DNA from: Vulcanimicrobiota bacterium
GTDB lineage: Bacteria > Vulcanimicrobiota > Vulcanimicrobiia > Vulcanimicrobiales > Vulcanimicrobiaceae
DNA: 64,000 nt
Assembly: GCA_003168375.1 (NCBI GenBank)
Contig: PMSI01000002.1
Span: 372,001-436,000, forward strand
Direction: 5' to 3'
In this document: piece by piece, positions 1 through 64,000 of the stretch
How the letters are laid out: each line of letters begins with the position of its first letter
How positions within the stretch are numbered: the first letter of the stretch is position 1
The notes under the pieces: generated by a model
The model's database searches: none
What the model was told of the DNA's origin: nothing
What the model saw: the letters and a program-made list of their open reading frames with translations, nothing else
Position numbers and translations under genes: made by a program

Positions 1-907
1 GCTTGGCGTCCTCCGCCAGCGGCAGGTCATCGGCGAACGCTCCGAACGCGTCGAGCCGCACCTTGGTCGTCGAGACATCCTTCCACTCAGGATCGCGAAT
101 CGTGAGGCTCACCTCGCCCGCAGGCACGGTATACGACCCCGGAACGCCGTCGCGGACGAGCGCGCGGTAGTGAACGCGGTCGCCGGGCCGGTAGATCGGC
201 CGATCGGTTTGGATGTATCCCGCGTGCTGCGGTATGCCCTGAGCGATCGTGTAGGGCGCGTACGCGAACGCGAGCGTGCCGTCGTCACCGCGCGCAAACA
301 CGAGGTCCGTGCCTTTCGGATCCCCGAAGGCTGCCAAACCGTCGGCGTCCGCGCGCAGCGAGTCGCGGCGTTCGCCGCTCGACGCGTAGCGGTCGAAGGT
401 AACGTCATGGCGGGCGCGCATCGTGCGCAGGTCGAGCGCGTAGGCCGTGAGCGATCCGCCCGTGTCCGCGGTGACGATTCCGACGGTCGTGACGCTGAGC
501 AGTCGCGCCCCGGTGTACTCGCCGCCCTGGCGCAGCCGAAAGGCGTAGAACCCGGGCCGCTGCCGCCCGAAGTTCACCTCATGATTGCCGTCCTTCTGCG
601 ATGCCGCCGCGATGTGCGTCCGCACGGTCGCGATCGCCCGGCGGTCGCGCACGAGCGCGGCGGGCGGGATCTGCGCGTAGGCCCCGTTTTTGACGATCCC
701 GACCACCTCCGCGACGGAGAGCGGGACGAGCGCGGCTTCGACGTCGCTCTCGTATGAGGCAGAGAGGCCGACCCGGACCGGAGCCTCGGGCCGAAACGTG
801 CCCCCGCCCGACGAGAACCAGAAGCGCGTCTGCGCGGCGACCGGCGCCGCGGCGTGGACGCCCGCAAGCAGTGCGAGGATGGCGAGGACCCGGCACAGCG
901 CCTTCAT
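1..907 (-). CDS. Alpha-2-macroglobulin-like protein, N-terminal part (cut by window edge)
   Basis: The reading frame is open from an ATG at 907 to the window edge (about 302 residues), so the C-terminal part is missing. Residues 1-24 look like a signal peptide (hydrophobic run LAILALLAGV). Around residues 220-300 the sequence TDRPIYRPGDRVHYRALVRD, followed by a V-SLTIRDPEW strand and K-RLDAFGAF, is the hallmark of the MG2 domain of bacterial alpha-2-macroglobulins. Family members are large periplasmic or surface protease inhibitors. Whether this one has the thioester (CxEQ) motif lies outside the window. It may be co-transcribed with nothing visible here: a perfect hairpin lies just upstream. 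Confidence 0.72.
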   Translation of the reverse strand, partial: MKALCRVLAILALLAGVHAAAPVAAQTRFWFSSGGGTFRPEAPVRVGLSASYESDVEAALVPLSVAEVVGIVKNGAYAQIPPAALVRDRRAIATVRTHIAAASQKDGNHEVNFGRQRPGFYAFRLRQGGEYTGARLLSVTTVGIVTADTGGSLTAYALDLRTMRARHDVTFDRYASSGERRDSLRADADGLAAFGDPKGTDLVFARGDDGTLAFAYAPYTIAQGIPQHAGYIQTDRPIYRPGDRVHYRALVRDGVPGSYTVPAGEVSLTIRDPEWKDVSTTKVRLDAFGAFADDLPLAEDAK

Positions 908-922
908 ACCCCCTGAACGTTC

Positions 923-952
923 AACGAGGCGGTGATCTCTCACCGCCTCGTT
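923..952 (-). terminator. Hairpin between lipoprotein gene and A2M-like gene
   Basis: A perfect 13-bp stem (923-935 with 940-952, loop TCTC) lies after the stop of the minus-strand lipoprotein gene and before the next minus-strand start. No T-run follows on the minus strand, so it may be a weak terminator or an mRNA-stabilising hairpin. Confidence 0.55.
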
Positions 953-974
953 GGGGTCTGATTCGCGTTACGAC

Positions 975-2321
975 TTAGTGGGGTCGGCGCGAAGCAGACT
1001 GTCCCGCCGTCGAGCCGGGGGTGGGCGTCGGCGTCGGGCTCGGCGTGGGGCTCGCGTTGGGGTTCTTGGTCGGCTCCGTCGACGGTGCAGTCGTCGGCGC
1101 GTGCGTCGGCTCCGGCGAGTGCGACGGGGCCGTCGTCGGCTGGTTCGTCGGCGACGTCGTCGGCGCGCGCGTCGGCTCCGGCGAGTTCGACGGTTCCGAT
1201 GACGGCGCGGTCGTCGGCGCGTGCGTCGGTTCCGGCGAGTGTGACGGCGAGATCGTCGGCGCCCCCGTCGGCGAGTTGATCGGTTGCGGCGTCTCGAACG
1301 GCGTTATGACGCCGATGTGGACGATTGCGCTCGCACCCTTGTCGCCGACGCCGATGATCACACAGCGGCCTTGACCGACCGGGGTGATCGTCCAGGTCGG
1401 GCTGACACCGCTGGTGTTCACGATCCCGGTGCAGTCGCCGTGCAGGGTGAACGCTCCGTTGAAGCCCTGCTGGACGAACATGATCGGCGCGGGTGTCGAG
1501 GCGGTCACGCTGGTGAACTGGAGGTTGCGCGGGGTGACGCCGACCGGCGACGGTTTGCTGTCGGGCGGCGGATTCGAAGGCACCGTCGACGGCACCGGGG
1601 TCGGGGTCGCTGCAGTCGCGGAGACCGCGTACACGGCGAAATAGTAGACCTGGCCGGCGACGAAGCTCAGCGGCTTGCCGTTCGACGCGAACGCGACCTG
1701 CGTTCCGCTCTTGCCGCCGGCGGTCGTCGCGGGCGTGACCGTCGCCGGGCCTTCGAAGCCGGTCTGCCAGCCGGCGGCCGAAAGGAGCGGGTCGATGAAC
1801 GCCAGCCAGTAGGTCACGCCGTTCGTCGGCAGCGTGCCGGGGACGATGAACGTGAAGGCCGGCGCTTGCGGCAGCGTGACGTCGGCGGAGAACTGGAGCC
1901 GCAGGTACGCGATGACGGTGCGTCCCGACGAGGTGTCGCGCAGGCCGCGCACGGACTGGGTCGCCCGTTTGATCCCCAGCGTCGGAAGCGAGGAATCGCC
2001 GGCGCTGGAGTACGTCGAGGAGACCGTCGTGTCGGGCGGGACGCTCGCGCCGGCGGAGATCGACGCGTTCGCCGAAGCTCCGCTGGAGTCGGAGGCGAGC
2101 GGGACGGGGACGCTCGTCGCGCCGGGCGCGGGGCTGGGGATCGAGACCGCGTCGCTGGACGAGAAGGTCCCCGACGGCGCGACGGTCGGGCCGGCCGTCG
2201 GCACGCCGGGCAGCGGGCCGCCCGGAGAGCTCGTCCCTGAGCCGCCGCCTCCGCCTCCGCACGCCGCGAGGATGGCGATGCCGAAAATGGCCCCGCCGAG
2301 AAGCGCTGAAATCCGTTTCAT
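975..2321 (-). CDS. Secreted lipoprotein with PT-rich repeat tail
   Basis: 448 aa. The N-terminus has a lipoprotein signal with lipobox ILAAC (Cys about residue 21) followed by a poly-Gly stretch, so it is probably anchored in a membrane. Residues about 130-250 form a domain (GW-T-FEGPATVT ... YYFAVYA) also found in the lipoprotein encoded at 11133-12737. Residues about 270-345 resemble a bacterial Ig-like fold. The C-terminal 100 residues are degenerate Pro/Thr/Ser repeats of the type SPEPTHAPTTAPS (three to four copies), typical of extended surface linkers. No enzymatic motif is visible; the function is unknown. A perfect palindrome lies directly before the start. Confidence 0.75.
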   Translation of the reverse strand: MKRISALLGGAIFGIAILAACGGGGGGSGTSSPGGPLPGVPTAGPTVAPSGTFSSSDAVSIPSPAPGATSVPVPLASDSSGASANASISAGASVPPDTTVSSTYSSAGDSSLPTLGIKRATQSVRGLRDTSSGRTVIAYLRLQFSADVTLPQAPAFTFIVPGTLPTNGVTYWLAFIDPLLSAAGWQTGFEGPATVTPATTAGGKSGTQVAFASNGKPLSFVAGQVYYFAVYAVSATAATPTPVPSTVPSNPPPDSKPSPVGVTPRNLQFTSVTASTPAPIMFVQQGFNGAFTLHGDCTGIVNTSGVSPTWTITPVGQGRCVIIGVGDKGASAIVHIGVITPFETPQPINSPTGAPTISPSHSPEPTHAPTTAPSSEPSNSPEPTRAPTTSPTNQPTTAPSHSPEPTHAPTTAPSTEPTKNPNASPTPSPTPTPTPGSTAGQSASRRPH

Positions 2322-2330
2322 GCTTCATCC

Positions 2331-2344
2331 ATCGGGTGCCCGAT
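2331..2344. promoter_or_regulatory. Perfect palindrome in lipoprotein 5' region
   Basis: ATCGGG-TG-CCCGAT lies 10 nt before the ATG at 2321 on the minus strand. It could be an operator or a small RNA hairpin near the ribosome site; no binding protein can be assigned. Confidence 0.3.
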
Positions 2345-2413
2345 TAAGAACTTGATAGAATCAGTGCGTGCCGTACGTCACAAAGGTACCGCTACGCAAA
2401 CTCTCCGTGCAGT

Positions 2414-5206
2414 TCAGATCGAGCGTATATTCTGTGCGTGCAACACTCCGTTGACGCGTACACGCAGGTCGACCAGATGGGCGCGCGTGCCGTCGTCGCG
2501 CGCCGCCGAAACCGCGCCGTCGAGACGAGATGAGAGGCGCATCAAGTTGTAGCGCGCGAGCGCTTGTGTCTCACGCGGCAGATCGAGCTGATCGGCGAAC
2601 GCCGCCGGCAGCGCGACGATCTGCATCTGCAGGTCGGCGAAACGCCGCTGCAGCTCGCGATGCGCCGGCGCGATCGAGGTACGGCCGAGATCGTCGTAGA
2701 TCGCGGCGTTGGTCCAACCGAACAGGTCGGCGAGCGTCATTGTCTCGCCCGGTTTGCGCACCTTGAGCTCTTGGTCCGCTATGCGCCCGAGGTTCACCGG
2801 CGAGAACATCTCGGTGATCGCGTCGTCTTGCAGCTCGGCGATCACCTCGCGGATCGGGAAATCACTCCGCCGCACGCCGTTCGCGCCCCAGTGGATCCCG
2901 TACCGCGTCGGCGCGGCCGCGTTGAGCAGCTCGGGCGAGAAACGGAACGCGCGCGACGAGAGCACCCACCGGTCGATCAGGTCGAACGCGCGGCGCTGCT
3001 GCGCGCGCGGCACCGCTTCGAAGGGGAGCGCCGCGCCGGGCTGACCGCGGTGCGCGCGCGAGGTGTAGATCCCGCCGACGTACTTCGCCGCCAGCGCAGC
3101 GTTGTTCAGCTGGTTGCTGAGCACCGTGATCAGCCCCGAGCGCAGGTCCTGGAACGTCCGCGTGTCGCCGGGATAGCGACGCATCAGGTGCGATGCGACG
3201 TCGTCGTCGATGCGGAACTGCTCGTTGACGTAGGCGAGCGGGTCGCTCGATAGATCGAAGCGCTGGATGCGCGGATCGATCGAGATCGCGGTGGCGTCCT
3301 CGTCGGTGCCGTACGCGTGTCCGGGTTCGGTCGAGCGCGCCGCGATGCGCGAGAGCGGGACCGCTTCGTCGACCGACCGGTGCACGTTGGGGAACGTGCG
3401 ATACCCGTACTCGATCGCCCAGTCGTCGTACGTGCCGAGCTTTGTCGGAAAATAGTCCGCTTGGCGCTCCCCGAGCGCCGCGACGTTGGCCGGCGTGTAG
3501 TCCATCACCGATGCCGTCGTGCCGTGCGCGCGCGTGAACGCCGGGTCGTGCAGCTGCGCGTACGTGTACGCGGTCGAGCCCTGGAAGTTGTGGCGCAGCC
3601 CCAGCGTGTGCCCGACCTCGTGCATCACCGTGCTGTAGAGCCACTCCTGCGCGTAGCGCTCGCGATCGGCGGCGGTCGCGCGCGGATTGCGCGCCAGCAG
3701 CAACGAGCCGAGCGCAGCTTGCGCGACGGAGTCCTCTTCGAGCGAGCATTCTTGGCTCTGCTGCACTGCATCGTCGACGCCGCCGGCGGCGAGCACGCGG
3801 TCCCAAAGCGCGTACGCATTGCTCCGGGCGCGCTGCGCCGGCTGCACGCGATCGACGTAGCCGCGTTTGACCGAGCGCAGCGACTCGCCGTCGATCACCA
3901 CCTCGGCCCGAATGATCTGTCCGGTGTTCGGATCGCTCACATGCGGGCTGTACGCGCTGAAGTCGGGCTGATCGCTCGTGATCCAGCGAACGGTCGTGTA
4001 GCGCGCGTCGTCAGGGTCCCAACCGAGCTCCGCCGGCGGGTCCTTCACGACGATCGCGTTCGGATGACCGACCTTCGCGAAGGCGTCGTTCCAGGCCAGG
4101 ATCCCGCGCCGCACCGTTCCGCGGTACTCTTTGGGGATCTCGTTCGTGAGGTAGAACGTGATCGGTCCGTTGTCGAGGTTCCAACGCTCGACGAAGCGCT
4201 CGAACGGCGTCGCGGCGGCGTCGTTCCCGTACCGCTTGCGCGCTGTGATGAAATACCCGACGCGATCGTCGGCGAGTCGCGGCACGAACTTCGGATCGGG
4301 CTCGGGCGGCGCGACGATGCTGTAGTGGACGCCGATCGGAATGCCGCGGCCGTCAGGTACCGTCGGAAGCGCGTTCGGTGGTCCGTTGAACGCCAGGTTG
4401 ACGCTGATCTCGTCGTTGCGCGGAAACGCCTTGGTCGAAAGATAGTACGACTTGGTGGCGTCGACGGAGAACGACGGCCGCGCGATCAGCAGCAGCAATC
4501 CGGGGAGTGACGGCGGCGCGACGCCGCGACCGAGATCCGCTCCGATCCCCTCGAAGTCGGTCAGGAACAGCGAGGGCGCGACCACGACGTGCTTCTTCCC
4601 CGGGTCCTCGGCGACGATCGGGGTCGAGAGGATCACCGAGTTCGCGACGCTGATCGCGAGCGAGTTCGCCGCGGCGCTGCCTTTGTCGGCGACGTAGCGC
4701 GAGTTCGGCGTGATCCACAGCACGCGCTTGCCGACGAGCTTGAAGGTGACCTGGAACGGCTCGTACACGCGGCCCGCGAACGCGCCGCTTCCGACACCGC
4801 GCTCGATCGACGGCAAGATGATGTACGTCTTGTCGAAGTTCTCCGGCCGCAGGTCGAAGTAGAGCTCGTCGTCCTTGCGAACGAGGTCGATGACGCCCGG
4901 CTGGATCGTCGCGGTCTTGGTGAACGTTGCGTACGATTGCATCTGTACGGGCCCGAACGGGAACGGCAGCGTCGAGACCGCCGGCGCCGGAGTGGACGCA
5001 GGACGCGGTCCGGTCGAGGGCTCCGATGGCGGCGCCGGCGCGAGAGTCGGCGCCGGGCCCGGGCTCGGCGCAAGCGTCGAAGCGGCCTGCGGAACCGTCG
5101 TCGCGGCGGGAGCCGGCGCGGCGGAGGTCTGCGCGCCCGCGAGCGAGGCGAGCGACGAGGTACCGAGCAGGAAGGCAAGAGCAGCGACAATCGTACGCCG
5201 AATCAT
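2414..5206 (-). CDS. Zinc-dependent metalloprotease (DUF5117/DUF5118/DUF4953 type)
   Basis: 930 aa from the ATG at 5206, chosen because a signal peptide (RRTIVAALAFLLGTSSLA) starts there and a GAAAGG-like ribosome site precedes it; the open frame continues upstream only as a shadow. A Pro/Ala-rich linker follows (residues about 25-75). The middle part resembles the DUF5118/DUF5117 region. Residues 529-541 carry HEVGHTLGLRHNF, the extended metzincin zinc site HExxHxxGxxH, and SVMDYTP downstream fits a Met-turn. Family members are large secreted or periplasmic proteases of unknown substrate, common in Acidobacteria and Bacteroidetes. The length is typical. It heads a minus-strand run facing other secreted proteins. 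Confidence 0.88.
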   Translation of the reverse strand: MIRRTIVAALAFLLGTSSLASLAGAQTSAAPAPAATTVPQAASTLAPSPGPAPTLAPAPPSEPSTGPRPASTPAPAVSTLPFPFGPVQMQSYATFTKTATIQPGVIDLVRKDDELYFDLRPENFDKTYIILPSIERGVGSGAFAGRVYEPFQVTFKLVGKRVLWITPNSRYVADKGSAAANSLAISVANSVILSTPIVAEDPGKKHVVVAPSLFLTDFEGIGADLGRGVAPPSLPGLLLLIARPSFSVDATKSYYLSTKAFPRNDEISVNLAFNGPPNALPTVPDGRGIPIGVHYSIVAPPEPDPKFVPRLADDRVGYFITARKRYGNDAAATPFERFVERWNLDNGPITFYLTNEIPKEYRGTVRRGILAWNDAFAKVGHPNAIVVKDPPAELGWDPDDARYTTVRWITSDQPDFSAYSPHVSDPNTGQIIRAEVVIDGESLRSVKRGYVDRVQPAQRARSNAYALWDRVLAAGGVDDAVQQSQECSLEEDSVAQAALGSLLLARNPRATAADRERYAQEWLYSTVMHEVGHTLGLRHNFQGSTAYTYAQLHDPAFTRAHGTTASVMDYTPANVAALGERQADYFPTKLGTYDDWAIEYGYRTFPNVHRSVDEAVPLSRIAARSTEPGHAYGTDEDATAISIDPRIQRFDLSSDPLAYVNEQFRIDDDVASHLMRRYPGDTRTFQDLRSGLITVLSNQLNNAALAAKYVGGIYTSRAHRGQPGAALPFEAVPRAQQRRAFDLIDRWVLSSRAFRFSPELLNAAAPTRYGIHWGANGVRRSDFPIREVIAELQDDAITEMFSPVNLGRIADQELKVRKPGETMTLADLFGWTNAAIYDDLGRTSIAPAHRELQRRFADLQMQIVALPAAFADQLDLPRETQALARYNLMRLSSRLDGAVSAARDDGTRAHLVDLRVRVNGVLHAQNIRSI

Positions 5207-5414
5207 CGGTCGCCTTTCGGCTCGCGCGCACACCGCCCCGCTAGCTCCGGTCGCTTTCCTCGTCGCCTCCGGCCGATCCAGTCCTGCCGTCCCAGTCGCT
5301 CGCACCGCCGACGCACTCGCGGCAGAGATCGACGGCCTCCTCATCGCGCTGCTGGGTCCAGAGCGCAGTCGATGAAAGCGCCGGCGGACGAGGCCGAGCC
5401 GGCGTAGAGTCCGA

Positions 5415-6986
5415 TCATTGGCGCAGCGTCCACCGCTGCGCGTTGGAGCTCTGCGTGACGAGCGTCGGCGAGAAACCGCCGATCTCGTCACGCAGCGCCG
5501 AGATCGCGACGGGTGAGCCCAGGAACGCGATCGGGACGTCGCGCAAGAGCAGCGCCTCGATGCGCGAGTACGCGCGCTTGCGCACGGCCTGATCGTACGA
5601 CGCGAGCGCGTCGCGTTGCGCCGCGTCCATCTCCGCACTGCAGTAGAACGAATGGTCGTAGCCGTTCGGCGGGCGCTGGTCGCACAGGAACTGGCCGCTG
5701 TCGTCAGGATCCATCCCGGCGTACCAGCCGTAGAACGCGAGATCGTAGCGCCCGCGGGTGAGGATGCCGCCTTCCGAGGGCGGCGCGTCGAAGACGTTGC
5801 CGAGATACGGATGGATGCGCACCTCGACGCCCAGCGCCGCGAGCTGGCTCTGCAGCGCGACGGCCTCGACGCGATGCGTCTGTAACGACTGAAGGATCGC
5901 CAGGTCGAGCCCGAGCGGGTGCCCCGGACCGTACCCGGCCGACGCGAGCAGCCGGCGCGCGTCGGCGACGTCGTGCCGGATCGGCCGCAGCGTGCGATCC
6001 GCCGCCCACAGCACCGGCGGCAGATCGGCGATCACCGGCGCGTAGAACCCGTGGGTGACGTTGTCGCGGAACGACCTCGCGTCGATCGCTTCGGCAAGCG
6101 CGCGCCGCACGCGCACGTCGGCAGCCGGCCCGCGCCCGTTGTTCATCATCACGCCCCAGTACGCGTTCAGCGGCGAGGTTGCGACGCGCACGTGCGCGAT
6201 CGTGCGCGCTTGCGCGGCGGCGTTGGCCGACATGACGAGAACGCCGTCGAGGTCGCCGCTGCGCAGTCCGACCAGTTGCGTGTTCTCGTCGGCGATGAAG
6301 CGCAGCGTGATGCGCGCAATCGAGGGTTTGCCGTTCCAGTACGAATCGTTCGCCGCGAGCTCCAGGCGATCGCCACGCGACCAGCGGACCGCGCGGTACG
6401 GACCCGTCCCGACCGGCGCGGCGTTGAGCGACGATTGCGTCAGCGGTCCGTCGCCCAGGAGGTGCGCGGGCGCGAGATAGTATGGGGCGTCGCTCTCCGC
6501 GAAGACCGTTCCGACGAACGGCGCGAACGCGCGCTTGAGACGAAAGCGCACGGTGTACGCGTCCGGCGTCTCGACGCGCGCGACCGCGTCGTACCCGTGG
6601 CGCGACTGCACGACGCTGCGCGGATCCATCACCGCCCGGAACGACGCGGTGACGTCGGCGCTCGTGAACTGCGTGCCGTCGTGCCAGCGCACGGCGCGGC
6701 GCAGGTGATACGTCACGGTCAATCCGTCGCGCGAGATGCCGCCGTTCGCCCGCGTCGGCACGACGGCCGCGAGCGCGGGGACCGCGTTTCCGGCACGGTC
6801 GCAGGCGATCAGGGGATCGTAGATCAGCCGCAGGATCTCGTTTTCCCCGATGGACTGGGAGAGCAGCGGCAGCAGGCTGTGCGGCTCGGTGACGATCGCC
6901 AGCCGCAGCGTTCGCTGCGATTGCGGCGCCTGCGTGCACGCCGCGAGAACGGTGAGCGCGATCGCCGCAAGCGCGGTGGAGCGCAG
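5415..6986 (-). CDS. ABC transporter substrate-binding lipoprotein, family 5 (oligopeptide/nickel type)
   Basis: About 523 aa. It has the SBP_bac_5 fold signature: LRLAIVTEPHSLLPLLSQS at the mature N-terminus, TYHLRRAVRWHDGTQFTSADV, and long C-terminal lobes. A lipobox (VLAAC) follows a hydrophobic segment, so it is a membrane-anchored solute receptor, probably for peptides. The start is uncertain: there is no ATG or GTG before the signal sequence. Candidates are CTG at 6986 and ATT at 6995, which overlaps the upstream TAG; TTG at 7109 would run 119 bp into the upstream gene. No permease or ATPase genes lie beside it, so it must use partners elsewhere. Confidence 0.85.
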   Translation of the reverse strand: MRSTALAAIALTVLAACTQAPQSQRTLRLAIVTEPHSLLPLLSQSIGENEILRLIYDPLIACDRAGNAVPALAAVVPTRANGGISRDGLTVTYHLRRAVRWHDGTQFTSADVTASFRAVMDPRSVVQSRHGYDAVARVETPDAYTVRFRLKRAFAPFVGTVFAESDAPYYLAPAHLLGDGPLTQSSLNAAPVGTGPYRAVRWSRGDRLELAANDSYWNGKPSIARITLRFIADENTQLVGLRSGDLDGVLVMSANAAAQARTIAHVRVATSPLNAYWGVMMNNGRGPAADVRVRRALAEAIDARSFRDNVTHGFYAPVIADLPPVLWAADRTLRPIRHDVADARRLLASAGYGPGHPLGLDLAILQSLQTHRVEAVALQSQLAALGVEVRIHPYLGNVFDAPPSEGGILTRGRYDLAFYGWYAGMDPDDSGQFLCDQRPPNGYDHSFYCSAEMDAAQRDALASYDQAVRKRAYSRIEALLLRDVPIAFLGSPVAISALRDEIGGFSPTLVTQSSNAQRWTLRQ

Positions 6987-6990
6987 CGCG

Positions 6991-9963
6991 CTAATCCGGT
7001 TCGCCGTAGAGCGGATGGACGTTGCGCTCGCCCCGGTGGAGGAAGTCGACCCCGTCCATCCACCCCGGCCGCGGCGCGCCTTTGAGCCAATGGTCGAACC
7101 ACTCGTCAAGGTGCACGGTCCAGTACTTCTGCTGCTCCCGGCCCTTCAAGTTGTGGTCTTCGCCGTCGAACGAGAACAGATACGCTTCCTTGCCGAGGCG
7201 GCGCATCGCGGTGATGAACTCGATCCCCTGGAACTGCGGCACCGCGCCGTCCAGCTCGTTGTGGATCGTCAGGTACGGCGTCGTAACGTTCTTGATGCCG
7301 AACAGGCCCGAGTTCTCGAGATACAAATCGGGCCGGTCCCAGGGCGTCGCTCCTATCCGCGACTGGGTGTGCTCGTACTGCGACTCGCGCACGATCCCGC
7401 TCTCGAGGCGGATCCCGGAGTAGGCGCTGATCATGTCGTCGACGGCGGCGCCCGCCTCCGCGGCGCGGAACCGGTGCGTCTTGGTGAGCATGTAGTTGAT
7501 CTGGTACGCCGCCCACGAGTGCCCGGCGATCCCCACGCGCGAGGGGTCGGCATAGTTCGTGCGCAGCGCGGCGTCGACCGCCGGTAGGATGCAGCTCATC
7601 GCGCTGGCGCCGGGATGGCCGACGCGATAATGCACGTCCGGGAAGACGACGACGTACCCGTTCGACACGTAGCGCACGAAATTCGGGCTCGTCCCGGGCG
7701 CCGGCGTGTAGTAGGTGTGGAACATGCTGGCCCAGGTCTCGTAGAAGTAGACCAGCATCGGGGCTTTCCGGTCGGGCCTAAGCCCGTCGGGAACCAGCAT
7801 GACCGCGCGCATCTTCTGCCCGTCGGCGCTGGTGTAGTCGATGAGCCGCTCGGTCCCCCAGCGGTACTTCGCCTGCTGCGGGTTCGCGTCGGTCACCTTC
7901 ACCGGGTGCGCGAACGAGGCGTCGGTCGACCAAAGGTTGCGGTAGTTGCGGAACGACTCACGCGCGAACAGGTAGCGGTCGGCCTGCTTCGCGACCAGCG
8001 GCGGGTTGGTGAAGTTGTGCAGCCCCGCATTGAACACGGTGCGGGTACCGTTGACGATCTCGTCGGCCTTGAAGAGCGCCGCCGGAGCCCCGCCCGCCGG
8101 CGCGACGCGCGCGTAACCGCTGGCGTACGTCCGCGTATCGATCAGCGAGAGCAAGATCGGCTTGCCGGCCGGGAACGAGGTCGCCTCGGGATCGGTCTGC
8201 ACCGGACTGTAGACGGTACGCGTGCGCCGGCCCTCGCCCGCCGTGAGGTTCGTCGCGGCGCCGGTATCCGGGTTCGCGAGCCACACGTCGTACTGATCGT
8301 AGATCATGACGCCGCGATCGCCCGCGAACCAGCCGCCGTTCCCGTACGGGGGCGGCGGCGCCGGATGGTCGTCGTCGACGTTGTAAAAGGCGACGCCCGC
8401 ATTCCGCGCGAGCTCGACCCGCCTGCCATCGGCGGTGCGGATTGCGAACCAATGCCGAGCAGGCTCGTCCCAGACGAGCGCGTACCGTCCGCCGGGCGAG
8501 AGCTCGGCGGACGCGGTGCGGCGCGCGAGCAGGGTCCGCTTCCCGTCGGCGAGCGAGACCGCGTAGAGATCGCTGTACGTCTCGCCGAGCCACGAGCCCG
8601 CCCGGCGATATGCGCGGGCGTCCTCGCCGATTGCCGCGTCGCCGTCCTCGTTCGTCGTGACGTCGCGCATCGACGACGAGCCGAGCTGCGCGAAGCGCGA
8701 CGCGGCAACGTCGTAGACCGCGAGGTAGGTGCGCTTGCGCTCGCGGTCGGCGTCGTGCCGCTGCTGCGACTGCAGCACGCCGTCGTGCCACGTCCACAGG
8801 TCGACCGCGGTCGGCGACGGCGTCCCCGACGGCATCGGTGTCGGCGCGGCCGCGGTTCCGAGGAAGAGCCGTTTGCCGTCGCGAGAGTAGCGCAGCTTTC
8901 CGTTCGCGTTCGGGGCGTCTCCGGCGCCGAGACCGGCAGTACCCGTGTCGACCGCCTTCACTGCGGCGGGCTTCGCGGAGCGCAGGTCGACGACGTACGC
9001 CGCGTCGCGCGGAACGTCGGTTTTGTAGGTCGCGGTGTCGCTGAGGAACGCCAGCGACGAACCGTCGCGCGCAATCGCGAGATCGCGGTATCGGCCTTCC
9101 CCGGTCAGCACGTCGGTGGTGGTGCCCTGCACGACGTCGTACACGTGCAGACCGTCGCCTTTTCCGTTCTTGGTCTCGGTCGCGTACGCGACGAACCGGT
9201 CGTCGTCGGAGACGGCGATCTCGGTCGCGTCGCTCGCCGTGACGCGCTTTGTGCCGGCGAGGTCGCGGATCGTCAGCGTCGAGCCGGGTTCCTTCGTCTT
9301 CTCCGCCTTGGGCACCGGCGAGGCCGAGGGTGACGGCGCGGGTGAGGCCGGGCCGGGCGATGCGGCGGTCGGCAGCTGCGGTACCGGTTCACCCTTCGGC
9401 GGTGCGCTCGGTTTCGCCAGTGCCACCGGCGAGGCGCTCGCGGCGGCGGCCACCGTCGGCGAACCGCTCGGCGCGGGCGACGGTTCGGCGCGGTACGCGA
9501 TCGTCGCACCGCCGTTCTTGGCGACCGCGATCGTCTTCACGTCGTCGATTACCTCGGCCGGTTTCGCCGCGCCGACCTCGAGGATCCCGAGCCCGTTCTT
9601 CGGCTGATCCTTCTCCGCTTTCTTCGCTTTTTTCGCCGCGTCGACGTCCTTCTTCGCGGCGACGTGCGTGTAGACCACGAACCGCCCGCCGCTCGCGAAC
9701 GCCGGCGCGCTGCCGCGCGGCTCACGCTGCTCGGCGCCGGTCTCGAGGTCGCGCACGACCAGCGTCGGGTCGCCGTCCTGCGGGGTCAGCGCGTAGGCGA
9801 GATGCCGCCCGTCGTCGGAGACGCGCGGCGTGCGGATCGCGCTCCAGCCGTCGTACGCCTTGTAGTCGACCGGGACGGGCGCGTCGGCCGCGACGGGACG
9901 CGGAAACGCCGGGAGGAGCGCGCACGCCAGGGCGAGCGCGACGGAAGCACGGGCGCCGAACAT
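6991..9963 (-). CDS. S9-family peptidase (prolyl oligopeptidase superfamily)
   Basis: 990 aa with a signal peptide (residues 1-26, ending VAADA). The N-terminal two thirds are WD40-like beta-propeller repeats, interrupted around residues 115-240 by a Lys-rich segment and a Pro/Ala-rich low-complexity insert. The C-terminal alpha/beta-hydrolase domain has the nucleophile in GIAGHSWAAYQ (Ser816), Asp905 in NELDG and His937 in GEDHNLKG, so the triad is complete. It probably degrades peptides outside the cytoplasm. A GGAGG ribosome site precedes the ATG. The stop abuts the start of the peptide-binding lipoprotein gene, which suggests joint peptide capture and degradation. Confidence 0.9.
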   Translation of the reverse strand: MFGARASVALALACALLPAFPRPVAADAPVPVDYKAYDGWSAIRTPRVSDDGRHLAYALTPQDGDPTLVVRDLETGAEQREPRGSAPAFASGGRFVVYTHVAAKKDVDAAKKAKKAEKDQPKNGLGILEVGAAKPAEVIDDVKTIAVAKNGGATIAYRAEPSPAPSGSPTVAAAASASPVALAKPSAPPKGEPVPQLPTAASPGPASPAPSPSASPVPKAEKTKEPGSTLTIRDLAGTKRVTASDATEIAVSDDDRFVAYATETKNGKGDGLHVYDVVQGTTTDVLTGEGRYRDLAIARDGSSLAFLSDTATYKTDVPRDAAYVVDLRSAKPAAVKAVDTGTAGLGAGDAPNANGKLRYSRDGKRLFLGTAAAPTPMPSGTPSPTAVDLWTWHDGVLQSQQRHDADRERKRTYLAVYDVAASRFAQLGSSSMRDVTTNEDGDAAIGEDARAYRRAGSWLGETYSDLYAVSLADGKRTLLARRTASAELSPGGRYALVWDEPARHWFAIRTADGRRVELARNAGVAFYNVDDDHPAPPPPYGNGGWFAGDRGVMIYDQYDVWLANPDTGAATNLTAGEGRRTRTVYSPVQTDPEATSFPAGKPILLSLIDTRTYASGYARVAPAGGAPAALFKADEIVNGTRTVFNAGLHNFTNPPLVAKQADRYLFARESFRNYRNLWSTDASFAHPVKVTDANPQQAKYRWGTERLIDYTSADGQKMRAVMLVPDGLRPDRKAPMLVYFYETWASMFHTYYTPAPGTSPNFVRYVSNGYVVVFPDVHYRVGHPGASAMSCILPAVDAALRTNYADPSRVGIAGHSWAAYQINYMLTKTHRFRAAEAGAAVDDMISAYSGIRLESGIVRESQYEHTQSRIGATPWDRPDLYLENSGLFGIKNVTTPYLTIHNELDGAVPQFQGIEFITAMRRLGKEAYLFSFDGEDHNLKGREQQKYWTVHLDEWFDHWLKGAPRPGWMDGVDFLHRGERNVHPLYGEPD

Positions 9964-9986
9964 GCGGCGTCGTACCTCCGCAGCTT

Positions 9987-10904
9987 TCAGGACACCTGCG
10001 TGAGCCAGGGTCCCGGCGCGGGACGAGAGCCCCGAACGATCTCGGTATACGTGGTCCGCAGGCGCCGCGTGAGCGGTCCTTCGTCGCCCATCTCCCGCTC
10101 GTCGATCTGCACGATCGGTACGACTTCGGCGGCAGTCCCGGTGAAGAAGGCTTCGTCGCTGCCGGCGAGATCGGCGGTGGTGATCGGGCGGATCCGCGTC
10201 GTGATCCCCGCCTCGCGCGCGATCGCCAGCACGCTGGCGCGGGTGATGCCGAGCAGGATGTCGGCGTCGACGTCGTTCGTGATCAGCTCGCCGCCCTGAA
10301 CGATGAAGACGTTCTCGCCGGAGCCTTCCGCGATCTCGCCGCGTTCGTTGCGCAGGATCGTCTCATCGAAGCCGCGCGCCTGCGCCTCTGCCAGCGCCCG
10401 GATCGAGTTGGTGTAATGGCCGCCCGCCTTCACCGTGGACGGGAGCGCGCGCGAGGGCGTCTTCATGAACGGCGAGAGCGTCGCGCGGAAGCGCGGCGCC
10501 TCGGTGCTGCCGGGGATCAGCCCTTCGAAGGGGAGGACGGCGATCATCACGTGCACCGGGCACTCGCGGCCCGGGTTGAGCCGGACCGTCTCGCCGCCGA
10601 AGAACGCCAGCGGACGGACGTACGCCGCCTCGCGCCCGCTGGAACGCACGGTCGCGACGATCGCTTCGATCAGGGCGTCCGCGTCCCACGCGAGCTCCAT
10701 GCCGTAGGTCGCGGCGCCGGCGATCAGCCGGTCGACGTGCTCGCGCAGACGAAACACCGCCGGGCCGCGTGGGGTCGGGTAGACGCGAATCCCCTCGAAC
10801 ACCGACGAACCGTAGTGCAGTGCGTGCGTGAGCGCGTGCAGCTGCATTCGGTCGTCGTCGAGCAGCGTGCCGTCGAGCCACACCGTCGTGGCGGTCCGGG
10901 TCAT
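9987..10904 (-). CDS. ilvE: Branched-chain amino acid aminotransferase
   Basis: 305 aa from the ATG at 10904, preceded by AAGGAG; the longer frame upstream is attenuator sequence. It is a fold-type IV PLP enzyme: YGSSVFEGIRVY near residue 40, the PLP lysine in STVKAGGHYTNSI, and ITRASVLAIAREAG near the phosphate site. The length fits IlvE (about 300-310). It carries out the last step of Val, Leu and Ile synthesis in the cytoplasm. A leader peptide rich in these same amino acids and a terminator precede it, which supports the assignment over D-amino-acid transaminase or ADC lyase of the same fold. Confidence 0.92.
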   Translation of the reverse strand: MTRTATTVWLDGTLLDDDRMQLHALTHALHYGSSVFEGIRVYPTPRGPAVFRLREHVDRLIAGAATYGMELAWDADALIEAIVATVRSSGREAAYVRPLAFFGGETVRLNPGRECPVHVMIAVLPFEGLIPGSTEAPRFRATLSPFMKTPSRALPSTVKAGGHYTNSIRALAEAQARGFDETILRNERGEIAEGSGENVFIVQGGELITNDVDADILLGITRASVLAIAREAGITTRIRPITTADLAGSDEAFFTGTAAEVVPIVQIDEREMGDEGPLTRRLRTTYTEIVRGSRPAPGPWLTQVS

Positions 10905-10925
10905 CACGTGTGGTTCTCCTTGAAA

Positions 10926-10961
10926 CGGCGAACGCCCCGGCCGCAGCGGCCGGGGCGTTCG
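10926..10961 (-). terminator. Attenuator terminator of ilvE leader
   Basis: A perfect 15-bp stem (10947-10961 as 5' arm, 10929-10943 as 3' arm on the minus strand, loop of 3) is followed by CCGTTT. It lies between the leader-peptide stop and the ilvE ribosome site. The 5' arm contains CGAACG and CCGGCCG, which can pair instead with CGTTCG (10992-10997) and CGGCCGG (11003-11009) in the leader, giving an antiterminator. The T-run is short. Confidence 0.75.
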
Positions 10962-10986
10962 TTTGCGTTGGTTCTGTGGTGTCTGG

Positions 10987-11067
10987 TTACGCGAACGACG
11001 ATCCGGCCGGCGAGCCAAGCTCGACGATAAAAATAGAAACCGGAAGGACGTAATAGCTCGACGCCAT
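10987..11067 (-). CDS. Val/Leu/Ile leader peptide of ilvE attenuator
   Basis: 26 aa. ATG at 11067, TAA at 10987-10989. The segment VLPVSIFIVEL has seven branched-chain residues in eleven, as in ilv leader peptides of enterobacteria. The ATG comes 8 nt after a -10 element, so the mRNA is probably leaderless. Codons for Val, Leu and Ile lie just before the part of the RNA that can pair with the terminator, so a stalled ribosome would favour the antiterminator. Established for ilv leaders elsewhere; inferred here. Confidence 0.78.
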   Translation of the reverse strand: MASSYYVLPVSIFIVELGSPAGSSFA

Positions 11068-11075
11068 GTTGGCGA

Positions 11076-11105
11076 AGCCTAGCACGGCGGCGGGGTCGCG
11101 GTCAA
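11076..11105 (-). promoter_or_regulatory. Promoter of ilvE leader
   Basis: Minus strand: TTGACC (11105-11100), 18-nt spacer, TAGGCT (11081-11076), then 8 nt to the leader ATG. The same spacing is found before the Thr and Met leaders. Confidence 0.65.
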
Positions 11106-11122
11106 GCGACCCGGCCGCCGTG
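11083..11122 (-). terminator. Terminator-like hairpin after lipoprotein gene
   Basis: A long imperfect stem (9 + 7 bp with one mismatch; 11083-11099 against 11106-11122) starts 10 bp after the stop of the lipoprotein gene. It lacks a T-run and overlaps the ilvE leader promoter. Confidence 0.5.
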
Positions 11123-11132
11123 CCGGTTTGCC

Positions 11133-12737
11133 TTACTTCCCGACCGCGATCCCGAAGATCGCGAACGCGCCGGTGCTCACCTTGAAGATGATGCTCGGCA
11201 CGCTGCTGGCCGTGATCGGTGCCGTGTAGACGGTCACGGTCGCGTCGCTCAGGTTCCCGATGTAGAGGTTACCGGCCGGATCGAGCGCGACCCCTTCCGG
11301 CGTGTTTACGCCGGTCTGGAGGTTGAACGCCGGAGTGCTTGCCGCCGTGATCGGCAGGTTGTACACGTCGACGCGTCCCGGCGCGTTCGCGACCGAGGCC
11401 GCGTACAGGCGCGTCGCATTCACCGCGAGCTTGCGATATGCGGTGCTGGCGGACCCGAACGGGTAGTTGATCACGTTCGGCGTGATGACCGGTGCACCGG
11501 TGTACGGCGGCGCGTACAGGTAGATGTTGCTTCCGCAGCCGCCTCCCGGCGAAGAGGTGCCGACGCAGGCGGCGGCATTCCCGGTGCCCGCATTCGAGAT
11601 ATAGAGGTTCTGCGCGGCGTCGATAGCCGTGCCGATATCCGACACCATCCCCGCGTCGGTGACGAACGCCGCCGGCACGCTGGCGTTGCTGAACGGCGAA
11701 TTGAACCGGTTGACGCGGTTCGAGACCGTCGCGGCCCAGAAGTCGCCGGTGTTCAGGAACGAGGCATTGCCGTTATTGCTCGCGGCGCCGTTCTTGAATG
11801 ATGCCGCCGGAACGCTCGCACCAGAGAGCGGGGCGGTGAAGAACTGCAGGTTGCCCGCGTTGTCGCCGACGGCCAGATTACCGTTGGCGTCGACCCCGAC
11901 GGTCACGACGTTGTTCGAGACGATCGCGAAGTTGGACGTCGTGCTCATGGTGAGCGGCAGGTTGAACTGCAGCACCTGACCCGGCGTGTTGTCGTTCCCG
12001 ACGTACAGGTGCAGCGGCACCGGGCTCGGCGTCGGCGTGGGTGTCGGCGTCGGCGTCGGTGTCGGCGTGGGCGTCGGGGTGGGGGTGGCGAGCGTCGGCG
12101 GCGCGCCGGCGGTGAACAAGACGAACGCGTACGTCCGCGTCGCGACGAGCGCGATCGGGAAGCCGGAGGTCGTCCACGAGATCGTGTTTCCGGAGATCGT
12201 CGCCGGCCCGGTGATCGTGTTCCAGCCGGTCGCCGCGTTGCCCGGATCGTACATCGCGACGTACGAGTTCGCGGGGACCGGCAGCGTCGCGCCGGTCGGG
12301 AACGTCATCGTGAAGGCCGGCGTGTTCGGGCAGGTCACGGTGACGCTGGGCGTCACGGTGAAGTAGCCGAACGGGTTGATCCCCGCAACGCCGATCGTGC
12401 GCGGCACGCGGTGGACCGAGGCCACGGCCGGGGTGCCGCCGGGCTGGGTGAGCGAGTACACGATCGTCAGGACGGAGGCCACGCTGGTCGGCGGGCAGCT
12501 CGTCGACCCGAAGTCGCCCGGACCGATCGGACCGAGCGAGAGCGAGGTCGAGGTCGTGGTGCTGGTGGTGAGCGGCCCGGTCGCGGTCGCCGGATTCGGG
12601 ACCGGCGTCGGCGTCGGCGTCGGGGTCGCCGTCGGCACGAACACGCCGGTGTTGAACGGCGGCGCCGAGGTTGCGCCCCCATTGCATCCGGCGATCAGAG
12701 CGGCAAGAGCAACGACGATGAGCGGACGACGAAGCAT
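11133..12737 (-). CDS. Lipoprotein with PT linker and NHL-like propeller
   Basis: 534 aa from the ATG at 12737, with CCGGAGAT upstream; the frame runs 14 codons further but the signal sequence begins here (LRRPLIVVALAALIAGC, lipobox Cys about residue 19). Residues about 110-215 contain the domain shared with the lipoprotein at 975-2321 (ATGWNTITGPATISGNT ... TYAFVLFTAG). A PT repeat of about 20 residues follows, then about 300 residues of repeats such as VGVDANGNLAVGDNAGNLQF and GVALDPAGNLYIGN, typical of NHL or SMP-30-like propellers. Probably surface-exposed; function unknown. Confidence 0.72.
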   Translation of the reverse strand: MLRRPLIVVALAALIAGCNGGATSAPPFNTGVFVPTATPTPTPTPVPNPATATGPLTTSTTTSTSLSLGPIGPGDFGSTSCPPTSVASVLTIVYSLTQPGGTPAVASVHRVPRTIGVAGINPFGYFTVTPSVTVTCPNTPAFTMTFPTGATLPVPANSYVAMYDPGNAATGWNTITGPATISGNTISWTTSGFPIALVATRTYAFVLFTAGAPPTLATPTPTPTPTPTPTPTPTPTPSPVPLHLYVGNDNTPGQVLQFNLPLTMSTTSNFAIVSNNVVTVGVDANGNLAVGDNAGNLQFFTAPLSGASVPAASFKNGAASNNGNASFLNTGDFWAATVSNRVNRFNSPFSNASVPAAFVTDAGMVSDIGTAIDAAQNLYISNAGTGNAAACVGTSSPGGGCGSNIYLYAPPYTGAPVITPNVINYPFGSASTAYRKLAVNATRLYAASVANAPGRVDVYNLPITAASTPAFNLQTGVNTPEGVALDPAGNLYIGNLSDATVTVYTAPITASSVPSIIFKVSTGAFAIFGIAVGK

Positions 12738-12842
12738 AGCTATCTCCGGAAAGCGCGAGGATCGTACATTCTGCTGCACCGTCCAGCTCCCTGGCGGCCG
12801 AACGGGCCTTTCGGCGACGACGGCCGGAACCGGCGCGCCTCC

Positions 12843-13703
12843 CTACCCGGCGACCGCCGGGTTTTCCAGCGCGCCGATCCGCTCGATTTCGACGCGCACC
12901 CGCTCGCCGGGGCGGATCCAGCGCCGGGGCTGCCGCGATGTGCCGACGCCGGCCGGCGTGCCGGTCGCGACGATGTCCCCCGGTTCGAGGGTCATCACCG
13001 CGGTCAGCTCGGCGACGAGCCGGGGGACGCTAAAGACCATCTGCGAGGTGGACGAGTCCTGCAGCCTCTCGCCGTCGATGGAGCAGCCGATGCGAAGGTT
13101 GCCGGGGTCGGGGATCTCGTCGCGCGTCACGAGCACCGGGCCGCAGGGTCCGTGCGTGTCGAACACCTTGCCGATCGTCCACTGCGAGGTACGGCTCTGG
13201 TAGTCGCGGACGCTGACGTCGTTGAAGCACGTGTAGCCCGCGATCACGTCGTACGCACGTTCCTCGGGGACGCGGTGCGCGCGCGTGCCGATCACGAACG
13301 CCAGCTCGGCCTCGTAGTCGACGCGGTGCGATTCGCGCGGGATCACGATCGGTGCGCCGTCGCCGATCAGCGTGTTCGGCCACTTGGCGAAGATCGTCAC
13401 GTATTCGGGGAGCTCCAGCTTCACTTCGGCCGCGTGGTCGCGGTAGTTCAGGCCGACGCAGACGATCTTCGAGGGGTTCGGGATCGGCGGGAGCAGCGTC
13501 ACCTCGCCGCGCGGTCGCGCGTGCTCAGCACCGGCGCTCGCGGCCGCACGTGCGGCGCGCGCCAACTCCTCGGGGCCCGCTGCCAGAAGGTCGAGCAGGG
13601 TCGCCGGCAGCGCCGGATCGACGGCGCGCAGATCGACGAAACCGGCGGCGGTTTCGGCGCCGAGCCGGGCTTCGCCATCCCGGAGAAAGGTGCAGAGTCT
13701 CAC
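12843..13703 (-). CDS. Fumarylacetoacetate hydrolase family protein
   Basis: 286 aa from GTG 13703, which sits 4 nt after GGGAGG; an ATG at 13715 would add four residues and place the ribosome site inside the gene. The C-terminal two thirds are the FAH fold: VGLNYRDHAAE, YEAELAFVIG (metal-binding Glu), YDVIAGYTCFNDVSVRDYQ and DIVATGTPAGVG. Members cleave C-C bonds or isomerise/decarboxylate acylpyruvate-like compounds in aromatic or sugar catabolism, using Mg or Ca. The exact substrate cannot be read from sequence. It follows the molybdate-type ABC genes on the same strand with a 46-bp gap. Confidence 0.85.
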   Translation of the reverse strand: MRLCTFLRDGEARLGAETAAGFVDLRAVDPALPATLLDLLAAGPEELARAARAAASAGAEHARPRGEVTLLPPIPNPSKIVCVGLNYRDHAAEVKLELPEYVTIFAKWPNTLIGDGAPIVIPRESHRVDYEAELAFVIGTRAHRVPEERAYDVIAGYTCFNDVSVRDYQSRTSQWTIGKVFDTHGPCGPVLVTRDEIPDPGNLRIGCSIDGERLQDSSTSQMVFSVPRLVAELTAVMTLEPGDIVATGTPAGVGTSRQPRRWIRPGERVRVEIERIGALENPAVAG

Positions 13704-13749
13704 GTGGCCTCCCATGTTTTGGACGGCGCCGTTCTTTTCCCGGGCCGGC

Positions 13750-14394
13750 TCAGCGGCGTCCGACGACGCGACCCTGCTCCAGCCGGACCACCGGCGCCGC
13801 GAACGTCGCCGCGTCGGTCTCGTCGTGCGTGACCAGGACCACCGGCACGTCGAGCGATTGGAGCGTCGCGCGCAATTCGTCGCGCACCCGCGCTCGGGTC
13901 GTCTCGTCGAGCGCAGCGAACGGCTCGTCGAGCAGCACCGCGCGCGGCGTCCAGGCCAGCGCGCGCGCCAGCGCGACCCGCTGGCGCTCGCCACCGGAGA
14001 GTGTGGACGGGCGCGCCCGCGCCAGTGCGCCGATCCCCAGCCGCTCCAGCCACGCCAGCGCCGTGGCGCGGCGCGACTGCCGGCTCATCCCGCGGGCCGT
14101 CAGACCGTACGCGACGTTGCCGAGCACGTCGAGGTGCGGGAACAGCGCGTACTCCTGAAACACGTACGCGACCTCGCGGCGAAACGCGGCGACGACCGTC
14201 GCGTCGTGCTGGAGCGGGCGGCCGTCGAGGACGACCCGGCCGGCGTCGGGGCGCGTCAGCCCGGCGACGATCCGCAACAGGGTCGACTTGCCGGAGCCGC
14301 TCGGTCCGGCAAGCACGGTCACGCCGCGCTCGAAACGCAGGTCGACGTCGAGGACGAACTCGCGCAGCGTCTTCCGGACCGCGACCTCGATCAC
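13750..14394 (-). CDS. ABC transporter ATPase, molybdate/tungstate type
   Basis: 214 aa, GTG start overlapping the permease stop by 4 bp (GTGA). Walker A GPSGSGKST (residues about 32-40), signature LSGGERQRVALARAL, Walker B VLLDEPFAALD and a switch His in LVTHDE. The closest logic is ModC or WtpC/TupC, but the C-terminal TOBE/MOP oxyanion-binding domain of full-length ModC (about 350 aa) is absent. It would drive import by the adjacent permease. Confidence 0.82.
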   Translation of the reverse strand: MIEVAVRKTLREFVLDVDLRFERGVTVLAGPSGSGKSTLLRIVAGLTRPDAGRVVLDGRPLQHDATVVAAFRREVAYVFQEYALFPHLDVLGNVAYGLTARGMSRQSRRATALAWLERLGIGALARARPSTLSGGERQRVALARALAWTPRAVLLDEPFAALDETTRARVRDELRATLQSLDVPVVLVTHDETDAATFAAPVVRLEQGRVVGRR

Positions 14395-15164
14395 GCGGCG
14401 CGCCGCTCGAGCACGCGCGCCGCGACGACCACGGCCAGGGCGATCGTCACGAGGACGGCTGCGAGTGCCGCAGCCAGATCGAGCTCACCGCTCTCGAGCC
14501 CGAGGTACACCGCGAGCGGGAGCGTCTGCGTGACGCCCTGCAAATTGCCGGCGAACATGATCGTGGCGCCGAACTCCCCGAGCGCGCGAGCCCAGGCGAG
14601 CACCGCCCCGCCCGCGAGCGCCGGCAGCGCCAGCGGGACCGTCACCCGCGCGAACGTGCGCAGCGGTCCCATCCCGAGCGTCGCCGAGGCCTCTTCCAAG
14701 GCGGGGTCCACCGCGGCGAAGCCCGCTCGCGCGGCGCGGACGTAGAACGGCGCGCCGACGAAGAGCTGCGCGAGCACGACGGCGAGCGTCGTAAAGGCGA
14801 TCCGCAGGTGAAGCGCGCCGAGGGCCGGTCCGAACAGACCGAACGTGCCGAACACGAAGAGCAGCGCGAGCCCGGCGACCGCCGGCGGCACGACGATCGG
14901 CAGATCGACGACCGCGTCGACGAGGGTGCGCCCCGGAAACCGCCCGCGCGCGAGCGCGTACGCAAGCGGGGTCCCCAGCGCGAGCGTCAGCGCGAGCGAC
15001 GCGGTCGTCGTGACCAGGGAGACGCGGAGCGCGGCGAGCGCCGGCGGCGAGACGATCGTCGCGGCGAAGCGGGCCGGCGCGACGTGCGCGTAGAGCGCGA
15101 CCAGCGGAACGGTGATGAACAGGACGAGGAGCACCGAGGCGGCCGCGACCGCGGCACGGATCAT
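14391..15164 (-). CDS. ABC transporter permease, molybdate/tungstate type
   Basis: 257 aa from ATG 15164. It is a ModB-like inner-membrane protein with about six helices. The cytoplasmic coupling motif EEASATLGMGPLRTFARVTVPLALPAL and LGEFGATIMFAGN near the C-terminus are typical of ModB, CysT/W and TupB. No substrate-binding gene (modA) is adjacent, so the ion could be molybdate, tungstate or sulfate; the EFGAT motif favours molybdate. It is translationally coupled to the ATPase gene. Confidence 0.82.
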   Translation of the reverse strand: MIRAAVAAASVLLVLFITVPLVALYAHVAPARFAATIVSPPALAALRVSLVTTTASLALTLALGTPLAYALARGRFPGRTLVDAVVDLPIVVPPAVAGLALLFVFGTFGLFGPALGALHLRIAFTTLAVVLAQLFVGAPFYVRAARAGFAAVDPALEEASATLGMGPLRTFARVTVPLALPALAGGAVLAWARALGEFGATIMFAGNLQGVTQTLPLAVYLGLESGELDLAAALAAVLVTIALAVVVAARVLERRAA

Positions 15165-15296
15165 CCCGTGACCGAGGGAGCGGCAGCTTCGAACGCGGGC
15201 ATCGGTCACATCGCTACGGCGCGCACGTTCACCGACCTCTCGACGGGAGGGATCGCCGCTCGTCCGACGGGATATTCGCACTGGGGGAGGCCCGCT

Positions 15297-15761
15297 ATGG
15301 TGACGACACGTCCGGACGGCGAAACGAACGCGCGCGGCGCGGCGCGCTCGCGCCTCTTCGTCGAGCACGACGCGGACCGCTGGACGCTGGTCGCCGCCGC
15401 GGCCCGCGAGGGCGCGCGCGAACGGCGCGCGTTTCGCGAGTATCTCGAGCGGCACGGCGACCCGGCGAGCGATTTCGACGCCGCGGAAGCGGTCTACGGC
15501 GAGCTGGTGAACACCTGCGTGCGTCACGCGCCGGGCCGGATCACGATCGAGTTCCGCTGGGACGACACGACTTTGATCGTCATCGACGCACGCGAGCGGC
15601 TGCGCTCGTGGCCGTTCTCACCCGACGACACCAGTTCGGAATCGACCCACCACGCCTACGCGCTGATCAGCGCGTTCACCGGACGCATCCGCGTCACGCG
15701 CGATCCAAGCGGCGGAACGCGGGCGTGCGTCGCGCTCCCGGTGATGAAAGCGCGCGCCTAG
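15297..15761 (+). CDS. RsbW-like serine-kinase/ATP-binding protein
   Basis: 154 aa; ATG 15297 follows GGGGGAGG. The C-terminal half is a GHKL ATPase of the anti-sigma type (HATPase_c_2): N-box ELVNTCVRHA and a G-rich end GGTRACVALP. Such proteins bind a sigma factor or phosphorylate an anti-sigma antagonist. The G1 box is weak, so ATP binding may be altered. It converges on the SpoIIE phosphatase gene (16 bp apart), whose product would act on the same partner-switching circuit. No STAS antagonist or sigma gene is in the window. Confidence 0.75.
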   Translation: MVTTRPDGETNARGAARSRLFVEHDADRWTLVAAAAREGARERRAFREYLERHGDPASDFDAAEAVYGELVNTCVRHAPGRITIEFRWDDTTLIVIDARERLRSWPFSPDDTSSESTHHAYALISAFTGRIRVTRDPSGGTRACVALPVMKARA

Positions 15762-15777
15762 CGCGGCTCCGCTCGTT

Positions 15778-18645
15778 CTAGGCGGAGGCGGTCGCCGGCA
15801 GCGCCGGGACCGCGGGCCGGAACGTCACGGTGACGCGGGAACCGCCGCGCACGGTCGGCTCGATCTCGACGGCGTCCGCGACGGCGCGCACGAGCGCGAG
15901 GCCGCGACCCGTCTCGGCGAGCGGATCCACCGCGTGCTCGTCGGGGGTGAAGCCGGTCCCCGTGTCCTCGATCGTGAGCTGAGCGATCCCGTCGCCGTTG
16001 TGAAAGGCGAGCACGCGTACCGGGCCCGGCGCGTGGCGCATCGCGTTCGCCAGGAGTTCGCCGAACGCGAGCTCGCTGCCGAACTGCGCGTCGGCGCGCC
16101 CGGTCCAACGAGCGACCAGCTCGCCGATATCGCGGCGCACCATCGCGCCGGTACGGCCGTCTTGGGTCATGAAGCGCCATTCGTGTTCGTCACCGGGCAG
16201 CTCCGCGGCGAAGCGCTCGATCCGCACCGTCAAGATCGCGATGTCGTCGGTCGGCTCGTCTTCGCCGAGCACTTCCTTCATCAGCGAGCCCGCCAGATGC
16301 TCGATCTCCGCGCCCGCCAGCGCGCGAATCGCCGCGTCGATGCGACGCTCGCCTTCGCCGAGATCGCGGCCGAACTCCATCAGGCCGTCGGTGAACGCGA
16401 TCAGCGTACACGGCGCCTTGAGCCGCACCGCGAAGTCGACGCCCTCGTCGTCGCGCAGCCCGATCGGAAGCCCCATCGCCGGGAGCCGCCGGAGCTCACC
16501 GCCCTCGTCGATGATCGGCGGCGGATGTCCGGCGGTCGCGTACGCGAAGCGGCCGGTGACCGGATCGAGCACCCCGCAGATCGCGGTCACGAACACGGTA
16601 CGGCCGCTGGCAACCAGCAGCCGGCTCGCGCGGTCGAGGATCGCCGACGGTTCGGCCGATTCGAACGACGCGGCCCGCAGCGCCTGCCGGATCTCACCCA
16701 TGATGACCGCCGCTTCGAGCCCGTGTCCGGTCACGTCGCCGATCGTGATCGCGACGCGCCCGTCGGGAAGCTCGAACGCGTCGTAGAAGTCGCCGCCGAC
16801 GCGCTGCGACTCCGACGCCGCGGAGTACGAGGCCGAGAACTTGATGTCGCGCAAGAGCGGGAGCTGCGCGGGGAGCATCGCACGCTGCAGCGCGTCCGCG
16901 GTCGTGCGCTCGCGTTCGTAGAGCCGCGCGTGCTCCAGCGAGAGCGAGGCCCGGCGCGCGAACTCGCGCACCAGCGCGACGTCGTCGACATCGTACGCGC
17001 GTCCGCTCGTACGCACGAGCGCGAGCGCACCGATCGTCACGTCGCCGCTCACCAGCGGGACGATCATCGCCGCGCCGGCGGGGAGATCGCGCACCCACGG
17101 ATCGGGGAAGCGATCGGGCTGGTCGAGCACGAGCGGATCGCCGTTCTCGACGACGCGCGTGACCGCTTCGTGGAGCGGCGGGTGCAGCGGGGCCCCGATC
17201 CAACGCCGCGTATCGAGCTCGTCGCTGATGTCGGTGCTGCCGAGTCCGGTCAGGATGTAGCGGCCGGCATCGTCGAGGAGCGCGACCCAGGTGCGTTCGG
17301 CGAGCCGCGGGATCAGCAGCGTCTTCATCGCGGCGACGGTCGCGGTCACGTCGAGCGAAGCGCCGAGCCGTTCGCCGGCGCGCGCAAGAAACGCCTCGCG
17401 CTCTTCGAGCCGCTTCTGCGAGTCGACGTCGGTACACGTGCCGATCCAGGCCAGGATATCGCCGCGTTTGGCGCGCGCCGGGACGGCGTTCACCAGAAAC
17501 CAGCGGTAGCGACCGGTGGCGCCTTCACGCAGCCGGTACTCGGCGGCGAACGGCTCGCCGGTGTGAACGCTGTGCCGCCAGCGGTCGACGATCGCGCTCT
17601 CCTGGTCGGGATGGATCGCCGCGCGCCAGCCCCCGTCGCGCGAGCCGTTGAGATCGTAGCCGGTGAACGCGACCCAGCGGTCGTTGACGTACTCGATGTC
17701 GCCGGTGGCGTTCGTCGTCCAGATGAGCTGCGGCACGACGTTCGCGAGCGACGCATAGCGCGCTTCACCGACCGCGAGTGCCTCGGCCGTCGTGCGGCTG
17801 CGCACCGCGAGGCGCAGCATGAGATCGTTGATCTTCACCAAGAAGACCGCCAGCACGACGACGGCGGCGACCAGCTCCTCGACGCGCGCGGCGTACCACC
17901 CGAACGAGTAGCGCCCTGAGGAGAGTTCGCCCCCGGTGACGATCGCGACGACCCGCGCGACCAGCACGACGGCCAGCCAAACTTCGGTGACGGTACCGAA
18001 CCCGTACGAGACGACCGCCAGCGCGATCAGCAGCGAGCCGGCGGTGAACGGCACGACGATCCGCGTCCAGGCCGGCGAAAAGCTTGCGCCCTGCGTCGCC
18101 ACCGGCAGGTGATCGTGACCCAGCGTCAGCGCGAACGCGTACGCGATCGTGACGGCGAGCGTCCCCAGCGCGATCGCGCGGACCCCGTTGCGTGAGAGGC
18201 GCCAGCCGCGCCGTGCGGCGAGACCCTGCGCGACCAAAAGCGCAGCGAACCCGGCCTGCGAGGCGATGTAGCACCACGACGCCGTTTGCGATCCGGCGCC
18301 GAGCAGCCCGGTCGTCGAAAAGACTCCGGGGAAGGTCAGCAGGTAGAGCGTCGTGCTGATGACCGCGAACCCGTACGCGATCGCCAGCAGGGCCAGCTTG
18401 AGATCCCGCTCGATCCGGTACTGGACGTACAGCAGCACGGTCGTCAGCACGAGCGCGACGATGCTGGCGCCGACGACCGTCGGCACGAAGGCCGGCACCT
18501 CGCCGATGCGCCACCCCGCGAACGGGATCGAGGCGGCGAAGAGCACGATCAGCGCGACGGCGCTCACGAGCGCCCAGCGGCGGTCGTTCGGCGCCGCCGG
18601 CGCCGTCGCGATGTTCTCGATCGCCCGCGTGTCGAACGACCTCAC
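15778..18645 (-). CDS. Membrane sensor SpoIIE-type phosphatase with PAS, GAF and ATPase domains
   Basis: 955 aa, GTG start at 18645. The N-terminus has about eight transmembrane helices (residues about 25-285). Then a PAS domain ([22 protein letters not shown] ... GWRAAIHPD), a GAF domain (about 425-570), a PP2C/SpoIIE phosphatase (about 590-790; [31 protein letters not shown] has the metal-binding Asp residues) and a C-terminal HATPase domain ([18 protein letters not shown]). It links membrane or redox signals to dephosphorylation of an anti-anti-sigma factor, and the attached kinase domain could counteract it. A separate RsbW-like gene converges on it. Confidence 0.9.
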
Positions 18646-18683
18646 GTTGCCACCGCCCCGTCTCTGCGGCGGTTGAGTCCCAT

Positions 18684-19154
18684 GTGAACACGCAAACCGC
18701 GATCTTCGCCGCCGGCTGCTTCTGGGGCGTCGAAGCCGACTTCCGGGATATCCCGGGCGTCCTGGGCGCCGAGGTGGGCTACACCGGCGGCTCGACCGAG
18801 AACCCGACCTACCGCGAGGTCTGCACCGGTTCGACGGGGCACGCCGAGGCTGTCCGCGTCACGTTCGACGCCGACGCCGTCTCGTACGAGACCCTCCTCG
18901 ATGCGTTCTGGTCGCTCCATGACCCGACCCAGCTGAACCGTCAGGGGCCCGACGTCGGCACGCAGTACCGCTCCGCGGTCTTCTCTACGAGCGACGCGCA
19001 GCGCGCCGCCGCCGAAGCCGGGAAGACTCGCGCCCAGACCCGGTTCTCTCGACCCATCGCCACGCAGATTCTCCCCGAACGCCCGTTCTTCCGCGCGGAG
19101 GACTACCACCAGAAGTACCTCGAGAAGCAGGGGCTCCGGCACTGCCGGATCTAG
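18684..19154 (+). CDS. msrA: Peptide methionine sulfoxide reductase A
   Basis: 156 aa, GTG start at 18684 (an ATG two bases earlier runs into TGA). The motif [12 protein letters not shown] has the catalytic Cys12. [30 protein letters not shown] and [11 protein letters not shown] are diagnostic. It reduces methionine-S-sulfoxide in oxidised proteins, recycled by thioredoxin; no signal peptide, so cytoplasmic. It lies divergently from the SpoIIE sensor with a 38-bp gap, so both promoters must overlap. Confidence 0.95.
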
Positions 19155-19157
19155 GCG

Positions 19158-19721
19158 CTACCGTGCGACGGGGCGGTTGACGAAGTCGTCGACCGCCTCC
19201 GCGAGCGCCTCGTTCGTGATCGCGGTAAGGCCGGCCGGGACATTCTGCCCCTTGTGGATCTTGTTCGCGGTGGTGTAGGTCTTCCAGCGGACGACGCCGG
19301 TGCAGTCGACCAGATACAGGCGCAGCGACGCGCGGATCGGCCAGCGGTCGAACACCCCCGACGACGAGACGACGCCGCCGACGACGGGGATGAACCCGGT
19401 GAGGTTGCGCTCCTTCGACTGCTCGAAGCGCAGCTGCGGGATCAACAGCCCGTCGGCGTTGTACGAGCCGCACATCTGGCGCGCGCTGCCGACTGCCTCG
19501 ATCGCGTCGGTCGGTACGGAGATCGCCGAGCGCACGTGGCGGTCGGACAGGTCGACCGCCAACTGCTGCGTCGCGTGCTTGAGCACCGGATCGGAGTCGC
19601 CGGGATCACCGAACGGGATGATGACGTAGAGCGGACCGGTCGCCTGCTCGATCGCCAGGGCCGGAAGGGTGGATGCAAGGGCGCACAGCACGAGCGCAAA
19701 CACGAGACGTCGAGCGAGCAT
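19158..19721 (-). CDS. Secreted protein of unknown function
   Basis: 187 aa from ATG 19721, chosen because a signal peptide starts there (ARRLVFALVLCALASTLPALA). The body (LYVIIPFGDPGDSDPVLKHATQQLAVDL ... GSYNADGLLIPQLRFE ... ASLRLYLVDCTGVVRWK) resembles periplasmic proteins that build on a TolB-N/FlgT-like strand-helix pattern, but I cannot assign a family. Two Cys could form a disulfide. It converges on msrA with a 3-bp gap. Confidence 0.6.
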   Translation of the reverse strand: MLARRLVFALVLCALASTLPALAIEQATGPLYVIIPFGDPGDSDPVLKHATQQLAVDLSDRHVRSAISVPTDAIEAVGSARQMCGSYNADGLLIPQLRFEQSKERNLTGFIPVVGGVVSSSGVFDRWPIRASLRLYLVDCTGVVRWKTYTTANKIHKGQNVPAGLTAITNEALAEAVDDFVNRPVAR

Positions 19722-19836
19722 GGTGGGCCGGAAACGTTCGGACTGCGCTCCAGCGTTCCCGGAATGACGTGCTCGTCCGGAAGCGGCCGCTCTACCGCGA
19801 CGAGGCCTTCGCGCCGGACAGCCGGTAAGAACCGGG

Positions 19837-21207
19837 ATGATTCGCGACGTCGACGTCATCGTGATCGGGAGCGGTCAGGGCGGAGTACCGCTCGCGACTG
19901 CGCTTGCCGGCGAGGGGCGGCACGTCGTCCTGTTCGAGCGCGCGGCGTTCGGCGGCACCTGCGTCAACTCGGGTTGCACCCCGTCGAAGGCGTTCCTCGC
20001 CTCGGCGCACGCCGCCGGCCGCGCGCGCCGTGCGCACGCGATCGGGCTGCGCGGCGACGTGCGCGTCGATTTCCCGGTGGTGATGGACCGCGTGCGCGGG
20101 ATCATCCGGGACTGGACTGCCGGTGTGCGCGCGCGGCTCGAAAAGGCGGGCGTGGAGATTGTCCATGCCGAGGCGTCGTTCGCGGGCGACCGCGTCGTCG
20201 AAGGCGGCGGCGTGACCGTGAGCGCGCCGATCGTGGTCATCGACACCGGCGGCACCGCGGTGATCCCACCGGTCGACGGCCTCGCTGCGGTACCGTACCT
20301 CGACAACGCGTCGTTCTTTTCGCAGACGACGCTGCCGCGGCGCTTTTTGGTGCTCGGCGGCGGCTACATCGGCCTGGAGCTCGGACAGGGGATGGCGCGC
20401 GCGGGCAGCGAGGTGCACATCGTTCACCCGAACGCGCGCGTGCTCGACGCCGAAGAGCCCGACGCGAGCGCGGCGCTCGAAGACGCGCTGCGCGAGGACG
20501 GCGTGCAGCTCCACCTCGGCGCGCGCGCCGTCTCGGCCGCGGTGCGCGACGGCGCGATCGTGCTCGGGCTCGCCGACGGCGGCGAGGTGGCGGGCGACGC
20601 GCTGCTGGTCGCGACCGGCCGCAAGCCGAACACCGCCGCACTGCGCTGCGAGCGCGGCGGAATCGAGCTGGACGAACGCGGTTTCGTCCGCGTCGATGTG
20701 GAACTGCGGACCACCTGTGCGGGCGTCTTCGCCCTCGGCGACGTCGCCGGGCAGCCGGCGTTCACCCACGTCTCGTGGGAAGACCACCGCCGCATCCTGG
20801 CCGTGCTGCGCGGCGAGCACCGCACGCGCGACGACCGCGTCATGGCGTACTCGACGTTCACCGAGCCGCAGGTCGCGCGTGCCGGCTTGACGCTCGAGCA
20901 GGCGAAGGCGAAGGGACACGACGCGCTCGCGGTGACGCTGCCGATCTCAGAAGTGGCGCGCGCGATCGAATGGAACGAAGAGCGCGGCTTCTACCGGATC
21001 GTCGTCGACAAGCGCGACGATCGCATCCTCGGTGCGACGCTGGTCGGCTACGAATCCGCCGAGCTCGTACACGTCTTCATCGCGCACATCGCGCGCGGCT
21101 CGACCTGGCGCGACCTCGCCGACGCCATGCACATCCACCCGACCTTCGCCGAAGGGCTGCCGACGCTCGCGCGCAAGGTGTCGGCGGAGCTCGATGCCCG
21201 GCCTTGA
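19837..21207 (+). CDS. FAD-dependent pyridine nucleotide-disulfide oxidoreductase (MerA/Lpd-like)
   Basis: 456 aa. FAD-binding GSGQGG (residues 11-16), redox-active CVNSGC (Cys42 and Cys47), NAD(P)-binding GGGYIGLELGQ, second FAD motif GVFALGDVAG and C-terminal HIHPTFAEG, which supplies the catalytic His to the partner subunit. It matches the soluble mercuric-reductase-like or dihydrolipoamide dehydrogenase group; it lacks the vicinal C-terminal Cys pair and the HMA domain of true MerA. The substrate is unknown. Its end overlaps the debranching enzyme gene by 14 bp. Confidence 0.85.
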   Translation: MIRDVDVIVIGSGQGGVPLATALAGEGRHVVLFERAAFGGTCVNSGCTPSKAFLASAHAAGRARRAHAIGLRGDVRVDFPVVMDRVRGIIRDWTAGVRARLEKAGVEIVHAEASFAGDRVVEGGGVTVSAPIVVIDTGGTAVIPPVDGLAAVPYLDNASFFSQTTLPRRFLVLGGGYIGLELGQGMARAGSEVHIVHPNARVLDAEEPDASAALEDALREDGVQLHLGARAVSAAVRDGAIVLGLADGGEVAGDALLVATGRKPNTAALRCERGGIELDERGFVRVDVELRTTCAGVFALGDVAGQPAFTHVSWEDHRRILAVLRGEHRTRDDRVMAYSTFTEPQVARAGLTLEQAKAKGHDALAVTLPISEVARAIEWNEERGFYRIVVDKRDDRILGATLVGYESAELVHVFIAHIARGSTWRDLADAMHIHPTFAEGLPTLARKVSAELDARP

Positions 21208-23188
21208 GCTCGACCGCGCGCTCTGCGGCGATCTCGCGGTCGCCGAAGGTCGCGAATGGATCGTCACCAACGGACTCGGCGGCTTCGCGGCGGGGACGGT
21301 CGCCGGCACGCTGACGCGGCGCTATCACGGACTGCTGTTCGCGGCGCGCACCCCGCCGGTCGGACGAACGCTGCTGTGCCCGAAGATCGACGCGGAGGTC
21401 GCGTACGACGGCGCGTCCTACGCACTCGCCACCGATCGTTGGCGCGACGGGACGATCGCGCCGCAAGGCTACGTCCACCTCGCCGGTTTCCGGCTCGAGG
21501 GGACGGTGCCGGTCTGGAGCTTCATCTGCGGCGACGCCTTGCTGGAGCGGCGCGTCTGGATGGAGCACGACGCGAACCGGACCTACGTGAGCTATCGCGC
21601 CGTGCGCGCACGCTCGCCGCTGCAGCTGACGCTGCGCGCGTTCGCGAACCATCGCGACCTGCACGGAGCGACGCACGCGGGCGGCTGGACGATGGAGGTC
21701 GATGCGGCGCCCGGCGGCGTTCGCATCGTGCCGTTCGCCGGTGCCGCGACGATCTGGATCCGCGCCGATCGCGGCACCGTCGCACCGGAGAACGTGTGGT
21801 ACCGTGACTTCGAGTACCCGGCCGAACGGGAGCGCGGGCTCGACGACACGGAAGATCATCTCCGCGTCGCGACGTGTGTCGCCGAGCTCGCGCCGGGCGA
21901 GACGATGACGATCGCGGTTGCCGATCATGAGCTGGCGTCCCTCGACGGCGACGCGGCGCTCGTGCGCCGGCGCGATCGCGATCGCGAGCTCGTCGCCGCG
22001 TGGCGCGCGAATACCGATCGGAAGACCGGCGACGCGCCGGAGTGGGTCGAGCAGCTCGTTCTAGCCGCGGATCAGTTCGTCGTGCGGCGCCCGCTCTCGG
22101 ACGATGCCGAAGCGCTCTCGGTGATCGCCGGGTATCCATGGTTCGGCGACTGGGGCCGCGACACGGCGATCGCGCTGCCCGGGCTGACGCTCGCGACCGG
22201 ACGTCCCGCAATCGCGCGGTCGATCCTGCGCACGTTCGCGCGCTTCGTCGACGGCGGGATGCTGCCGAACTTCTTTCCGGACGGCGGTCAGCCGGCGGAG
22301 TACAACACGGTCGACGCGGCGCTCTGGTATGTCGAGGCGGTTCGCCGCTACGTCGAGGCGACCGGCGACGGCTGGACGCTGGCGGAGATCTGGCCGGCGC
22401 TTCAAGCGATCGTCGCCGCGTACACCGCCGGGACGCGCTTCGGGATCGGCGTCGATCTCGCCGACGGCCTGCTGCGGGCCGGCGAACCGGGCGTGCAGCT
22501 GACGTGGATGGACGCGAAGGCCGGCGACTGGGTCGTCACGCCGCGGATCGGCAAGCCGGTCGAGGTGAACGCGCTGTGGATCAACGCGCTGCGCGCGTGC
22601 GCGGCGTTCGCGACGCGCCTGAGCCACGACGCCACGCCGTTCGCAGCGGCGGCGAAGCGTGCGGAGGCGAGCTTCGAGCGCTTTTGGAGCAGCGGGCACG
22701 GCTGGTGCTACGACGTGATCGACGGGCCGGACGGCGCCGACGCGTCGCTGCGCCCGAACCAGCTCTTCGCGGTCTCCCTGCCGATCGAGGTGCTCGACGG
22801 GGCGCGGCGCCGTGCGATCGTCGACGTCTGCGCCTCCCGCCTCTGGACGCCGGCCGGTCTGCGCAGCCTCGACCCCGGCGATTCGCACTACGTTGGGCGA
22901 TACGGCGGTGACCAGCGTTCGCGCGACGCCGCGTACCATCAGGGCACGGTGTGGACGTGGCTCGCCTGCCCGTTCGCGCTGGCGCACGCGCGCGTCTACG
23001 GCGACGCCGCCGCGAGCGCAGCGCTGCTCGAAGCGGTCGCCGGCGGCGTGACGGCGGACGCGATCGGCACGCTGGCCGAGATCGCCGACGGCGACGCGCC
23101 GTTTTCCGCCCGTGGCGCCTTCGCGCAAGCGTGGAGCGTCGCCGCGGTGCTCGACGCATGGACGCGGTTGGACGCGCCGTTACCCTAA
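21194..23188 (+). CDS. Glycogen debranching enzyme (amylo-alpha-1,6-glucosidase type)
   Basis: 664 aa from ATG 21194, inside the end of the preceding gene. The N-terminal domain has EWIVTNGLGGFAAGTVAGTLTRRYHGLL, the signature of archaeal/bacterial GDE_N. The C-terminal (alpha/alpha)6 domain has AGYPWFGDWGRDTAIALPG and ATGRPAIARSILRTFARFVDGGMLPN, with the acidic catalytic residues of family GH133. It hydrolyses alpha-1,6 branches of limit dextrins in glycogen turnover, in the cytoplasm. Length is typical (about 650). A terminator hairpin follows. Confidence 0.9.
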   Translation: MPGLELDRALCGDLAVAEGREWIVTNGLGGFAAGTVAGTLTRRYHGLLFAARTPPVGRTLLCPKIDAEVAYDGASYALATDRWRDGTIAPQGYVHLAGFRLEGTVPVWSFICGDALLERRVWMEHDANRTYVSYRAVRARSPLQLTLRAFANHRDLHGATHAGGWTMEVDAAPGGVRIVPFAGAATIWIRADRGTVAPENVWYRDFEYPAERERGLDDTEDHLRVATCVAELAPGETMTIAVADHELASLDGDAALVRRRDRDRELVAAWRANTDRKTGDAPEWVEQLVLAADQFVVRRPLSDDAEALSVIAGYPWFGDWGRDTAIALPGLTLATGRPAIARSILRTFARFVDGGMLPNFFPDGGQPAEYNTVDAALWYVEAVRRYVEATGDGWTLAEIWPALQAIVAAYTAGTRFGIGVDLADGLLRAGEPGVQLTWMDAKAGDWVVTPRIGKPVEVNALWINALRACAAFATRLSHDATPFAAAAKRAEASFERFWSSGHGWCYDVIDGPDGADASLRPNQLFAVSLPIEVLDGARRRAIVDVCASRLWTPAGLRSLDPGDSHYVGRYGGDQRSRDAAYHQGTVWTWLACPFALAHARVYGDAAASAALLEAVAGGVTADAIGTLAEIADGDAPFSARGAFAQAWSVAAVLDAWTRLDAPLP

Positions 23189-23199
23189 AGAGATTGTTC

Positions 23200-23228
23200 G
23201 CGGCGTGCAGGAGCACGCCGCTCGCTTC
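23200..23228 (+). terminator. Terminator after debranching enzyme gene
   Basis: A perfect 9-bp stem (23200-23208 with 23213-23221, loop AGGA), followed by TCGCTTCT, 11 bp after the stop codon. Confidence 0.7.
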
Positions 23229-23245
23229 TGCTAGGAAATGCGGAT

Positions 23246-24685
23246 ATGAGCCGTCTCGTTCGAGCACTGGCCGCCGTCTCTATGGCGGCCTTCGTCGCGC
23301 TTCCCCTCGCGAGCGTCGCGCAGCAGCCAGCACCGGCGCCCGCCGCGCCGGCCTCACCCGGCCCGACGCCCGGACCGGGCGCGGTCTCCGTCCCGTTCGC
23401 GGATCCCTACCCCTCGACGTACGTTCCGTTTGCGTCGCAGGCGACGCTGATCCGCAACGCGACGATCCTGACCGCCGCCGGCCCGACGATCCGGAACGGG
23501 TCGGTTTTGATCCGCAACGGGAAGATCGCCGCGGTCGGTGCGAACATCGGAACACCCGCCGACCTCGTACTCGTCATCGACGCGCGCGGGAAGTACGTGA
23601 CGCCGGGGATCGTCGACATCCACTCGCACTTGGGCGACTATCCCGCGCCCGGCATGCAAGCGCACAGCGACGGCAACGAAGCGACCAACCCGAACACCGC
23701 AAACGTGTGGGCCGAGCACTCCGTGTGGCCGCAGGATCCGCAGTTCCCGCGTGCCCTCGCCGGCGGCGTCACGACGCTGCAGGTGCTCCCCGGCTCGGCG
23801 AACCTCATCGGCGGACGCAGCGCGGTTTTGAAGGTCGTCCCGGCGCGCACCGTGCAGGCGATGAAGTTCCCGGGCGCGCGTTACGGCCTCAAGATGGCAT
23901 GCGGCGAGAATCCGAAGCGCGTCTACGCGCAGCGCGGGCCGTCGACGCGGATGGGGAACATGGCGGGCTACCGCGCCGCATGGATCGCCGCCGAAGGCTA
24001 CAAGCGCCGGTGGGACGCGTGGAACGCGAGCCACAAGGGCGATCCACCACCGCGCGACCTGACGATGGAGACGATGGCCGAAGCGCTGCGTGGCGACATC
24101 TACGTGCACATGCACTGCTACCGTGCCGACGAGATGGCGCAAGTCATCGACATGTCGCACGAGTTCGGCTACAAAGTACGCGCGTTCCATCACGCGATCG
24201 AGGCGTACAAGATCGCCGATCTGCTCGCCAAAGAGGGGATCGTGGTGACGATGTGGGCCGACTGGGGCGGCTTCAAGATGGAAGCACTCGACAGCGTTCG
24301 CGCAAACATCGGGCTCGTCGACGCGGCCGGGGCGCGCGCGACGATCCACAGCGACGACCCCTCCGGGATCCAGCGGCTGAACCAAGAGGTCGGGAAGGCG
24401 ATGTTCGCGGCGAAGCGCGCAGGGCTGCCGGTGACCGAGGACGTCGCGATCAAGTGGATGACGATCAACCCGGCGTACGCGCTCGGCCTCGACGACCGGA
24501 TCGGTTCGCTCGAGTCCGGCAAGAACGCCGACATCGTGCTGTGGGACGGCGACCCGTTCAGCGTGTACACGCACGCGGAGAAAGTGTTCGTCGACGGCGC
24601 GCTGCTGTTCGACCGTGACGACCCCAAGCAGAACTGGAGGACCGACTTCGAGCTCGGCTACGTGCGATCGGCGGTGCGCAAGTGA
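23246..24685 (+). CDS. Secreted amidohydrolase, catalytic member of a pair
   Basis: 479 aa with a signal peptide (residues 1-30) and a Pro/Ala-rich linker. It is an imidazolonepropionase/dipeptidase-like TIM-barrel amidohydrolase: metal ligands VDIHSHLG, HMHCYRADE and VRAFHHAIE, catalytic Asp in TIHSDDPSG, and the C-terminal beta-sandwich GLDDRIGSLESGKNADIVLWDGDPF. Likely cleaves peptide- or amide-like substrates outside the cytoplasm. Its stop overlaps the next gene's GTG by 4 bp, so the two are made together. Confidence 0.87.
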   Translation: MSRLVRALAAVSMAAFVALPLASVAQQPAPAPAAPASPGPTPGPGAVSVPFADPYPSTYVPFASQATLIRNATILTAAGPTIRNGSVLIRNGKIAAVGANIGTPADLVLVIDARGKYVTPGIVDIHSHLGDYPAPGMQAHSDGNEATNPNTANVWAEHSVWPQDPQFPRALAGGVTTLQVLPGSANLIGGRSAVLKVVPARTVQAMKFPGARYGLKMACGENPKRVYAQRGPSTRMGNMAGYRAAWIAAEGYKRRWDAWNASHKGDPPPRDLTMETMAEALRGDIYVHMHCYRADEMAQVIDMSHEFGYKVRAFHHAIEAYKIADLLAKEGIVVTMWADWGGFKMEALDSVRANIGLVDAAGARATIHSDDPSGIQRLNQEVGKAMFAAKRAGLPVTEDVAIKWMTINPAYALGLDDRIGSLESGKNADIVLWDGDPFSVYTHAEKVFVDGALLFDRDDPKQNWRTDFELGYVRSAVRK

Positions 24686-26025
24686 ACGTTCGCGTCGTGA
24701 TCCTGGCCGCGCTGGCGGCAGTGCTCGGAGCGGCGGCGGCGGCCGGGGCAGAGACGATCGCGATCACCGGCGCGACGGTGTATCCGGTCAGCGGACCGAA
24801 GATTCCCAACGGCACCGTCGTGATCCGCGACGGCCGCATCATCGCGGTCGGCGCGAACGTCGCGATCCCGGCCGGGGCGCGCCGGATCGACGCGCGCGGC
24901 AAGATCGTGACGCCAGGGTTCATCAACGCGCAGACGCAGCTTGGCCTCGTCGAGGTCGGCGGCGAGCGATCGACGCGCAACAGCAGCGGACGCGGCCTCG
25001 TCAATGCCGATTTCCGGCCCTGGGAAGGCTTCTTCTCCGGGTCCGCCTACATCGCGTCAGCGCGCGAGGACGGCGTGACGACGGTCGGGATCTTCCCCAC
25101 CGGCGGGCTCGTCGCAGGCCAGGCGGCGGCGATGGATCTCGCCGACGGGACCGCCGCCGAGATGGTGCGCAAAGCACCGGTCGGCGTCGTGGCGACGATC
25201 CAGACGGGTCCACGCTTCACCAGCGACGTCGACGAGAACACCGCCGGAGATGCGAACACGGCGAACGGCGGCGAGCTCTCCGCACCGCCGGCCTCGCGCG
25301 CCGACGCGCTGGCGGCGCTGCGCGAGCTGCTCGCGGACGCGCGCTTCTACGCGACGCGGCACGACAAGTACGACGCTGGCGCGCTGCGCGGGCTCATCGC
25401 CTCGGCGCGCGCACTGGACGCGCTGCTCCCGGTCGTGCAGGGCCGCGAGCCGCTGATCGTCGAGGCGAATCGCGTCGACGACATCGACGCGATGGTGCGC
25501 TTCGCGCGCGCCGAGCGGATTCGGCTCGTCATCGCGGGGGGAGCCGAGGCCTGGAAGATCGCACCGCGGATCGCCGCCGCGCACGTCGCGGTGCTGACCG
25601 GCGCGATGAACAACATCCCGGAGACGTTCGACCGGCTGAATCAGCGCCAGGAAAACGCCGCGATCCTGCGCCGGGCCGGCGTCGAGGTCGCGCTCGTCGG
25701 CAACGAGGGGGGCGGCGCGGACGAGGAGACGTTCAACGTGCGCAATGTGAAGTACGAAGCCGGAAACGCGGTCGCGTACGGCATGTCACATGACGACGCG
25801 CTGCGCGCCGTTACGCTCGCGCCGGCGACGATCCTTGGGATCGCCGACCGCGTCGGTTCGCTGGCGCCCGGCAAAGATGCGAACGTCGTGGTCTGGAGCG
25901 GCGATCCGTTCGAGTTCTCCACCAGCGTCGAGCACGTCTTCGTGCGCGGCCGCGAGTACCGCGACCGCTCGCGGCAGGACCAGCTCATCGAGCGCTACCG
26001 CAAGCTGCCGCGGACGAACAACTGA
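24682..26025 (+). CDS. Amidohydrolase-like protein lacking metal ligands
   Basis: 447 aa, GTG start overlapping the upstream stop. A signal peptide (residues 1-21) precedes an amidohydrolase fold with the usual N- and C-terminal sandwich (VTPGFINAQTQLG; RVGSLAPGKDANVVVWSGDPFEF). The HxH after strand 1 is replaced by QTQ, the later His residues are absent (VEANRVDD), and the catalytic Asp motif reads VGNEGGG. It is therefore unlikely to be a metal-dependent hydrolase by itself. It may be a structural partner of the active paralogue upstream. The frame is intact, so it is not a decayed gene. Confidence 0.85.
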   Translation: MNVRVVILAALAAVLGAAAAAGAETIAITGATVYPVSGPKIPNGTVVIRDGRIIAVGANVAIPAGARRIDARGKIVTPGFINAQTQLGLVEVGGERSTRNSSGRGLVNADFRPWEGFFSGSAYIASAREDGVTTVGIFPTGGLVAGQAAAMDLADGTAAEMVRKAPVGVVATIQTGPRFTSDVDENTAGDANTANGGELSAPPASRADALAALRELLADARFYATRHDKYDAGALRGLIASARALDALLPVVQGREPLIVEANRVDDIDAMVRFARAERIRLVIAGGAEAWKIAPRIAAAHVAVLTGAMNNIPETFDRLNQRQENAAILRRAGVEVALVGNEGGGADEETFNVRNVKYEAGNAVAYGMSHDDALRAVTLAPATILGIADRVGSLAPGKDANVVVWSGDPFEFSTSVEHVFVRGREYRDRSRQDQLIERYRKLPRTNN

Positions 26026-26030
26026 CACCC

Positions 26031-26372
26031 GTGCGCCGGTCCGCCCTCGCCGTGATGGCCGGCTACTACGTCGCGTCGGGCCTGTGGCCGATCGTGCACA
26101 TGCGCTCGTTCGAGGCGGTCACTGGCCCGAAGACGGACAAGTGGCTGGTGAAGACCGTCGCGGCGCTCGCGATTGCCAACGGCGTCGCGCTCGCCTTCGG
26201 CGTGCGGCGCGAGAAGATCGCCCCCGAGACCGCCGCGCTCGCGGTCTGCAGCGCGACGGCATTCACGATCGTCGACGTCGTGTTCGTGATGCGCGGCCGG
26301 ATCCGGCCGATCTACCTCGCCGACGCCGCCGCCGAGCTCGCGCTCGCCGCCACCATCGTCGCCGGGGACTAG
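26031..26372 (+). CDS. Small membrane protein of unknown function
   Basis: 113 aa, GTG start 6 bp after the amidohydrolase-like gene. Three to four hydrophobic helices are visible (AVMAGYYVASGLWPI, VAALAIANGVALAFG, TAALAVCSATAFTIVDVVFV, DAAAELALAATIVA). I do not recognise the family. It overlaps the convergent YbaK gene by 4 bp. Confidence 0.6.
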   Translation: MRRSALAVMAGYYVASGLWPIVHMRSFEAVTGPKTDKWLVKTVAALAIANGVALAFGVRREKIAPETAALAVCSATAFTIVDVVFVMRGRIRPIYLADAAAELALAATIVAGD

Positions 26373-26929
26373 CTCTCCGCCGCCACCGCGCGGCCAAGTC
26401 CGGACAGCACCATCACGTTCGGCAGCTCCGCGAGTGCGGCGCCCGGGAGCGAGATCTTCGAGCGCCGCACTCCGCTGCCGATCACGACCCGGCCGGCGGC
26501 GACGACCGCGTCGTCGATCAGGATCGGCCAATCGGCGGGGAGCCCGATCGGCGTGATGCCGCCGTACTCCATCGCCGAGGCCGTGGTCGCCGCGTCCATC
26601 GCGGCGAACGAGATCTTGCTCGCGCCGAGCTGCCGTTTGGCGAGGCCGTTGACGTCGGCGCGCGTCGTCGCGAGGACGAGACAGGCGGCAAACCAGCTGC
26701 GTCCTTCGCGCCGCGCGGCGAGCACGACGCAGTTGGCCGAGCGGTCCATCCGCACGCCGTACCGTTCGCAGAACGCCGCGGTGTCGGCGAGGCCGGGGTC
26801 GATCTCGGCGACGACGACGTCGTCGACCGGCACGCTCCCGCGCCACGCGGCGATCGCCGCCGAGACGGAGGGCGCGACCAAGTCCGGACGCTCCCGAACC
26901 GGTTGGGCCTCCAACGTTCCGATCGTCAC
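26369..26929 (-). CDS. YbaK/ProX-type aminoacyl-tRNA deacylase
   Basis: About 186 aa from GTG 26929; the frame could start at GTG 26995 but would then overlap the divergent gene. The YbaK domain is clear: ANCVVLAARRE, ADVNGLAKRQLGASKISFAA and MEYGGITPIGLP, with a conserved Lys in the catalytic cleft. Family members hydrolyse mischarged tRNA, such as Cys- or Ala-tRNA(Pro), in the cytoplasm. The exact editing target cannot be told from sequence. Confidence 0.85.
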   Translation of the reverse strand: MTIGTLEAQPVRERPDLVAPSVSAAIAAWRGSVPVDDVVVAEIDPGLADTAAFCERYGVRMDRSANCVVLAARREGRSWFAACLVLATTRADVNGLAKRQLGASKISFAAMDAATTASAMEYGGITPIGLPADWPILIDDAVVAAGRVVIGSGVRRSKISLPGAALAELPNVMVLSGLGRAVAAES

Positions 26930-26985
26930 GCGGTCCGTTCGTTGCGCCGCAACCTCGGCGCGGTCCTGCGCCGTCTGGGGGCTCG

Positions 26986-28089
26986 ATGTCCGCACTCTTC
27001 ACGCCCTTTCGCCTGCGCGAGGTGACCCTGCGCAACCGAGTGGTGGTCTCGCCGATGTGCGAGTACTCGTCGGTCGACGGCTTCGCGAACGACTGGCACG
27101 TCGTCCACCTCGGCAGCCGAGCCGTGGGTGGGGCCGCGCTCGTGCTGACCGAGGCGATCGCGGTCACCGCCGACGGCCGCATCTCGCCGCAGGACCTCGG
27201 CATCTGGAAGGACGAGCACGCCGGCGAGCTGGCGCGCATCGCGCGGTTCTGCAACGAGCAGGGCGCCCAGTTCGGAACGCAGTTGGCGCACGCGGGCCGC
27301 AAAGGTTCGACGAAGCGGCCGTGGGACGGCGGCGGGGCGGTCGCGGCCGACGACGGCGGCTGGAGGCCGGTGGGGCCGACCGAGACACCGTTCGATGCGA
27401 CGTACCCGATGCCGCGCGCGCTCGATGAGGCCGGGATCGCGGAGATCATCGCGGCGTTCGCGTCCGCCGCGCGGCGGACGCTGGAGCTCGGCGGCACGGT
27501 GCTCGAGATCCACGCGGCGCACGGCTATCTCGTGCACGAGTTCCTCTCGCCGCTGGTCAATACGCGCACCGATCGCTGGGGCGGTTCGTTCGAGAACCGC
27601 ACCCGGCTCGCGGTCGAGATCGTCCGAGCGGTACGCGCGGTGTGGCCGGAGCGGCTGCCGCTCTTCGTTCGCGTCTCGGCGACGGATTGGGTCGAAGGCG
27701 GCTGGGATATCGAGCAGACCGTCGAGCTTGCGCGCATCCTGCGCGGCGAAGGCGTCGATCTGATCGACGCCAGCTCGGGCGGCGCCGTGCCGGTGCCGCC
27801 CGGAACGATCCCGGTCGGGCCGCTCTACCAGACGCCGTTCGCGGAGCGTGTCCGCCGCGACGCCGGGATCGCAACCGGTACCGTCGGGATGATCACCGAG
27901 CCCGCGGACGCGGAAGCGATCGTCGCCGACGGGCGCGCGGATCTGGTGATCCTGGCGCGCGAGCTGCTGCGCGACCCCTACTGGCCGCTGTTCGCGGCCC
28001 GCGCGCTCGGCGCGGACGCCGCCTGGCCGCCGCAGTACCAGCGCGCGATCGGGCCCCGCGCGACGATGCAGGTTCCGGCCCGCGTCTAG
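26986..28089 (+). CDS. NADH:flavin oxidoreductase, Old Yellow Enzyme family (YqjM-like)
   Basis: 367 aa. FMN-binding TIM barrel with SPMCEYSS (Cys25, the redox-tuning Cys of the YqjM/thermophilic class), QLAHAGRKGS, EIHAAHGYLVHEFLSP and NTRTDRWGGSFENRTRL. The class reduces activated C=C bonds with NAD(P)H and takes part in xenobiotic or oxidative stress responses. ATG 26986 has TGGGGG upstream. Divergent to the YbaK gene with a 56-bp gap. Confidence 0.92.
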   Translation: MSALFTPFRLREVTLRNRVVVSPMCEYSSVDGFANDWHVVHLGSRAVGGAALVLTEAIAVTADGRISPQDLGIWKDEHAGELARIARFCNEQGAQFGTQLAHAGRKGSTKRPWDGGGAVAADDGGWRPVGPTETPFDATYPMPRALDEAGIAEIIAAFASAARRTLELGGTVLEIHAAHGYLVHEFLSPLVNTRTDRWGGSFENRTRLAVEIVRAVRAVWPERLPLFVRVSATDWVEGGWDIEQTVELARILRGEGVDLIDASSGGAVPVPPGTIPVGPLYQTPFAERVRRDAGIATGTVGMITEPADAEAIVADGRADLVILARELLRDPYWPLFAARALGADAAWPPQYQRAIGPRATMQVPARV

Positions 28090-28277
28090 AGGCGCCAAGC
28101 AAGCGACCGGCCTAGGAAGCGATGGGACACTTGTCTTAGCGAGCGTCCAGCCCTGGGACAAATTTCCACGGGAATACAAAATACCAGGACCTCCGGTCCA
28201 GGCAGGCGAACGTCAGCATCGATAACCGGGCTCTGCCCTCGGGGTTGCCGATCGGCCGCTCGGGATGGAGTGTGATC

Positions 28278-29882
28278 ATGAAGAGATTGATCGCGCTCGC
28301 GTTTGCGTTCGTGTTTGTGTTTGGCACCACGACGGCGGCGCGAGCTGACGAGGCCGCAGATAACAAGGCCAAGATCGAAGCCGTGCAAGCACAAATGGAC
28401 GCGTACAAACGACAGATGGACGCAATGCAGGCACAGCTCGACATGCTGAAGGCGCAGCGCGCGGTGCCGCCACCGGCGAGGCCGTCCGCGGCACCCAGCA
28501 ACGCGCTGCAGATGGCGCCGGGCGATAACGTCACCTTCCTCATCCACGGCGAACCCGTGACGGTGTACGGCGCGCTCGACCTTTCGTACGACAACACCAC
28601 CAAAGGTTTGCAACCCGTCTATGCGAACGGCGGCTCGCCGATGGGCAATGTGGGCTGGCAGGGCGGAATCTCCAGCCAGTCGTTCGTCGGGATCCGGGGC
28701 TCGCGCACCAACGGGCCGAAGCTCGGATACACGTACCAGCTCGAGACGCAGATCGACGTGTCTTCGACGTCCGGTATCGTGACCACGAATTCGAACGACA
28801 GCGGGGCCGTCAAGGGCGCCCTTACCTCGCGCAACAGCTTCCTCGGAATCGGCAATCAGTACGTCGGTACGTTCAAAGTCGGGAAGAGCGACGCGCCGTA
28901 CAAGAACTCGACCGCGCGCATGAACCCGTTTTCGCAGATGCTCGGCGACTACTCGGTCATCATGGGCAACAGCGGCGGCGACAATCGCGTCGAGTTCGGG
29001 ACACGCCTGGACCACTCGTTCTGGTGGGACTCCCCGAACTGGAGCGGCTTCACGATGAGCCTGCTGGCCTCGCCGGGCCAGAATCGCGCATCCGACAACA
29101 GCATCATCCCGTCGGGTGAGGCCGATTGCGCGGGCGGCAACCTTCCCGGCAGCTCCGCCAGCACGCCCTTCTGCAACGACGGATCCTTCGGAACGGCGTA
29201 CAGCGCGAGCATGGCGTATCAACGGAAACGGTTCTACGGCACCGCGGCGTACGAGATCCACAAGGCGGTGAACCGCAGCGGTGACGTGACCGGCAGCGGC
29301 TTGGAATCGCTCGACGTCGCCGACGAAGACGCGACCAAGTTCGGCGCGCAGTGGAACTTCGGCCGTCTCACGCTGAACGGTATCTACGAGCGGCTGCGCC
29401 GCGGTCTGCCGGCGGTGCTGCAATCGCAGAACGAACGGCAGCGCGAGGGCTTCTGGCTCGCCGCGACGCAGACGGTCGGCGGGAAGAACAGCCTCGATAG
29501 CATGAGCCTGGGCTGGGCCCGCGCGAACCCGACGCAAGGTGATACGGGCCAGCACAACACCACGGGCGGGCTGAACCCGGACAACATGGCGAACATGTAC
29601 ACCTTGGCGCTCCGCCACGCGATCGATCGCCATCTCTCGTTCTACCTCGACTACGCGCAGACCGTGAACCACCCGCAGGCGCACTTCGACCTGGGCGCGG
29701 GCGGACGCGGGCTCACGACCGACTGCCACGACGGCAGCGCGATCACGGCGCTCGACCCCGTCAACGTGGTCACCGACCCCGTGACGGGCCTGACGATTCC
29801 CAGCCTCAACGGGATCGGCCCACACTGCTTCGCCGGCGGCAACCTGCGCGGCATCTCGACCGGTATCCGGCTCCAGTTCTAA
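28278..29882 (+). CDS. Outer-membrane porin
   Basis: 534 aa from ATG 28278 (GGAG upstream); an upstream start would put charged residues before the signal peptide. Signal peptide about residues 1-23. Residues about 28-65 form a coiled coil (KAKIEAVQAQMDAYKRQMDAMQ), which may bind peptidoglycan or trimerise. The rest is a Gram-negative general-porin-like barrel (VTVYGALDLSYD ... SQSFVGIRGSR ... GTFKVGKSDAPYKN ... LGDYSVIMGNSGGDNRVEFGTR) ending in Phe, as needed for outer-membrane assembly. It shows the organism is diderm. A strong terminator follows. Confidence 0.88.
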   Translation: MKRLIALAFAFVFVFGTTTAARADEAADNKAKIEAVQAQMDAYKRQMDAMQAQLDMLKAQRAVPPPARPSAAPSNALQMAPGDNVTFLIHGEPVTVYGALDLSYDNTTKGLQPVYANGGSPMGNVGWQGGISSQSFVGIRGSRTNGPKLGYTYQLETQIDVSSTSGIVTTNSNDSGAVKGALTSRNSFLGIGNQYVGTFKVGKSDAPYKNSTARMNPFSQMLGDYSVIMGNSGGDNRVEFGTRLDHSFWWDSPNWSGFTMSLLASPGQNRASDNSIIPSGEADCAGGNLPGSSASTPFCNDGSFGTAYSASMAYQRKRFYGTAAYEIHKAVNRSGDVTGSGLESLDVADEDATKFGAQWNFGRLTLNGIYERLRRGLPAVLQSQNERQREGFWLAATQTVGGKNSLDSMSLGWARANPTQGDTGQHNTTGGLNPDNMANMYTLALRHAIDRHLSFYLDYAQTVNHPQAHFDLGAGGRGLTTDCHDGSAITALDPVNVVTDPVTGLTIPSLNGIGPHCFAGGNLRGISTGIRLQF

Positions 29883-29906
29883 CCGAACCGAACCGGTCCG
29901 ACAACG

Positions 29907-29936
29907 GAAGACCGCCGCAAGGCGGTCTTCTTCGTT
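29907..29936 (+). terminator. Terminator after porin gene
   Basis: A perfect 10-bp stem (29907-29916 with 29921-29930, loop GCAA) followed by TTCGTT, 24 bp after the stop. Confidence 0.8.
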
Positions 29937-30042
29937 CCGTAGACGCGCGACCTCATCGGGCGTTCGACTAGCACGCCGCCCAAGGCCCCGAGAATCAGCT
30001 GTCGAAAAGATCCGGCCGCCTGTTTAGGAGAACCCGCGGACG

Positions 30043-32022
30043 GTGAGCAAACGAGCTGCGTCGACGCAAGTCTCGCCGGTGGAAACGCGCGAAGAACTTC
30101 TCTATCTGCTCACGCGCGCGTCGGAGCTCGAACATAGCCTCGCCTGCGTATATCTCTACGTCGGGTACTCACTCAAGAGCGACGTCAGCGAAGGCGGCCT
30201 CACCGCCGGCGAACTCGAGTTCGTCCGTCGATGGAAGCGCGATCTCGCAAAGGTCGCCGTGGAGGAGATGCTGCATCTCGCGCAGGTTTCAAACATTCTC
30301 ACCGCGGTCGGCGGAGCGCCACATTTCGCCCGGGCAAGTTTTCCGATGCCGGCCTCGACGTACCCGTTCGGCATCGTCATCGACTTGGAGCCGTTCTCGC
30401 AAGAGCTCATCGAGCGGCTGGTCTGTTATGAAATGCCTGAAGAGGGTGTTCTCCCACCGGATCGGATCGCGTTCTACGACGAGATTCGGAAGCGCATCGT
30501 TGTCGACATCGACCAGAACGACGCGGCACGCAGCCAAAATGCCATGGAGCCTTTCGACATTGACTTCCGGACGGTTGGAGAGTTCTATCACAAGATCGAA
30601 TCGGCGTTTTCTCGTATTCCGCAAGATCGACTCTTCATCGGGCCGCCGGAAGCGCAAGCCAATCCGAACTACTTGGACTTGCCACGCGCACTCATAGAGG
30701 TCACCGACTCGGCCTCCGCATGTCGCGCAATCGAAATGATCATCGAGCAAGGCGAGTCGCCGACCTCCGAGCATCCTGACGCGCATTTCGTCGTTTTCGA
30801 TTCCATCCGCAGTGAGTACGAGGCTCTGTCCAAGAAGGCCGCGGACGAGGGTCGGGTCTTCGATCCCGTCCGTCCGATGATCGGCAATCCGACGATTCGC
30901 GGATATGACAGCGCCCCGGGGTCCAATCGCATCACCGATCCGGTTGCGCAGGAACTCGCCGACGTGTTCAACAGCGCATACGATCTCATGCTGATCGTGC
31001 TGTTGAGATTCTTCGCGCACGGTCAGGAAAACGAAGACGAGCTACGGCTGCTCGCGCGCGGCACGCTGCGCATCATGGCATCCGTCTTGCGCCCGCTCGG
31101 CGAAGCGCTTGCCAAGACGCCGGCGGGACCGCAATATCCGGGAAAGACGGCGGGCCCGGGTTTTGGGTCCAACCGTACCGTTCATCTGCTCGCCCACAAG
31201 GAGTCGGCCTGGATCTACTTCTTGGAGCGTCTCTACGAGTTGGCGGCGCGGACGACTCGATTGGCGGAGGAGGTTACGCTTCCGATCCAAGTCCAGGAGG
31301 CGGCGGCGGCACTGGAATCCGTGGCGGAGCATCTCACACCGTTCGTCCCCGAGCGCTTTGCCGTGACCATACGTGCGAGTGCCGACGAACTGTCGCAGCG
31401 CACGACGATTCGTCCAGAACCGGACGGCCCGTATATCGTTCGCAATCTGCCCAAGCTGACGAATTCCAAGGGCGAAACCCTCAACGTGCGCCCAGTCGTG
31501 GCGCTCTGCCGCTGCGGAGGATCCAACCTCAAACCGTACTGCGACGGGACCCATGCCCGAAATGGGTTTTCGAGTGCAAAGTCGCCCGATCGCGTGCCGG
31601 ATCGCCTCGACCGCTATGAGGGGCACGCGATCACGGTGCTCGACAATCGCGGAACCTGCTGCCACTTTGGAAACTGCACGGATCATCTACCGCAGGTCTT
31701 CCATCATGCCGGCGATCCGTTTGTCACCGCCGAGGGTGCGGGCGCAGATGCAATCATCGATATCGTGCGCCAGTGCCCTTCCGGGGCGCTGGGGTTCGTC
31801 CGCGACGGGATCACTTACGAAGGCGAGGATCGGGAGCCCGAGATATTCGTCGCCGGGAACGCCAGCTATTACGTGCGCGGCGGAATCGAGCTCGAGGGCG
31901 ACCGCATGAACGAGGGTGCCTTACGCGAGCACTACGCGCTTTGCCGCTGCGGACACTCGAAGAACAAGCCGTTCTGCGACGGCACGCACTGGTACGTCAA
32001 GTTCGACGATCCCGACAATTAG
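30043..32022 (+). CDS. Ferritin-like / CDGSH / Fer4_19 / CDGSH multidomain protein
   Basis: 659 aa, GTG start with AGGAG 12 nt upstream. Residues about 15-330: ferritin-like domain of the VioB-associated type, with LEHSLACVYLYVGYS and VAVEEMLHLAQVSNIL giving the Glu/His di-iron ligands. Residues 489-504: CDGSH [2Fe-2S] site (Cys489, 491, 500, His504). Residues 539-578: divergent 4Fe-4S mono-cluster domain (CCHFGNC ... CPSGAL). Residues 634-649: second CDGSH site (Cys634, 636, 645, His649). Together this suggests an iron- or redox-handling electron-transfer protein. Its codon use is noticeably less GC-biased than its neighbours, a sign of possible transfer. No neighbours explain it; it stands alone. 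Confidence 0.85.
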   Translation: MSKRAASTQVSPVETREELLYLLTRASELEHSLACVYLYVGYSLKSDVSEGGLTAGELEFVRRWKRDLAKVAVEEMLHLAQVSNILTAVGGAPHFARASFPMPASTYPFGIVIDLEPFSQELIERLVCYEMPEEGVLPPDRIAFYDEIRKRIVVDIDQNDAARSQNAMEPFDIDFRTVGEFYHKIESAFSRIPQDRLFIGPPEAQANPNYLDLPRALIEVTDSASACRAIEMIIEQGESPTSEHPDAHFVVFDSIRSEYEALSKKAADEGRVFDPVRPMIGNPTIRGYDSAPGSNRITDPVAQELADVFNSAYDLMLIVLLRFFAHGQENEDELRLLARGTLRIMASVLRPLGEALAKTPAGPQYPGKTAGPGFGSNRTVHLLAHKESAWIYFLERLYELAARTTRLAEEVTLPIQVQEAAAALESVAEHLTPFVPERFAVTIRASADELSQRTTIRPEPDGPYIVRNLPKLTNSKGETLNVRPVVALCRCGGSNLKPYCDGTHARNGFSSAKSPDRVPDRLDRYEGHAITVLDNRGTCCHFGNCTDHLPQVFHHAGDPFVTAEGAGADAIIDIVRQCPSGALGFVRDGITYEGEDREPEIFVAGNASYYVRGGIELEGDRMNEGALREHYALCRCGHSKNKPFCDGTHWYVKFDDPDN

Positions 32023-32044
32023 CGGACCCGGCGAGGAAAACGGC

Positions 32045-32120
32045 TGGAGCCGACGGCCGGACTCGAACCGGCGACCTGCTATTTACGAAACAGCTGCTCT
32101 ACCAACTGAGCTACGTCGGC
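32045..32120 (-). tRNA. tRNA-Thr (anticodon CGU)
   Basis: 76 nt on the minus strand. Acceptor GCCGACG/CGTCGGC, D-arm GCTCAGTTGGTAGAGC, anticodon stem GCTGT/ATAGC with loop TTCGTAA (anticodon CGT), T-arm GCCGG-TTCGAGT-CCGGC, encoded CCA end. It reads ACG codons, the most used Thr codon in the Thr leader peptide about 3.2 kb away. Confidence 0.95.
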
Positions 32121-32252
32121 AAATGGCGCGGGGGCGCGCGACCGCCTGGGGTTCGCGGGGCGGTTCGGTGACCCTCCCACGCTCCGGGCGGCGCCGGACT
32201 CTTTACCCTTCCGTCTTGACGGGAGCGGGCCGCTTGCGCCGATCTATAAGAC

Positions 32253-33839
32253 GTGACCCGTCGCGCCGTCGCTCTCGTCGCGCTCGCGGTGGCATTTCTG
32301 CCGCCGGCTTGGTGCCGCGCGGCGGATGCCGATCTCCCCACCGCCGTGATCGGCGCGCCGCTCCCGGGCGAGGCGCCCGCCGCGTCGCTGCTGCGCCCCT
32401 CGACCATGCGGGCGACGTTTCGCGTCGCGCGCGCCGACACGGCGCTCTACGTCGGAACCACGTGGTTCGTCCGCGATCTGAGCGTGACCGTCGTGGGCCC
32501 GGGGCCGCGTCGCCAAACGATCGTCGCGGCGACCGACTTGCCGGGCCACACGCTCGGGCTCCGTCTCCCCGCCGATGCCTGGGCGGCCGACCGCCTCGAG
32601 CTGCAGGCGACGACCGTCAGCACGGTCGCGCCCCCCTATCTGCTCTCCGCCGAACAACTCGCTCGGATCGGTTGGCGCAACTGGTCGTACGCTGCGCTGT
32701 TCGGCCTGTTCGCGTCGCTCGCGGTCGTTTTCGGCCTGCTCGCCCTGCGCGTGCGCTCGCGGGTCGCCGGCGCGTTCGCCGCCGTCATGGCAGCGAAGGC
32801 CGCGCTGGCGATCCCGTGGCTAGGGATCGTCCGACCGGCGCCGGAGATCAGCCAGCCCTTGCACGCGGTCCTGCAGTCGCTGGCGCTCGCCGGACTCATG
32901 CTGTTCGCACAAACGTACTTCGCGGGAACGCGGCTTCCGCCGCTGGCGGTGCGGGCCGCGTGGGCGCTCGTCTTGTTCAACGTCATCGCCGTGTGCGGGG
33001 GCGACGTACTGCAAGATCTCTGGATCATGCCCGATCTGCTCACCCAAGCGCTGCTGATCGCGCTGTACCTCGCGTACATCGCACTCGGCGTTCTGGCGCT
33101 GCGCCGACGCGCCGACGGCGCGTGGCTCTACATCGCGGCCAACGCCGCAGCCGCGCTCGGCGTACTGGTCGCGGACAGCGGCTCGATCGGCAGCCCGGTC
33201 GTACAGTCGGCGGCGATGCTCGGCAGCGCCGCGCAAGCGCTCTGCCTCGCCTTCGCGCTCACGCTGCGCGTGCGCGGCGAGGGGCGCGGGCGCGGCGAGA
33301 TCGCGCGCTGGACGCGCCTCGACGGTCTGACCGGGCTGACGAACCGCACCGCGCTCGACGCATCGGTCGCGACCGGGTGGGAGCGTTCGCGCCTCGGCCA
33401 CGCTCCGCTCGGTGCGGTTCTGATCGACCTCGACCACTTCAAGTCGTTCAACGAGACCTACGGACACCTCGCCGGCGACGACGCGCTCCGCCGCATCGGT
33501 GCCGCACTGGCGGACGCGGTCGTGCGCTTCGACGACGTCGCAGGCCGGTTCGCCGGGGACAAGTTCCTGGTGCTGCTCGCGAACACCGACCTCGCCGGCG
33601 CGCACCACGTCGCCGAGACGATCCGACTCGCAGTCGCTGCGCTGGACATCGCGCACGGCGGCGTTCCGGCGCGGCGGCTGAGCGTCAGCGCCGGTGCGGC
33701 GTCGGTGGTTGCGGCCTACCCCGGCGATGGATCGGCGCTGGTACGGCGCGTCGAGACCGCGCTGTACATCGCGAAGACGATGGGTCGCAACCGCGTAGTC
33801 GCCGACGAACCGATCGCGCCGCCGGTCATGTCTCCCTAG
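32253..33839 (+). CDS. Membrane GGDEF-domain protein with degenerate AGDKF motif
   Basis: 528 aa, GTG start. Signal peptide, a periplasmic beta-rich region (residues about 25-140), seven hydrophobic helices (about 150-355; 7TM-DISM-like layout), then a GGDEF domain (about 365-520; DGLTGLTNRTALDAS, LIDLDHFKSFNETYGHLAGDDALRRIG). The active-site loop reads AGDKF instead of GG(D/E)EF, so cyclic-di-GMP synthesis is doubtful; it may be a receptor or an inactive regulator. Its stop overlaps the end of a small ORF on the opposite strand. Confidence 0.85.
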   Translation: MTRRAVALVALAVAFLPPAWCRAADADLPTAVIGAPLPGEAPAASLLRPSTMRATFRVARADTALYVGTTWFVRDLSVTVVGPGPRRQTIVAATDLPGHTLGLRLPADAWAADRLELQATTVSTVAPPYLLSAEQLARIGWRNWSYAALFGLFASLAVVFGLLALRVRSRVAGAFAAVMAAKAALAIPWLGIVRPAPEISQPLHAVLQSLALAGLMLFAQTYFAGTRLPPLAVRAAWALVLFNVIAVCGGDVLQDLWIMPDLLTQALLIALYLAYIALGVLALRRRADGAWLYIAANAAAALGVLVADSGSIGSPVVQSAAMLGSAAQALCLAFALTLRVRGEGRGRGEIARWTRLDGLTGLTNRTALDASVATGWERSRLGHAPLGAVLIDLDHFKSFNETYGHLAGDDALRRIGAALADAVVRFDDVAGRFAGDKFLVLLANTDLAGAHHVAETIRLAVAALDIAHGGVPARRLSVSAGAASVVAAYPGDGSALVRRVETALYIAKTMGRNRVVADEPIAPPVMSP

Positions 33840-33922
33840 CTGCCGCCGAACACCGCGTCGGCGACCGCTTCGTTCACGCTGTACGGGCCGTAGTCGATCG
33901 ACCGTGCAGCGCTTGCCTGCAT
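33836..33922 (-). CDS. Candidate 28-aa small protein
   Basis: ATG 33922 to TAG 33836-33838. A strong ribosome site GGAGGG lies 9 nt before the ATG, and a consensus -35 TTGACA sits at 33983-33978 with a weak TACTCC 16 nt downstream. The peptide starts MQASAARSIDYGPYSVNE and ends VFGGS. No family is recognised. The Gly-Gly near the end and the high conservation of signals suggest a real product, perhaps a peptide precursor or small regulator; alternatively it is chance. It lies downstream of hom on the same strand. Confidence 0.45.
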   Translation of the reverse strand: MQASAARSIDYGPYSVNEAVADAVFGGS

Positions 33923-33985
33923 GGTACAGCCCTCCACTTATCCCGGCGCTTCAGTGGAGTATTCCCGTTATGACGGCTGTCAATA

Positions 33986-34000
33986 GCAAAGCGGCTTTGC
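33986..34000 (-). terminator. Short hairpin after hom
   Basis: GCAAAG-CCG-CTTTGC on the minus strand, 20 bp after the hom stop; followed by TATTGAC. Weak as a terminator. Confidence 0.4.
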
Positions 34001-34019
34001 GGCCGCGGCGGGACGCGGC

Positions 34020-35237
34020 TTAGGCCGCGTCGCGCCAGACGGGGATCATCGACTGCACCTCGCCGCGCCCCTTCGACAAGCTCTGGATGACATGGCCGAA
34101 TCCGCCGGCCGCCGCTTCGAGCGCGTCGAGCGGCATCGCATCACTCGTCACCACGCTGCCGCTCGCGAACCGTACCAGCACCGGCGCGCGTAGCGGCGCG
34201 GACACCAAATCCTCACCCTCGTGCGCCTGCACGCCGCGCTCGCGCGCTTCGAGCGCCGCCAGCACGTCGGCGACGACCGACGACGCGGTCGCGTCACCCC
34301 CCGCACCCGCGCCCGAGAACACCAGCGTGCCGCAGCCGCGTCCGACCACGCGAACCACGTTCTCCGCGCCGCGCGGCCGCGCGAACGGATGATCTTCCGG
34401 CACGAACGCCGGCGTCACGCCGGCCTCGATCACGTCCCCGGCTTTGCGCGCGACCGCGACGAGCTTCAGCCGCAGGCCGCGCTCCGCACCGGCGCGCACG
34501 TCATCGCGCGAGATCCCGCCGATCCCGCGCCGCGCCAGCGCCGGCGAGACCGAGGGGCGGCGGAACGCGAGCCCCGCCAAGATCGCGAGCTTGTGCGCCG
34601 CGTCGTGCCCGTCGACGTCGCTGCGCGGATCCTGCTCGGCGAAGCCGAGCCGTTGCGCTTCCGCAAGCGCGTCCGCGTACTCCGCGCCGCCATCCATCGC
34701 GTCGAGGACGAAGTTGGTCGTACCGTTGAGCACGCCGCCGATCTCGAACACGTCTTCGCCGGCGAGCGATCCGCCGAGCGCGCGCACGATCGGGATCGCA
34801 CCGCCGACCGCGGCCTCGTAGCGCAGCGATGCGCCGGTGCGCGCCGCGAACGCGGCCAGCCACGGCCCCTCGGTCGCGATCAGGTCCTTGTTCGCCGTGA
34901 CGACGTCCTTGCCGCGCGCGATCGCACGCAGGATCAGCTCGCGCGCCAGCCCGAGCCCGCCGATGCACTCCACCACGACCCGCACCGAGGGATCGTCGAC
35001 GACGTCGAACGCGTCGCTCGAGAAATCATCCCACCGAACGTCGCGTGGCTTGTGCGGATCGCGTACCGCGATCCCGCGAATCAGACCCGGATGCGACGCC
35101 AGCAACCGCCGCGCGACCCCCGACCCGACGGTGCCGCAGCCGAGGAGGCCGACCCCGTTCGCGCGCGCCGTCGTCAGCGACGTCGCCGGGGACGAGATCG
35201 CTTCAGACGAGCACAGGACACGCGGTAGGGTTTGCAC
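34020..35237 (-). CDS. hom: Homoserine dehydrogenase
   Basis: 405 aa from GTG 35237, 5 nt after GGAGG; an ATG at 35249 would bury that site in the gene. NAD(P)-binding GLLGCGTVGSGVARRLL, then VTANKDLIATEG, GAIPIVRALGGSLAG, GVLNGTTNFVLDAM and QDPRSDVDGHDAAHKLAILA, all diagnostic. It reduces aspartate semialdehyde to homoserine, the branch to Thr and Met. The C-terminal region (about 80 residues) is a reduced or divergent regulatory part; its last residues run through a dispersed repeat unit. A Thr/Ile leader peptide and terminator precede it. Confidence 0.95.
   Translation of the reverse strand: MQTLPRVLCSSEAISSPATSLTTARANGVGLLGCGTVGSGVARRLLASHPGLIRGIAVRDPHKPRDVRWDDFSSDAFDVVDDPSVRVVVECIGGLGLARELILRAIARGKDVVTANKDLIATEGPWLAAFAARTGASLRYEAAVGGAIPIVRALGGSLAGEDVFEIGGVLNGTTNFVLDAMDGGAEYADALAEAQRLGFAEQDPRSDVDGHDAAHKLAILAGLAFRRPSVSPALARRGIGGISRDDVRAGAERGLRLKLVAVARKAGDVIEAGVTPAFVPEDHPFARPRGAENVVRVVGRGCGTLVFSGAGAGGDATASSVVADVLAALEARERGVQAHEGEDLVSAPLRAPVLVRFASGSVVTSDAMPLDALEAAAGGFGHVIQSLSKGRGEVQSMIPVWRDAA
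34068..34085 (-). repeat. Dispersed repeat unit (CTTCGACA type) inside hom 3' end
   Basis: CCAGAGCTTGTCGAAGGG on the minus strand matches units at 37540-37557 and 61489-61504 (consensus TGAGCYYGTCGAAGGG). It encodes part of the hom C-terminus (QSLSKG). Confidence 0.5.
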
Positions 35238-35268
35238 GGGAACCTCCATGTGGGGTATCGGGGGAATG

Positions 35269-35298
35269 AAAAAGGCCCTCGCCATTCGGCGAGGGCCT
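35269..35298 (-). terminator. Attenuator terminator of hom leader
   Basis: Perfect 11-bp stem (35298-35288 as 5' arm, 35283-35273 as 3' arm, loop GAAT) followed by TTTTT on the minus strand, 31 nt before the hom start. Its 5' arm GCCCTCGCCG (35296-35287) is exactly complementary to CGGCGAGGGC (35355-35346) in the leader peptide reading frame, giving a 10-bp antiterminator. Confidence 0.88.
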
Positions 35299-35321
35299 CG
35301 TCTCGTATCGCTTCGTCCGCG

Positions 35322-35408
35322 CTAAGCCGACGTCGATCCGGACCTGCCCTCGCCGAGGGTAGTCGTCGTCGTGATCGTCGTCGTCATAATGACGCAGAGC
35401 GCGGGCAT
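35322..35408 (-). CDS. Thr/Ile leader peptide of hom attenuator
   Basis: 28 aa from ATG 35408 (or 21 aa from the in-frame ATG 35387). Its core MTTTITTTTTLGEG closely mirrors enterobacterial ThrL. Nine Thr and two Ile residues; seven of nine Thr codons are ACG. The first ATG is 9 nt after the -10, so the mRNA is probably leaderless. The region coding LGEG is the antiterminator strand. Stalling at Thr codons would prevent the terminator from forming and let hom be made. Confidence 0.85.
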   Translation of the reverse strand: MPALCVIMTTTITTTTTLGEGRSGSTSA

Positions 35409-35417
35409 CGTTCAGTG

Positions 35418-35447
35418 ACCCTACCACGGCCGCACCCCCTCGCACAA
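35418..35447 (-). promoter_or_regulatory. Promoter of hom leader
   Basis: Minus strand: TTGTGC (35447-35442), 18-nt spacer, TAGGGT (35423-35418), 9 nt to the leader ATG; same geometry as the ilvE and metY leaders. Confidence 0.58.
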
Positions 35448-35463
35448 GTGGGCAACCAATCCT

Positions 35464-36468
35464 TTACCGAGTGTTGGCCCGAGCGAGCCACATCTCGATC
35501 GCGGCGTTGACCTGCGCGGGTTGCTCCTGAGCCATCCAGTGCCCCGTCTCCAGAACGAGCTCGGTCAAGTCGGAGCAATCACGCCGCATCGGCTCGGCCA
35601 AACGCGAGTCGACGGTTTCGCAGATCGCATCGTAGGCGGCGTGCAGGAACAACACCGGCAACCGCAGCGCTCCGCCGTCCGCGACGCGAGCCGCGTAGGC
35701 CATGTTCCGGTCGGGGTTCAGATACCAGGAATCGGGTCCCGCGAATCCGGTCCGCGCGAACGCGAAGACGTATCGCGCGAGGTCGTCTTCGGACAGCACC
35801 GCCGGATCGCGCGGCAGATCCGGCGCGCGCCCCGTCCCGCCGAACCAGCCGCCGTCACGGGTGACGCGGGCCGTGAGTGCGGGCTTCCCTTTCTCCCGGA
35901 CGTCTCCGCGGCGGAACAGCGCCTTGAACGTCGCCGGCAAGTCGGCTTCGAACGCCGCCGCAGCGGCGTCGGCTGCGGTCTGATAAAACAACTGGTAATC
36001 CCACTGCCCCGCGGGATACTTCGCTTCCGGATAGACGGTCCGGTCGACCAGCGGCACCACGGTCTCCGGCGTGAAGCCCTTCGCGAAGTACGGGACGCAC
36101 AGGCTGACGACACCGTCGCAACGCTCGGGATGATGTCCGGCGAGCGCCCAGACGAGCGGACCGCCCCAGTCATGACCGATCCAGGTCGCGCGTTCCGCTC
36201 CGAGGCCGCGCAACAGCTCGACCATGTCGAGGACGACCTGCTCCAGCGCGTAGTCCTCGGGGTTTCCCGGGACGTCCGATCTGCCGTATCCGCGCATGTC
36301 GGGCGCGACGCACCGGTATCCGAGCGCCCCGAAATGCTCGAGCTGCTCCCGCCACATCATCCCGAGCGCGGGCCAACCGTGGACGAAGATCAGGAGCGGT
36401 CCGTCGGGCGGCCCGCTCTCGAGATACGCCGTCGTGTGTCGCTCGGTCCGAACGACGTGCTCGGTCAC
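35464..36468 (-). CDS. Alpha/beta hydrolase, epoxide hydrolase-like
   Basis: 334 aa, GTG start overlapping the metX stop by 4 bp. Oxyanion-hole motif HGWPAL, nucleophile in IGHDWGGP (Asp, as in epoxide hydrolases and haloalkane dehalogenases), APDMRGYGRSDVP, and the C-terminal His in LETGHWMAQEQP. HGWP and Asp nucleophile favour a soluble epoxide hydrolase. It is the third gene of a metY-metX operon; a role in sulfur or methionine metabolism is not evident, so it may simply be carried along. Confidence 0.82.
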   Translation of the reverse strand: MTEHVVRTERHTTAYLESGPPDGPLLIFVHGWPALGMMWREQLEHFGALGYRCVAPDMRGYGRSDVPGNPEDYALEQVVLDMVELLRGLGAERATWIGHDWGGPLVWALAGHHPERCDGVVSLCVPYFAKGFTPETVVPLVDRTVYPEAKYPAGQWDYQLFYQTAADAAAAAFEADLPATFKALFRRGDVREKGKPALTARVTRDGGWFGGTGRAPDLPRDPAVLSEDDLARYVFAFARTGFAGPDSWYLNPDRNMAYAARVADGGALRLPVLFLHAAYDAICETVDSRLAEPMRRDCSDLTELVLETGHWMAQEQPAQVNAAIEMWLARANTR

Positions 36469-37567
36469 GAGACCGCCGAGGTGCCGGCGCGGAATGCGCT
36501 CCCGATGCCATCGCGCAGCACGGCCGCCAACGATTCCGGCTCGGCGAGAAACGCGTCGTGTCCGTGATCGCTCGCCAGATCGCGATACTCGACGTCCCAG
36601 CCCGCCTCGCTCCAGCGCGCCGCGCAACTGCGCACGAACTCCGGCGGATACAGCTGGTCGCCGGCGATTCCGACGAACGTGAATCGCGTCGAGCCCGCCG
36701 GCCGCTCCTTCCCGCGCAGATCGAACAAGTCCATCGCACGCGTCAGCATCAAATAGCTGTTCGCATCGAACCGCTGCACGAACACGTCGCCCTGATGCGC
36801 CAGATAGCCTTCGACGTCGAAGCGGTCACCGAGCGAGCGCGACGGATCACCGCCGGCCCGATCCGGCCGGTTCGCGAATCGCGTTTCGAAGAGCGCCTCG
36901 CTCTTGTAGGTCAGCGTCGCGATCGCGCGAGCCAGGCGCAGGCCGTCGACCGGCGGCTCCTCGTACCAGCCCCCGGCGAATTTTGGATCGAGCCGGATCG
37001 CCTCGCGCGCGGCGAAGTTCTGCGCGATCCCCTGCGCGCGCAAGTGATCGAACGTCCCGACCACGATCGCATGATCGACCGCGTCGTCGTACCCGCGCAC
37101 CCACTGCAGGCACTGCTGACCGCCGAGCGACCCGCCGATCGCGACCGCGACCCGCGGAATCCCCAGCTCGCGCAGCGCGCGCCGCTGCGCCTCGACCATG
37201 TCGCCGACGGTGACGACCGGAAACCGCGGACCCCACCGCCGCCCGTCCGGCGCGAGCGAGGACGGCCCGGTCGAGCCGTAGCATCCGCCGAGCACGTTGA
37301 CGCCGACGACACACCACTGTGCGAGATCGAACAGCCCGCCCTCACCGACCAATCCGTCCCACCACTCGACGACGCGCGACGAGCCGCTCAGGGCGTGCGC
37401 GACGAACACGACGTTCGACCCGTCGGCCTTCGGCTCACGCCCGTATCGCGTCACGCGCTGCACGACCGACGGAATCGACGCGCCGGAGGCCAGCTCCAGC
37501 GCGCCGATCTCCACATCACGTTCCGTGATGTGAGCCCGCCCTGAGCCCGTCGAAGGGTCGTGCTCGG

Positions 37568-37571
<4 letters not shown>
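36465..37571 (-). CDS. metX: Homoserine O-acetyltransferase
   Basis: 368 aa, GTG start overlapping the metY stop (GTGA). Alpha/beta hydrolase fold with [23 protein letters not shown], nucleophile [14 protein letters not shown], and C-terminal Asp/His region [13 protein letters not shown]. It acetylates (or succinylates) homoserine for direct sulfhydrylation by MetY. The first 17 codons run through a dispersed repeat unit ([14 protein letters not shown]), which may be a recent N-terminal extension; the conserved domain begins around residue 20. Confidence 0.93.
37540..37557 (+). repeat. Dispersed repeat unit at metX 5' end
   Basis: CCTGAGCCCGTCGAAGGG; on the coding (minus) strand it encodes DPSTGSG at the metX N-terminus. 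Same unit as at 34068-34085 and 61489-61504. Confidence 0.55.
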
Positions 37572-38866
<1,295 letters not shown>

Positions 38867-38908
38867 CGTGGGTCTCCTTCACGAATGCGTGGAGCGCGAA
38901 AGGGCTGG

Positions 38909-38946
38909 AAAACGAAGCAACCCCCGCTGGTGAGGCGAGGGTTGCT
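38909..38946 (-). terminator. Attenuator terminator of metY leader
   Basis: 12-bp stem (38946-38935 as 5' arm with 38927-38916, one G-U pair, loop of 7) followed by TCGTTTT on the minus strand. The 5' arm segment CAACCCTCGC (38944-38935) is exactly complementary to GCGAGGGTTG (38998-38989) inside the leader peptide gene, giving an alternative 10-bp antiterminator. Confidence 0.85.
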
Positions 38947-38966
38947 GTAGCTCCGTCGTACGCCGG

Positions 38967-39041
38967 CTAGGGCGACGACGATCTACACCAACCCTCGCGG
39001 GTGGCACACATCGCCATAATCGCCATACAGCGGCCGTTCAT
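38967..39041 (-). CDS. Met/Cys-rich leader peptide of metY attenuator
   Basis: 24 aa from ATG 39041 (a shorter version could begin at ATG 39026). The segment MNGRCMAIMAMC has four Met and two Cys in twelve residues; a third Cys follows in EGWC. No ribosome site is visible, but the ATG is 8 nt after the -10, so leaderless translation is likely. The codons for REGW form the antiterminator strand. Methionine or cysteine shortage would stall ribosomes and relieve termination. Confidence 0.8.
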   Translation of the reverse strand: MNGRCMAIMAMCATREGWCRSSSP

Positions 39042-39049
39042 ATGGCCGG

Positions 39050-39079
39050 ACCGTACCAGAACCGGCCCGGGGCAGTCAA
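39050..39079 (-). promoter_or_regulatory. Promoter of metY leader
   Basis: Minus strand: TTGACT (39079-39074), 18-nt spacer, TACGGT (39055-39050), 8 nt to the leader ATG. The gene-free stretch 38867-39236 holds this attenuator and, at its other end, the blaI operator; nothing else is visible in 39080-39203. Confidence 0.62.
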
Positions 39080-39203
39080 GGACAGCGCATCACGAAAAAC
39101 CGCGTTTGGCCGCCCGGGCCGTCGACCGAGCGGCGAGCCGCTTCTTGGTGAGCCGGCTTGATCTCGGGGTGTCGCGAGTCGAGGATTCTCCGTTCGTGGA
39201 GCG

Positions 39204-39221
39204 TACGAGGGGCTGTAGTAT
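39204..39221 (+). promoter_or_regulatory. Operator over -10 of blaI-type gene
   Basis: TACGAG-GGGCT-GTAGTA (39204-39220) is a degenerate copy of the perfect dyad at 41518-41534. It overlaps a -10-like TAGTAT (39216-39221). BlaI/CopY-type repressors bind GTA-rich dyads, so autoregulation is likely. Confidence 0.5.
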
Positions 39222-39236
39222 GCTCCGCTTCGCTTC

Positions 39237-39656
39237 ATGGACCCCATGAGCCCGAAAAAGAAAGCCGACCTCGGCAAGGCTCTGGGAACCCGCCAGGCCT
39301 CGATCCTCGAGTACCTTTGGGCGCACGGGCCGCAGTCGGTGTCCGACCTTCATCGCGGGCTGTCCGAGCGCGAGGACCTTGCGTACACGACGGTGTTCAC
39401 CGAACTGAGCCGGATGCTCAAGAAGGGCCTCGTCGCGAAGGGCAACGATGGCGGCTCGCATCTCGACATGCGGTACCGCGCGGCCGTGACGCGCGACGGC
39501 GTCGTCTCGACGATCGTGGCGCAGACACTCGGGGGGCTGATCTCGGCCCACGGGCCGGCCGCCGTCCACGGCTTCGTCGACGCAGTCGCGAGCGATCCCG
39601 GCGCCCTCGACGAACTGCGTCGCCTCCTCGACGATCGTTCGCGCAAGAAGCGCTAG
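39237..39656 (+). CDS. BlaI/MecI/CopY-family repressor
   Basis: 139 aa (a second ATG at 39246 is possible). N-terminal winged helix: GTRQASILEYLWAHGPQSVSDLHRGLSE, AYTTVFTELSRMLKKGLVAK; C-terminal dimerisation helices. Family members repress beta-lactamase or copper-efflux genes and are released by proteolysis (BlaR1) or metal binding (CopY). No CxCx4CxC metal site is seen, so release by the adjacent BlaR1/M56-like protease is more likely. It is 4 bp upstream of that gene. Confidence 0.88.
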   Translation: MDPMSPKKKADLGKALGTRQASILEYLWAHGPQSVSDLHRGLSEREDLAYTTVFTELSRMLKKGLVAKGNDGGSHLDMRYRAAVTRDGVVSTIVAQTLGGLISAHGPAAVHGFVDAVASDPGALDELRRLLDDRSRKKR

Positions 39657-39660
39657 CGGC

Positions 39661-40449
39661 GTGCGGTTCATCCGCGCGCTCTGGCCCGTCATCTTCTTGG
39701 TGCCGCTCTCCTGGTGGGCCGACCGCGGCTGTCAGTTTGCGGGCGTCGACCCGCTCTATCACACGACGCTTTGGGTACACGAACGTCTTGGCTGGTTCAT
39801 TGGCATACTCGCGGTCATCTCTGCGGGCGTCGTGGTCGCAAAGATCAGCGTTGCCCAACTCCGATTCGCGCGACTGCAAGCCGTTGCCGACACCGTGCCC
39901 GAGCGGGTGCAGCATGCCTTTGCGGTCGCCTGCGCAAACCTCGAGGTCGCCATCCCGAACGTCCTGTACGTCGACCTCACGGTGCCGATCGCAACGACGG
40001 TCTTCGGTCGGACCATCGTGCTCTCGCGGGGATTTCTCGACCCGCTCGACGACGCGGACCTCGAACTCGTGGTTCGACACGAGCTGGCACATGTGCGCCA
40101 TGGTGACGCGACCTCGGGCGTCCTTTGGCATCTCGCTTTTGCCGCTTTGCTCATCCCGGGCTTCGAGCCTCTCGAACGTCGGCTCCACGCACGACGTGAG
40201 CGCTCGGCGAACCTCACCGCGGCGAAGGGACGAGAAGAACAGTATCTTTCCTTGGTCACCCGCATCTCGCGCGGAGCTGACCTGTGCGCGGATGCCCGGT
40301 TAGGCCTCGAAGCAGCGGCCCGCAGACCCGAGGACCGCTGGCTGGTCTGGATTGCCCCGCTGGTCGTGATGTGTTTGGCGGTCGCGCTCCCCGTGAGTCA
40401 TGCCGAGTTCCGGCACGACTTGCCTTACCTGGTCTCGCATCACTGTTAG
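39661..40449 (+). CDS. M56/M48-type membrane metallopeptidase
   Basis: 262 aa, GTG start. Two N-terminal helices (WPVIFLVPLSWWA; LGWFIGILAVISAGVVVA), a cytoplasmic protease domain with zinc motif HELAHVRHGD and a downstream RRERSAN segment that could hold the third ligand, then a C-terminal helix (WLVWIAPLVVMCLAVALPV). It resembles the BlaR1 protease module without the penicillin sensor. With the upstream repressor it forms a two-gene induction pair, here facing metal-handling genes. Confidence 0.82.
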   Translation: MRFIRALWPVIFLVPLSWWADRGCQFAGVDPLYHTTLWVHERLGWFIGILAVISAGVVVAKISVAQLRFARLQAVADTVPERVQHAFAVACANLEVAIPNVLYVDLTVPIATTVFGRTIVLSRGFLDPLDDADLELVVRHELAHVRHGDATSGVLWHLAFAALLIPGFEPLERRLHARRERSANLTAAKGREEQYLSLVTRISRGADLCADARLGLEAAARRPEDRWLVWIAPLVVMCLAVALPVSHAEFRHDLPYLVSHHC

Positions 40450-40509
40450 CCTTGCAGGGCACCCGACCGGCCCGATCGTTCATCTTCCCTAAGGAACAGT
40501 TGCGCAGTG

Positions 40510-40523
40510 CAACTACTTAGTTG
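40510..40523 (+). promoter_or_regulatory. MarR-type operator
   Basis: Perfect palindrome CAACTA-CT-TAGTTG overlapping a likely -10 (TTGTAT, 40521-40526) just upstream of the marR-like gene. MarR proteins commonly bind such 14-18 bp dyads and repress their own promoter. Confidence 0.6.
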
Positions 40524-40538
40524 TATCCTCGAACCATC

Positions 40539-40997
40539 GTGGCAACAGCGAGGACCTCGGAAACGGCAGCGGCCGGCGAAGCGGCGTTTCGGGAGCAGAT
40601 GCTGCAGCTCGTGCGGTCATTGGGACTTCACAAACCGGACGAGACTCCGTGCGGCCAGCCGGTCTCGATCGGCGAGGCACATGCCCTGCTGGAGATTGCC
40701 CGCGAGCCAGGCATGACGCAAAACGGATTGGCGGCGCGCTTGCACCTCGAAAAGAGCACCATCTCGCGCCTAGCCGGCCTGCTCGAAGGACGTGGTTGGG
40801 TTCGTCGCGTGCGTGACGACCGCGACGCACGCTTCATTCGCCTGCAACTGACCCGGCGTGGGGTCACTGCCCATGCCAACATCGCTGCATCGCGTAGCGC
40901 AAAGTTCAACCGTATCTTTGACGCAATCCCGGCCGACCGGCGTAACGACGTCGTGCAGGCGCTCTCCGTCCTCTTGGAGGTCACCCGTGATACGTAA
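40539..40997 (+). CDS. MarR-family transcriptional regulator
   Basis: 152 aa from GTG 40539; a TTG at 40521 would place the operator inside the gene. Winged helix: VSIGEAHALLEIAREPGMTQNGLAARLHLEKSTISRLAGLLEGRGWVRRVRDDRDARFIRLQLT, with the DDRD-R wing signature. The CGQPVS segment near residue 45 contains a single Cys that could sense thiols or metals. It overlaps the next gene by 11 bp, whose ribosome site lies in its coding region; probably regulates the downstream metal genes. Confidence 0.9.
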   Translation: MATARTSETAAAGEAAFREQMLQLVRSLGLHKPDETPCGQPVSIGEAHALLEIAREPGMTQNGLAARLHLEKSTISRLAGLLEGRGWVRRVRDDRDARFIRLQLTRRGVTAHANIAASRSAKFNRIFDAIPADRRNDVVQALSVLLEVTRDT

Positions 40998-41475
40998 TCT
41001 CGTGAAGGCCGCTGGTCTCACCGCCTCGTTCTTTCTCATCTCGTCGACATCGGCTTTCGCCGCCGATTCCTCTCGAGAAAATCAAGTTGAGCAGAAGAGC
41101 CAGAAGGTGATGCCGTTCAGTATGGACGCGACGATGCACATGTTCGATCCTACTGCATCTGGTGGCGTACAGACCGTCAGGGTGACGAACGGTGATGCCA
41201 AGCAGGTCATTTTGGTTCGGTCTCATCTTCGCAAGGAAGCCGCCGCGTTCGCCGGCGGGAATTTTGCCGACCCGGCAGCCATCCATGGCGACAACATGCC
41301 CGGCCTCGAGGCGATGCACGCGGGCGCGAAGCGTATCGCCGTCCGCTATGTGGACGTGCAAGACGGAGCAAAAATCGTGTACGCCACGCAAGACCCCGCA
41401 CTGGTCTCCGCAATTCACGCGTGGTTCAAGGCTCAGGTGAGCGACCACGGCGCGCACGCAACGATGAAGATGTAG
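40987..41475 (+). CDS. Secreted protein of metal-resistance clusters, unknown function
   Basis: 162 aa from GTG 40987, after TTGGAGG. Signal peptide residues 1-25 (SSTSAFAA). Conserved body: VRSHLRKEAAAFAGGNFADPAAIHGDNMPGLEAM, RIAVRYVDVQDGAKIVYATQDPALVSAIHAWFKAQVSDHG. From memory, relatives are often mislabelled aspartate carbamoyltransferase and occur near copper or silver genes; I cannot verify this here. His and Met residues (HGDNMPGLEAMHAG; DHGAHATMKM) suggest periplasmic metal binding. Confidence 0.68.
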   Translation: MIRNLVKAAGLTASFFLISSTSAFAADSSRENQVEQKSQKVMPFSMDATMHMFDPTASGGVQTVRVTNGDAKQVILVRSHLRKEAAAFAGGNFADPAAIHGDNMPGLEAMHAGAKRIAVRYVDVQDGAKIVYATQDPALVSAIHAWFKAQVSDHGAHATMKM

Positions 41476-41517
41476 GCGACTTCGAGGCGAAGGGAAACCG
41501 TTGCTTCCGGTAAAGCG

Positions 41518-41535
41518 TACTACTCAACGTAGTAT
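41518..41535 (+). promoter_or_regulatory. Perfect dyad operator before outer-membrane protein gene
   Basis: TACTAC-TCAAC-GTAGTA (41518-41534) overlaps a -10-like TAGTAT (41530-41535), 26 nt before the likely TTG start. The same 6-5-6 layout lies before the blaI-type gene, so the repressor probably controls both. Confidence 0.6.
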
Positions 41536-41560
41536 GCCCGCGTCTGTACCCGAGGTCCCC

Positions 41561-43087
41561 TTGTTCCCGCTCCGTCTCACTCTGGTCGCTGCCCTCGTCC
41601 TCCTGACCGTAGCGCCAGGGCTTGCCGCCCCGGCCACGATGGCCCCCATGCCCGGGATGCCAAAGGCGAGCCCCACGCCGGCCAAGACCATGGCTCCGAT
41701 GCCGGGCATGACGGCAAAGCCGTCCGCCGCGCCGACGATGGCTCCCATGCCCGGGATGACCACGGCGCCGGCAGTCCCGCCGGCGTCTCCGACGCCCGCC
41801 TCAATGCCCGGCATGAATATGAATGGCGTTCGCGGGACTTCGATGAGCGCGATGGACATGTCCTCAACGACCGACCTTGCGGACCCGATGAGTCAGGCGG
41901 GCTCGGGCACGTCGTGGGTGCCGAAATCCACCCAGATATTCGGCTGGATGCGCCAGGGTGCGCGCGACATGCAGATGACGCACGGAGCCATCTTCCCGCG
42001 CTACGTCTCGTCGGGGTCGCTACGCGGTGATCGTCGAGCCGATGCCCCGAATTGGCTGATGTTCATGGGGACGCATGCCATCAGTGCATCCTCGCAATTC
42101 GGCTACACGGCGATGGTAAGCGCGGACGCGCTCACAGAAAACCAATCAGGGTATCCGCTGCTGTTCCAATCCGGCGAGACGGCACACGGTGCGCCATTGC
42201 ATGACCACCAGCATCCGCACGACCTCTTTGCCGAACTCGCCGTAGACTATTCGGCTCGCGTCGGTAAGGCGGCGTCGGCCTATCTCTACCTTGGGTATCC
42301 GGGAGAACCGGCACTCGGGCCGCCGGCGTTCATGCACCGCCGCATCGCTTACGACATGCCGGAAGCGCCCATCGGCCATCACTGGCAAGACGCATCGCAC
42401 ATTCAGTTCGGCGTCGCGACGGTCGGCTTTGCGCCGAGCTCACGCGTCAAGATCGAGGCGAGCACGTTCACCGGTCGCGAGCCGAATGAGATTCGGACCA
42501 ACTTCGACCCGATCCATCTTGACTCGTACAGCCAGCGGGTGTCGTGGAATCCGAACGACAACTCCGCGGCGGAAGTGTCATACGCGTACATCAAGAGCCC
42601 CGATGTGACGAGCCCTCTCGTGGACCAACATCGTCTGGTGGCCTCGTTGCTGCTCAACAAGCCGCTCGGCGTCAATCACAATTGGTACACCGGCTTCATC
42701 GTTGGTCAGAATGTCGAGACCGGCGGAACGCGCACCAGTTCCTATCTCGCGGAGACGGATTATCAAGCCGGGCGAAACACCGTGTTCGCTCGCGTTGAAA
42801 TCGGTACCCGAACCGCGCATGACCTGGTCATCCCTGGTGCACCGGCGGACACCGTCTATACGGTCGGTTCGTACTCGATTGGTGGGGTGCGCGACCTCAC
42901 GCGCAATTCGAGCGCGGCGAATATCGGCATCGGAGCACAATTGACCCTGGGCAGCAAGGATGTGGGCTTGAATCCGTACTACGGCTCCGGCACGCCCGTC
43001 GGCTACCAAGTGTTCTTCCGGATTCGTCCGCCCGATATGGCACACACCCTGGGAAGCATGGCCGGCATGAGCGGAATGCAACATTGA
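41561..43087 (+). CDS. Met-rich outer-membrane protein of metal cluster
   Basis: About 508 aa from TTG 41561, which follows CGAGG and begins a good signal peptide (FPLRLTLVAALVLLTVAPGLAAPA); TTG 41501 or ATG 41534 are alternatives that would place the operator in the gene. Residues about 26-100 carry three MAPMPGM repeats and more Met pairs, likely Cu(I) ligands. The rest is beta-barrel-like with HDHQHPHDLFAELAVDYSARVGKAASAYLYLGYPGEPALGPPAFMHR. The C-terminus is again Met-rich (MAGMSGM). Probably an outer-membrane metal-binding or efflux component; the family is unnamed to my knowledge. Confidence 0.7.
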   Translation: MFPLRLTLVAALVLLTVAPGLAAPATMAPMPGMPKASPTPAKTMAPMPGMTAKPSAAPTMAPMPGMTTAPAVPPASPTPASMPGMNMNGVRGTSMSAMDMSSTTDLADPMSQAGSGTSWVPKSTQIFGWMRQGARDMQMTHGAIFPRYVSSGSLRGDRRADAPNWLMFMGTHAISASSQFGYTAMVSADALTENQSGYPLLFQSGETAHGAPLHDHQHPHDLFAELAVDYSARVGKAASAYLYLGYPGEPALGPPAFMHRRIAYDMPEAPIGHHWQDASHIQFGVATVGFAPSSRVKIEASTFTGREPNEIRTNFDPIHLDSYSQRVSWNPNDNSAAEVSYAYIKSPDVTSPLVDQHRLVASLLLNKPLGVNHNWYTGFIVGQNVETGGTRTSSYLAETDYQAGRNTVFARVEIGTRTAHDLVIPGAPADTVYTVGSYSIGGVRDLTRNSSAANIGIGAQLTLGSKDVGLNPYYGSGTPVGYQVFFRIRPPDMAHTLGSMAGMSGMQH

Positions 43088-43656
43088 TTGTCCATCACGT
43101 TCGTGGTGCCGTCGTCGGCATCGTTGCGGTGCTGGGCATCGTAATCGGCATCGTCATCACCGTTGTCTACATGGGCTACGCGCCAATGGCTGCGGACAGC
43201 GCTCCATCCTCGATGGAAGCGAATCTCGCGATGAAAGCGGTCCACGCAATCTCGGAACGCCAAATGGGCGAGGTGACAAATCCCCTCCCCTTCACCGCGT
43301 CGAACCTCGCGGCCGGCTTAAAACTCTATCAGCAGAATTGTGTCATCTGCCACGGTGCGGCAGACGGCAAGACGTCGAGCATCGCCGCAGGATTTTACGT
43401 CCCGTCTCCGCAGTTCGCGAAAAACGGGACGGAAGATGACCCGGAGGGTGCGACGTACTGGAAGATTCATCATGGCATCCGCTTCTCCGCAATGCCGGCG
43501 TTCATGCACTCGCTCAAAGACCAGCAGATTTGGCGGGTCACGATGTTCCTCAAGCACATGGACCATCTGCCCAAGCCCGTCGACAGGGCCTGGAAAGCGA
43601 CCAAGAGCGTCGGCGGGATGGACATGGCAACCTCTCCAAAGATGGACATGAAATGA
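43084..43656 (+). CDS. Membrane-anchored c-type cytochrome
   Basis: 190 aa, TTG start overlapping the upstream stop by 4 bp. One N-terminal helix (VVGIVAVLGIVIGIVITVVYMGY) anchors a single-haem domain with CVICHG and a distal Met in FSAMPAFMHSL. It ends with a Met/Asp/Lys tail (GGMDMATSPKMDMK), like a metal-binding tail. It may pass electrons in oxidation of Cu(I) or another periplasmic substrate. It is co-transcribed with the outer-membrane protein. A short ORF of 21 codons (43653-43718) bridges it to the permease gene. Confidence 0.83.
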   Translation: MIVHHVRGAVVGIVAVLGIVIGIVITVVYMGYAPMAADSAPSSMEANLAMKAVHAISERQMGEVTNPLPFTASNLAAGLKLYQQNCVICHGAADGKTSSIAAGFYVPSPQFAKNGTEDDPEGATYWKIHHGIRFSAMPAFMHSLKDQQIWRVTMFLKHMDHLPKPVDRAWKATKSVGGMDMATSPKMDMK

Positions 43657-43717
43657 TGAACCGCTCGGCTCTCACATCTTTGGCGAGCGGTACGGTTCCG
43701 ACGCGCGAACGCATCTG

Positions 43718-44842
43718 ATGCTGCTGGCGAAACTGGGCGAAGCCCTGATGCTCGCGCTCGGCATGGCGTGGCAGGTGGGCTGGAGCCTCATCCTCGGCTT
43801 CGCGCTCTCCGGCGCGGTGCAGGCGCTCGTTTCCAAAGAGCGCATGCAGCGCCTTCTCGGCCGCGACGGCATCCGTGAGATCGCGCTCGCCACCGGCTTC
43901 GGCGCCGCCAGCTCGTCGTGTTCCTACGCTGCGGCGGCCATGAGCAAGACGCTCTTCAAGAAGGGCGCCGCACTCGTTCCGAGCTTTGCGTTTCTCTTCT
44001 CGTCCACCAATCTGGTGCTCGAACTCGGTATCATCCTGTGGCTGCTGATGGGTTGGCAGTTCACCGCCGCCGAGTGGATCGGCGGGCTGGTCCTCATCGC
44101 GATCATGACGGTGCTCGTCAAACTCACCTACCCGAAGGAGCTCGTCGAAGAAGCACGGCGTCACGTGGACGAGGCGACCGGACACGACCACGGGTCGATG
44201 GAGGGGGAGGGCGCCTCGCTCGCGGATCGCCTGCGCGACCCGGGTACGCGCGTCGCGATCGCGCAGAACTTCGCGATGGACTTCTCGATGCTCTGGAAAG
44301 ATCTGCTGGGCGGGTTTCTGATCGCCGGAGCGCTTGCCGCATTCGTGCCGGAGAGCGCGTGGAAGGTGCTGTTTCTGAACGGTGCACCTCCGGGCGTGCA
44401 GCTCGTCGGCAACGCGGTGGCAGGTCCCATCATCGCGATCGTGTCCTTCGTGTGTTCGATCGGCAACGTGCCGCTCGCGGCAATCCTCTGGGCCAGCGGC
44501 ATCTCGTTCGGCGGCGTGCTCGCATTCCTGTACGCCGACCTCATCGTGCTTCCGCTGCTGGACATCTACCGCAAGTACTACGGCCTGCGCATGATGCTCT
44601 ACATCTTCGGCGTGTTCTTCGCGACCATGGTGCTCGCTGCGATCGCGATGGACTTTGCGTTCTCAGCGCTCCATCTGGTGCCGAAGCCGAACCCGAACAT
44701 CCGGCACGACCTCGAGATGTTCTCGTTCAACTACACGTTCTGGCTCAACGTCATCTTCGGTGGGCTCGGGCTCTACCTCTGGTGGCTGAACGCAAAGAAC
44801 CCAATGGCGCACGGGTGCCACGCCGATCACGATATGGGTTAG
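43718..44842 (+). CDS. YraQ/DUF318-type permease
   Basis: 374 aa, about nine helices in two halves. ATGFGAASSSCSYAAAAMSKTLFKKGA and FVCSIGNVPLAAILWASGISFGGVLAFLYADLIVLP are the repeated family signatures with Cys; ArsP belongs to the same superfamily. The loop HVDEATGHDHGSMEGEG and the tail HGCHADHDMG are rich in His, Asp, Met and Cys, which suggests a soft-metal or metal-complex substrate. Last gene of the metal cluster; its stop overlaps that of the convergent chrA-like gene. Confidence 0.85.
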   Translation: MLLAKLGEALMLALGMAWQVGWSLILGFALSGAVQALVSKERMQRLLGRDGIREIALATGFGAASSSCSYAAAAMSKTLFKKGAALVPSFAFLFSSTNLVLELGIILWLLMGWQFTAAEWIGGLVLIAIMTVLVKLTYPKELVEEARRHVDEATGHDHGSMEGEGASLADRLRDPGTRVAIAQNFAMDFSMLWKDLLGGFLIAGALAAFVPESAWKVLFLNGAPPGVQLVGNAVAGPIIAIVSFVCSIGNVPLAAILWASGISFGGVLAFLYADLIVLPLLDIYRKYYGLRMMLYIFGVFFATMVLAAIAMDFAFSALHLVPKPNPNIRHDLEMFSFNYTFWLNVIFGGLGLYLWWLNAKNPMAHGCHADHDMG

Positions 44843-45990
44843 TGACGCAGAGCGACTCCGAGCACTCCGCCCAGCGCGACGTACGCCTGCTCGGGGACGC
44901 GCTTCGCCACGAACGGGGCGGCCAGCACGACGACGAGCAGCGCTGCCGTGAAGCCGTCCACGATGACTGGCCGCCCGATCAGATAGGTCGTCCCCGCGAG
45001 GACGCCGACAACCGCGACCGTCACGCCGCGCACGAATCCCGCGACACGCGGATGCGATCCGTACCGCAGCAGCAGCGGTGTCGCCAAGATCGTGAGCACG
45101 ATTGAGGGCAGGAAGATCCCCGCCGTTGCGGCGACCGCGCCGGCGAAGCCGTCCACCGCGTAGCCGACGAACGTCGCCGTGATGACGACGGGACCGGGCG
45201 AGATCATCCCGATCGCGACGGCATCCACGAACGTCTGGTTGTCGAGCCAGTGGTATTGGTCGACGACGTACGTCTTCACGAACGATACGACGACCAGACC
45301 GCTTCCGAACACCAGGAACCCCGTTTTCAGAAAGAACCAGAACAGCGAGGGTGCGAGGCCCGACGGCGTCACCAGCCCGAGCAACGCCGGGAGCGCGAAA
45401 CCCCGCAGCTTCGGCATCACCGGCGGCGCGGTTACCGACGCCACCGGTTTTGCGCGCGGCGCAAAGACGACGATACCGAGCACGCCGGCGGCGAGGAACA
45501 GCCAGGTCAGCTCCTGCTGCAGCGCTACGGTCACGGCGCACGCGACGCCCGCGACGGCCCACGCACCGTAGTCACGCCGCAGCGTCTTGCGGCCCAGATT
45601 CCAACTCGCGCGCAGGATGAGGGCGACGACGACCGGCCCGATCCCGTAGAACAGTCCGCGCGTGATCCCCGCGCCGGAAAACCGCTCGTAGAGGGCTGCG
45701 ACGGCGACCACGATCGTGAACGGCGGCGCGGCGAAGGCGACGGCGACCGCGAGCGCGCCCAACACCCCGTGCGTGACGTAGCCGCAGTACACGCCGAGTT
45801 GGTACGCCATCGGTCCCGGGCACGCCGTCGCGATCGCCAGACCGCGATCGTACGAATCCTCGTCGAGCCAGCCGCGCCGCTCGACCAGATCCCGCCGCAT
45901 CGAGTTCGCAAGTGCCACCGGACCACCGAACCCCGTCGCACCCAAGACCAGGAAGTACCGCACGAGGTCGACCACGGACGGCGCTTTCAT
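44839..45990 (-). CDS. chrA: Chromate transporter family protein (ChrA, two-domain)
   Basis: 383 aa from ATG 45990, which overlaps the upstream stop by 4 bp. Two CHR domains: FLVLGATGFGGPVALANSMRRDLVERRGWLDEDSYDRGLAIATACPGPMAYQLGVYCGY in the first half and FLKTGFLVFGSGLVVVSFVKTYVV ... MISPGPVVITATFVGY in the second. Long-chain ChrA exports chromate by proton motive force in known cases. A remnant of chrB lies about 1 kb upstream. Confidence 0.9.
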   Translation of the reverse strand: MKAPSVVDLVRYFLVLGATGFGGPVALANSMRRDLVERRGWLDEDSYDRGLAIATACPGPMAYQLGVYCGYVTHGVLGALAVAVAFAAPPFTIVVAVAALYERFSGAGITRGLFYGIGPVVVALILRASWNLGRKTLRRDYGAWAVAGVACAVTVALQQELTWLFLAAGVLGIVVFAPRAKPVASVTAPPVMPKLRGFALPALLGLVTPSGLAPSLFWFFLKTGFLVFGSGLVVVSFVKTYVVDQYHWLDNQTFVDAVAIGMISPGPVVITATFVGYAVDGFAGAVAATAGIFLPSIVLTILATPLLLRYGSHPRVAGFVRGVTVAVVGVLAGTTYLIGRPVIVDGFTAALLVVVLAAPFVAKRVPEQAYVALGGVLGVALRH

Positions 45991-46994
45991 CGCGGTTCCA
46001 TCACGCGCATGACCGGCTTGCCGCCGACGCTCGAGAGCGGAAAGTACACGCGATGTGTAGCCGGGTCCACCGCGACCACGTGCGCATTGAGGTGCAGGAA
46101 GGCCTGCGCCACGCGCGTGAGCGCGCCGTTCGCGACATCGAACACGCTCACGACGCCGGACTCCGACGCAGCGTAGAGGCGATGCAGGCCCGGGTCGAGC
46201 GCCAGCACGTCCACGCCGATGCCGACGCCGCCCGAAGCGGTCACACGACCGGTGCGCAAATCGAGCCGCACCAGCCGGGCGTTGTGCTGACATCCCACGT
46301 AGGCGGCGCGTTCTGACGCGTCGATGGCCACACTGTGAGACGAGCTGCAGCCGGGCAACGCGAAACGGCGCACGATCTTCAGCGCGGCAGGGTCGATCTC
46401 AGCGAGCTCGTCACGAGTCTGGACGCCGACGAAGATGTGCCGAGAGACCGGATCGTACTGCGTGTTGCCGGCCTCACCGCCGAGCGCGACATTGCCGGCG
46501 ATCGTATGCGTGCGCGTGCCGATGACGGTGTCCCGGCCGCCGCTTTCATCCGAGACGAAAATCCGCTGCGTGAGCGGGTCATACGCAAGCCCGTCGACGT
46601 CCCCGGCCGGCACCGTGGCGAGACGCCTTCCGTTCGCGCCGTCCAGCACGACCACCGCGCCGAGACCCTGGGCCGCGGCGTACACGTCGCCGCCCGCAGC
46701 GACGATGCCGCGCACGCTCGCGCCGGAACCGAGCGGGACCGTAAGCGTAACGCGGTTCGATTTCACGTCGAAGGCCACCACGGAGCCGTCGCCCATGTGC
46801 GCGACCCACATGATGCCACGGCGCTCGTCGATGCTCGCGTAGTCGAACCGGTTCGCATTCCCGGTCAGGGGATAGTCGCCGACCAGGCGCAGCGGCAGCG
46901 CGGGCCCGACCGGACCGACGACGGTCCAGGCGTACGCGACCCCCGCGACGAGCAACGCGCAGGCAGCCGTCGCAAGAACGATGCGTGGCGTCAT
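45987..46994 (-). CDS. YncE-like beta-propeller protein, exported
   Basis: 335 aa. An N-terminal hydrophobic segment (residues 4-23) can serve as signal or anchor. Seven-fold repeats such as FDYASIDERRGIMWVAHMGDGSVVAFDVKSN, VDGLAYDPLTQRIFVSDES and LDPGLHRLYAASESGVVSVFD mark a YVTN/YncE propeller. Two Cys (GCSSSH, GCQHNA) may form a disulfide. Function unknown; coupled to chrA. Confidence 0.82.
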   Translation of the reverse strand: MTPRIVLATAACALLVAGVAYAWTVVGPVGPALPLRLVGDYPLTGNANRFDYASIDERRGIMWVAHMGDGSVVAFDVKSNRVTLTVPLGSGASVRGIVAAGGDVYAAAQGLGAVVVLDGANGRRLATVPAGDVDGLAYDPLTQRIFVSDESGGRDTVIGTRTHTIAGNVALGGEAGNTQYDPVSRHIFVGVQTRDELAEIDPAALKIVRRFALPGCSSSHSVAIDASERAAYVGCQHNARLVRLDLRTGRVTASGGVGIGVDVLALDPGLHRLYAASESGVVSVFDVANGALTRVAQAFLHLNAHVVAVDPATHRVYFPLSSVGGKPVMRVMEPR

Positions 46995-47018
46995 GCGTGC
47001 GGCGCCGTTCGCTCGTCG

Positions 47019-47126
47019 CTACGCCGCGAGCCGGGAACGGCAGTACTCGTAGAGCGCGTCGCGGCGGATGAGCCACGGGCACGCCATGCGGTCGACGCGG
47101 GCTCGGGCGCGGGTCACGAACGTCAT
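47019..47126 (-). pseudogene. ChrB-like fragment
   Basis: An open frame of 35 codons starting MTFVTRARARVDRMACPWLIRR matches the beginning of the C-terminal ChrB domain (WVTRxRxKIDRIACPWLIRR-F), then diverges and stops (YCRSRLAA). Full ChrB domains are about 150 residues. No ribosome site precedes it. It is most likely the remnant of a chrB gene upstream of chrA. Confidence 0.6.
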
Positions 47127-47166
47127 GCGGAACGGTTCTACGCGGCGACCGGTGTATACTTGAGGC

Positions 47167-47577
47167 ATGGATAGCATGCTGCTCGCGTTCGGGATCGGCT
47201 TCGTCTCCGGTCTTCGCGCGTTTACTTCGCTGGCGGCGCTCATGCTGGTACGGGGCGGTCTCCCCGGGATCGTCCTGGCGGTCGCGGCGGTCGGCGAGTA
47301 CGTCGCCGACGCCATCCCGAAGATTCCGTCCCGTACCGCCTTCCCGTCGATCGTCGTCCGGCCCGTCAGCGGAGGGATCGCGGGGTGGCTCATCGCCGCG
47401 CCGCACGGCGGCTCGCCCACGATCGGTGCATGCCTGGGAGTGATCGGCGCGCTTGCCGGCACGTACGGCGGCCACGCCGCGCGGGTCGCCGCGATCGGGA
47501 AGATCGGCGCGATTCCGGCGGCCGTCGCGGAAGACGCCATCGCGATCGCTCTCGCCGCGCTGATCGTGACCCGCTGA
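47167..47577 (+). CDS. DUF4126-like membrane protein
   Basis: 136 aa with four hydrophobic segments. GIGFVSGLRAFTSLAALML, GEYVADAIPKIPSRT and GGIAGWLIAAPHGGS resemble the DUF4126 family (function unknown). A -10-like TATACT lies 6 nt before the ATG, so the transcript may have almost no leader. Its stop overlaps the next start (TGATG). Confidence 0.7.
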   Translation: MDSMLLAFGIGFVSGLRAFTSLAALMLVRGGLPGIVLAVAAVGEYVADAIPKIPSRTAFPSIVVRPVSGGIAGWLIAAPHGGSPTIGACLGVIGALAGTYGGHAARVAAIGKIGAIPAAVAEDAIAIALAALIVTR

Positions 47578-47783
47578 TGCCCGAACATCGCGTCGTCGTT
47601 TCGGCGCCGCCCAGAGAGCTGGGTTCGGTCGACGCCGTCTACGAAGTCTTCGCCGACGGCGAGAAATTCGGCGAGCTGCGGATCAGTCGCGGCGGCGTCG
47701 ATTGGTGGCCCGCCCGCGCGCGCCGAACCGATCCGCTGACGTGGGAACAGTTCGCCGCCCGCATGGACGAGCGCAGCGCCTAG
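47577..47783 (+). CDS. Small hypothetical protein
   Basis: 68 aa, ATG overlapping the preceding TGA. Contains VYEVFADGEKFGELRISRGGVDWWPARARR, a compact strand-rich pattern; no family recognised. It sits 1 bp before the nitronate monooxygenase gene in the same operon. Confidence 0.65.
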   Translation: MPEHRVVVSAPPRELGSVDAVYEVFADGEKFGELRISRGGVDWWPARARRTDPLTWEQFAARMDERSA

Positions 47784-47784
47784 T

Positions 47785-48750
47785 ATGGCGCTCCATACCG
47801 CCCTGAACGAGCTGCTGGACGTTCGCGTGCCGCTGCTCAACGCGCCGATGACGCCGCAGGCCGGCGGCGAGCTCGCGCGCGCGGTCGCCGCCGCCGGCGC
47901 GTTCGGGATGCTCGGCTTTGACGAAGACGAGCCGCAAGACGCGATCGCGCAGCAGGCCGAGATCGTTCGCCAGGGCGGCACACCGTTCGGGATCGGGCTC
48001 GCCGCGTGGGTGCTCGCACGGCGTCCGGAGCTGCTCGACCTCGCGATCGCGGCGCGCCCGGCGCTGGTCAGCATCTCGTTCGGCGACCCGGCGCCGTACG
48101 TCGCGCGGCTGCACGCCGCGGGAATCCTGGTCGCCTCGCAGGTCCAGAACCGTGCCTGGGCGCGCGCGGCGCTCGACGCCGGGGTGGACGTGCTGGTCGC
48201 GCAAGGGACGGAGGCCGGTGGACACACCGGCAGCGTCGGCACGCTCCCGCTGCTGCAGCTGGTCCTGGAGATGACGCGCAAGCCCGTGTTGGCCGCCGGC
48301 GGGATCGCCACCGGCCGCGGCTTCGCCGCGGTGCTCGCGGCGGGCGCCGCGGGAGCGTGGATCGGCACGCCGTTCCTGCTCGCGCGGGAGAGCCGCACGG
48401 CGGACGCCGCGCGGGCGCGGATCATCGCGAGCGACGAGACGCAGACGATCTACACGAGCGTGTACGATCGCGTGCAGGGCAAACCGTGGCCGAAGGAGTT
48501 TGGAGGCCGGGCGCTGCGCAACGCCTTCGTCGAGCGCTGGCACGAGCACGAAGACGAGATGCTCGCCTCGCCCCAGGCGCTCGCCGAGTTCCGCGAGGCG
48601 AAGGGCACGGGTGACTACACGCGCGCCCACATCTATGCCGGCCAGTCGGTCGGAGCGATCCACGCGATCGAAAGCGCCGCCGAGATCGTCGCGCGATTCG
48701 AGCGCGACGCAGAGGCTCGTCTGATCGCGTGCCGGGCACTTCTGGGCTGA
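47785..48750 (+). CDS. Nitronate monooxygenase (2-nitropropane dioxygenase family)
   Basis: 321 aa TIM barrel with FMN site: VPLLNAPMTPQAGGELARAVAAAGAFGMLG, DVLVAQGTEAGGHTGSVGTLPLL and KPVLAAGGIATGRGFAAVLAAGAAGAWIGTPFL. The family oxidises propionate-3-nitronate and other alkyl nitronates; FabK enoyl reductases are related, but the EAGGHTG motif with catalytic His fits NMO. Confidence 0.9.
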   Translation: MALHTALNELLDVRVPLLNAPMTPQAGGELARAVAAAGAFGMLGFDEDEPQDAIAQQAEIVRQGGTPFGIGLAAWVLARRPELLDLAIAARPALVSISFGDPAPYVARLHAAGILVASQVQNRAWARAALDAGVDVLVAQGTEAGGHTGSVGTLPLLQLVLEMTRKPVLAAGGIATGRGFAAVLAAGAAGAWIGTPFLLARESRTADAARARIIASDETQTIYTSVYDRVQGKPWPKEFGGRALRNAFVERWHEHEDEMLASPQALAEFREAKGTGDYTRAHIYAGQSVGAIHAIESAAEIVARFERDAEARLIACRALLG

Positions 48751-48826
48751 CCGCCCGCAGCGAACATGACTGCCCGAGCAGCGCGTGGAACCCCGTCGGC
48801 TCGACGCAGGGCATCCGGAGGACGCG

Positions 48827-49048
48827 ATGATCACGATCAAGACTCGATTGAACGGGCCGTACTTGGTGACCGGTGACTTGAGCGAGCTCACCCTGACCGA
48901 CGCCGACGGCAACCCCTACGACCTCAGCGGCCAAATCAACATCGCGCTGTGCCGCTGCGGCGGCTCGACGACCAAACCGTTCTGCGACGGCACGCATTCC
49001 AAAATCGGATTCCAGGCCGCCGAAGCCGCCGTGCGGGCACAGGTATGA
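48827..49048 (+). CDS. CDGSH iron-sulfur protein
   Basis: 73 aa from ATG 48827 after CCGGAGG. An N-terminal strand region (LNGPYLVTGDLSELTLTDADG) is followed by LCRCGGSTTKPFCDGTHSKIGF, the 3Cys-1His [2Fe-2S] site. Such small proteins carry electrons or clusters in the cytoplasm. Its stop overlaps the start of the phnD-like gene. Confidence 0.88.
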   Translation: MITIKTRLNGPYLVTGDLSELTLTDADGNPYDLSGQINIALCRCGGSTTKPFCDGTHSKIGFQAAEAAVRAQV

Positions 49049-49923
49049 GCGTGCGGATGTTCTCGTCGCGGCCGATCTCGCGCCGCTGCGTCCTCGCCTC
49101 GGGCGCCGCGCTGGTCGCACTGAGCGCGCTGCCCCGTCGCGCCCGGGCGGCCACCGCCCTGCGCGTCGGCATGATCCCTGATGCCGGCGCAACGCAGATC
49201 TCGATCGATCAGAAAAAGCCCCTGCGCGACTACCTCGCCGCCAAGCTCGGGCGCGACGTCGACCTCGTCATCCCGACGAACTACAACGCAACCGTCGAAG
49301 CCCTCGGCAACGGATCGCTCGACTTCGCGTACCTGGGGGGCCTGACATACGTCAAGGCCCACGCGCAGTACGGCGTCGTCCCGCTGGTGCAGCGCACCAG
49401 CGACCGCGAGTTCCACTCGCTGTTCATCACCCAGACCGCCGCCCCGATCAACGCGCTGAAGGATATTCGCGGCAAGAAGTTCGCCTTCGGCGACATCAAC
49501 TCGACCAGCGGCCACCTGATGCCGTTCTATGCGATGACGCAGGCCGGAATCGATCCGGACAAAGACCTGAGCTACCGCTACACCGGCAACCATCCGGCGA
49601 CGGCCAAGGCGGTCGAGTCGGGCGCGGTCGACGCCGGGGCGATCGACGAAAGCGTCTACCGTGCGATGCTCGACGGCGGCCAGCTCGACAAGAGCAAGAT
49701 GCGCATCTTCTTCACCACCCCGCCGTTCCTCGACTACGTCTGGGTCGCGCGCAAGGACTCCGCGCCCGCCGACCGCACCGCCTTCGCCGGCGCCTTCCTC
49801 TCGCTTCACGCCCCCGGCGACGCCGCGGTGCTGGAGATCCTGCGCGGTACGTCGTTCGTCCGCGCGAACGACGGCGAGTACGACCTGCTGCGGACGATCG
49901 CGACGAAACTGAAACTGCTCTAG
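49045..49923 (+). CDS. phnD: Phosphonate/phosphite ABC substrate-binding protein
   Basis: 292 aa from ATG 49045. A twin-arginine-like signal (SRRCVLASGAALVALSA) precedes the PhnD fold: LRVGMIPDAGATQISIDQKKPLRDYLAAKLGRDVDLVIPTNY, EALGNGSLDFAYLGGLTYV, KFAFGDINSTSGHLMP. Periplasmic receptor for phosphonates, phosphite or a similar anion. First of three transporter genes (phnD-phnC-phnE). Confidence 0.88.
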   Translation: MSVRMFSSRPISRRCVLASGAALVALSALPRRARAATALRVGMIPDAGATQISIDQKKPLRDYLAAKLGRDVDLVIPTNYNATVEALGNGSLDFAYLGGLTYVKAHAQYGVVPLVQRTSDREFHSLFITQTAAPINALKDIRGKKFAFGDINSTSGHLMPFYAMTQAGIDPDKDLSYRYTGNHPATAKAVESGAVDAGAIDESVYRAMLDGGQLDKSKMRIFFTTPPFLDYVWVARKDSAPADRTAFAGAFLSLHAPGDAAVLEILRGTSFVRANDGEYDLLRTIATKLKLL

Positions 49924-49927
49924 GTCG

Positions 49928-50614
49928 ATGATCGAGATCAGCGGCGTGCGCGTCGTGTACGGACCCGGCGCGCCGCCCGCTCTCGATGACGTCACGCTCC
50001 GGATCGCGGCCGGCGAGTGCGTCGCGCTCGTCGGGCCGAGCGGCAGCGGGAAGACGACGCTGCTGCGCTCGCTCAACGGCACCGTGGCGATCGCCGGCGG
50101 GAGCATCCACGTCGACGGCGTCGAGGTCGCGAAGCTGCGCGGACGCGCGCTGCGGCGGCTGCGCGCGCGGCTCGCAATGATCGCGCAGCAGCACGACCTG
50201 GTCGATCGGCTGACCGTCGTGCAGAACGTCATGGCCGGCGCGCTTGGCCGGTGGAGCACGCCGCACGCGCTGCGCTTCCTGATCGCGCCCACGGCGGCCG
50301 AGCTCGCGGAAGCGAGCGCAGCGCTGACCGCCGTCGGGATCCCCGAGAAGCTGCGCAACCGCACGAACGAGCTGTCCGGCGGTCAGCGCCAGCGCGTGGC
50401 GATCGCGCGCGCGCTCGTCCAGCACCCGACGGCGATCCTGGCCGACGAGCCGATCGCATCGCTCGACCCGGCGCTCGGCGAGCAGATCGTCCGCCTGCTG
50501 TGCGATCTCGCGCGGGAGCGGAACCTCGCCCTGCTCTGCTCGCTCCACCAGATCGAGGTCGCACGCCGCCACTTCGATCGCGTCGTCGAACTCGTCGGCG
50601 GCCGCGTCGCGTGA
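49928..50614 (+). CDS. phnC: Phosphonate-type ABC transporter ATPase
   Basis: 228 aa. Walker A GPSGSGKTT, Q-loop AMIAQQHDLVDRLTVVQNVMAGAL (the PhnC-type segment), signature LSGGQRQRVAIARAL, Walker B ILADEPIASLDP and switch His CSLHQ. Its stop overlaps the permease GTG. Confidence 0.9.
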   Translation: MIEISGVRVVYGPGAPPALDDVTLRIAAGECVALVGPSGSGKTTLLRSLNGTVAIAGGSIHVDGVEVAKLRGRALRRLRARLAMIAQQHDLVDRLTVVQNVMAGALGRWSTPHALRFLIAPTAAELAEASAALTAVGIPEKLRNRTNELSGGQRQRVAIARALVQHPTAILADEPIASLDPALGEQIVRLLCDLARERNLALLCSLHQIEVARRHFDRVVELVGGRVA

Positions 50615-52008
50615 TCGACGCGTTCACCAACCTGCTCCGGCTGGTGGGTTCGTTCTTTCCACCCGATCTCTCGGCGGCGTACTTGCGCGCGCTGCTCGTT
50701 CCGATCGCGCAGACGATTGGTATGGCCGCCGCCGGGATGCTGATCGCCTTCGTGCTCGGCGTTCCGCTCGCCGTCGCGATCGCGACGCGAGCGCCCGGTC
50801 ACCGGCTGATCGTCGCGGTGCTCTCGGCGCTGCGCGCCATCCCCGATCTGACGCTGGCGATCCTCGCCGTGGTCGTGGTCGGACTCGGTCCGGCGGCCGG
50901 GATCGTCGCGCTCGCGCTCTTCTACTCAGCGATGGTCGGGCGGGTCTACGGCGATCTGTTCGCCGCCGCCGATGCCGCGCCGCTCGAAGCGCTGCGCGCG
51001 ACCGGCGCGTCGCGCATCGCGATTGCGGTCTACGGTCTGATCCCGCTCACGCTGCCGGATCTGCTGACGTTCGGCACCTACGCGTTCGAGTGCGCTATGC
51101 GCGCGTCGATCATCGTCGGTGCGGTCGGTGGGGGCGGTATCGGGACCGAGCTCGCCGGCACGCTGAGCACGCTCGACTTTCATCGCACGCTGACGCTTTT
51201 GATCGTCCTGGTCGCGCTGGTCGCCGCCGTCGACGCCTTCGGCATGCTCGCGCGCCGCGACCCGCGACTCGTGCTGCTGCTTCTCCCGCTCGGGCTGATC
51301 TCGCTATGGCTCTATCGCCCGCAGATCTTCGCCTTCGCGCACGCGGTCCATACGTTCGCCACGATGTTCCCGCCGCATCTGCGCGCCTCGCAGATCGCCT
51401 CGCTCCCGCTGCTGATCGCACAGACGCTCGCGATCGCAGTCGGCGGGACGGTGATCGGCGCACTGCTCGCGTTTCCCGCCTCGCTCGTCGCGGCGCGGCG
51501 CATCGTGCCGTTCGCCGTCGCGGTCGCGGTCCGGCGCGTGTTCGATGTCGCGCGCGCGATCCCGGAGTTGGTCTTCGGCCTGATCCTGATCGTCACGGTC
51601 GGGATCGGACCGCTCGCCGGAGCACTCGCGCTCGGGTTGCACTCGGCCGGCGTGCTCGGTAAACTGTACGCCGAGAGCCTGGAGAACGTGCCCGCCGCGC
51701 CGATCGACGCCCTCGCGGCGACCGGTGCGCGCCGCCTGCCGATCGTGGCGTTCGGGTTTCTTCCGCTCGCGCTCGGCCCGCTGGTCGTGCACACGCTGTT
51801 TCGGCTGGAGTGGAACGTCCGCGCCGCGACGGTCGTCGGGCTGATCGGCGCGGGTGGGATCGGACAAGCGCTCTATCAAGCGCAGCAGCTGTTCTTCTAC
51901 CAACAGATGTTGGCGTACGTCCTGGTCACGTGGGGGCTCGTCGCGCTCTCCGACTGGTTCGGCGAACGGCTGCGCCTCCGCCTCGGCTGGAATTTCGTCG
52001 CCGCTTGA
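50611..52008 (+). CDS. phnE: Fused double permease of phosphonate-type ABC transporter
   Basis: 465 aa, GTG start. Two complete BPD-type permease domains in one chain: residues about 10-220 (EALRATGASRIAIAVYGLIPLTLPDLLTFGTYAFE) and about 255-460 (DALAATGARRLPIVAFGFLPLALGPLVVHTLFRLEWNVR), each with its EAA coupling loop and VGxxGxGGIG. PhnE is usually one domain acting as a dimer, or two genes; the fusion gives a built-in heterodimer. Confidence 0.9.
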   Translation: MIDAFTNLLRLVGSFFPPDLSAAYLRALLVPIAQTIGMAAAGMLIAFVLGVPLAVAIATRAPGHRLIVAVLSALRAIPDLTLAILAVVVVGLGPAAGIVALALFYSAMVGRVYGDLFAAADAAPLEALRATGASRIAIAVYGLIPLTLPDLLTFGTYAFECAMRASIIVGAVGGGGIGTELAGTLSTLDFHRTLTLLIVLVALVAAVDAFGMLARRDPRLVLLLLPLGLISLWLYRPQIFAFAHAVHTFATMFPPHLRASQIASLPLLIAQTLAIAVGGTVIGALLAFPASLVAARRIVPFAVAVAVRRVFDVARAIPELVFGLILIVTVGIGPLAGALALGLHSAGVLGKLYAESLENVPAAPIDALAATGARRLPIVAFGFLPLALGPLVVHTLFRLEWNVRAATVVGLIGAGGIGQALYQAQQLFFYQQMLAYVLVTWGLVALSDWFGERLRLRLGWNFVAA

Positions 52009-52030
52009 CCGGCGGCGTGATGCAGCGCCT

Positions 52031-52750
52031 CTAACCGCGCCGGTTTGCCGCCACCGTCTCCGCGAACCCGGGCGGTTTGGGCGGCAGTCCCTCGAAGAGC
52101 GCTCGAACGAACCCATCTGCGCCGGCGTGCTGGAGCGCCGTGTTGTGGCGACGTTCGAATCCGATGGTCGAGGACGGCTTTGCGCTCATCGCGCGCCCGC
52201 ACGGACTCCCCGCGATGTGTGCCGGGTACACCTCCACATGATCGGGTAACGCCAGGAGCCGCTGAAGTGAGGCGAAGAGCTGCCGTCCGGCGTCCTCACC
52301 GCCGAAGTCGGGCCTCCCCACGTCGCCGACGAAGAGGGTATCACCCGTCAGGACCAGCCACGGTTCGTCGGCGCGCGCGCGATCGGTGACCAGGAGCGAG
52401 ATACTCTCGAGTGTGTGGCCCGGTGTATGCATCACGCGAACGACGACGTTACCGAGCGAGATCTCAGCGCCGTCGTCGAGCGGTGTGAACGGATACGCCA
52501 GCTCGGCGGAGCGGTGCAGATAGAGTCCCGCATTCGTCCGTGCGGCGAGGGCACGCTCTCCGGAACGATGGTCGGCGTGGACGTGCGTGGAGATGACCGC
52601 CTCGATACGGATCCCGTAGCCGGCTGCGATATCCACGTATTGAGCGACCTCGAACTGAGGATCGACGACCGCGCCGCGGCCTTGGCCGCCTCAACCGAAG
52701 ACGTAGGACGCGCAACCCGTTTCGGCTCGAAGAATCTGGCGGAAGATCAC
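52031..52750 (-). CDS. MBL-fold hydrolase with in-frame UGA at codon 20 (candidate selenoprotein or nonsense allele)
   Basis: GTG 52750 (GAGGAG upstream; GTGA overlap with the MFS gene) begins VIFRQILRAETGCASYVFG, then TGA at 52693-52691, then GGQGRGAVVDPQ and a complete metallo-beta-lactamase domain: zinc motif HVHADH (residues 56-61), TPGHT, LTGDTLFVGDVGRPD and AGSPCGRAMSAKPSSTIGFERR. It belongs to the persulfide-dioxygenase/Blh-like branch, in which the UGA position is expected to be Cys (YxxGC). No frameshift is present. Downstream of UGA, a stem GAUCCUC/GAGGUC with loop AGUUC lies 34 nt away. Without read-through, only an internal GTG 52636 start would give a product (201 aa) lacking the first strands. 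Confidence 0.72.
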
Positions 52751-54024
52751 GACGGTGCTCCTCGAGGGACGAGTGCGGGAAGCCGAGGATGTGTTTCGCG
52801 CATCCGGACGGCGACGACCGCACCGGACGCCAGGGTGAGGCCGGCGACCACGCCGATTGCGACGTCCTGGCCGAGCGCGTGCGCGACGATACCCGACAAC
52901 AGCGCGCCGAACGCGTAGCCGGAATCGCGCCACAAGCGGTAGACGCCGACCGACGACGCGCGCACGAGCGGATCGACCACGTCACCGATCGCGGCGAGCA
53001 GCGTTGGATACACCATCGCGGTTCCGACACCGAGCAGGAGCGCGCCGCTGAGCCAGACCGCGAAATTCGCCGGCGCCAGAAACGAGGCGATGGCGATCGC
53101 CTGCGCCCACATGCCGCCGGCGATCATCCACTTGCGACCGACGCGGTCGGAGAGCGCTCCGGTGACGAGCTGGCACAGTCCCCACGTCGCCGGATAGACG
53201 GCGGCGAGGATGGCGATGCGTTCGATGGCGAGACCGGCGGCTGCGAAGTGCAGCGGCAGCAGTCCCCAGGCCAGCCCGTCGTTGAGATTGTTGACGAGGC
53301 CGGCTTGGCTGATCGATGAGAGGGTGCGGTCCTTCCACGAAACGCGTGCGAAGAGCGCGCCGAACGAAGCGCCGGCCGCCGGGCGAGGCGATTCCCCGTG
53401 CGCGGCTTCAAACCGGGCGTGACCGTGCGTCTCGCGAACGAAGAACACGGAGAGCGCCAGCGCAACGACGACGGAGACCACCCCGAGCGCGAACGGCCAG
53501 GGGCGCAGCCCGTACGCCTGCGCGATGATCCCCGACACGTACGCCGCGACACCGACGGCGAGGTAACCGGCAAACTCGTTGAGTCCCATCGCCAACCCGC
53601 GCTGCTTCGGTCCGACGAGATCGATCTTCATCACCACCGTCATGGACCAGCACAGTCCTTGATTGATGCCGAGAAAAACGTTTGCGAGGACGATCCAGCC
53701 CCACGCCGGCGCGAACATCAGCAGGAACGGAACCGGAATCGCGAACAGCCATCCCGCAACGAGCAGGGGCTTGCGGCCCGCGCGGTCGGCCGTTCGGCCG
53801 GCATACAGATTCGTCAGCGCCTTGGTGAAGCCGAACGTAACGATGAACGAGAGCACCGCGGTCTCGGATGCGAGGCCGAACACGCGCTGGCCGACCAGCG
53901 GCAGCACGTCGCGTTCGATGCCGATCATGGAACCGACGAAGGCGTTGACCACGACCAGCAGCCAAAACTGCGTCACGTTCGCGGCCAGACCGAGCCGGAT
54001 GCGCCCGGCAGTCTCAGCCGACAC
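52747..54024 (-). CDS. MFS transporter
   Basis: 425 aa from GTG 54024 (GGCGAGG upstream), overlapping the regulator stop. Twelve helices; NLYAGRTADRAGRKPLLVAGW is the MFS loop 2-3 motif, and GALSDRVGRKWMIAGG the loop 8-9 copy. FGFTKALTN and NEFAGYLAVGV recall a group of drug/anion MFS proteins. Placed between an ArsR-rhodanese regulator and an MBL hydrolase, it may export or import a sulfur compound; this is inference. Confidence 0.88.
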   Translation of the reverse strand: MSAETAGRIRLGLAANVTQFWLLVVVNAFVGSMIGIERDVLPLVGQRVFGLASETAVLSFIVTFGFTKALTNLYAGRTADRAGRKPLLVAGWLFAIPVPFLLMFAPAWGWIVLANVFLGINQGLCWSMTVVMKIDLVGPKQRGLAMGLNEFAGYLAVGVAAYVSGIIAQAYGLRPWPFALGVVSVVVALALSVFFVRETHGHARFEAAHGESPRPAAGASFGALFARVSWKDRTLSSISQAGLVNNLNDGLAWGLLPLHFAAAGLAIERIAILAAVYPATWGLCQLVTGALSDRVGRKWMIAGGMWAQAIAIASFLAPANFAVWLSGALLLGVGTAMVYPTLLAAIGDVVDPLVRASSVGVYRLWRDSGYAFGALLSGIVAHALGQDVAIGVVAGLTLASGAVVAVRMRETHPRLPALVPRGAPS

Positions 54025-54700
54025 GCGCAACCTCGCCGCCGGCGGCGACCCACTCCGCAGGTCCGAGCGCCAGACGCGTGGCGTCCAGGCCTCGTTCGCG
54101 CAGCAGAGCCACTGCTTCGTCCGCGAACACGCAGTACGGCCCGCGGCAATAGACGAGGTACCGCTTCGACCGCGGCAGCGTCACTTGGCCCGAACGCAGC
54201 TCCTCCAGCGGCGCGCTGATCGCCCCCGGCAGGTGGGCCGTGTCGAACTCCTCGCGCGGGCGGGCGTCGAGGACCATCGTCCGCGCATCCGCGAGCAGGT
54301 CGCGCGCCGTCGCGAAGTCCGGGATCCCCGGATCTCGCAGTCCAAAGTACGCCCGCTCGACCTCCGCGATCCGCGAATCCACGGATTCCGCGACGGCACG
54401 CAATGCGACGAGCAGCCGGTAAACGACCGGCCCAGCGACGCGGTAAAACGCGAACGTTCCGCGTCGCTCCACCGTCACGAGCCCGCAATCCGCCAGCACG
54501 CGCAGATGCTGAGAGGCGTTTGCGACCGTGATGCCGGCCTCCGCCGCTACATCTTGCACCGTTCGAGAACGCTGTGACAGGAGGTCGAGCAGCTCGAGCC
54601 GGTGGCGGTTCGCGAGCGCCGCCGGAATGCGGGCTGCGGCGGCATAGACGTCATCCTTGAAGCGGCGCTTCTGGCGGGGACCCCGGGGGCGGCTCGGCAT
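54014..54700 (-). CDS. ArsR-family regulator fused to rhodanese domain
   Basis: 228 aa from ATG 54700 (TTG 54706 possible). N-terminal winged helix: ALANRHRLELLDLLSQRSRTVQDVAAEAGITVANASQHLRVLADCGLV (residues about 25-75), C-terminal rhodanese: MVLDARPREEFDTAHLPGAISAPLEEL and YCRGPYCVFADEA with active Cys. Such fusions sense or handle sulfane sulfur and resemble BigR/SqrR logic. It heads the MFS-MBL operon. Confidence 0.9.
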   Translation of the reverse strand: MPSRPRGPRQKRRFKDDVYAAAARIPAALANRHRLELLDLLSQRSRTVQDVAAEAGITVANASQHLRVLADCGLVTVERRGTFAFYRVAGPVVYRLLVALRAVAESVDSRIAEVERAYFGLRDPGIPDFATARDLLADARTMVLDARPREEFDTAHLPGAISAPLEELRSGQVTLPRSKRYLVYCRGPYCVFADEAVALLRERGLDATRLALGPAEWVAAGGEVARVG

Positions 54701-54720
54701 ATTCAAGAGATTTCGCGAAT
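54701..54720 (-). promoter_or_regulatory. Possible ArsR/BigR-type operator
   Basis: ATTCAAGAGATTTCGCGAAT has inverted ends ATTC/GAAT directly upstream of the regulator gene; consistent with autoregulation by an ArsR protein. Weak evidence. Confidence 0.3.
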
Positions 54721-54743
54721 AGCAAAAAGGCTCCCGCCGCGGT

Positions 54744-55373
54744 CTAGCCGAGCGCCCGGGCCAGTTCGTGAAAGTCGACGAACGGCTCGTACGGCACGCC
54801 CTGCTCGTCGAGATAGCTCGCGAGGCCGTCGCGCGCGAAGATGCGATCCGCCGCGAGCGCCGCGCAGCGGTCGGAGTAGCCGTCGCCGACGTACACGAAC
54901 GGGCCGCCGGGCAGGGACCCGCGCTTGCACGGTTCGCCGCAGGTCGCGCAGTCGGAGTCCGAGACCCAGCGGATCCGCCAGCCGGACGAGCGCGGCTCGG
55001 CGTGGTTCGCGCGCAGCCGCGGTTTCACGCCCTCGCGTGCGAGCACCGGCTGGATCGTCTCGTGAAAACTCGACGAGAGGATCAGCGGATCGAACTGCTC
55101 GACGAACTCGGGAAAGCCCGCCCGCACCCGCGCGCGGTCGAGCAGAAATGCGACGACGTCGTCGAGCGATGCGGTCAGCATCGCGAACTCCTGCTCCATC
55201 ACGTCGCGGTGCGTGATCGTCCCATTCGCCAAGCCGGCGTCGAGTTCGCTTTCGAGCGGCTCCAAGACGGCGGGCGCGACGAAATGCCGCAGCGTCAGCA
55301 TGAGCGTGTCGCACTCGGTTACCGTGCCGTCCCAGTCGATGACTATCTGCAAGCCCTCGTAGTGAGACCTCAG
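54744..55373 (-). CDS. HAD-family phosphatase (MtnX/phosphoserine phosphatase-like)
   Basis: About 209 aa. Motif I VIDWDGTVTECDT, motif II LILSSSFHE, motif IV YVGDGYSDRCAA. The cap region is small, as in MtnX-like or PSP-like enzymes. A CxxC pair (DCATCGEPCKRG) in the cap is unusual and could bind zinc. The start is uncertain: CTG 55373 has GAGGAG upstream, and TTG 55352 is the next candidate; no ATG or GTG fits. Substrate unknown. Confidence 0.8.
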   Translation of the reverse strand: MRSHYEGLQIVIDWDGTVTECDTLMLTLRHFVAPAVLEPLESELDAGLANGTITHRDVMEQEFAMLTASLDDVVAFLLDRARVRAGFPEFVEQFDPLILSSSFHETIQPVLAREGVKPRLRANHAEPRSSGWRIRWVSDSDCATCGEPCKRGSLPGGPFVYVGDGYSDRCAALAADRIFARDGLASYLDEQGVPYEPFVDFHELARALG

Positions 55374-55472
55374 GCCGGTCCGCTCCTCGTCTGGCGCATC
55401 CGGGCCAGGTGCTCCTGAGAGCGTCGTGTCGGCAGACCCGCAACTTTCCCCGATGCGCCGCGTACCTGGACC

Positions 55473-57638
55473 ATGATGCGAACGAACGTCTACGCGCTCG
55501 CCGCCGCCGCCGTGCTCGCGTGTACGACGGCCGCCGGTGCGGCGCTGCCCAATCCTCCGGACGCCAAGCGCGTCCCCGTGACCGACACGTACTTCGGGAC
55601 GGCCGTTACGGACCCGTACCGGTGGATGGAGACGGGCGGTCCGGAGTTCCAGGCGTTCCTGAAGTCCCACAACGATCGCACCCGCGCGGCGCTCGATTCG
55701 ATCCCGGCCCGGGCCGCGTTCGCCGCCCGGCTGCAGGCGCTCTCGGAGACCTCGAACGTGTCGTCCGGCGTCGTTTCTCGCCACGGCGCGTACTTCTACG
55801 AAAAGCTCGCGCCGGGGGCGAACTCGGTCAAGCTCTTCGTCCGCTCGGGGATCGGCGGTGCGGAACGCGCCTTGGTCGACCCCGACGCGATGACCGGGCC
55901 GCGCCAGGCGATCTCGTACTTCAGCGTCTCGAACGACGGGGCGCGGGTCGCCTACGGGCTCTCGGCCGGCGGCTCGGAGAACGCGACCGTCCGCGTCGTC
56001 GACGTGGCGTCGGGAACGACGCTGCCGGACAGCTCCGACCGCGCCGACTTCGGCGTGACCGCCTGGACCGACGACGGCAAGGCGTTCTTCTACCTGAAGC
56101 GTCAGGAAGTAGCGGCCGGAGCCTCGCCGCTCGCAAAGTACCTCAACGTTCGCAGCTATCGCCACGTGATCGGCGAACCGGGCGCGTCCGACGTCGCCGT
56201 CTTCGGCGCCGGCGTCAACCCGGGCCTCACGATTCCGCCGACCTCGTTCGCGGCGATCGGCGTCTCGCCCGAGACTCCGTTCCTAGGCGGTGTCCTGATC
56301 AACGGCGTCGAGCGGTTCGTGACGGTCTACTCCGCGCCGAAGAGCGCGCTCGCGAACCCGGCCACGATCCGGTGGGAGCTCGTTATCCGCCCCGAGGACA
56401 AGGTCGTCAACGCGGCGTTCCACGGCAAGACCGTGTACGCGCTCACCGCGAAGGACGCGCCACGCTTCAAGCTCGTCAAGTTCGATCTACCCGGCGGCAC
56501 GATCGCGCAGGCGACCGATGTGCTTCCGCCCGCGGCACGCGTGATCGACGACGTCGCCAACGCGAGCGACGCGCTGTACGTGCTCTCGCGCGAAGACGGA
56601 CTCGGCCGCATCACGCGCATCGGCTACGACGGAACCGTCCGCGAGATATCGCTCCCGGTGAACGGCTCGATCACCGGGCTCGCCGCCGAATACGACCGGC
56701 CCGGCTTCATCGCCCAGCTCACGTCGTGGACCGACACGCCGCTCTGGTACGCCTACGATGCGAAGACGAACGCGCTCGTCGACACCAAGCTCGACCCGCC
56801 CTCGCCGGTCGACTTCTCTGGGATCGTCGCCGAAGAGGTGAAGGTACCGGCGGCCGACGGAACGCTGATCCCGCTCTCGATCGTGCACCGCCGCGACATC
56901 AAGCTCGACGGTTCGAACCCGACCGTGCTCTACGCATACGGATCGTACGGGATCTCGAGCAACCCGACGTTCTCCGCCTCGCGCATCGCGTGGTTCGAGC
57001 AAGGCGGCGTCTGGGCGGTGGCGCACGTGCGCGGCGGCGGCGAGTACGGCGAAGAGTGGCACCTCGCCGGAAAAGGTGCGAACAAGCCGAAGACGATCTC
57101 CGACTTCGTCGACTGCGCGAAGTGGCTGGTGGCGAAGGGCTACACCTCGCCGGGGAAACTCGGCGCGCGCGGCGGCAGCGCCGGCGGCATCACGATGGGC
57201 GGCGCGATCACCAGCGCTCCGGCGCTCTTCGCTGCGATCCTCGACGAGATCCCGGTCTCAGACCAGCTGCGCATCGAAACGACGCCGAACGGTCCACCCA
57301 ACGTGCCGGAGTTCGGCAGCGTGAAGACCGAAGACGGGTTCAAGAACCTCTACGCGACCAGCGCGATCCATCACGTCGTAAAGGGCGGGAAATATCCGGC
57401 GGTGATGCTGACGACGGGGATCAACGATCCGCGCGTCGATCCGTGGCAAGCCGCCAAGATGGCGGCCACGCTGCAGGACGCGACCACGAGCGGCAAGCCG
57501 ATCCTGCTCCGCGTCGACTACGAAGGCGGGCACGGACTGATCGGCGGCGGACGGTCGCAAGCGGTCGCGCTGACCGCCGACGAGTACTCGTTCCTGCTGT
57601 GGCAGTTCGGCGTCCCCGCGTTCCAGCCGAAGCTCTGA
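55473..57638 (+). CDS. Prolyl oligopeptidase (S9A), exported
   Basis: 721 aa. Signal peptide (MRTNVYALAAAAVLACTTAAGAA). N-terminal propeller with VTDTYFGTAVTDPYRWMETGGPEF, the S9A start. Catalytic domain: nucleophile in RGGSAGGITMGG (Ser569), Asp652 in INDPRVDPW, His687 in EGGHG. HVRGGGEYGEEWHLAGKG precedes the Ser. It cleaves after Pro in short peptides, in the periplasm or outside. Length is as usual for the family. Confidence 0.93.
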   Translation: MMRTNVYALAAAAVLACTTAAGAALPNPPDAKRVPVTDTYFGTAVTDPYRWMETGGPEFQAFLKSHNDRTRAALDSIPARAAFAARLQALSETSNVSSGVVSRHGAYFYEKLAPGANSVKLFVRSGIGGAERALVDPDAMTGPRQAISYFSVSNDGARVAYGLSAGGSENATVRVVDVASGTTLPDSSDRADFGVTAWTDDGKAFFYLKRQEVAAGASPLAKYLNVRSYRHVIGEPGASDVAVFGAGVNPGLTIPPTSFAAIGVSPETPFLGGVLINGVERFVTVYSAPKSALANPATIRWELVIRPEDKVVNAAFHGKTVYALTAKDAPRFKLVKFDLPGGTIAQATDVLPPAARVIDDVANASDALYVLSREDGLGRITRIGYDGTVREISLPVNGSITGLAAEYDRPGFIAQLTSWTDTPLWYAYDAKTNALVDTKLDPPSPVDFSGIVAEEVKVPAADGTLIPLSIVHRRDIKLDGSNPTVLYAYGSYGISSNPTFSASRIAWFEQGGVWAVAHVRGGGEYGEEWHLAGKGANKPKTISDFVDCAKWLVAKGYTSPGKLGARGGSAGGITMGGAITSAPALFAAILDEIPVSDQLRIETTPNGPPNVPEFGSVKTEDGFKNLYATSAIHHVVKGGKYPAVMLTTGINDPRVDPWQAAKMAATLQDATTSGKPILLRVDYEGGHGLIGGGRSQAVALTADEYSFLLWQFGVPAFQPKL

Positions 57639-57654
57639 CGCCGCAGCGCCCGCG

Positions 57655-57909
57655 ATGCTCGAACTGCGCCCCAATTGCGAGTGCTGCGACAAAGACCTCC
57701 CGCCTGACGCGCCCGACGCGCTGATCTGCACCTATGAGTGCACGTTCTGCGCGTCGTGCGCGGCGGACGTCCTGGACAACCGCTGCCCGAACTGCGGCGG
57801 AACGTTCGCGCCGCGCCCGATCCGCCCGCCGGCACGGCTCGCCGTCCACCCCGCCTCGACAACCCGCGTCCACAGCAAGGACCCGCGCTGCCGCAGCGCT
57901 TCGGCCTAG
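57655..57909 (+). CDS. DUF1272-family small zinc-binding protein
   Basis: 84 aa: MLELRPNCECCDKDLPPDAP, CTYECTFCASCA and CPNCGG are the paired CxxC motifs of DUF1272, likely a zinc ribbon. The tail after RPIRPPARL is variable. Function unknown. Confidence 0.85.
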   Translation: MLELRPNCECCDKDLPPDAPDALICTYECTFCASCAADVLDNRCPNCGGTFAPRPIRPPARLAVHPASTTRVHSKDPRCRSASA

Positions 57910-57932
57910 CGCGCTCGGCGGCGGCTTCGGCG

Positions 57933-58076
57933 TCAGCGCAGGGAACGCTGCCAGGCCACCTGGTTCACGCCCGAATGGCGCTCGCAAGCCTCGAGGGTGC
58001 ACACCCCGCCGCACTCGCGGGCCGCGCACCCGCAGCGCCATGCGTGGTCGTCGACGCTACCGGTGCCGCTGGACAT
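57933..58076 (-). CDS. Possible small Cys-rich protein
   Basis: 47 aa from ATG 58076, with WRCGCAARECGGVCTLEACERH containing five Cys in about twenty residues. No ribosome site is clear and no family is recognised. The ordered Cys pattern is unlike a random opposite-strand frame, so it may be real. Confidence 0.35.
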   Translation of the reverse strand: MSSGTGSVDDHAWRCGCAARECGGVCTLEACERHSGVNQVAWQRSLR

Positions 58077-58305
58077 GTAGCGGAACGTTCGAAGCGGAGC
58101 TCCGAGCGCAGTACGCAAAAAACTGAACGTGTGATCGAACACGCGGACCGCCCATGGCAGAAATCCGCGCTCATGAAAGCGCGGCCGGAACACCCGTTGC
58201 TTTAGTGTACGGCAGGCAAGCAGGGGACCGCAAGGCGGCGAGCGCCCAGGAACGGTCTTTCAACCAACACTTAACGGACGACGGCTTGCTTGCGAACCCA
58301 CGACC

Positions 58306-58620
58306 ATGCACAATCGAACTCCCATGGATGGACTCTCCAGGCGCCTGCGCGCCTTGTCCGGCAGGACGCCCAGCGACAGCGGCATCATCGCGCGCTACTT
58401 TCCGAAGTTCGTGCGCGGCCGCCACGAGATCGTGGTCGACGACCTCGGCGAGCGCTGCGCGCGGTGCGCAGTGCTGCTCGGCAGGGCGTACCGCGTGCTC
58501 CACGTCTGGAAGCTTCGCACCGGGGTACAGGCTCGCTCGCCGCTGCTCACCCTGTGCGACCGCTGCGACGGCGACCTCCGCCCGCGCGCCTATCTCCACG
58601 TCACGCGGGCCTTTAGGTAG
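58306..58620 (+). CDS. Small hypothetical protein with two CxxC motifs
   Basis: 104 aa (or 98 from ATG 58324). RYFPKFVRGRHEIVVDDLGERCARCAVLLG and LCDRCDGDLRPR give two CxxC pairs that could bind one zinc. No family recognised. The 229 bp upstream (58077-58305) show nothing I can identify. Confidence 0.55.
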   Translation: MHNRTPMDGLSRRLRALSGRTPSDSGIIARYFPKFVRGRHEIVVDDLGERCARCAVLLGRAYRVLHVWKLRTGVQARSPLLTLCDRCDGDLRPRAYLHVTRAFR

Positions 58621-58652
58621 AGACTGCGGCCCGAGCGGGTAACGAATCGGGT

Positions 58653-59198
58653 ATGCCGCTCGACCTCGACTACCAACGCGCCGCTGAAGCCGTGCTCGCC
58701 TCCGACCGGGCCGCGGCCGTCGCGCACGCCGCGCTCTTCGACTTCGCGCGCGACCTCGGCGACCACGTCTCACAGGTGCAGGCGCGCTCCTCGCCCCTGG
58801 CGCTGGGCGTTCGCTTCGTGCGCCGGACGCCGCCGCAGCTCGACGCGCCGGCCGGCGTGCGCGTCGAGGAGGCGCCGAAGGACCGTCCGGCCGGGTACGC
58901 GAGCGTCGTCATCGAGGCACGCGATCTCTTTTTCGCCGTCGAGAGCCTCCCCGGAATCTCGGTCGCCGCGGTGACGAACGTGCCCGCGCTGGAGCCCTAC
59001 GCAGCGACGATCTGTGGTGTCCGGGTCGCGAACGACGGGAAGCCGCACCTGTTGGCGCGCGCCGGCGAAGGCGGCGTCGGTGTCCCGGCGGTCCACACGG
59101 CGGGCTCGCTCCTCGAAGCCTTCCTCGTGCTCGCCGCCGACGTGTTCGCCGCACGCGCGACGTTCAACGCGCTCGCGCCGAGCCCGGTGGGAACCTGA
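58653..59198 (+). CDS. Hypothetical protein
   Basis: 181 aa without signal peptide or helices. Alternating charged and hydrophobic segments (YQRAAEAVLASDRAAAVAHAALFDFARDLGDHV; ASVVIEARDLFFAVESLPG). Family not recognised; a soluble cytoplasmic protein is likely. It lies 2 bp before the monooxygenase-like gene. Confidence 0.6.
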   Translation: MPLDLDYQRAAEAVLASDRAAAVAHAALFDFARDLGDHVSQVQARSSPLALGVRFVRRTPPQLDAPAGVRVEEAPKDRPAGYASVVIEARDLFFAVESLPGISVAAVTNVPALEPYAATICGVRVANDGKPHLLARAGEGGVGVPAVHTAGSLLEAFLVLAADVFAARATFNALAPSPVGT

Positions 59199-59200
59199 TC

Positions 59201-59509
59201 GTGGTCCACGTACTCGCGATGATCACCGCCAAACCGGGGCAGCGCGATGCGGTCCTCGCCGCGTTTTCGGCCAACGTGCCGGCGGTCCGCGCCGAGCAGG
59301 GCTGCATCGAATACGGCGCGGCGTTCGACGCGGACGGCTTCGGCGGCATTCAGACCGCACTAGGTCCCGATAGTTTCGTCGTGATCGAAAAGTGGGAGAG
59401 CGGCGACGCGCTCAAAGCCCATGCCGCCGCACCGCACATGAAAGCCTATGCCGCGCAGACGAAGGAGCTGATCGCGAGCCGCGTCATTCACGTTCTCTCG
59501 CCTGCGTAA
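59201..59509 (+). CDS. ABM-domain (YgiN-like) putative quinol monooxygenase
   Basis: 102 aa, GTG start. Ferredoxin-like ABM fold: VLAMITAKPGQRDAVLAAF, EQGCIEYGAAFDADG, SFVVIEKWESGDALKAHAAAPHMKAY. Family members oxidise quinols or act in antibiotic monooxygenase reactions; here the role is unknown. Confidence 0.85.
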   Translation: MVHVLAMITAKPGQRDAVLAAFSANVPAVRAEQGCIEYGAAFDADGFGGIQTALGPDSFVVIEKWESGDALKAHAAAPHMKAYAAQTKELIASRVIHVLSPA

Positions 59510-59512
59510 GCG

Positions 59513-60415
59513 TTAGGGAGCGGGCGTGAACTTCTGAACGAAGTCGCCCTTGCCGTCGCGGTCGCCCCAGACCGCGAAGACCGCGTGCGTCGTCGGATCG
59601 ATTGCCACCGTGTGCACGCCCGCGTCGACGGCGGTCTTGTCGATCAGCTGCGGCGCGGCACCGCGCTGCAGCCGGAAGCGCGTGACGCCGCCGTCGCCGG
59701 CGCAGGCCAGGACGTGCTGGGTCGGATCGAGATCGCACTGGTCGTAGCGCCCGGCCGCGAGCTCGCCGAGCTTCGTTCCGGTCGGTGAGTACGCGCTCAT
59801 GACGCCGCCGCCGGCGATTACGATCTGATCGTACACCGGGTCGTACTGCAGCGGATGGTTGTGCTTGATCTCGGGCGTCGCGATCGTGCGGCTGACCGTC
59901 ATCGTGACCGGGTCGATCACCGCGATCTCGGAGTCGGAGTCGATGTTCTGATAGACTTCGTGCGTCTTCGGGTTGATCGCGAGATACTCGGGCTTGTGTC
60001 CCGGGATCGCGATCGTCTTGACGAGCTTGAACGTCTTCGCGTCGACGACGAACACGCGCGTGCCGTCGTCTTCGTCGGCGTAGATGCGGCCGTTCGACGG
60101 ATCGTACGCGATCGCGTCGACCGATCCGCCGACATCGAGGTGGTTCACCACCTTCAGCGCGACCGGATCGACCTCGCTGACGACGTTGTCGCCGCCGCCG
60201 GTGAACACGTGGCCGCTGACCGGATCGAACGCGACCCCGTGTACCGGTCCCACCCGGACCTGACCGACGACCTTGCCCGAATCGGCGTCGACGATCAGCA
60301 GGCGCTGCGAACCGGCGTGGGCGGCGTAGACACGCCTGCGCTGGGCGTCGACGGTGACGTAGTCGAAGCCCGAGTACACCGGGACGGCTTGCGGAGGAGT
60401 TGCGGGAATCAGCAC
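59513..60415 (-). CDS. YncE-like beta-propeller protein
   Basis: 300 aa, GTG start at 60415. Repeats such as DYVTVDAQRRRVYAAHAGSQRLLIVDADSGKVVG and GVAFDPVSGHVFTGGG mark the YVTN/YncE propeller. Unlike most relatives, no signal peptide is visible upstream, so the start may be wrong or the protein is cytoplasmic. Divergent to the phosphoesterase gene. Confidence 0.8.
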   Translation of the reverse strand: MLIPATPPQAVPVYSGFDYVTVDAQRRRVYAAHAGSQRLLIVDADSGKVVGQVRVGPVHGVAFDPVSGHVFTGGGDNVVSEVDPVALKVVNHLDVGGSVDAIAYDPSNGRIYADEDDGTRVFVVDAKTFKLVKTIAIPGHKPEYLAINPKTHEVYQNIDSDSEIAVIDPVTMTVSRTIATPEIKHNHPLQYDPVYDQIVIAGGGVMSAYSPTGTKLGELAAGRYDQCDLDPTQHVLACAGDGGVTRFRLQRGAAPQLIDKTAVDAGVHTVAIDPTTHAVFAVWGDRDGKGDFVQKFTPAP

Positions 60416-60470
60416 GGCGGTGCCTGTTCGGCCGCGCGGAGTCGCCGCCCTCGCGCCGAACTCGCCGCGT

Positions 60471-61469
60471 ATGCTCTCCCTCCTCGCGCTCGCCGCTGCG
60501 CTGCTCGCCGGACCGGCGATCGCCGCGGCTCCGGACGCTCGCGATCGCGCGGTGCCGCACTATGACCACATTATCGTCATCGTCGAGGAGAACACGGGCT
60601 ACCGCACGATCCTCGAGCGCGGCTGGGCACCGAACCTGGCGAAGCTGGCACACGAGTACGGTTCGGCCACGCGCATGTACGCCGAGACGCATCCCTCCGA
60701 GGGGAACTACGTCGCGCTGCTCGGCGGCGACACGTTCGGGATCCACGACGACGACCCGCACGTGATCGAGGGCCCGAACCTCGCGACGGAGTTGCGCGCG
60801 AAGGGGCTCGCGTGGCGCGCGTACCTCGAAGACATCCCCGAACCCGGTTCGCTCGCGATCGCCTCGCCGGGAGCGTCGAACACGCCGCCCGGTCTCTATG
60901 CCGCGAAGCACACCGGTTTCACGAACTTCGCCTCGGTGCACCGCGACGCCGGACTCGCGCGCGAGCTCGTCGGCTTGGACGCGCTCGACGCGGACCTGCG
61001 CGCCGGCACCGTCCCGGCGTTCGCCCTCGTCGTCCCGAACCAGTGCAACGATATGCACGGGATCGGCGCGCGCAACGCACCGGCCGACTGCGCCGGCAGC
61101 GATGAAGCGCTGGTACGACGCGGCGACGCGCATGCAGCGGATCTCGTCGCCGCGATCCAGTCATCGCCGATCTGGACCGCGCCGAACGCGACGACCGCGA
61201 TCGTGATCACGTGGGACGAGGACGGCAAAGAGTTCCCCAGCAACCCGAAGTCGTGCTGCGTCGCCGACGCGCACAATCCGGGCGGCGGCCACATCCCCAC
61301 GATCGTGATCGCCAATCACGGCCCGCGCCGCGTCGTCGACCCGACGCCGTACAACCACTACAGCCTGCTGCGCACGATCGAAGACGCGCTTCGGCTGAAC
61401 GGCCACCTCCGCCACGCCGGCGACGCTACCGTCCTCCCGATGACCCCGCTCTTCGCCCTGTCACCCTAA
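60471..61469 (+). CDS. Secreted phosphoesterase-family protein (acid phosphatase/phospholipase C-like)
   Basis: 332 aa from ATG 60471, where a signal peptide starts (LSLLALAAALLAGPAIAAA). HYDHIIVIVEENTGYRTILE, YAETHPSEGNYVALLGG, VPNQCNDMHG, ITWDEDGKE and GGGHIPTIVIANHGP are the conserved blocks of PF04185 enzymes, with metal-binding Glu/Asp/His. It hydrolyses phosphate esters outside the cytoplasm. A Cys-Cys (SCCVAD) is present near the metal site. Confidence 0.87.
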   Translation: MLSLLALAAALLAGPAIAAAPDARDRAVPHYDHIIVIVEENTGYRTILERGWAPNLAKLAHEYGSATRMYAETHPSEGNYVALLGGDTFGIHDDDPHVIEGPNLATELRAKGLAWRAYLEDIPEPGSLAIASPGASNTPPGLYAAKHTGFTNFASVHRDAGLARELVGLDALDADLRAGTVPAFALVVPNQCNDMHGIGARNAPADCAGSDEALVRRGDAHAADLVAAIQSSPIWTAPNATTAIVITWDEDGKEFPSNPKSCCVADAHNPGGGHIPTIVIANHGPRRVVDPTPYNHYSLLRTIEDALRLNGHLRHAGDATVLPMTPLFALSP

Positions 61470-61750
61470 TCCTCTGTCGGAGCCTGTGCTGAGCCTGTCG
61501 AAGCATCGTGGAACGTCCGCTTCGGGGCGGCCTCCTCGCGCTCGAGGTCGGCGAGGTAGTAATAGACGATCTTGCGGTCGTCGAACCCCACCTTGGCGAG
61601 CTCGCGCCCGCCGATCTCGACCACCTCGTGGATGTGGCCGGTCTGGCCGGCGTAGCGGTAATTGACGTCGGTGTAGTCCGGGTCGTCCGGGCGGGGGCGG
61701 GGGACGACCTTCGTTCCGCGGAGAGGGGTGCGGTGACGGTGTTCGCTCAA
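61466..61750 (-). CDS. Small hypothetical protein with repeat-encoded tail
   Basis: 94 aa, TTG start after AAGGG. The core DYTDVNYRYAGQTGHIHEVVEIGGRELAKVGFDDRKIVYYYLADLE is strand-rich and looks genuine; family unknown. The last 15 residues (DASTGSAQAPTED) are encoded by a dispersed repeat unit, so the original stop was probably lost to its insertion. Confidence 0.65.
   Translation of the reverse strand: MSEHRHRTPLRGTKVVPRPRPDDPDYTDVNYRYAGQTGHIHEVVEIGGRELAKVGFDDRKIVYYYLADLEREEAAPKRTFHDASTGSAQAPTED
61489..61504 (+). repeat. Dispersed repeat unit at 3' end of small gene
   Basis: CTGAGCCTGTCGAAGC with a preceding partial copy (GAGCCTGTG, 61480-61488). Related to the units at 34068-34085 and 37540-37557. 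Confidence 0.5.
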
Positions 61751-61791
61751 AGTGGAATCCCTTCGCTCTCACCCTTCTGCGGAGGTCCGGC

Positions 61792-62349
61792 ATGATCATC
61801 GAGTATCGCGGCAAGCGCCCGAAGGTGGCCGCTTCCGCGTTCATCGCGCCGACGGCCGTCCTGATCGGCGACGTCGAGGTCGGTGAGGAAGCGTCGATCT
61901 GGTTCGGCACCGTGATCCGCGGCGACAACGGACCGATCCGGATCCATGCCCGCGCCAACGTCCAGGACAACTCGGTCGTCCACGTGAGCGAGAACTCCGA
62001 GACGGTGATCGAGGAAGGGGCGACGATCGGGCACTGCGCGATCCTCGAGGACTGCCGGATCGGCCGCGGCGCCCTGATCGGGACGAACGCGGTCGTACTC
62101 AACGGTGCGAGCGTCGGCGAGTACAGCCTGGTCGCGGCCGGCTCCGTGGTCGGCGCGAACGCGCAGATCCCCGCGCGCGTCGTCGTCGCGGGCTCGCCCG
62201 CGGTCGTCAAGAAGCAGCTCGAAGGGCCCGCCGTCGCGTGGGTCGAGACCGCCGGACCGGAGTACGTGCACCTCTCGCGGTCGTACCTGCGACACGGCAT
62301 CGGCGATCCCCAAATGCACGAGGTCGCCGAAACGCAGGTCGCGCCGTAG
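61792..62349 (+). CDS. Gamma-carbonic anhydrase family protein
   Basis: 185 aa, ATG with GGAGG upstream. Left-handed beta-helix hexapeptide repeats: VLIGDVEVGEEASIWFGTVIRGD, NVQDNSVVHV, ATIGHCAILEDCRIGRGALIGTNAVVL. The ligand His residues of the trimeric zinc site are present (VVHV, IGHC), the third being less certain. YrdA/PaaY-like; hydrates CO2 or acts as a thioesterase accessory. Confidence 0.88.
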   Translation: MIIEYRGKRPKVAASAFIAPTAVLIGDVEVGEEASIWFGTVIRGDNGPIRIHARANVQDNSVVHVSENSETVIEEGATIGHCAILEDCRIGRGALIGTNAVVLNGASVGEYSLVAAGSVVGANAQIPARVVVAGSPAVVKKQLEGPAVAWVETAGPEYVHLSRSYLRHGIGDPQMHEVAETQVAP

Positions 62350-62350
62350 C

Positions 62351-63322
62351 GTGATCCCGGGAATCCTGTGCGCCGCGGCGGTCGCTGCGGTCGCCGTGCT
62401 GTGCGCGCGCGCCGCACCGCTGGTCGGCGCGCCGGTCTTCGCGATCGTGCTGGGCGTCGCAATCCGCGCGGTGCTGCCGCTGCCCGCGAGCTTGCGGCCG
62501 GGGCTCGTGTTCGCCGCGCGCATCGTGCTCCAAGCGGCGATCGTGGTGTCGGGCTTCACGCTCTCGCTGACGATGATCGCGCGCACCGGCGTCGGCACGC
62601 TCCCGGTGACGCTCGGCACGATCGCGATCGCGCTGATCCTGGCACCGCTAGCCGGCCGTCTGCTCCGCCTCGACCGCATGCTCCAAACGCTGGTCGGGGT
62701 CGGCACGGCGATCTGCGGAGCGTCGGCGATCGCCGCAGTCTCGTCGGTGATCGAGCCGGACGAGGCGGAGATCGCGCTCTCGATCGCGGTCATCTTCTTC
62801 TACAACATCGTCGCGGTGATCGTGTTTCCGCCGATCGGCCACGCCTTGCACCTCGCGCAGGACGCGTTCGGGGTCTGGGCGGGAACCGCGATCAACGACA
62901 CCTCGTCCGTCGTCGCCGCTGGGTACGCGTACGGCCGCGAGGCCGGCGACCATGCGACGATCGTGAAGCTCACCCGCGCGTCGCTGATCGTGCCGATCGT
63001 CGCAGCGATCGCCCTCTGGCAAGCGCGCGCGAAACGCGGCGCCGGGGTCCGCGTCCCGTGGCGGCGCATCATCCCGTGGTTCATCCTTTGGTTTCTGTGC
63101 GCGGCGCTGGTGAACAGCAGCGGGATCGTCCCGGCGAGCTGGCACGACGCGATCGCGGCGGCGGCGGTGTTCCTGATCAGCGTCGCACTTGGCGCAATCG
63201 GCCTGCAGACCGAGCTCGCCCGGCTGCTGCGCACCGGGGCACGGCCGCTCGCACTCGGCTTCGTCCTGTGGGTCGCTGTGGCAGTCTCCTCGCTCGCGAT
63301 ACAGCACGTCACCGGGCTATGA
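62351..63322 (+). CDS. YeiH-family putative sulfate exporter
   Basis: 323 aa, GTG start 1 bp after the upstream stop. About ten helices; VGTAICGASAIAAVSSVIEPDEAEIALSIAVIFFYNIVAVIVFPPIGHALHL and GVWAGTAINDTSSVVAAGYAYG are the family signatures. YeiH proteins are predicted to export sulfate or taurine-derived anions. Confidence 0.9.
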   Translation: MIPGILCAAAVAAVAVLCARAAPLVGAPVFAIVLGVAIRAVLPLPASLRPGLVFAARIVLQAAIVVSGFTLSLTMIARTGVGTLPVTLGTIAIALILAPLAGRLLRLDRMLQTLVGVGTAICGASAIAAVSSVIEPDEAEIALSIAVIFFYNIVAVIVFPPIGHALHLAQDAFGVWAGTAINDTSSVVAAGYAYGREAGDHATIVKLTRASLIVPIVAAIALWQARAKRGAGVRVPWRRIIPWFILWFLCAALVNSSGIVPASWHDAIAAAAVFLISVALGAIGLQTELARLLRTGARPLALGFVLWVAVAVSSLAIQHVTGL

Positions 63323-63420
63323 GGAGGCGTTGACGCGTCGACGCCGTGTGAACGCGCGGCGGCGGCTCACGGATCTTTTACCTTACGCGGGTTCACTCGG
63401 CGTTTGGAGCGGCGTACGCT

Positions 63421-63559
63421 CGGAAACGTACTTGCAGTCGAACGGGGCTCGCGGAGCGAGCTCTCGCCGGTCTCAGGCCGGGCCCGTTTCCGAAAGGGAC
63501 GATTTCACGGATGAAAGCGCGTACCGAGCCCTCTGACGAGACCCGTTACCGAGGTCTCG
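63421..63559 (+). ncRNA. Candidate structured leader RNA before PAS kinase
   Basis: Several perfect helices lie in a row: CGGAAACG (63421-63428) with CGTTTCCG (63485-63492) closing a hairpin GCTCGC-GGA-GCGAGC (63447-63461) and a CCGG/CCGG stem; TTTCA-CGGA-TGAAA; and CGAGACC (63537-63543) with GGTCTCG (63553-63559), whose 3' arm contains the GAGG ribosome site of the next gene. It does not match a riboswitch class I know. Possible cis-regulator; may be chance in GC-rich DNA. The part 63323-63420 shows nothing clear. Confidence 0.35.
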
Positions 63560-63564
63560 CATGA
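63511..63564 (+). CDS. Possible 17-aa upstream ORF
   Basis: ATG AAA ... TGA overlapping the kinase ATG (ATGA), with AAAGGG 12 nt upstream. Reads MKARTEPSDETRYRGLA. Translation would open the hairpin that hides the kinase ribosome site. Confidence 0.25.
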   Translation: MKARTEPSDETRYRGLA

Positions 63565-64000
63565 ACTCGGTCTTCCTCGCGTGCACCGCACTCGCGCTTT
63601 CCGCCGTCGCGGCGTTCCTCGCGGCACGCTGGTGGATCCGCGGCCGGGCCGTGATGGAGGCTGCGCGCGTGATCGCCGCCGACGCGGTCGAGCGCCGCTA
63701 CAACCTGCTCGAGGCGATCCGCGAGGGGATCTACATCGTCGACGCGGACCTCCGCGTGACGCACGTCAACGACGAAGCGGAGCGGCTGCTCCACCGCACC
63801 GCCGACGAGATGATCGGCCTCGAGCTCGACCAGCTCGTCGACCCACTCGCCTCTGAGCTCGTCCCCGACATCCGCGCCGCCCGGCGCAGCGGTGTTCCGA
63901 TCGAGCGGATTCACGCCTTCCCCGCGCTCCAGACCTGGGTCGAGGTCCGGATCCTGCCGGCCGCCGACGAGACCCTGATCTCGCTCGAAGACGTCAGCGC
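63561..64000 (+). CDS. PAS-domain sensor kinase, N-terminal part (cut by window edge)
   Basis: Open from ATG 63561 to the window edge (146 residues). One N-terminal helix (VFLACTALALSAVAAFLAARWW) and a PAS domain (RRYNLLEAIREGIYIVDADLRVTHVNDEAERLLHRTADEMIG) match the start of PhoR/VicK-like membrane histidine kinases. The kinase domain itself is outside the window, so the output is inferred from the layout. Confidence 0.7.
   Translation, partial: MNSVFLACTALALSAVAAFLAARWWIRGRAVMEAARVIAADAVERRYNLLEAIREGIYIVDADLRVTHVNDEAERLLHRTADEMIGLELDQLVDPLASELVPDIRAARRSGVPIERIHAFPALQTWVEVRILPAADETLISLEDVS

Follow-up and report, generated by a model that had tools for sequence, protein, structure and literature searches.

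In E. coli, the ilvGMEDA attenuator exerts multivalent control by valine, leucine and isoleucine over an operon that includes ilvE and, compared with the ilvE leader described here, it has a leader bearing a Shine-Dalgarno (SD) sequence, a full U-tract and an unrelated sequence. As outlined in the accessible text, the ilvBNC attenuator of Corynebacterium glutamicum combines a Leu/Val leader peptide with a terminator, an antiterminator and an anti-antiterminator (PMC11857589). For Streptomyces lividans, the leader peptides LeuL1, LeuL2, TrpL1 and TrpL2 are described as leaderless, and TrpL2, in the portion available, is presented with two hairpins and without a uridine-rich stretch (PMC8079986). 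Also, the trpL leader RNA of Sinorhizobium (S. meliloti) is reported to start with the ATG of the leader ORF (PMC7298713), and candidate ilv, cys and trp leader peptides were put forward in Actinobacteria (PMC1262725). According to a 2010 survey, knowledge of leader-peptide systems had until then been limited to Proteobacteria and Actinobacteria, to which that survey added Firmicutes (PMC2965389). For Eremiobacterota/Vulcanimicrobiota, our searches of an open-access library, a scope that leaves most subscription journals outside, turned up no account of attenuation by leader peptides.

The window, meaning the whole 64-kb stretch of DNA that was analyzed, comes from a Vulcanimicrobium-like host of the Vulcanimicrobiota, a phylum earlier named Eremiobacterota or WPS-2; the group consists of soil bacteria that have received little study. 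On its minus strand throughout, a promoter-like element, a leader ORF, a hairpin, an SD sequence and ilvE follow one another. A sequence-only reading of this DNA had proposed a Val/Leu/Ile leader attenuator before ilvE; what it observed was confirmed, and its interpretation largely holds in view of the identity of ilvE, the conservation of the leader and the codon logic of its relatives. We consider it very probable that the ilvE leader is a ribosome-mediated transcription attenuator sensing Val/Leu/Ile. Our study adds to that reading a probably leaderless start, a possible anti-antiterminator and the membership in a clade-wide family with two further copies in the window. The features of the locus are the following, in the direction of transcription:

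11100-11105, minus strand: -35-like element TTGACC (sequence), in the loop of an 18-nt inverted repeat (94% complementary)
11076-11081, minus strand: -10-like element TAGGCT (sequence), with an 18-nt spacer from the -35-like element
10987-11067, minus strand: leader ORF of 26 codons, probably leaderless, from ATG at 11067 to the TAA stop at 10989-10987
11017-11049, minus strand: control codons 7-17 (V L P V S I F I V E L), many of them ending in T, a codon type seldom used in this genome
11002-11044, minus strand: possible anti-antiterminator, UCCGG (11044-11040) with CCGGA (11006-11002), from a fold of the leader ORF alone
11011-11023, minus strand: small hairpin CGAGC-UUG-GCUCG within the leader ORF
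10989-11009, minus strand: antiterminator 5' strand (swap test, folding)
10947-10968, minus strand: antiterminator 3' strand, overlapping the terminator 5' arm (swap test, folding)
10929-10961, minus strand: terminator hairpin of 15 bp (sequence, folding)
10923-10925, minus strand: the sole T-run past the hairpin, three T (sequence)
10916-10921, minus strand: SD sequence AAGGAG of ilvE (sequence)
9987-10907, minus strand: ilvE, branched-chain aminotransferase, starting at GTG 10907 or ATG 10904

The product of the downstream gene scores 287.2 bits against NCBIfam TIGR01122 (ilvE_I; cutoff 245.55), also exceeds the cutoff of PRK06606 (branched-chain transaminase) and carries the Pfam domain Aminotran_4, the gene thus being one that makes the amino acids to be sensed. 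It is preceded by a short leader ORF with codons for the products of this pathway, whose translation is predicted. The ORF of 26 codons with VLPVSIFIVEL that had been described was found at 11067-10987 and encodes the peptide MASSYYVLPVSIFIVELGSPAGSSFA. Among the I/L/V/F codons of the eight leaders of the genus, 34 of 60 end in T, versus 27 of 635 in five genes of the window. The share of I/L/V in residues 2-18 is 0.37 in ilvE leaders versus 0.61 in ilvC and 0.51 in ilvB leaders.

The perfect 15-bp terminator hairpin that the sequence-only reading had recognized is formed by 16-nt perfect arms (10961-10946 and 10944-10929), which fold into 15 bp with a 3-nt loop at -33.0 kcal/mol, and a 25-nt spacer separates it from the leader ORF. 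Perfect inverted repeats with arms of at least 13 nt and loops of at most 8 nt occur only twice in the window, this hairpin being one of them. The two-part antiterminator proposed before was recovered as helices of 7 bp (11009-11003 with 10953-10947) and 6 bp (10997-10992 with 10961-10956), to which we add a further short block near 10992-10989 with 10968-10965. Its energy is -26.6 kcal/mol as long as the terminator 3' arm is unmade, and the completed terminator is more stable. Both structures are mutually exclusive and, by geometry, a ribosome at the stop codon would reach the antiterminator 5' strand. Taken as a whole, the 187-nt region does not have an unusually stable fold (z -1.42; 19 of 200 shuffles equally good).

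From this arrangement we infer that the transcript would start on the leader ATG, or no more than a few bases away from it, and that the leader would be read leaderless. With ample charged Val-, Leu- and Ile-tRNA, the ribosome would reach the stop codon at 10989-10987, where its footprint would cover much of the antiterminator 5' strand; the 15-bp hairpin at 10961-10929 would then form and RNA polymerase would halt before ilvE. If charged Val-, Leu- or Ile-tRNA were scarce, the ribosome would stall at codons 7-15 and leave 11009-10989 free to pair with 10968-10947 before the terminator 3' arm is made, allowing read-through into ilvE. If the leader were untranslated, the pairing of UCCGG with CCGGA together with the small hairpin could hide the antiterminator strand, which would lead to termination by default.

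The sequence-only reading had pointed out that the T-run has only three bases and had questioned termination, a justified doubt, since the T-runs after the ilvE hairpins of the genus have 2-3 bases in all eight copies and none reaches four. Runs of at least four T are present in 101 of 127 other family matches and in 50 of 66 matches of the same genus before other genes. At the ilvE locus, CCGTTTC overlaps the end of the hairpin ahead of AAGGAG. This short run would also fit a hairpin acting after transcription, as a translational or stability element before ilvE whose formation the leader ORF decides. In the same direction points the position of the SD sequence, which, as noted before, lies a few bases past the hairpin and starts 7 nt after the stem (10921-10916). 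However, this site is outside the terminator (10961-10929), the antiterminator (11009-10947) and the other listed helices, about 21 nt lie between the end of the stem and the start codon, and the U-runs of at least four bases in 101 of 127 related copies point to termination in the family; we regard such a post-transcriptional role as unlikely. Its translational form, a hairpin acting on translation of ilvE, had been offered as the alternative; it is unsupported, and a masking of the SD sequence of ilvE was rejected, because neither alternative helix holds that site. Returning to transcription attenuation, either the 15-bp GC stem of this U-poor hairpin suffices (TrpL2 of S. lividans, too, is described without a uridine-rich stretch), or another factor helps, or termination is weak. 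An ilvE hairpin free of a U-tract provides a test case for how such stems stop the polymerase.

The leader ATG is located 8 nt downstream of the -10-like element. Consensus scans for promoters and terminators on the minus strand flagged neither this promoter nor this terminator, because the -10 element is weak and the T-run short. TTGAC together with a leader start was found in 122 of 135 family matches, with the start codon 36-42 nt from the first T, a count that is partly selected because the covariance model used to find the matches includes the promoter region. Of 134 leaders, 122 begin with ATG and 12 with GTG. The usual promoter spacing puts such start codons within a few nucleotides of the transcript start. 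The leader is probably translated leaderless, to judge from its sequence, because the distance from promoter to start codon leaves no room for an SD sequence. Additionally, the 18-nt inverted repeat (94%) at 11082-11123 on the minus strand has exactly TTGACC as its 6-nt loop and the promoter spacer as its second arm; a similar repeat was seen by eye in another genome (G095) and partly in two more (G088 and G089). The repeat may act as an operator or may terminate the upstream gene. In two loci of a neighbouring genus (L012 and L013, in G059 and G060), ilvE seems to be leaderless itself, directly after a like promoter and without leader or attenuator.

The ilvE protein was sought in 99 genomes of the family, 11 of which belong to the genus of the window, and some match was obtained in 95. 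A close ortholog (77-100% identity) is present in nine of the 11 genus genomes, and the comparison of their upstream regions, which had been suggested as a check, revealed that eight of the nine retain the leader in its frame together with the two pairing partners. One genome of the genus (G090) has an ilvE with promoter and SD sequence, without leader. In all eight leaders the frame spans 25-26 codons and the terminator stem lies between leader ORF and ilvE; the antiterminator strand CGGCCGGATCGTCGTTCGCGTAR is invariant and the terminator arm nearly so. The small hairpin has one compensated pair, A-U in four members and G-C in the other four. Covariation inside the genus is weak, its score being matched by 54 of 500 shuffles, and the terminator hardly varies; therefore distant relatives were used for covariation, the genus varying too little to decide.

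The C-terminal AGSSFA of the peptide is also invariant within the genus, which would suit a leader peptide conserved as a trans-acting product, a role reported, in the available text, for peTrpL of S. meliloti (PMC7298713). The invariant 3' end of the leader is accounted for by its service as antiterminator strand, and codons 2-17 change freely, with 62 non-synonymous versus 5 synonymous differences in ten pairwise comparisons among five genus leaders. A functional trans peptide was rejected on these grounds, and we regard it as extremely improbable. The same layout precedes ilvE in four other genera with divergent sequence, with U-runs and with their own matching antiterminator, their leaders containing LLTDSII, LLTDMVI, LGLVIL and FVDVVVI. 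In seven upstream stretches of ilvE relatives outside the group, no such leader was seen by eye; named contigs identical to contigs of the genome set were counted once.

Covariance models R1 and R2 located further copies before other genes, with many false or weak matches; those without the order promoter-leader-terminator were rejected by eye (16 of 36 and 18 of 23 of those inspected, respectively; among the 36, L074, L075, L082, L083, L104, L106, L110-L115, L117-L119 and L122). A general model, R3, was built from 29 sequences with the promoter included. At E<=0.1 it matches every one of the 11 genomes of the genus. At E<=0.01 it matches 73 of the 99 genomes of the family, short terminator-only matches included, and at E<=1e-6 the number for the whole phylum is 58 of 149, namely 54 of 99 inside the family and 4 of 50 outside. 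These four are all of one genus from another family of the same order, and the 50 outside-family genomes double as a rough background for R3. The 135 matches considered here were taken from the R3 searches, weaker and partial ones being omitted and L238 being dropped as a duplicate of L188. For the structure alignment, 100 sources gave 89 matches at E<=1e-8 and 55 representatives below 70% identity.

We found that the antiterminator strands of each leader fit each other better than they fit those of other leaders: in this swap test, 54 of the 55 representatives gave stronger pairing with their own strands than with the median swapped partner, with means of -27.6 kcal/mol for own versus -21.8 kcal/mol for swapped pairs (0 of 20,000 permutations). 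In the terminator, six of nine pairs changed on both sides among 87 distinct rows of an alignment fitted to that helix (0 of 500 shuffles). A fixed-register antiterminator is paired in 79.5% of the cells of the 87 rows, above all 500 shuffles and all slides; two of five measures, however, are no higher than in shuffles, and two of the pairs each lack pairing in 26 of 87 rows. In the ilvE rows of the genus, the antiterminator takes a register different from the fixed one. Furthermore, spacers of different gene families share at least 11 identical bases in 8 pairs, versus 0.2 per shuffled run, which favours a putative copying between operons, the pairs being few and some coming from the same or sister genomes. 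At gathering scores, Rfam detects only a tRNA in the window; the leader region gives six sub-threshold matches, all far below, and no Rfam or T-box match was obtained in 20 related loci. A T-box or a described riboswitch or leader family of Rfam was thus rejected, as no covariance model matched.

Genes downstream of the matches were labelled by BLAST to representatives, most of them named by NCBIfam, and 128 of 135 were classed: pheA-type 24, ilvB 17, ilvE 12, ilvC 12, hom 10, ssuA-type 9, metY 8, aroA 7, sulfite reductase 7, DAHP synthase 5, ilvA 4 and smaller classes. The seven unlabelled ones include three before PAPS reductase, one before a TauE-type exporter and one before an ABC permease, all five named by Pfam and all preceded by Cys-containing leaders, and one without match. 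Two of the matches are in the window itself:

35269-35453, minus strand: second member, Thr leader MPALCVIMTTTITTTTTLGEGRSGSTSA before homoserine dehydrogenase
38914-39085, minus strand: third member, Met/Cys leader MNGRCMAIMAMCATREGWCRSSSP before O-acetylhomoserine sulfhydrylase/homocysteine synthase

The hom leader contains nine Thr in 28 residues and homoserine dehydrogenase occupies 34020-35285 (minus strand). The metY gene (37568-38866, minus strand) lies beside an ORF that by eye is homoserine O-acetyltransferase-like (36465-38009, minus strand).

Residues 2-18 of 122 of the 135 leaders were compared in four groups (BCAA, Thr, aromatic and sulfur); the 13 dropped were the 7 without label, 3 before a gene of unknown product with Tyr leaders, 2 aspartokinase-like and 1 peroxiredoxin. 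Composition alone names the right pathway group in 115 of 122 leaders, and when labels were permuted 100,000 times among the 16 gene families, the observed score was reached in no case. The pattern is Thr before hom, Cys/Met before sulfur genes and Phe/Tyr/Trp before aromatic genes; the seven misses include an ilvE leader scored as aromatic (G087) and two ilvB leaders. The agreement between leader and gene played no part in finding the leaders, and it constitutes strong evidence, at the level of sequence, that leaders of this kind undergo translation and sense what their pathway makes. The failure of the consensus scan to give a promoter would be expected if the hairpin were a plain terminator and the leader ORF either accidental or a small gene of no relevance here, with ilvE driven from another promoter. 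This seems to us highly improbable, given that leader codons fit the downstream pathway so widely, that the antiterminator strands fit each other and that TTGAC lies 36-42 nt before the start codon in all 122 matches having it with a leader.

Some further members deserve mention. Copies in one genome (G087) precede ilvE, ilvA, ilvC, ssuA, aroA, PAPS reductase, sulfite reductase, hom, pheA and metY. Three Tyr-rich leaders (L088, L265 and L270), such as MFALYASAYYYYGCLNTS, precede one type of protein, whose representative (L270) has no match in NCBIfam, Pfam or PDB sequences. We take this product to resemble PqqC/CADD-like dimetal oxidases, a group in which certain members use a tyrosine to produce p-aminobenzoate. 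Thr/Ile/Met codons mark the leader L107 (in G051), which stands before a 426-aa protein that combines part of an amino-acid kinase domain with ACT domains and, at its C-terminal end, a winged-helix DNA-binding domain; this protein may be a regulator that arose from aspartokinase. Outside amino-acid synthesis, a Cys-rich leader MFETGRSAMCCCLCRP (L199, G094:C19:22075-22249, plus strand) precedes a peroxiredoxin. Also, two members are found back to back, divergent, before ilvC and an ssuA-type gene (L155/L165, G088:C4:1069737-1070182).

Taken as a family, these leaders lead us to favour, with some reserve, a picture in which one chassis, consisting of a leaderless start and a common antiterminator/terminator core, would have been reused in Vulcanimicrobiaceae for branched-chain, threonine, aromatic, tryptophan and sulfur pathways, spreading by copying from operon to operon while changes were confined to the sensor codons. 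It would provide regulon-like control without a shared protein, and the genus ilvE copy would have come to rely on a long GC stem, free of a U-tract, to stop the polymerase. In Vulcanimicrobiota, most amino-acid pathways appear to be served by leader-peptide systems, one complete genome having about ten copies. As the leaders name the amino acid sensed by each operon, they may aid gene annotation, for example with the Cys leaders before PAPS reductase and the TauE-type exporter. The first cultivated species of the phylum was described in 2022, and tests are feasible with the cultivated Vulcanimicrobium alpinum WC8-2 (PMC9758169), now placed in Vulcanimicrobiota.

The mechanism is already known from amino-acid attenuators, and its spread in Vulcanimicrobiaceae seems to be unreported. 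As far as the available text goes, the ilvE leader shares with ilvBNC of C. glutamicum the three-hairpin logic with a leader peptide before a branched-chain gene; it differs in that the latter stands before ilvB, whereas here the attenuator precedes ilvE, lacks the U-run and has a layout common to other pathways (PMC11857589). The trpL system of S. meliloti concerns tryptophan in another phylum and has a trans-acting peptide (PMC7298713). The candidates of Actinobacteria likewise have leader ORFs with BCAA, Cys or Trp codons; in the portion available, their cys leaders are without obvious terminators and their LEU elements form a pseudoknot, whereas the Cys/Met leaders described here share the terminator layout of the rest (PMC1262725). 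As in the leaders of S. lividans, the ORF stands at the probable transcript start behind the TTGACn/TAnnnT promoter of leaderless genes; in the accessible text, eight leaders are individually described in that organism, several of them before tRNA-ligase genes (PMC8079986), whereas in Vulcanimicrobiaceae genes of the BCAA, Thr, aromatic and sulfur groups have one recognisable layout in common.

Follow-up and report, generated by a model that had tools for sequence, protein, structure and literature searches.

A predicted threonine-coded attenuator upstream of hom in a Vulcanimicrobiota bacterium, and related leader-peptide elements in its genus

The homoserine dehydrogenase gene (hom) of a soil bacterium, whose phylum has been little studied and is known mainly from metagenomes, is preceded by an element whose sequence makes it very probably a classical ribosome-mediated transcription attenuator. 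It lies in the window, the 64,000-nt stretch of DNA analysed here, which belongs to a genome of 4.43 Mb in 7 contigs (G000). The elements of this attenuator are conserved in relatives and form pairings that are mutually exclusive. The first-pass annotation of this DNA had described a leader ORF with 28 sense codons, an 11-bp terminator followed by five Ts, an exact 10-nt complement between the leader and the terminator 5′ arm, and hom as the single target gene, and all four descriptions were borne out. The ORF runs from ATG to TAG and encodes MPALCVIMTTTITTTTTLGEGRSGSTSA, with nine Thr and two Ile among its 28 codons, Met codons also being present and MTTTITTTTTLGEG beginning at codon 8. The terminator is a GC stem of 10 bp extended by an A-U pair and followed by T5, and CGGCGAGGGC in the leader (35355–35346) is the complement of GCCCTCGCCG in the terminator 5′ arm (35296–35287). 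In the window, hom is the sole gene of its unit, with the next long ORF (33839–32253) sitting on the other strand. Beyond that description, a promoter just 5′ of the ATG, a longer antiterminator hairpin and a second attenuator in the window were found (Table 1).

Table 1. Features of the two predicted attenuators and neighbouring genes in the window
Feature	Position	Strand	Details
tRNA gene	32048..32120	-	
hom, homoserine dehydrogenase	34020..35237	-	NCBIfam NF004976 343.6 bits; Pfam PF00742 178.4 bits; start assumed to be GTG at 35237
hom intrinsic terminator	35269..35299	-	GGCCCTCGCC 35297-35288, loop 35287-35284, GGCGAGGGCC 35283-35274, T5 35273-35269
hom antiterminator hairpin, predicted	35288..35354	-	leader GGCGAGGGC (35354-35346) with terminator 5′ arm GCCCTCGCC (35296-35288), interior paired
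Hairpin of strands 1:2	35347..35359	-	CCCTC-GGC-GAGGG, directly 3′ of the Thr codons; from sequence
Thr leader ORF	35322..35408	-	predicted leaderless; kept in 11/11 genus genomes
hom promoter	35418..35447	-	-35 TTGTGC, 18-nt spacer, -10 TAGGGT, 9 nt to leader ATG
alpha/beta hydrolase gene	35464..36477	-	between metX and the hom leader in this genome
metX, homoserine O-acetyltransferase	36465..37550	-	NCBIfam NF001209 334.6 bits
metY, O-acetylhomoserine sulfhydrylase / homocysteine synthase	37568..38866	-	NCBIfam NF006096 737.3 bits
metY-metX intrinsic terminator	38909..38945	-	GCAACCCTCGC ... GCGGGGGTTGC, T-rich tail (T-run 38916-38909)
metY-metX antiterminator hairpin, predicted	38935..38998	-	leader GCGAGGGTTG (38998-38989) with terminator arm CAACCCTCGC (38944-38935)
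Met/Cys leader ORF MNGRCMAIMAMCATREGWCRSSSP	38967..39041	-	from the blind scan; 11/11 genus genomes
metY-metX promoter	39050..39079	-	TTGACT, 18-nt spacer, TACGGT, 8 nt to leader ATG

From this arrangement we infer a start of transcription, translation, stalling, termination and a response at hom along the following lines. To judge from the promoter, RNA polymerase would initiate at or beside the leader ATG, and a ribosome would translate the leader during ongoing transcription. When charged Thr-tRNA is scarce, the ribosome would stall in the run of ACG codons, leaving GGCGAGGGC available for pairing with the terminator 5′ arm in the long antiterminator hairpin, so that hom would be transcribed. 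When threonine is plentiful, the ribosome would proceed, the leader segment would be covered or captured by the 1:2 hairpin, and the terminator would form and end transcription before hom. The position of the 1:2 hairpin after the Thr codons makes a protector role possible, and the Ile and Met codons of the leader may sense other homoserine-derived products.

The second attenuator, 3.7 kb from the first, precedes metY-metX. Its GCGAGGGTTG segment is an exact complement of the terminator 5′ arm, and Met/Cys leaders stand 5′ of metY (of metX in G003) in each of the 11 genus genomes. In G000, the hom and metY elements have antiterminator interiors that are alike beyond the stem (0/200 shuffles as high), which suggests common descent of both cassettes. 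Some of the metY/metX leaders (L152–L160, L242 and L255) show two reading frames across a conserved GGTGTAG; short leaders stop at its TAG (PRGTV), long ones continue in another frame (REGRCRSSSP), and the position of the stop codon relative to the switch thereby varies within one genus.

The hom element was compared with chance in several ways. The RNA from 35420 to 35262 folds at -71.6 kcal/mol versus -55.5 for shuffles (z -3.9). When both strands of the window were scanned blind for short ORFs of 12–50 aa (n = 242), the hom leader was the only one with at least 6 Thr in 10 codons, and a strong terminator within 90 nt accompanied just three: the hom leader, the metY leader (39041–38967) and an ORF at 58388–58260 that was judged spurious. 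Markov shuffles, few in number (n = 8), gave 0–2 pairs of ORF and terminator each, none with at least 6 Thr. The complement between leader and arm at this hom locus (L001) is unusual against dinucleotide shuffles (p 0.010) and not unusual against synonymous-codon shuffles in which the peptide is fixed (p 0.375). The blind scan and the count of all stem places (below) are the less biased checks, the tests on 85 leaders covering a selected set, for which composition and promoter were among the criteria used in picking from ORF lists.

‘Candidatus Eremiobacterota’ and WPS-2 MAGs are the closest relatives that carry a name, and the phylum name returned by a taxonomy tool is Vulcanimicrobiota. A Thr leader and terminator stand 5′ of hom in 11/11 genomes of the genus, the eleventh (G007, whose first hom locus, L003, ends at a contig edge) being counted from another locus, and in both genomes of genus g19, where the leader reads MSAVRxxMTTTIMTIPLGEGECRSVLV. 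Leaders at the 10 genus loci counted hold 6 to 9 Thr, with the length and codon order of the run varying, and the peptide end LGEGRSGSTSA, which coincides with the antiterminator strand, is kept in the genus. The first-pass annotation had held that relatives lacking the Thr-rich ORF or the compensating pairs would speak against attenuation; leader and terminator proved to be kept in 11/11 genus and 2/2 g19 genomes, and the antiterminator hairpin is predicted in 12/12 folded loci despite a differing middle sequence. Its proposal that the logic of threonine attenuation operates in a phylum distant from gamma-proteobacteria is supported, with ‘Candidatus Eremiobacterota’ or WPS-2 as the relatives. 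The sequence 5′ of the hom leader is the hydrolase gene in L004 and, rearranged, in L008, and resembles the end of metX in L005, L007, L011 and L012.

In the 12 hom loci that were folded (10 from the genus and two from g19), the stretch from leader GGCGAGGGC through the terminator 5′ arm is predicted to form one antiterminator hairpin in every case, with an interior that folds better than dinucleotide shuffles in 12/12 (z -0.5 to -4.1; z ≤ -2 in nine). The leader-arm complement likewise is stronger than in dinucleotide shuffles at 12 of the 14 hom loci, with a negative z in 24 of the 26 gene-by-genus representatives; results of these shuffles were negative or weak for metB (0/1), ilvA (0/2), ssuA-like genes (0/7), cysI (0/2) and pheA (1/6). 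Under synonymous-codon shuffles (p ≤ 0.05), ilvC is positive (5/8) and the Met-type hom operons partly so (8/24), with no signal for hom (2/14), metY/metX (3/14), aroA (2/7) or the remaining loci (0/18). Codon shuffles were rejected as proof of the antiterminator; at hom the lack of signal arises because the peptide GEG (Gly-Glu-Gly) alone fixes most letters of the complement. We take as the main sign of co-evolution the behaviour of Met-type loci across genera, in which, at 11/12, pairing of the leader is better with the cognate arm than with arms from other genera (Wilcoxon p 0.0012). Pair counting in the metY set gave 96.6% paired cells for the main helix and 87.0% for the whole structure, compared with 25–52% when slid; covariation within the genus was weak, with a score reached by 185/500 shuffles and one pair altered on both sides.

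Equilibrium folding with a masked ribosome, a model that ignores kinetics and sterics, was applied to ten loci. For the ilvC, aroA and pheA examples, the antiterminator is lost when a ribosome occupies the stop codon (0.07, 0.00 and 0.05, respectively) and is allowed by a stalled one (0.82, 0.93 and 0.71); the two Met-type hom operons agreed in part. The model did not discriminate at hom and metY, whose stop codons are placed farther 3′. A ribosome at the hom stop codon leaves 2:3 pairing possible before strand 4 exists, one on the last Thr codon covers strand 2, and folding of the full metY transcript without a ribosome favours the antiterminator. At these two genes, we infer, the switch must depend on the 1:2 hairpin or on ribosome bulk.

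The hairpin could also be read as a mere terminator of the upstream gene, hydrolase or metX, with the Thr-rich ORF incidental. Some 170 nt separate it from the hydrolase stop, genes are often followed by strong hairpins, and in the genus 25 of 80 places with the same stem were not classed as attenuators, one following a ribosomal protein gene. However, a promoter and an ORF intervene between the upstream gene and the hairpin, the upstream gene varies among relatives whereas leader and hairpin stay, and an incidental ORF would not retain both Thr codons and antiterminator in 11/11 genomes; we consider this reading extremely improbable. It is very improbable, too, that the leader is an arrest peptide or acts in trans, its Thr run being part of that activity rather than a codon sensor. 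Conservation of the peptide end LGEGRSGSTSA would fit such a role, and parts of a report on S. meliloti peTrpL (PMC7298713) describe an attenuator peptide that acts in trans, but that peptide end coincides with the antiterminator strand, the run varies in length and codon order (6 to 9 Thr at 10 genus loci), and sister leaders carry wholly different, pathway-matched residues.

Regulation by a riboswitch or T-box, with the ORF not acting as the sensor, would share the terminator/antiterminator logic of the hom element. Against this, a single tRNA is all that Rfam reports across the window at gathering scores, no T-box or SAM family comes up within 35200–39300 even at E up to 10, the sole leader-type match in that interval is Thr_leader, and the ORF and two hairpins fill the elements, which leaves such regulation next to impossible.

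The stem of the hom terminator was searched for as CCCTCGCN{3,10}GCGRGGG (CCCTCGC-N-GCGRGGG). It occurs at five places in the same genome, and all five are leader-peptide attenuators when classed by reading. Besides hom (Thr) and metY (Met/Cys), they precede ilvC (leader MFARLVLVLSVILTDPPDRRAAFA, with Leu/Val/Ile), aroA (leader MSACAFWYRLYYGYTGFVSVEFGAA, with Phe/Tyr/Trp) and the gene of an NMT1-like ABC-transporter substrate-binding protein (GTG-started leader MSNQYCLMAMCICCLPYRDRRASA, with Cys/Met). Across the 11 genomes of the genus the stem was found at 80 distinct places by our own count, 55 of them classed as attenuators by reading: hom 11, metY/metX 11, ilvC 8, aroA 7, ssuA-like 7, pheA 6, ilvA 2, cysI 2 and metB 1. 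A doubtful Cys-containing ORF at L252 was left out of the counts. The other 25 places are ordinary terminators (such as the one 3′ of a ribosomal protein gene, identified by its end sequence), lie inside genes or are unclear. Since a reversed-pattern control also matches (2 and 2 in the same genome), the stem pattern alone is no proof and the leaders carry the proof. An extra ilvC leader in G005 was located via the gene, the ilvC attenuator and an ilvC fragment of G007 lie on separate contigs, and ilvC leaders of the same kind are also present in g19 (two genomes) and genus g29.

NCBIfam and Pfam profiles assign representatives of the downstream genes to EPSP synthase, ketol-acid reductoisomerase, threonine ammonia-lyase, sulfite reductase and MetX, with further matches to a fused prephenate dehydratase-DAHP synthase and a cystathionine gamma-synthase-type enzyme. 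Leader composition tracks the downstream pathway over ten gene classes; for 26 representatives, whose leaders were selected partly by eye, the own-set fraction exceeded all 20,000 label permutations. No comparable leader was found at trpE (11 loci) or hisG (9 loci) of the genus. The fused prephenate dehydratase and DAHP synthase (L230:3–1478, minus strand) lies 3′ of a Phe/Tyr/Trp leader, and an NMT1-like substrate-binding protein (L196:1567–2556) lies 3′ of a Cys/Met leader, the residues of which suggest that the protein binds a sulfur compound. A single origin for all cassettes was considered and rejected, 13 of 15 comparisons being without similarity beyond the stem, and the shared stem may therefore reflect convergence. 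Wider similarity was confined to hom-metY (0/200 shuffles) and pheA-ssuA (0/200), first pair tested.

These leaders look leaderless themselves. A promoter score of at least 10 was reached by 82 of the 84 leaders scored (out of 85), versus 2.1% of 238 control ATGs, the promoter having been one consideration in choosing start codons. Between the -10 hexamer and the start codon lie 4–11 nt (mode 7) in the 84 leaders and 7 nt in every one of the 24 Met-type hom operons, so that the RNA is predicted to start on the start codon or no more than a few bases from it. Of the 85 leaders, 9 are preceded by a Shine-Dalgarno-like tetramer.

In the wider class, a search of 117 genomes gave a hom match in 78. 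A tree was built with 70 hom loci of the class; with leader labels assigned by reading, these comprise 12 with Thr leaders, 35 with Met/Cys leaders, four mixed or uncertain, one cut off and 18 with none, the last including L027 (short contig) and L151 (run of N), neither of them judgeable. In related genera, Met/Cys leaders stand 5′ of hom-metY-metX; metY and/or metX lies 3′ of hom in 34/35 Met/Cys loci, and neither does in the six of the 12 Thr loci whose context was read. The Thr hom loci form one clade (support 99) that branches as the sister group of the remaining class hom, a topology that does not polarise a change from Met to Thr. Two Met-type relatives, L030 and L113, have a promoter directly 5′ of the hom ribosome-binding site, with neither leader nor terminator, and look like natural deletions of the attenuator.

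By eye, six deeper-branching genomes of the phylum have no such leader 5′ of hom. Outside the class, 70 hom loci with at least 250 nt of upstream sequence yielded a flagged ORF in four (L092, L104, L067 and L089), of which L104, without a terminator, was dropped. The hom of L092 most resembles Verrucomicrobiota-type sequences. About 120 nt upstream of it lies a Thr/Ile/Val leader, MYMHTTITTVTVIGDS, accompanied by a strong terminator, and this is probably an independent case. It is about an even chance that the class runs much of its amino-acid biosynthesis via leaderless attenuators, Met/Cys being the commonest at hom, and that the hom and metY-metX cassettes of the genus are paralogues, in which one attenuator was duplicated when the units separated and its sensor codons changed between Met/Cys and Thr/Ile with antiterminator and terminator kept.

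In E. coli, thrL-thrABC combines a Thr/Ile-rich leader peptide and a terminator with a competing antiterminator, and homoserine dehydrogenase is a target. The element described here is like the gamma-proteobacterial thr attenuator (RF00506) in its Thr/Ile-rich leader, its terminator/antiterminator and its homoserine dehydrogenase target, and unlike it in serving one gene with no thrBC, in a leader that is predicted to be leaderless and in belonging to another phylum. RF00506 matches 35398–35267 end to end with 37.1 bits (E 1.8e-4), below the gathering score of 55, a cut-off reached in none of the 11 genus genomes; as a family test it was rejected, ordinary genus terminators reaching 39.6 and 37.5 bits. 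Mycobacteria reportedly possess polycysteine leaderless sORFs, Cys-rich and 5′ of sulfur genes. The leaderless, Cys-containing leaders before sulfur genes found here are similar, but mix Met with Cys and come with an antiterminator as well as a strong intrinsic terminator.

Leader-peptide attenuators of Actinobacteria (trp, leu, ilv and cys), as presented in sections of PMC8079986, have leaderless leaders, some with intrinsic terminators. The same sections place leaderless metL 5′ of metNIQ and thrL 5′ of thrS in Streptomyces lividans; unlike the hom and metY elements, these have no clear intrinsic terminator there, and their targets are a transporter and a tRNA ligase. Portions of a 2005 survey of Actinobacteria (PMC1262725) record no conserved RNA structures upstream of threonine or methionine operons. 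No such system was found reported for Eremiobacterota/Vulcanimicrobiota among open-licence PubMed Central papers, although the survey of Lopatovskaya et al. (2010) could hold cases. Within the reach of these searches, the combination of a Met/Cys leader with a full intrinsic attenuator is a new type.

Our results point to a multi-operon attenuation set in a phylum known mostly from metagenomes, in which the device predicted at hom recurs at other genes of the genus, its sensor codons there being those of methionine, branched-chain or aromatic amino acids. The Thr and Met versions, side by side at one metabolic branch point, are a natural test of sensor-codon swapping on a fixed RNA switch, and the composition of the leaders lets gene function be read in uncultured genomes.

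Follow-up and report, generated by a model that had tools for sequence, protein, structure and literature searches.

The window analysed here, a 64-kb stretch of DNA covering positions 372001–436000 of its contig, belongs to the 4.43-Mb genome of an uncultured soil bacterium of the phylum Eremiobacterota, and the MetY encoded in it is 91% identical to that of Candidatus Eremiobacterota L032, among the close relatives in public records. A compact leader element, composed of a promoter, a short Met/Cys-rich ORF, and an intrinsic terminator, occupies the minus strand in the gap that separates a BlaI-type repressor gene (39237–39656, plus strand) from the metY-metX operon (Table 1). In an initial annotation, the element had been read as a Met/Cys-coded leader peptide attenuating metY-metX, with an upper limit at 39079, where the -35 box TTGACT begins. 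The downstream genes that it named were borne out by NCBIfam matches above the cut-offs, and the GTG start of metX (37571) overlaps the metY stop. The 12-bp terminator followed by TCGTTTT (38946–38916) and the exact 10-bp alternative pairing (GCGAGGGTTG, 38998–38989, with CAACCCTCGC, 38944–38935) are likewise present; the leader ORF is real, but the extent quoted for it was too short, as it runs for 24 codons from an ATG at 39041 to a stop at 38967. Divergently from the element, a BlaI/CopY-like repressor gene and then an M56/M48-type peptidase gene occupy 39237–40449 (plus strand), and a large ORF at 41501–43087 (plus strand), possibly metal-related, carries repeated Met-rich MPGM motifs near its start.

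Table 1 Features of the metY-metX leader element and of two sister attenuators in the window.
Feature	Position	Strand	Details and basis
Promoter, sigma-70-like	39050–39079	-	-35 TTGACT 39079–39074, 18-nt spacer, -10 TACGGT 39055–39050
Leader ORF, 24 codons	38967–39041	-	MNGRCMAIMAMCATREGWCRSSSP and stop; sequence; Met/Cys-rich leader kept in 33 relatives
Regulatory codons 5–12	39006–39029	-	TGT ATG GCG ATT ATG GCG ATG TGT (C M A I M A M C); sequence
Antiterminator 5' strand	38971–38998	-	within the leader ORF, directly 3' of the Met/Cys codons; folding and sequence
Antiterminator 3' strand	38935–38964	-	includes the terminator 5' arm; folding and sequence
Intrinsic terminator	38909–38946	-	12-bp stem 38946–38916, AGCAACCCTCGCCTCACCAGCGGGGGTTGCT, then U-rich tail TCGTTTT; sequence, covariation
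metY ribosome-binding site	38871–38880	-	GAAGGAGACC; sequence
metY, O-acetylhomoserine sulfhydrylase	37568–38866	-	NCBIfam PRK08248 homocysteine synthase, 737 bits (cut-off 726)
metX, homoserine O-acetyltransferase	36465–37571	-	NCBIfam PRK00175, 333 bits (cut-off 331)
Sister attenuator of hom	35265–35447	-	promoter 35447–35418, leader MPALCVIMTTTITTTTTLGEGRSGSTSA and stop 35408–35322, terminator 35299–35265; R1 58 bits
hom, homoserine dehydrogenase	34020–35285	-	Pfam PF00742, PF03447; true start probably nearer 35249
Sister attenuator of ilvE	10922–11105	-	promoter 11105–11076, leader MASSYYVLPVSIFIVELGSPAGSSFA and stop 11067–10987, hairpin and T-rich tail 10960–10922; R1 57 bits

As read from the sequence of this locus, 8 nt separate the end of the -10 box from the leader ATG, so that transcription is predicted to start at the ATG or within about 2 nt of it; from this spacing, the leader transcript would be a leaderless, or nearly leaderless, RNA. 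A generic consensus scan did not list this promoter (39079–39050). The arrangement as a whole stands apart from chance. The fold of the 151-nt leader is better than that of shuffled sequences by 4.4 sd, none of 200 shuffles being as good. A short ORF with at least four Met/Cys in eight codons followed by a terminator occurs a single time when both strands of the 64-kb window are scanned, namely at this locus, and never when the intergenic region is dinucleotide-shuffled 3000 times.

The 10-bp pairing proved to be the base of a much longer antiterminator hairpin, with a computed energy of -45.8 kcal/mol. Its competition with the terminator was analyzed with a ribosome model, in which the leading edge lies 16 nt from the P-site codon and the terminator probability is calculated at equilibrium for each ribosome position. 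With the A site at codons 5–11, the terminator probability was 0.00–0.26, favoring the antiterminator; it was 0.44 at Cys12 and 0.93–0.99 from codon 13 to the stop. The folding energy of the free RNA before synthesis of the terminator 3' arm was -45.8 kcal/mol with the ribosome at Met6 or Met9, -36 at Cys12, -17 at codon 16, and -1.2 at the stop. The E. coli thrL leader, taken as a control, showed a similar fall in energy (-23 to 0), with the terminator always winning at equilibrium. Since the proven thrL thus fails as well, equilibrium terminator probability was not used for judging leaders. An antiterminator that excludes the terminator while the ribosome sits on the regulatory codons was found for the window leader, where the switch is sharp, and is weaker at equilibrium in the relatives, in most of which the terminator wins even with a stalled ribosome.

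MetY orthologues were then located in the family, and the DNA upstream was read for leaders. All the same-genus metY loci with upstream sequence carry one; in many other genera, hom lies directly before metY and the leader is found 5' of hom. The recurrence of Met/Cys ORFs with terminators in relatives, which the initial annotation had put forward as a check, was thereby confirmed in 33 leaders from about 15 genera, all upstream of metY or hom-metY, and the pattern that it had named as contrary to its proposal, a conserved terminator with unconserved Met codons, is not what these leaders display, as codons and terminator are kept together. Examples are MDACCMAMMAMC, MDRRPAMMMMCC, MSAHARMMTMAMCC, MFTAVAMMCPMCCMQM, MFATTTAMMCSMCRMQM, MFQTSMMTCSMC, and MISFASRMSTCC. 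Common to the leaders are an ATG that is leaderless or nearly so, a cluster of Met and Cys codons, and a terminator that covaries; elsewhere the peptides differ. All 33 start with ATG, and 32 carry TTGAC-N17/18-TANNNT with 6–9 nt (mode 7) between the -10 box and the ATG, a spacing that is the signature of leaderless RNA according to the predicted transcription starts. Because most of the 33 leaders were chosen by their Met/Cys content, this richness is in itself no independent evidence; such evidence lies in the recurrence of the leaders at the orthologous place and in the tests on frame, covariation, and sister leaders.

Of 528 codons in the ORF frame, 179 encode Met or Cys, compared with 70 and 14 in the other two frames, and within the genus the end of the ORF shifts frame among species (ending in REGRCRSSSP or in PRGTV), with the Met/Cys part remaining in frame. 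Across genera, 9 of the 11 terminator pairs have changed on both sides, a value reached in none of 500 shuffles, and the terminator covaries within the genus, too. The RNA portions conserved across genera are the promoter, the Met/Cys codons of the ORF, and the terminator. An antiterminator strand lies directly 3' of the regulatory codons in nearly all relatives. Within the genus, helix 1 of the antiterminator is 96% paired and mostly invariant, and its covariation was dropped as a test, a nearly invariant helix giving no information. A cross-genus arm-swap duplex test gave a modest result (permutation p = 0.002), because the terminator arms are alike across genera.

In 0.49 Mb of metY regions, largely from other phyla, the matches were the Eremiobacterota loci and one unconvincing ORF. 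Within the phylum, five genomes of one group, spanning four or five genera (L134, L135, L137, L138, and L143), have hom-metY without leader or terminator; there, a promoter of the same kind is kept before hom, the start of which looks conserved. A second metY paralogue (about 56% identical) showed no Met/Cys leader in 20 upstream stretches (L152–L171). In several genomes, this paralogue lies a few kilobases behind a match to R1, a covariance model that spans the promoter, the leader, and the terminator, and in G000 that match precedes a sulfonate-type transporter gene.

The search with R1 covered 149 genomes of the phylum as well as selected genomes; having been trained on Met/Cys leaders, the model favors them, and its matches give a minimum for the attenuators in each genome. 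The best score in 14 genomes of other phyla was 29.8 bits, as against about 36–156 bits among the phylum matches listed, and matches below about 35 bits were therefore not trusted alone. The leader of one weak match in another phylum (L306, Pseudothauera) is of the Ile/Val/Leu type and stands upstream of ilvB. Two R1 matches (locus L251 of G087 and locus L289 of G117) were discarded, as they have no recognizable leader.

Strong R1 matches (family f1) recur in the same genomes before other genes, with leader codons matching the gene. Cys/Met leaders precede genes for sulfite reductase (MLLCCCLLMAC) and a sulfonate-type transporter (VSNQYCLMAMCICC), the search also yielding a leader of cysH (MISLAVRACASC); Thr/Ile leaders precede hom (MPALCVIMTTTITTTTTLGEG) and thrC (MMLFASSVTTTTTTTTTTTT); Ile/Val/Leu leaders precede ilvA, ilvB (MISAQSLILVVLIS), ilvC (MFARLVLVLSVIL), ilvE (MASSYYVLPVSIFIVEL), and leuA (MLVTSLLLLALAL); and Phe/Tyr/Trp leaders precede pheA (MAVTSWFYRYFYAEC), aroA (MSACAFWYRLYYGY), and a DAHP synthase gene. 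For thrC, ilvA, ilvB, leuA, and the DAHP synthase of L266, the name was assigned by inspecting the protein sequence, not by a family search. As group means, the Met/Cys fraction in leaders of sulfur genes, metY excepted, is 0.27 and that in leaders of non-sulfur genes 0.05 (p = 8e-10), the Thr fraction is 0.39–0.45 before hom or thrC, the Ile/Val/Leu fraction is 0.49 before ilv/leu genes, and the Phe/Tyr/Trp fraction is 0.30 before aromatic genes. Moreover, Met outweighs Cys in leaders of Met genes (M 0.20, C 0.12), and the reverse holds for leaders of sulfite reductase (M 0.08, C 0.18). In view of the training of R1 on Met/Cys leaders, a control was made in which loci were chosen by their gene, sulfite reductase, whatever the codons in front of it: where this gene heads an operon, a Cys-rich leader was found at 11 of 12 loci (7 by a strict scan and 4 by eye, some being R1 matches as well).

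Two such sister attenuators lie in the window itself (Table 1), and the gene downstream of the one ending at 10922 encodes a branched-chain transaminase. The ThrL-like attenuator of hom has orthologues in G087, G088, and G094; in other genera, where hom is cotranscribed with metY, hom has a Met/Cys leader instead. A class-level relative has MKRRRTCCTMMTGT before hom (R1 34 bits). Several further leaders were encountered on the way. In two order-level relatives (L285 in G129 and L286 in G127), a Cys/Met leader beginning with VNRYAVPCVMCPTPRMH and a terminator precede a sodium:solute-symporter-like gene (about 33 bits), and this leader, if real, predicts a Met or Cys transporter. A Cys-rich leader, MFETGRSAMCCCLCRPRTGRPGFSLA, and a terminator stand before an AhpC/TSA peroxiredoxin gene (L217, G094:C19). 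The leader MNACCEKMACCMSPLLGSA precedes a gene for a RimK-like ATP-grasp ligase (L235, G045:C1:261044-261208), which suggests that the ligase may be linked to Cys or Met.

Collectively, we conclude, with a probability of about 0.9, that the metY-metX operon is under the control of this element, acting as a ribosome-mediated transcription attenuator by which charged tRNA-Met and tRNA-Cys are sensed. This agrees with the attenuation by a Met/Cys leader peptide proposed in the initial annotation; the relatives' leaders and the matching-codon leaders of other pathways support it. Transcription would begin at or beside the leader ATG, and the leader would be translated from the (nearly) leaderless RNA predicted by the promoter spacing. 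When Met and Cys are ample, the ribosome would pass codons 5–12 and proceed to the stop at 38967, covering the antiterminator 5' strand; the terminator 5' arm would then be free to form the 38946–38916 hairpin, the structures being computed, and transcription would presumably stop. When Met-tRNA or Cys-tRNA is scarce, the ribosome would wait on codons 5–12 with its leading edge at or just before the antiterminator, which in the computed geometry captures the terminator 5' arm, and RNA polymerase would be expected to read into metY-metX. The operon is thus very probably switched on only when Met or Cys runs short. Sensing of both sulfur amino acids is sensible, since MetY makes homocysteine by joining sulfide and O-acetylhomoserine. 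There is a conceptual difficulty, which counts against the attenuator reading: a Met-coded leader is itself obliged to begin with fMet, and how it can report a shortage of Met is a puzzle.

It is quite unlikely that stalling depends instead on the sequence of the nascent Met/Cys-rich peptide, which might bind a metal or an oxidant, and not on uncharged tRNA. Met/Cys-rich peptides can bind metals, and the Cys-rich leader before the peroxiredoxin gene in one genome would suit such a role, but what is conserved is the Met/Cys content only: the residues differ in order and spacing, the C-terminus is variable, and the ORF end shifts frame. No peptide sequence conserved at a fixed place, as expected of an arrest peptide, was found among the collected leaders. 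Furthermore, Thr, Ile/Val/Leu, and aromatic sister leaders of equal build precede matching genes, and this agreement of codons with genes fits tRNA charging, not metal binding.

Methionine genes are normally under the control of SAM riboswitches, T-boxes, or repressors, and the terminator with its alternative fold could also serve a leader RNA that binds SAM or uncharged tRNA directly, the ORF being incidental. This is very unlikely, as no Rfam family lies at the site and the conserved RNA portions are those of promoter, Met/Cys codons, and terminator. At gathering scores, a tRNA was the sole Rfam match in the window, with neither a SAM riboswitch nor a T-box; no T-box match was seen at the site up to E = 5, and the SAM-I riboswitch (RF00162) was found in none of 31 genomes. 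Finally, although the ORF has its own promoter and terminator, it is extremely unlikely to be an independent small-protein gene with the metY promoter further down, as the peptide is not conserved beyond Met/Cys and its end shifts frame, the ORF of nearly all relatives contains a pairing partner for the terminator arm, the leader codons follow the downstream pathway, and a promoter scan found no promoter-like site between the terminator and metY.

Returning to the tRNA-reading attenuator, the analysis supports its placement in a sulfur-amino-acid regulon inside a larger set of attenuators; the same device with other codons would govern further amino-acid genes in these genomes. With less confidence than for metY-metX itself, we consider it probable that a sulfur regulon of Eremiobacterota, comprising metY-metX or hom-metY, sulfite reductase, cysH, a sulfonate-type transporter, a cystathionine-type enzyme, a peroxiredoxin, and perhaps a sodium symporter, is governed not by riboswitches or repressors but by leaderless leaders that jointly read Met-tRNA and Cys-tRNA, with the Met:Cys ratio tuned for each gene, within an attenuation program for most amino-acid pathways. 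A whole bacterial group appears to use the translating ribosome as a sensor for Met, Cys, and several other amino-acid families, and the leaders give amino-acid-specific functional labels to the unknown genes behind them. Most records of ribosome-mediated attenuation so far come from proteobacteria, actinobacteria, and some Firmicutes (PMC2965389), and its range would thereby be extended to a largely uncultured phylum; a search of the open-access literature returned nothing joining names in Eremiobacter with leader peptides.

Among known systems, the SAM-I (S-box) riboswitch also controls methionine genes by transcription termination, but its aptamer senses SAM and needs no translation, and the RF00162 search did not find it here. 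In a survey of Actinobacteria, methionine operons had no conserved RNA structure upstream. The mycobacterial cys operons carry polycysteine leader ORFs, in which the run of Cys codons lies close to the stop and which lack a conserved terminator hairpin (PMC1262725), and these leaders are reported to be cysteine-responsive, according to Canestrari 2020 as cited in PMC13236596. They resemble the present element as short leaderless ORFs with sulfur-amino-acid codons before sulfur genes, the leaderless start being predicted here from the promoter-to-ATG spacing. They differ in that the element has Met plus Cys in mid-ORF and a canonical terminator with an antiterminator; indeed, the combination of a Cys run near the stop with a missing terminator hairpin was not found in the Eremiobacterota leaders. 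A Met/Cys leader, held to be uncommon in the initial annotation, is indeed rare, yet not unprecedented: metL of Streptomyces lividans, a leaderless Met/Cys leader ending in RCMCRRMCAF, has already been recorded (PMC8079986). By its described features, metL is alike in being a leaderless Met/Cys-containing leader before a methionine operon; it differs in preceding the metNIQ importer genes, in being known from a single species, and in having no typical Rho-independent terminator (PMC8079986).

The closest likeness is to the proteobacterial thrL, hisL, leuL, ilvL, pheL, and trpL, in which a leader ORF with codons for the pathway product is followed by an intrinsic terminator before the first gene. 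Clustered product codons, and an intrinsic terminator between the leader ORF and the first gene, were both found here, and, as in these classical attenuators, the antiterminator overlaps the downstream flank of the regulatory codons, with an energy profile like that of E. coli thrL. The differences are the Met and Cys codons, the ATG at or beside the predicted transcription start, and the other phylum. It is well supported that the element is real and works like thrL or hisL, by the classical mechanism; the novelty lies in the joining of Met and Cys codons to a canonical attenuator with a terminator, in the sulfur regulon, and in the phylum.

Follow-up and report, generated by a model that had tools for sequence, protein, structure and literature searches.

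An in-frame UGA codon in an MBL-fold gene related to persulfide dioxygenases (PDOs) is very probably decoded as selenocysteine (Sec) in the bacterium whose DNA was analysed here, a stretch of 64,000 nucleotides referred to below as the window. In the explanation that we propose, UGA 52693-52691 would be decoded by the genome's own SelA, SelB, tRNA-Sec and SelD, insertion would be guided by a SECIS element lying 13-48 nt downstream, inside the coding sequence, and Sec would replace a Cys conserved in the PDO branch. The gene, which probably forms an operon with those of an ArsR-rhodanese regulator and an MFS transporter (Table 1), is predicted to encode a protein of the PDO (ETHE1/CstB) branch that consists of a single MBL-fold domain. 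The enzyme's probable activity is the oxidation of low-molecular-weight persulfides to sulfite or the processing of a related species of sulfur, perhaps of selenium, and the MFS protein may export a product or a toxic substrate. To this explanation as a whole, comprising the predicted Sec decoding of the UGA, the PDO-like MBL protein and the likely operon, we assign a probability of about 0.9.

Table 1. Coordinates of the predicted Sec gene, its RNA elements and its likely operon partners in the window.
Feature	Coordinates	Strand	Remarks
Sec-containing PDO-like MBL-fold gene (predicted)	52031..52750	-	239 aa; GTG start 52750-52748, TAG stop 52033-52031
In-frame TGA (putative selenocysteine)	52691..52693	-	residue 20, context SYVFG-U-GGQGR; TGA at this codon in 45/45 genes
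Ribosome-binding-site-like GAGGAG	52758..52763	-	5' of the GTG start
SECIS region hairpin 1	52667..52681	-	GGCCGC-GGC-GCGGUC; nt 13-27 from U of UGA; stem invariant in 11 window-clade genes
SECIS region hairpin 2 (SelB-binding-type core)	52646..52663	-	GA-U-CCUC-AGUUC-GAGG-UC; nt 31-48
MFS transporter gene	52747..54030	-	directly upstream; GTGA overlap with the Sec gene
ArsR-family regulator fused to rhodanese domain	54014..54706	-	first gene of the likely operon

When TGA is translated as Sec, positions 52750-52031 of the minus strand give a single 239-aa frame, in which TGA 52691-52693 at codon 20 is the sole internal stop. The original prediction had taken this codon as a candidate Sec, pointing to an intact frame on both sides without any other lesion, a good ribosome site and a GTGA overlap with the upstream gene. 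All of these features were borne out: the frame has one internal stop, GAGGAG precedes the GTG, and the overlap with the MFS gene is real. The candidate itself is now supported by complete machinery, a conserved TGA and Cys in relatives, and from these sequences we infer Sec insertion, a reading of TGA 52693-52691 that is strongly supported.

Conservation of the codon was assessed by aligning homologues, a check that had been suggested together with the candidate. Among 60 relatives searched, 12 single-domain homologues have one TGA each, all at codon 20; the scans of 149 genomes from the window's phylum and of 95 genomes from the phylum of Candidatus Rokuibacteriota gave 14 genes in all and 31 genes, respectively. 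TGA is found at codon 20 in 45/45 single-domain genes of these two phylum-level groups (the window gene and 44 homologues, which are 49-92% identical to it). The original description of the gene holds, and the recurrence of the gene in a second phylum goes beyond that description. Outside the Sec groups, Cys occupies the Sec position in 12/12 single-domain homologues (Proteobacteria, Myxococcota and archaea), as had been expected for related enzymes, and in 16/20 rhodanese-fused homologues, the remaining 4/20 having a gap, while this position is Asp, Ser or Ile in remoter MBL proteins. The UGA thus shows the pattern sought in bacterial selenoproteins, namely an in-frame UGA that is conserved and aligned with Cys in non-selenoprotein homologues. 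Since TGA is kept in 45/45 homologous genes and synonymous sites after it are conserved, the observation is far above chance.

The Sec machinery that is likewise sought in the genome of a candidate bacterial selenoprotein is complete. The window genome encodes tRNA-Sec (TCA anticodon), SelA, SelB and SelD, with SelA adjoining SelB, which covers the four components (selA, selB, selC, selD) whose presence the original prediction had left to be checked. A second RF01852 match, at C7:59010, is a tRNA-Ser rather than a tRNA-Sec and was discarded. Two further genes of this genome have an in-frame TGA of their own, those for SelD (L166) and for the formate dehydrogenase alpha subunit (L170, motif V-U-HGP). 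Either SelB or tRNA-Sec is encoded in 11 of the first 12 TGA genomes examined; in the twelfth, which is 83% complete, the SelD gene contains a UGA. SelB is also present in the first Rokuibacteriota genome found, the one genome of that group that was checked. The SelD proteins of the window's clade (L166, L193-L221) are mostly selenoproteins with a two-hairpin SECIS, and a few relatives have Cys instead of Sec (L195, L203, L204, L207, L212, L221).

Past the TGA, the RNA is under more constraint than the protein sequence alone would impose, which is what a SECIS element should show. In codons 24-35 of 11 window-clade genes, synonymous identity is 0.90 versus 0.47 in the rest of the gene, and invariant synonymous columns make up 9/12 in this stretch versus 5/138 elsewhere (Fisher p 5e-9). 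The constrained stretch folds into two hairpins, at nt 13-27 and nt 31-48. Hairpin 1 has 6 bp and a 3-nt loop, to which all variation among the 11 genes is confined; the stems are near-invariant in the window clade, leaving too little variation to reveal covariation. Hairpin 2 begins 27 nt past the TGA and its loop begins after 34 nt, with G second and U third in the loop (G39 at 52655, U40 at 52654) and a bulged U (U33, 52661) six nt 5' of the loop G. The stem with a bulged U, loop AGUUC, 27/34 nt spacing and G in the second loop position that had been read from the window alone is therefore confirmed, inside the published bounds, and corresponds to hairpin 2; the constrained RNA, with two hairpins, extends beyond what had been seen then. 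An extra hairpin directly after the UGA (GCGGC-CAAG-GCCGC), picked out by eye, is absent in L020 and L025 and was dropped.

The published model of bacterial SECIS elements places the apical loop 16-37 nt after the UGA, with G in the first two loop positions (PMC13188914), its other thresholds being a stem of >= 4 bp and MFE <= -7.5 kcal/mol. The window gene conforms to it with spacing 34, loop AGUUC and -7.6 kcal/mol, which barely passes the limit of -7.5. Fold energies in the family are modest: 41/45 genes reach the limit and the other 4 miss it narrowly. The model is permissive and weak when used alone, because 28% of the other in-frame positions in Sec-family genes pass as well, and it was dropped as sole evidence. 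A stricter, E. coli-type SECIS core occurs after only 2/1208 TGA triplets of the window, one of them being TGA 52691-52693; the other in the same scan is at 35028 on the minus strand.

The SECIS of E. coli fdhF has U17, G23 and U24, and hairpin 2 resembles it: its bulged U precedes the loop G by six nt, and GU occupies loop positions 2-3. The formate dehydrogenase gene of the window genome (L170) itself has a SECIS-like hairpin with the G23/U24 spacing of E. coli fdhF. In its AGUUU loop, nt 23 is G and nt 24 is U, so that AGUUY is common to it and hairpin 2, but the latter sits 16 nt further from the UGA and the stem sequences differ. The SECIS of the clade's SelD has the same two-hairpin layout as the MBL element (nt 13-27 and about 29-48), and its hairpin 1 agrees with the MBL hairpin 1 in place and size and shows compensatory changes.

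A second, different element, GCUGUGG-UGGAU-CCACAGC at nt 22-40, was found in the Rokuibacteriota group and in one gene of the window's phylum. It is paired in 99.6% of cells, and synonymous identity is 0.97 versus 0.54 elsewhere; one compensatory pair was observed, and the covariation signal is weak, being reached by 36/500 shuffles. The published model (PMC13188914) fits the elements of both groups. Having two distinct SECIS elements within one and the same coding frame may help in learning how SECIS RNA evolves.

With respect to the enzyme, the AlphaFold model of the Sec protein (mean pLDDT 80) has its strongest structural matches in 3tp9 (Z 28.2), an MBL-rhodanese protein, and 3r2u (Z 27.9) from S. 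aureus, followed by the PDOs 5ve3 (Z 25.1), 4chl (25.0), and 4ysb and 8zbd (about 24-25). Going by this model, the Sec protein most resembles PDOs of the CstB and ETHE1 kinds, in agreement with its early description as an MBL-fold sulfur enzyme. A candidate 2-His-1-carboxylate triad of iron ligands is retained (H56 in 45/45, H112 in 44/45 and D137 in 45/45 genes) and aligned with that of MxPDO 4ysb. H58, with which glyoxalase-II-like relatives bind a second metal, is Gln in 30/45 Sec forms. PDO-like is the best functional reading of the predicted protein, because the nearest folds are those of PDOs, the candidate iron triad is kept and H58 is often Gln; that a persulfide is the substrate seems somewhat more probable than the opposite.

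The MBL domains of the CstB/PDO-rhodanese fusions (3r2u from S. aureus, 3tp9 from Alicyclobacillus) are 33-40% identical to the Sec protein over its full length, and this branch shares with it the SPCG Cys (184) and has Cys at the Sec position. The Sec protein differs from this branch in that Sec replaces the Cys and that fused rhodanese domains are missing, one such domain being found in the neighbouring ArsR protein. The ETHE1-type PDOs (4chl, 4ysb, 9g8t and the A. caldus PDO) have the same fold, the candidate triad H56/H112/D137 and a GRPD-type motif; their identity to the Sec protein is about 23-32%, and MxPDO 4ysb lacks a Cys at the Sec turn.

The same neighbourhood recurs across the family. 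A homologue of the MFS gene lies beside 42/45 Sec genes, and the same MFS and ArsR-rhodanese neighbours accompany most single-domain Cys genes. An ArsR-type regulator and a transporter that resembles drug-efflux proteins would also suit another enzyme, and the Sec could be real while the protein is not a PDO. It might then be a glyoxalase-II-like thioester hydrolase, or have as substrates thiol species of selenium, tellurium or arsenic that the MFS protein would export. The highest NCBIfam score of the protein indeed belongs to the glyoxalase II (GloB) model TIGR03413, at 85.1 bits against a cut-off of 200.8; the score with the Blh equivalog, a model of a two-domain fusion, is 70.1 bits against a cut-off of 625. 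An adjoining PhnD-like binding protein (48949-49923, plus strand) has its best NCBIfam match in TIGR04553, a putative selenate ABC transporter (211 bits, cut-off 250). However, the PDO structures, at Z 22-28, exceed those of glyoxalase II, at Z 17-19, the candidate iron triad persists where H58 has become Gln, and the ABC transporter adjoins the Sec operon in two genomes only. A function other than PDO is rather unlikely, though more probable than the remaining alternatives. The ABC genes themselves (48949-49923, 49928-50614 and the following permease genes) have a convergent orientation relative to the Sec operon only in the window genome and G004; a selenium link of these genes is possible, but the neighbourhood is not conserved. 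A small CDGSH iron-sulfur protein is encoded beside them (48785-49048, plus strand).

The other explanations deny Sec at the UGA. The best of them, that a short peptide terminates at the TGA and a second product is initiated further down, e.g. at GTG 52636, is very improbable. A GTG-started frame does exist at 52636-52031; however, a restart there would lose the first three MBL-fold strands including the invariant D30, a conserved strand and turn run unbroken through the residues on either side of the TGA, the Cys homologues read straight through, and the RNA after the TGA bears the additional constraint typical of a SECIS element. That the TGA is instead read through ordinary suppression or under an altered code, such as the Trp reading of some bacteria, is hardly credible: the overlapping upstream MFS gene ends in TGA, therefore TGA is also a normal stop in the window genome, the nearest relatives have Cys, and never Trp, in the aligned position, and a dedicated Sec system is present along with the SECIS-like RNA. 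Finally, a TGC-to-TGA nonsense mutation or sequencing error in a pseudogene, which had been the main alternative of the original prediction and needs a single base change from TGC or TGT, is refuted by the conservation of the TGA and the flanking protein in two phyla: an error is untenable because 45 genes from many assemblies have TGA at the same codon, the 19 codons 5' of it are conserved as protein, dN/dS of 0.13-0.29 in sampled pairs indicates purifying selection and no decay of the gene in relatives, and the frames have no other lesion except in the L026 assembly, broken further down.

If the UGA is decoded as Sec, a maximum-likelihood tree with 77 rows implies three changes between Sec and Cys; its deep branches are weak, so that the Sec forms may go back to a single gain followed by losses, to repeated gains, or to transfer from one phylum to another. 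A 2026 inventory lists 119 prokaryotic selenoprotein families, including several rhodaneses and a sulfide quinone reductase; an MBL-fold or PDO family is not one of them (PMC13188914). NCBIfam 20.0 contains no selenoprotein model matching the Sec gene family, and no report of an earlier MBL or PDO selenoprotein was found in the open-licence literature. The rhodanese-like and type III sulfide-quinone-reductase selenoproteins (PMC13188914) are also tied to sulfane-sulfur metabolism and have unrelated folds. We would give even odds to the full proposal that this is the first MBL-fold selenoprotein family, a Sec PDO-like enzyme linked to an MFS protein across two phyla, in which Sec lies remote from the metal and serves as a persulfide or redox relay and not as the catalytic centre. 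An apparently undescribed family, with a fold absent from that inventory, would be added to the bacterial selenoproteome; it comprises 45 genes which standard annotation would truncate or miss, and it would link selenium use to sulfane-sulfur metabolism. It also raises a testable question, namely what Sec does, probably far from the metal, where related enzymes use Cys.

The AlphaFold model has strands at 13-20 and 25-29, a helix at 36-44, and a strand at 48-53, followed by the HxHxDH motif. Judging from this topology, Sec would lie on the 20-25 turn, at the end of the sheet far from the metal motif. Such a position, away from the metal, makes it likelier that Sec has a redox or persulfide role at the periphery than that it ligates the metal. 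We tentatively suggest, at slightly less than even odds, that Sec accepts persulfide or takes part in redox chemistry there, without being a metal ligand. A comparable case may be the A. caldus PDO, where two surface cysteines, both essential, lie well away from the iron; they are glutathionylated and appear to be linked in a disulfide (PMC6060420). Cys13, which all 45 Sec forms have, is at the sheet end near the metal. Many Rokuibacteriota Sec forms (L222-L241, L059) have an extra Cys at residue 26, absent in the window clade, which is near Sec across a predicted hairpin and could pair with it.
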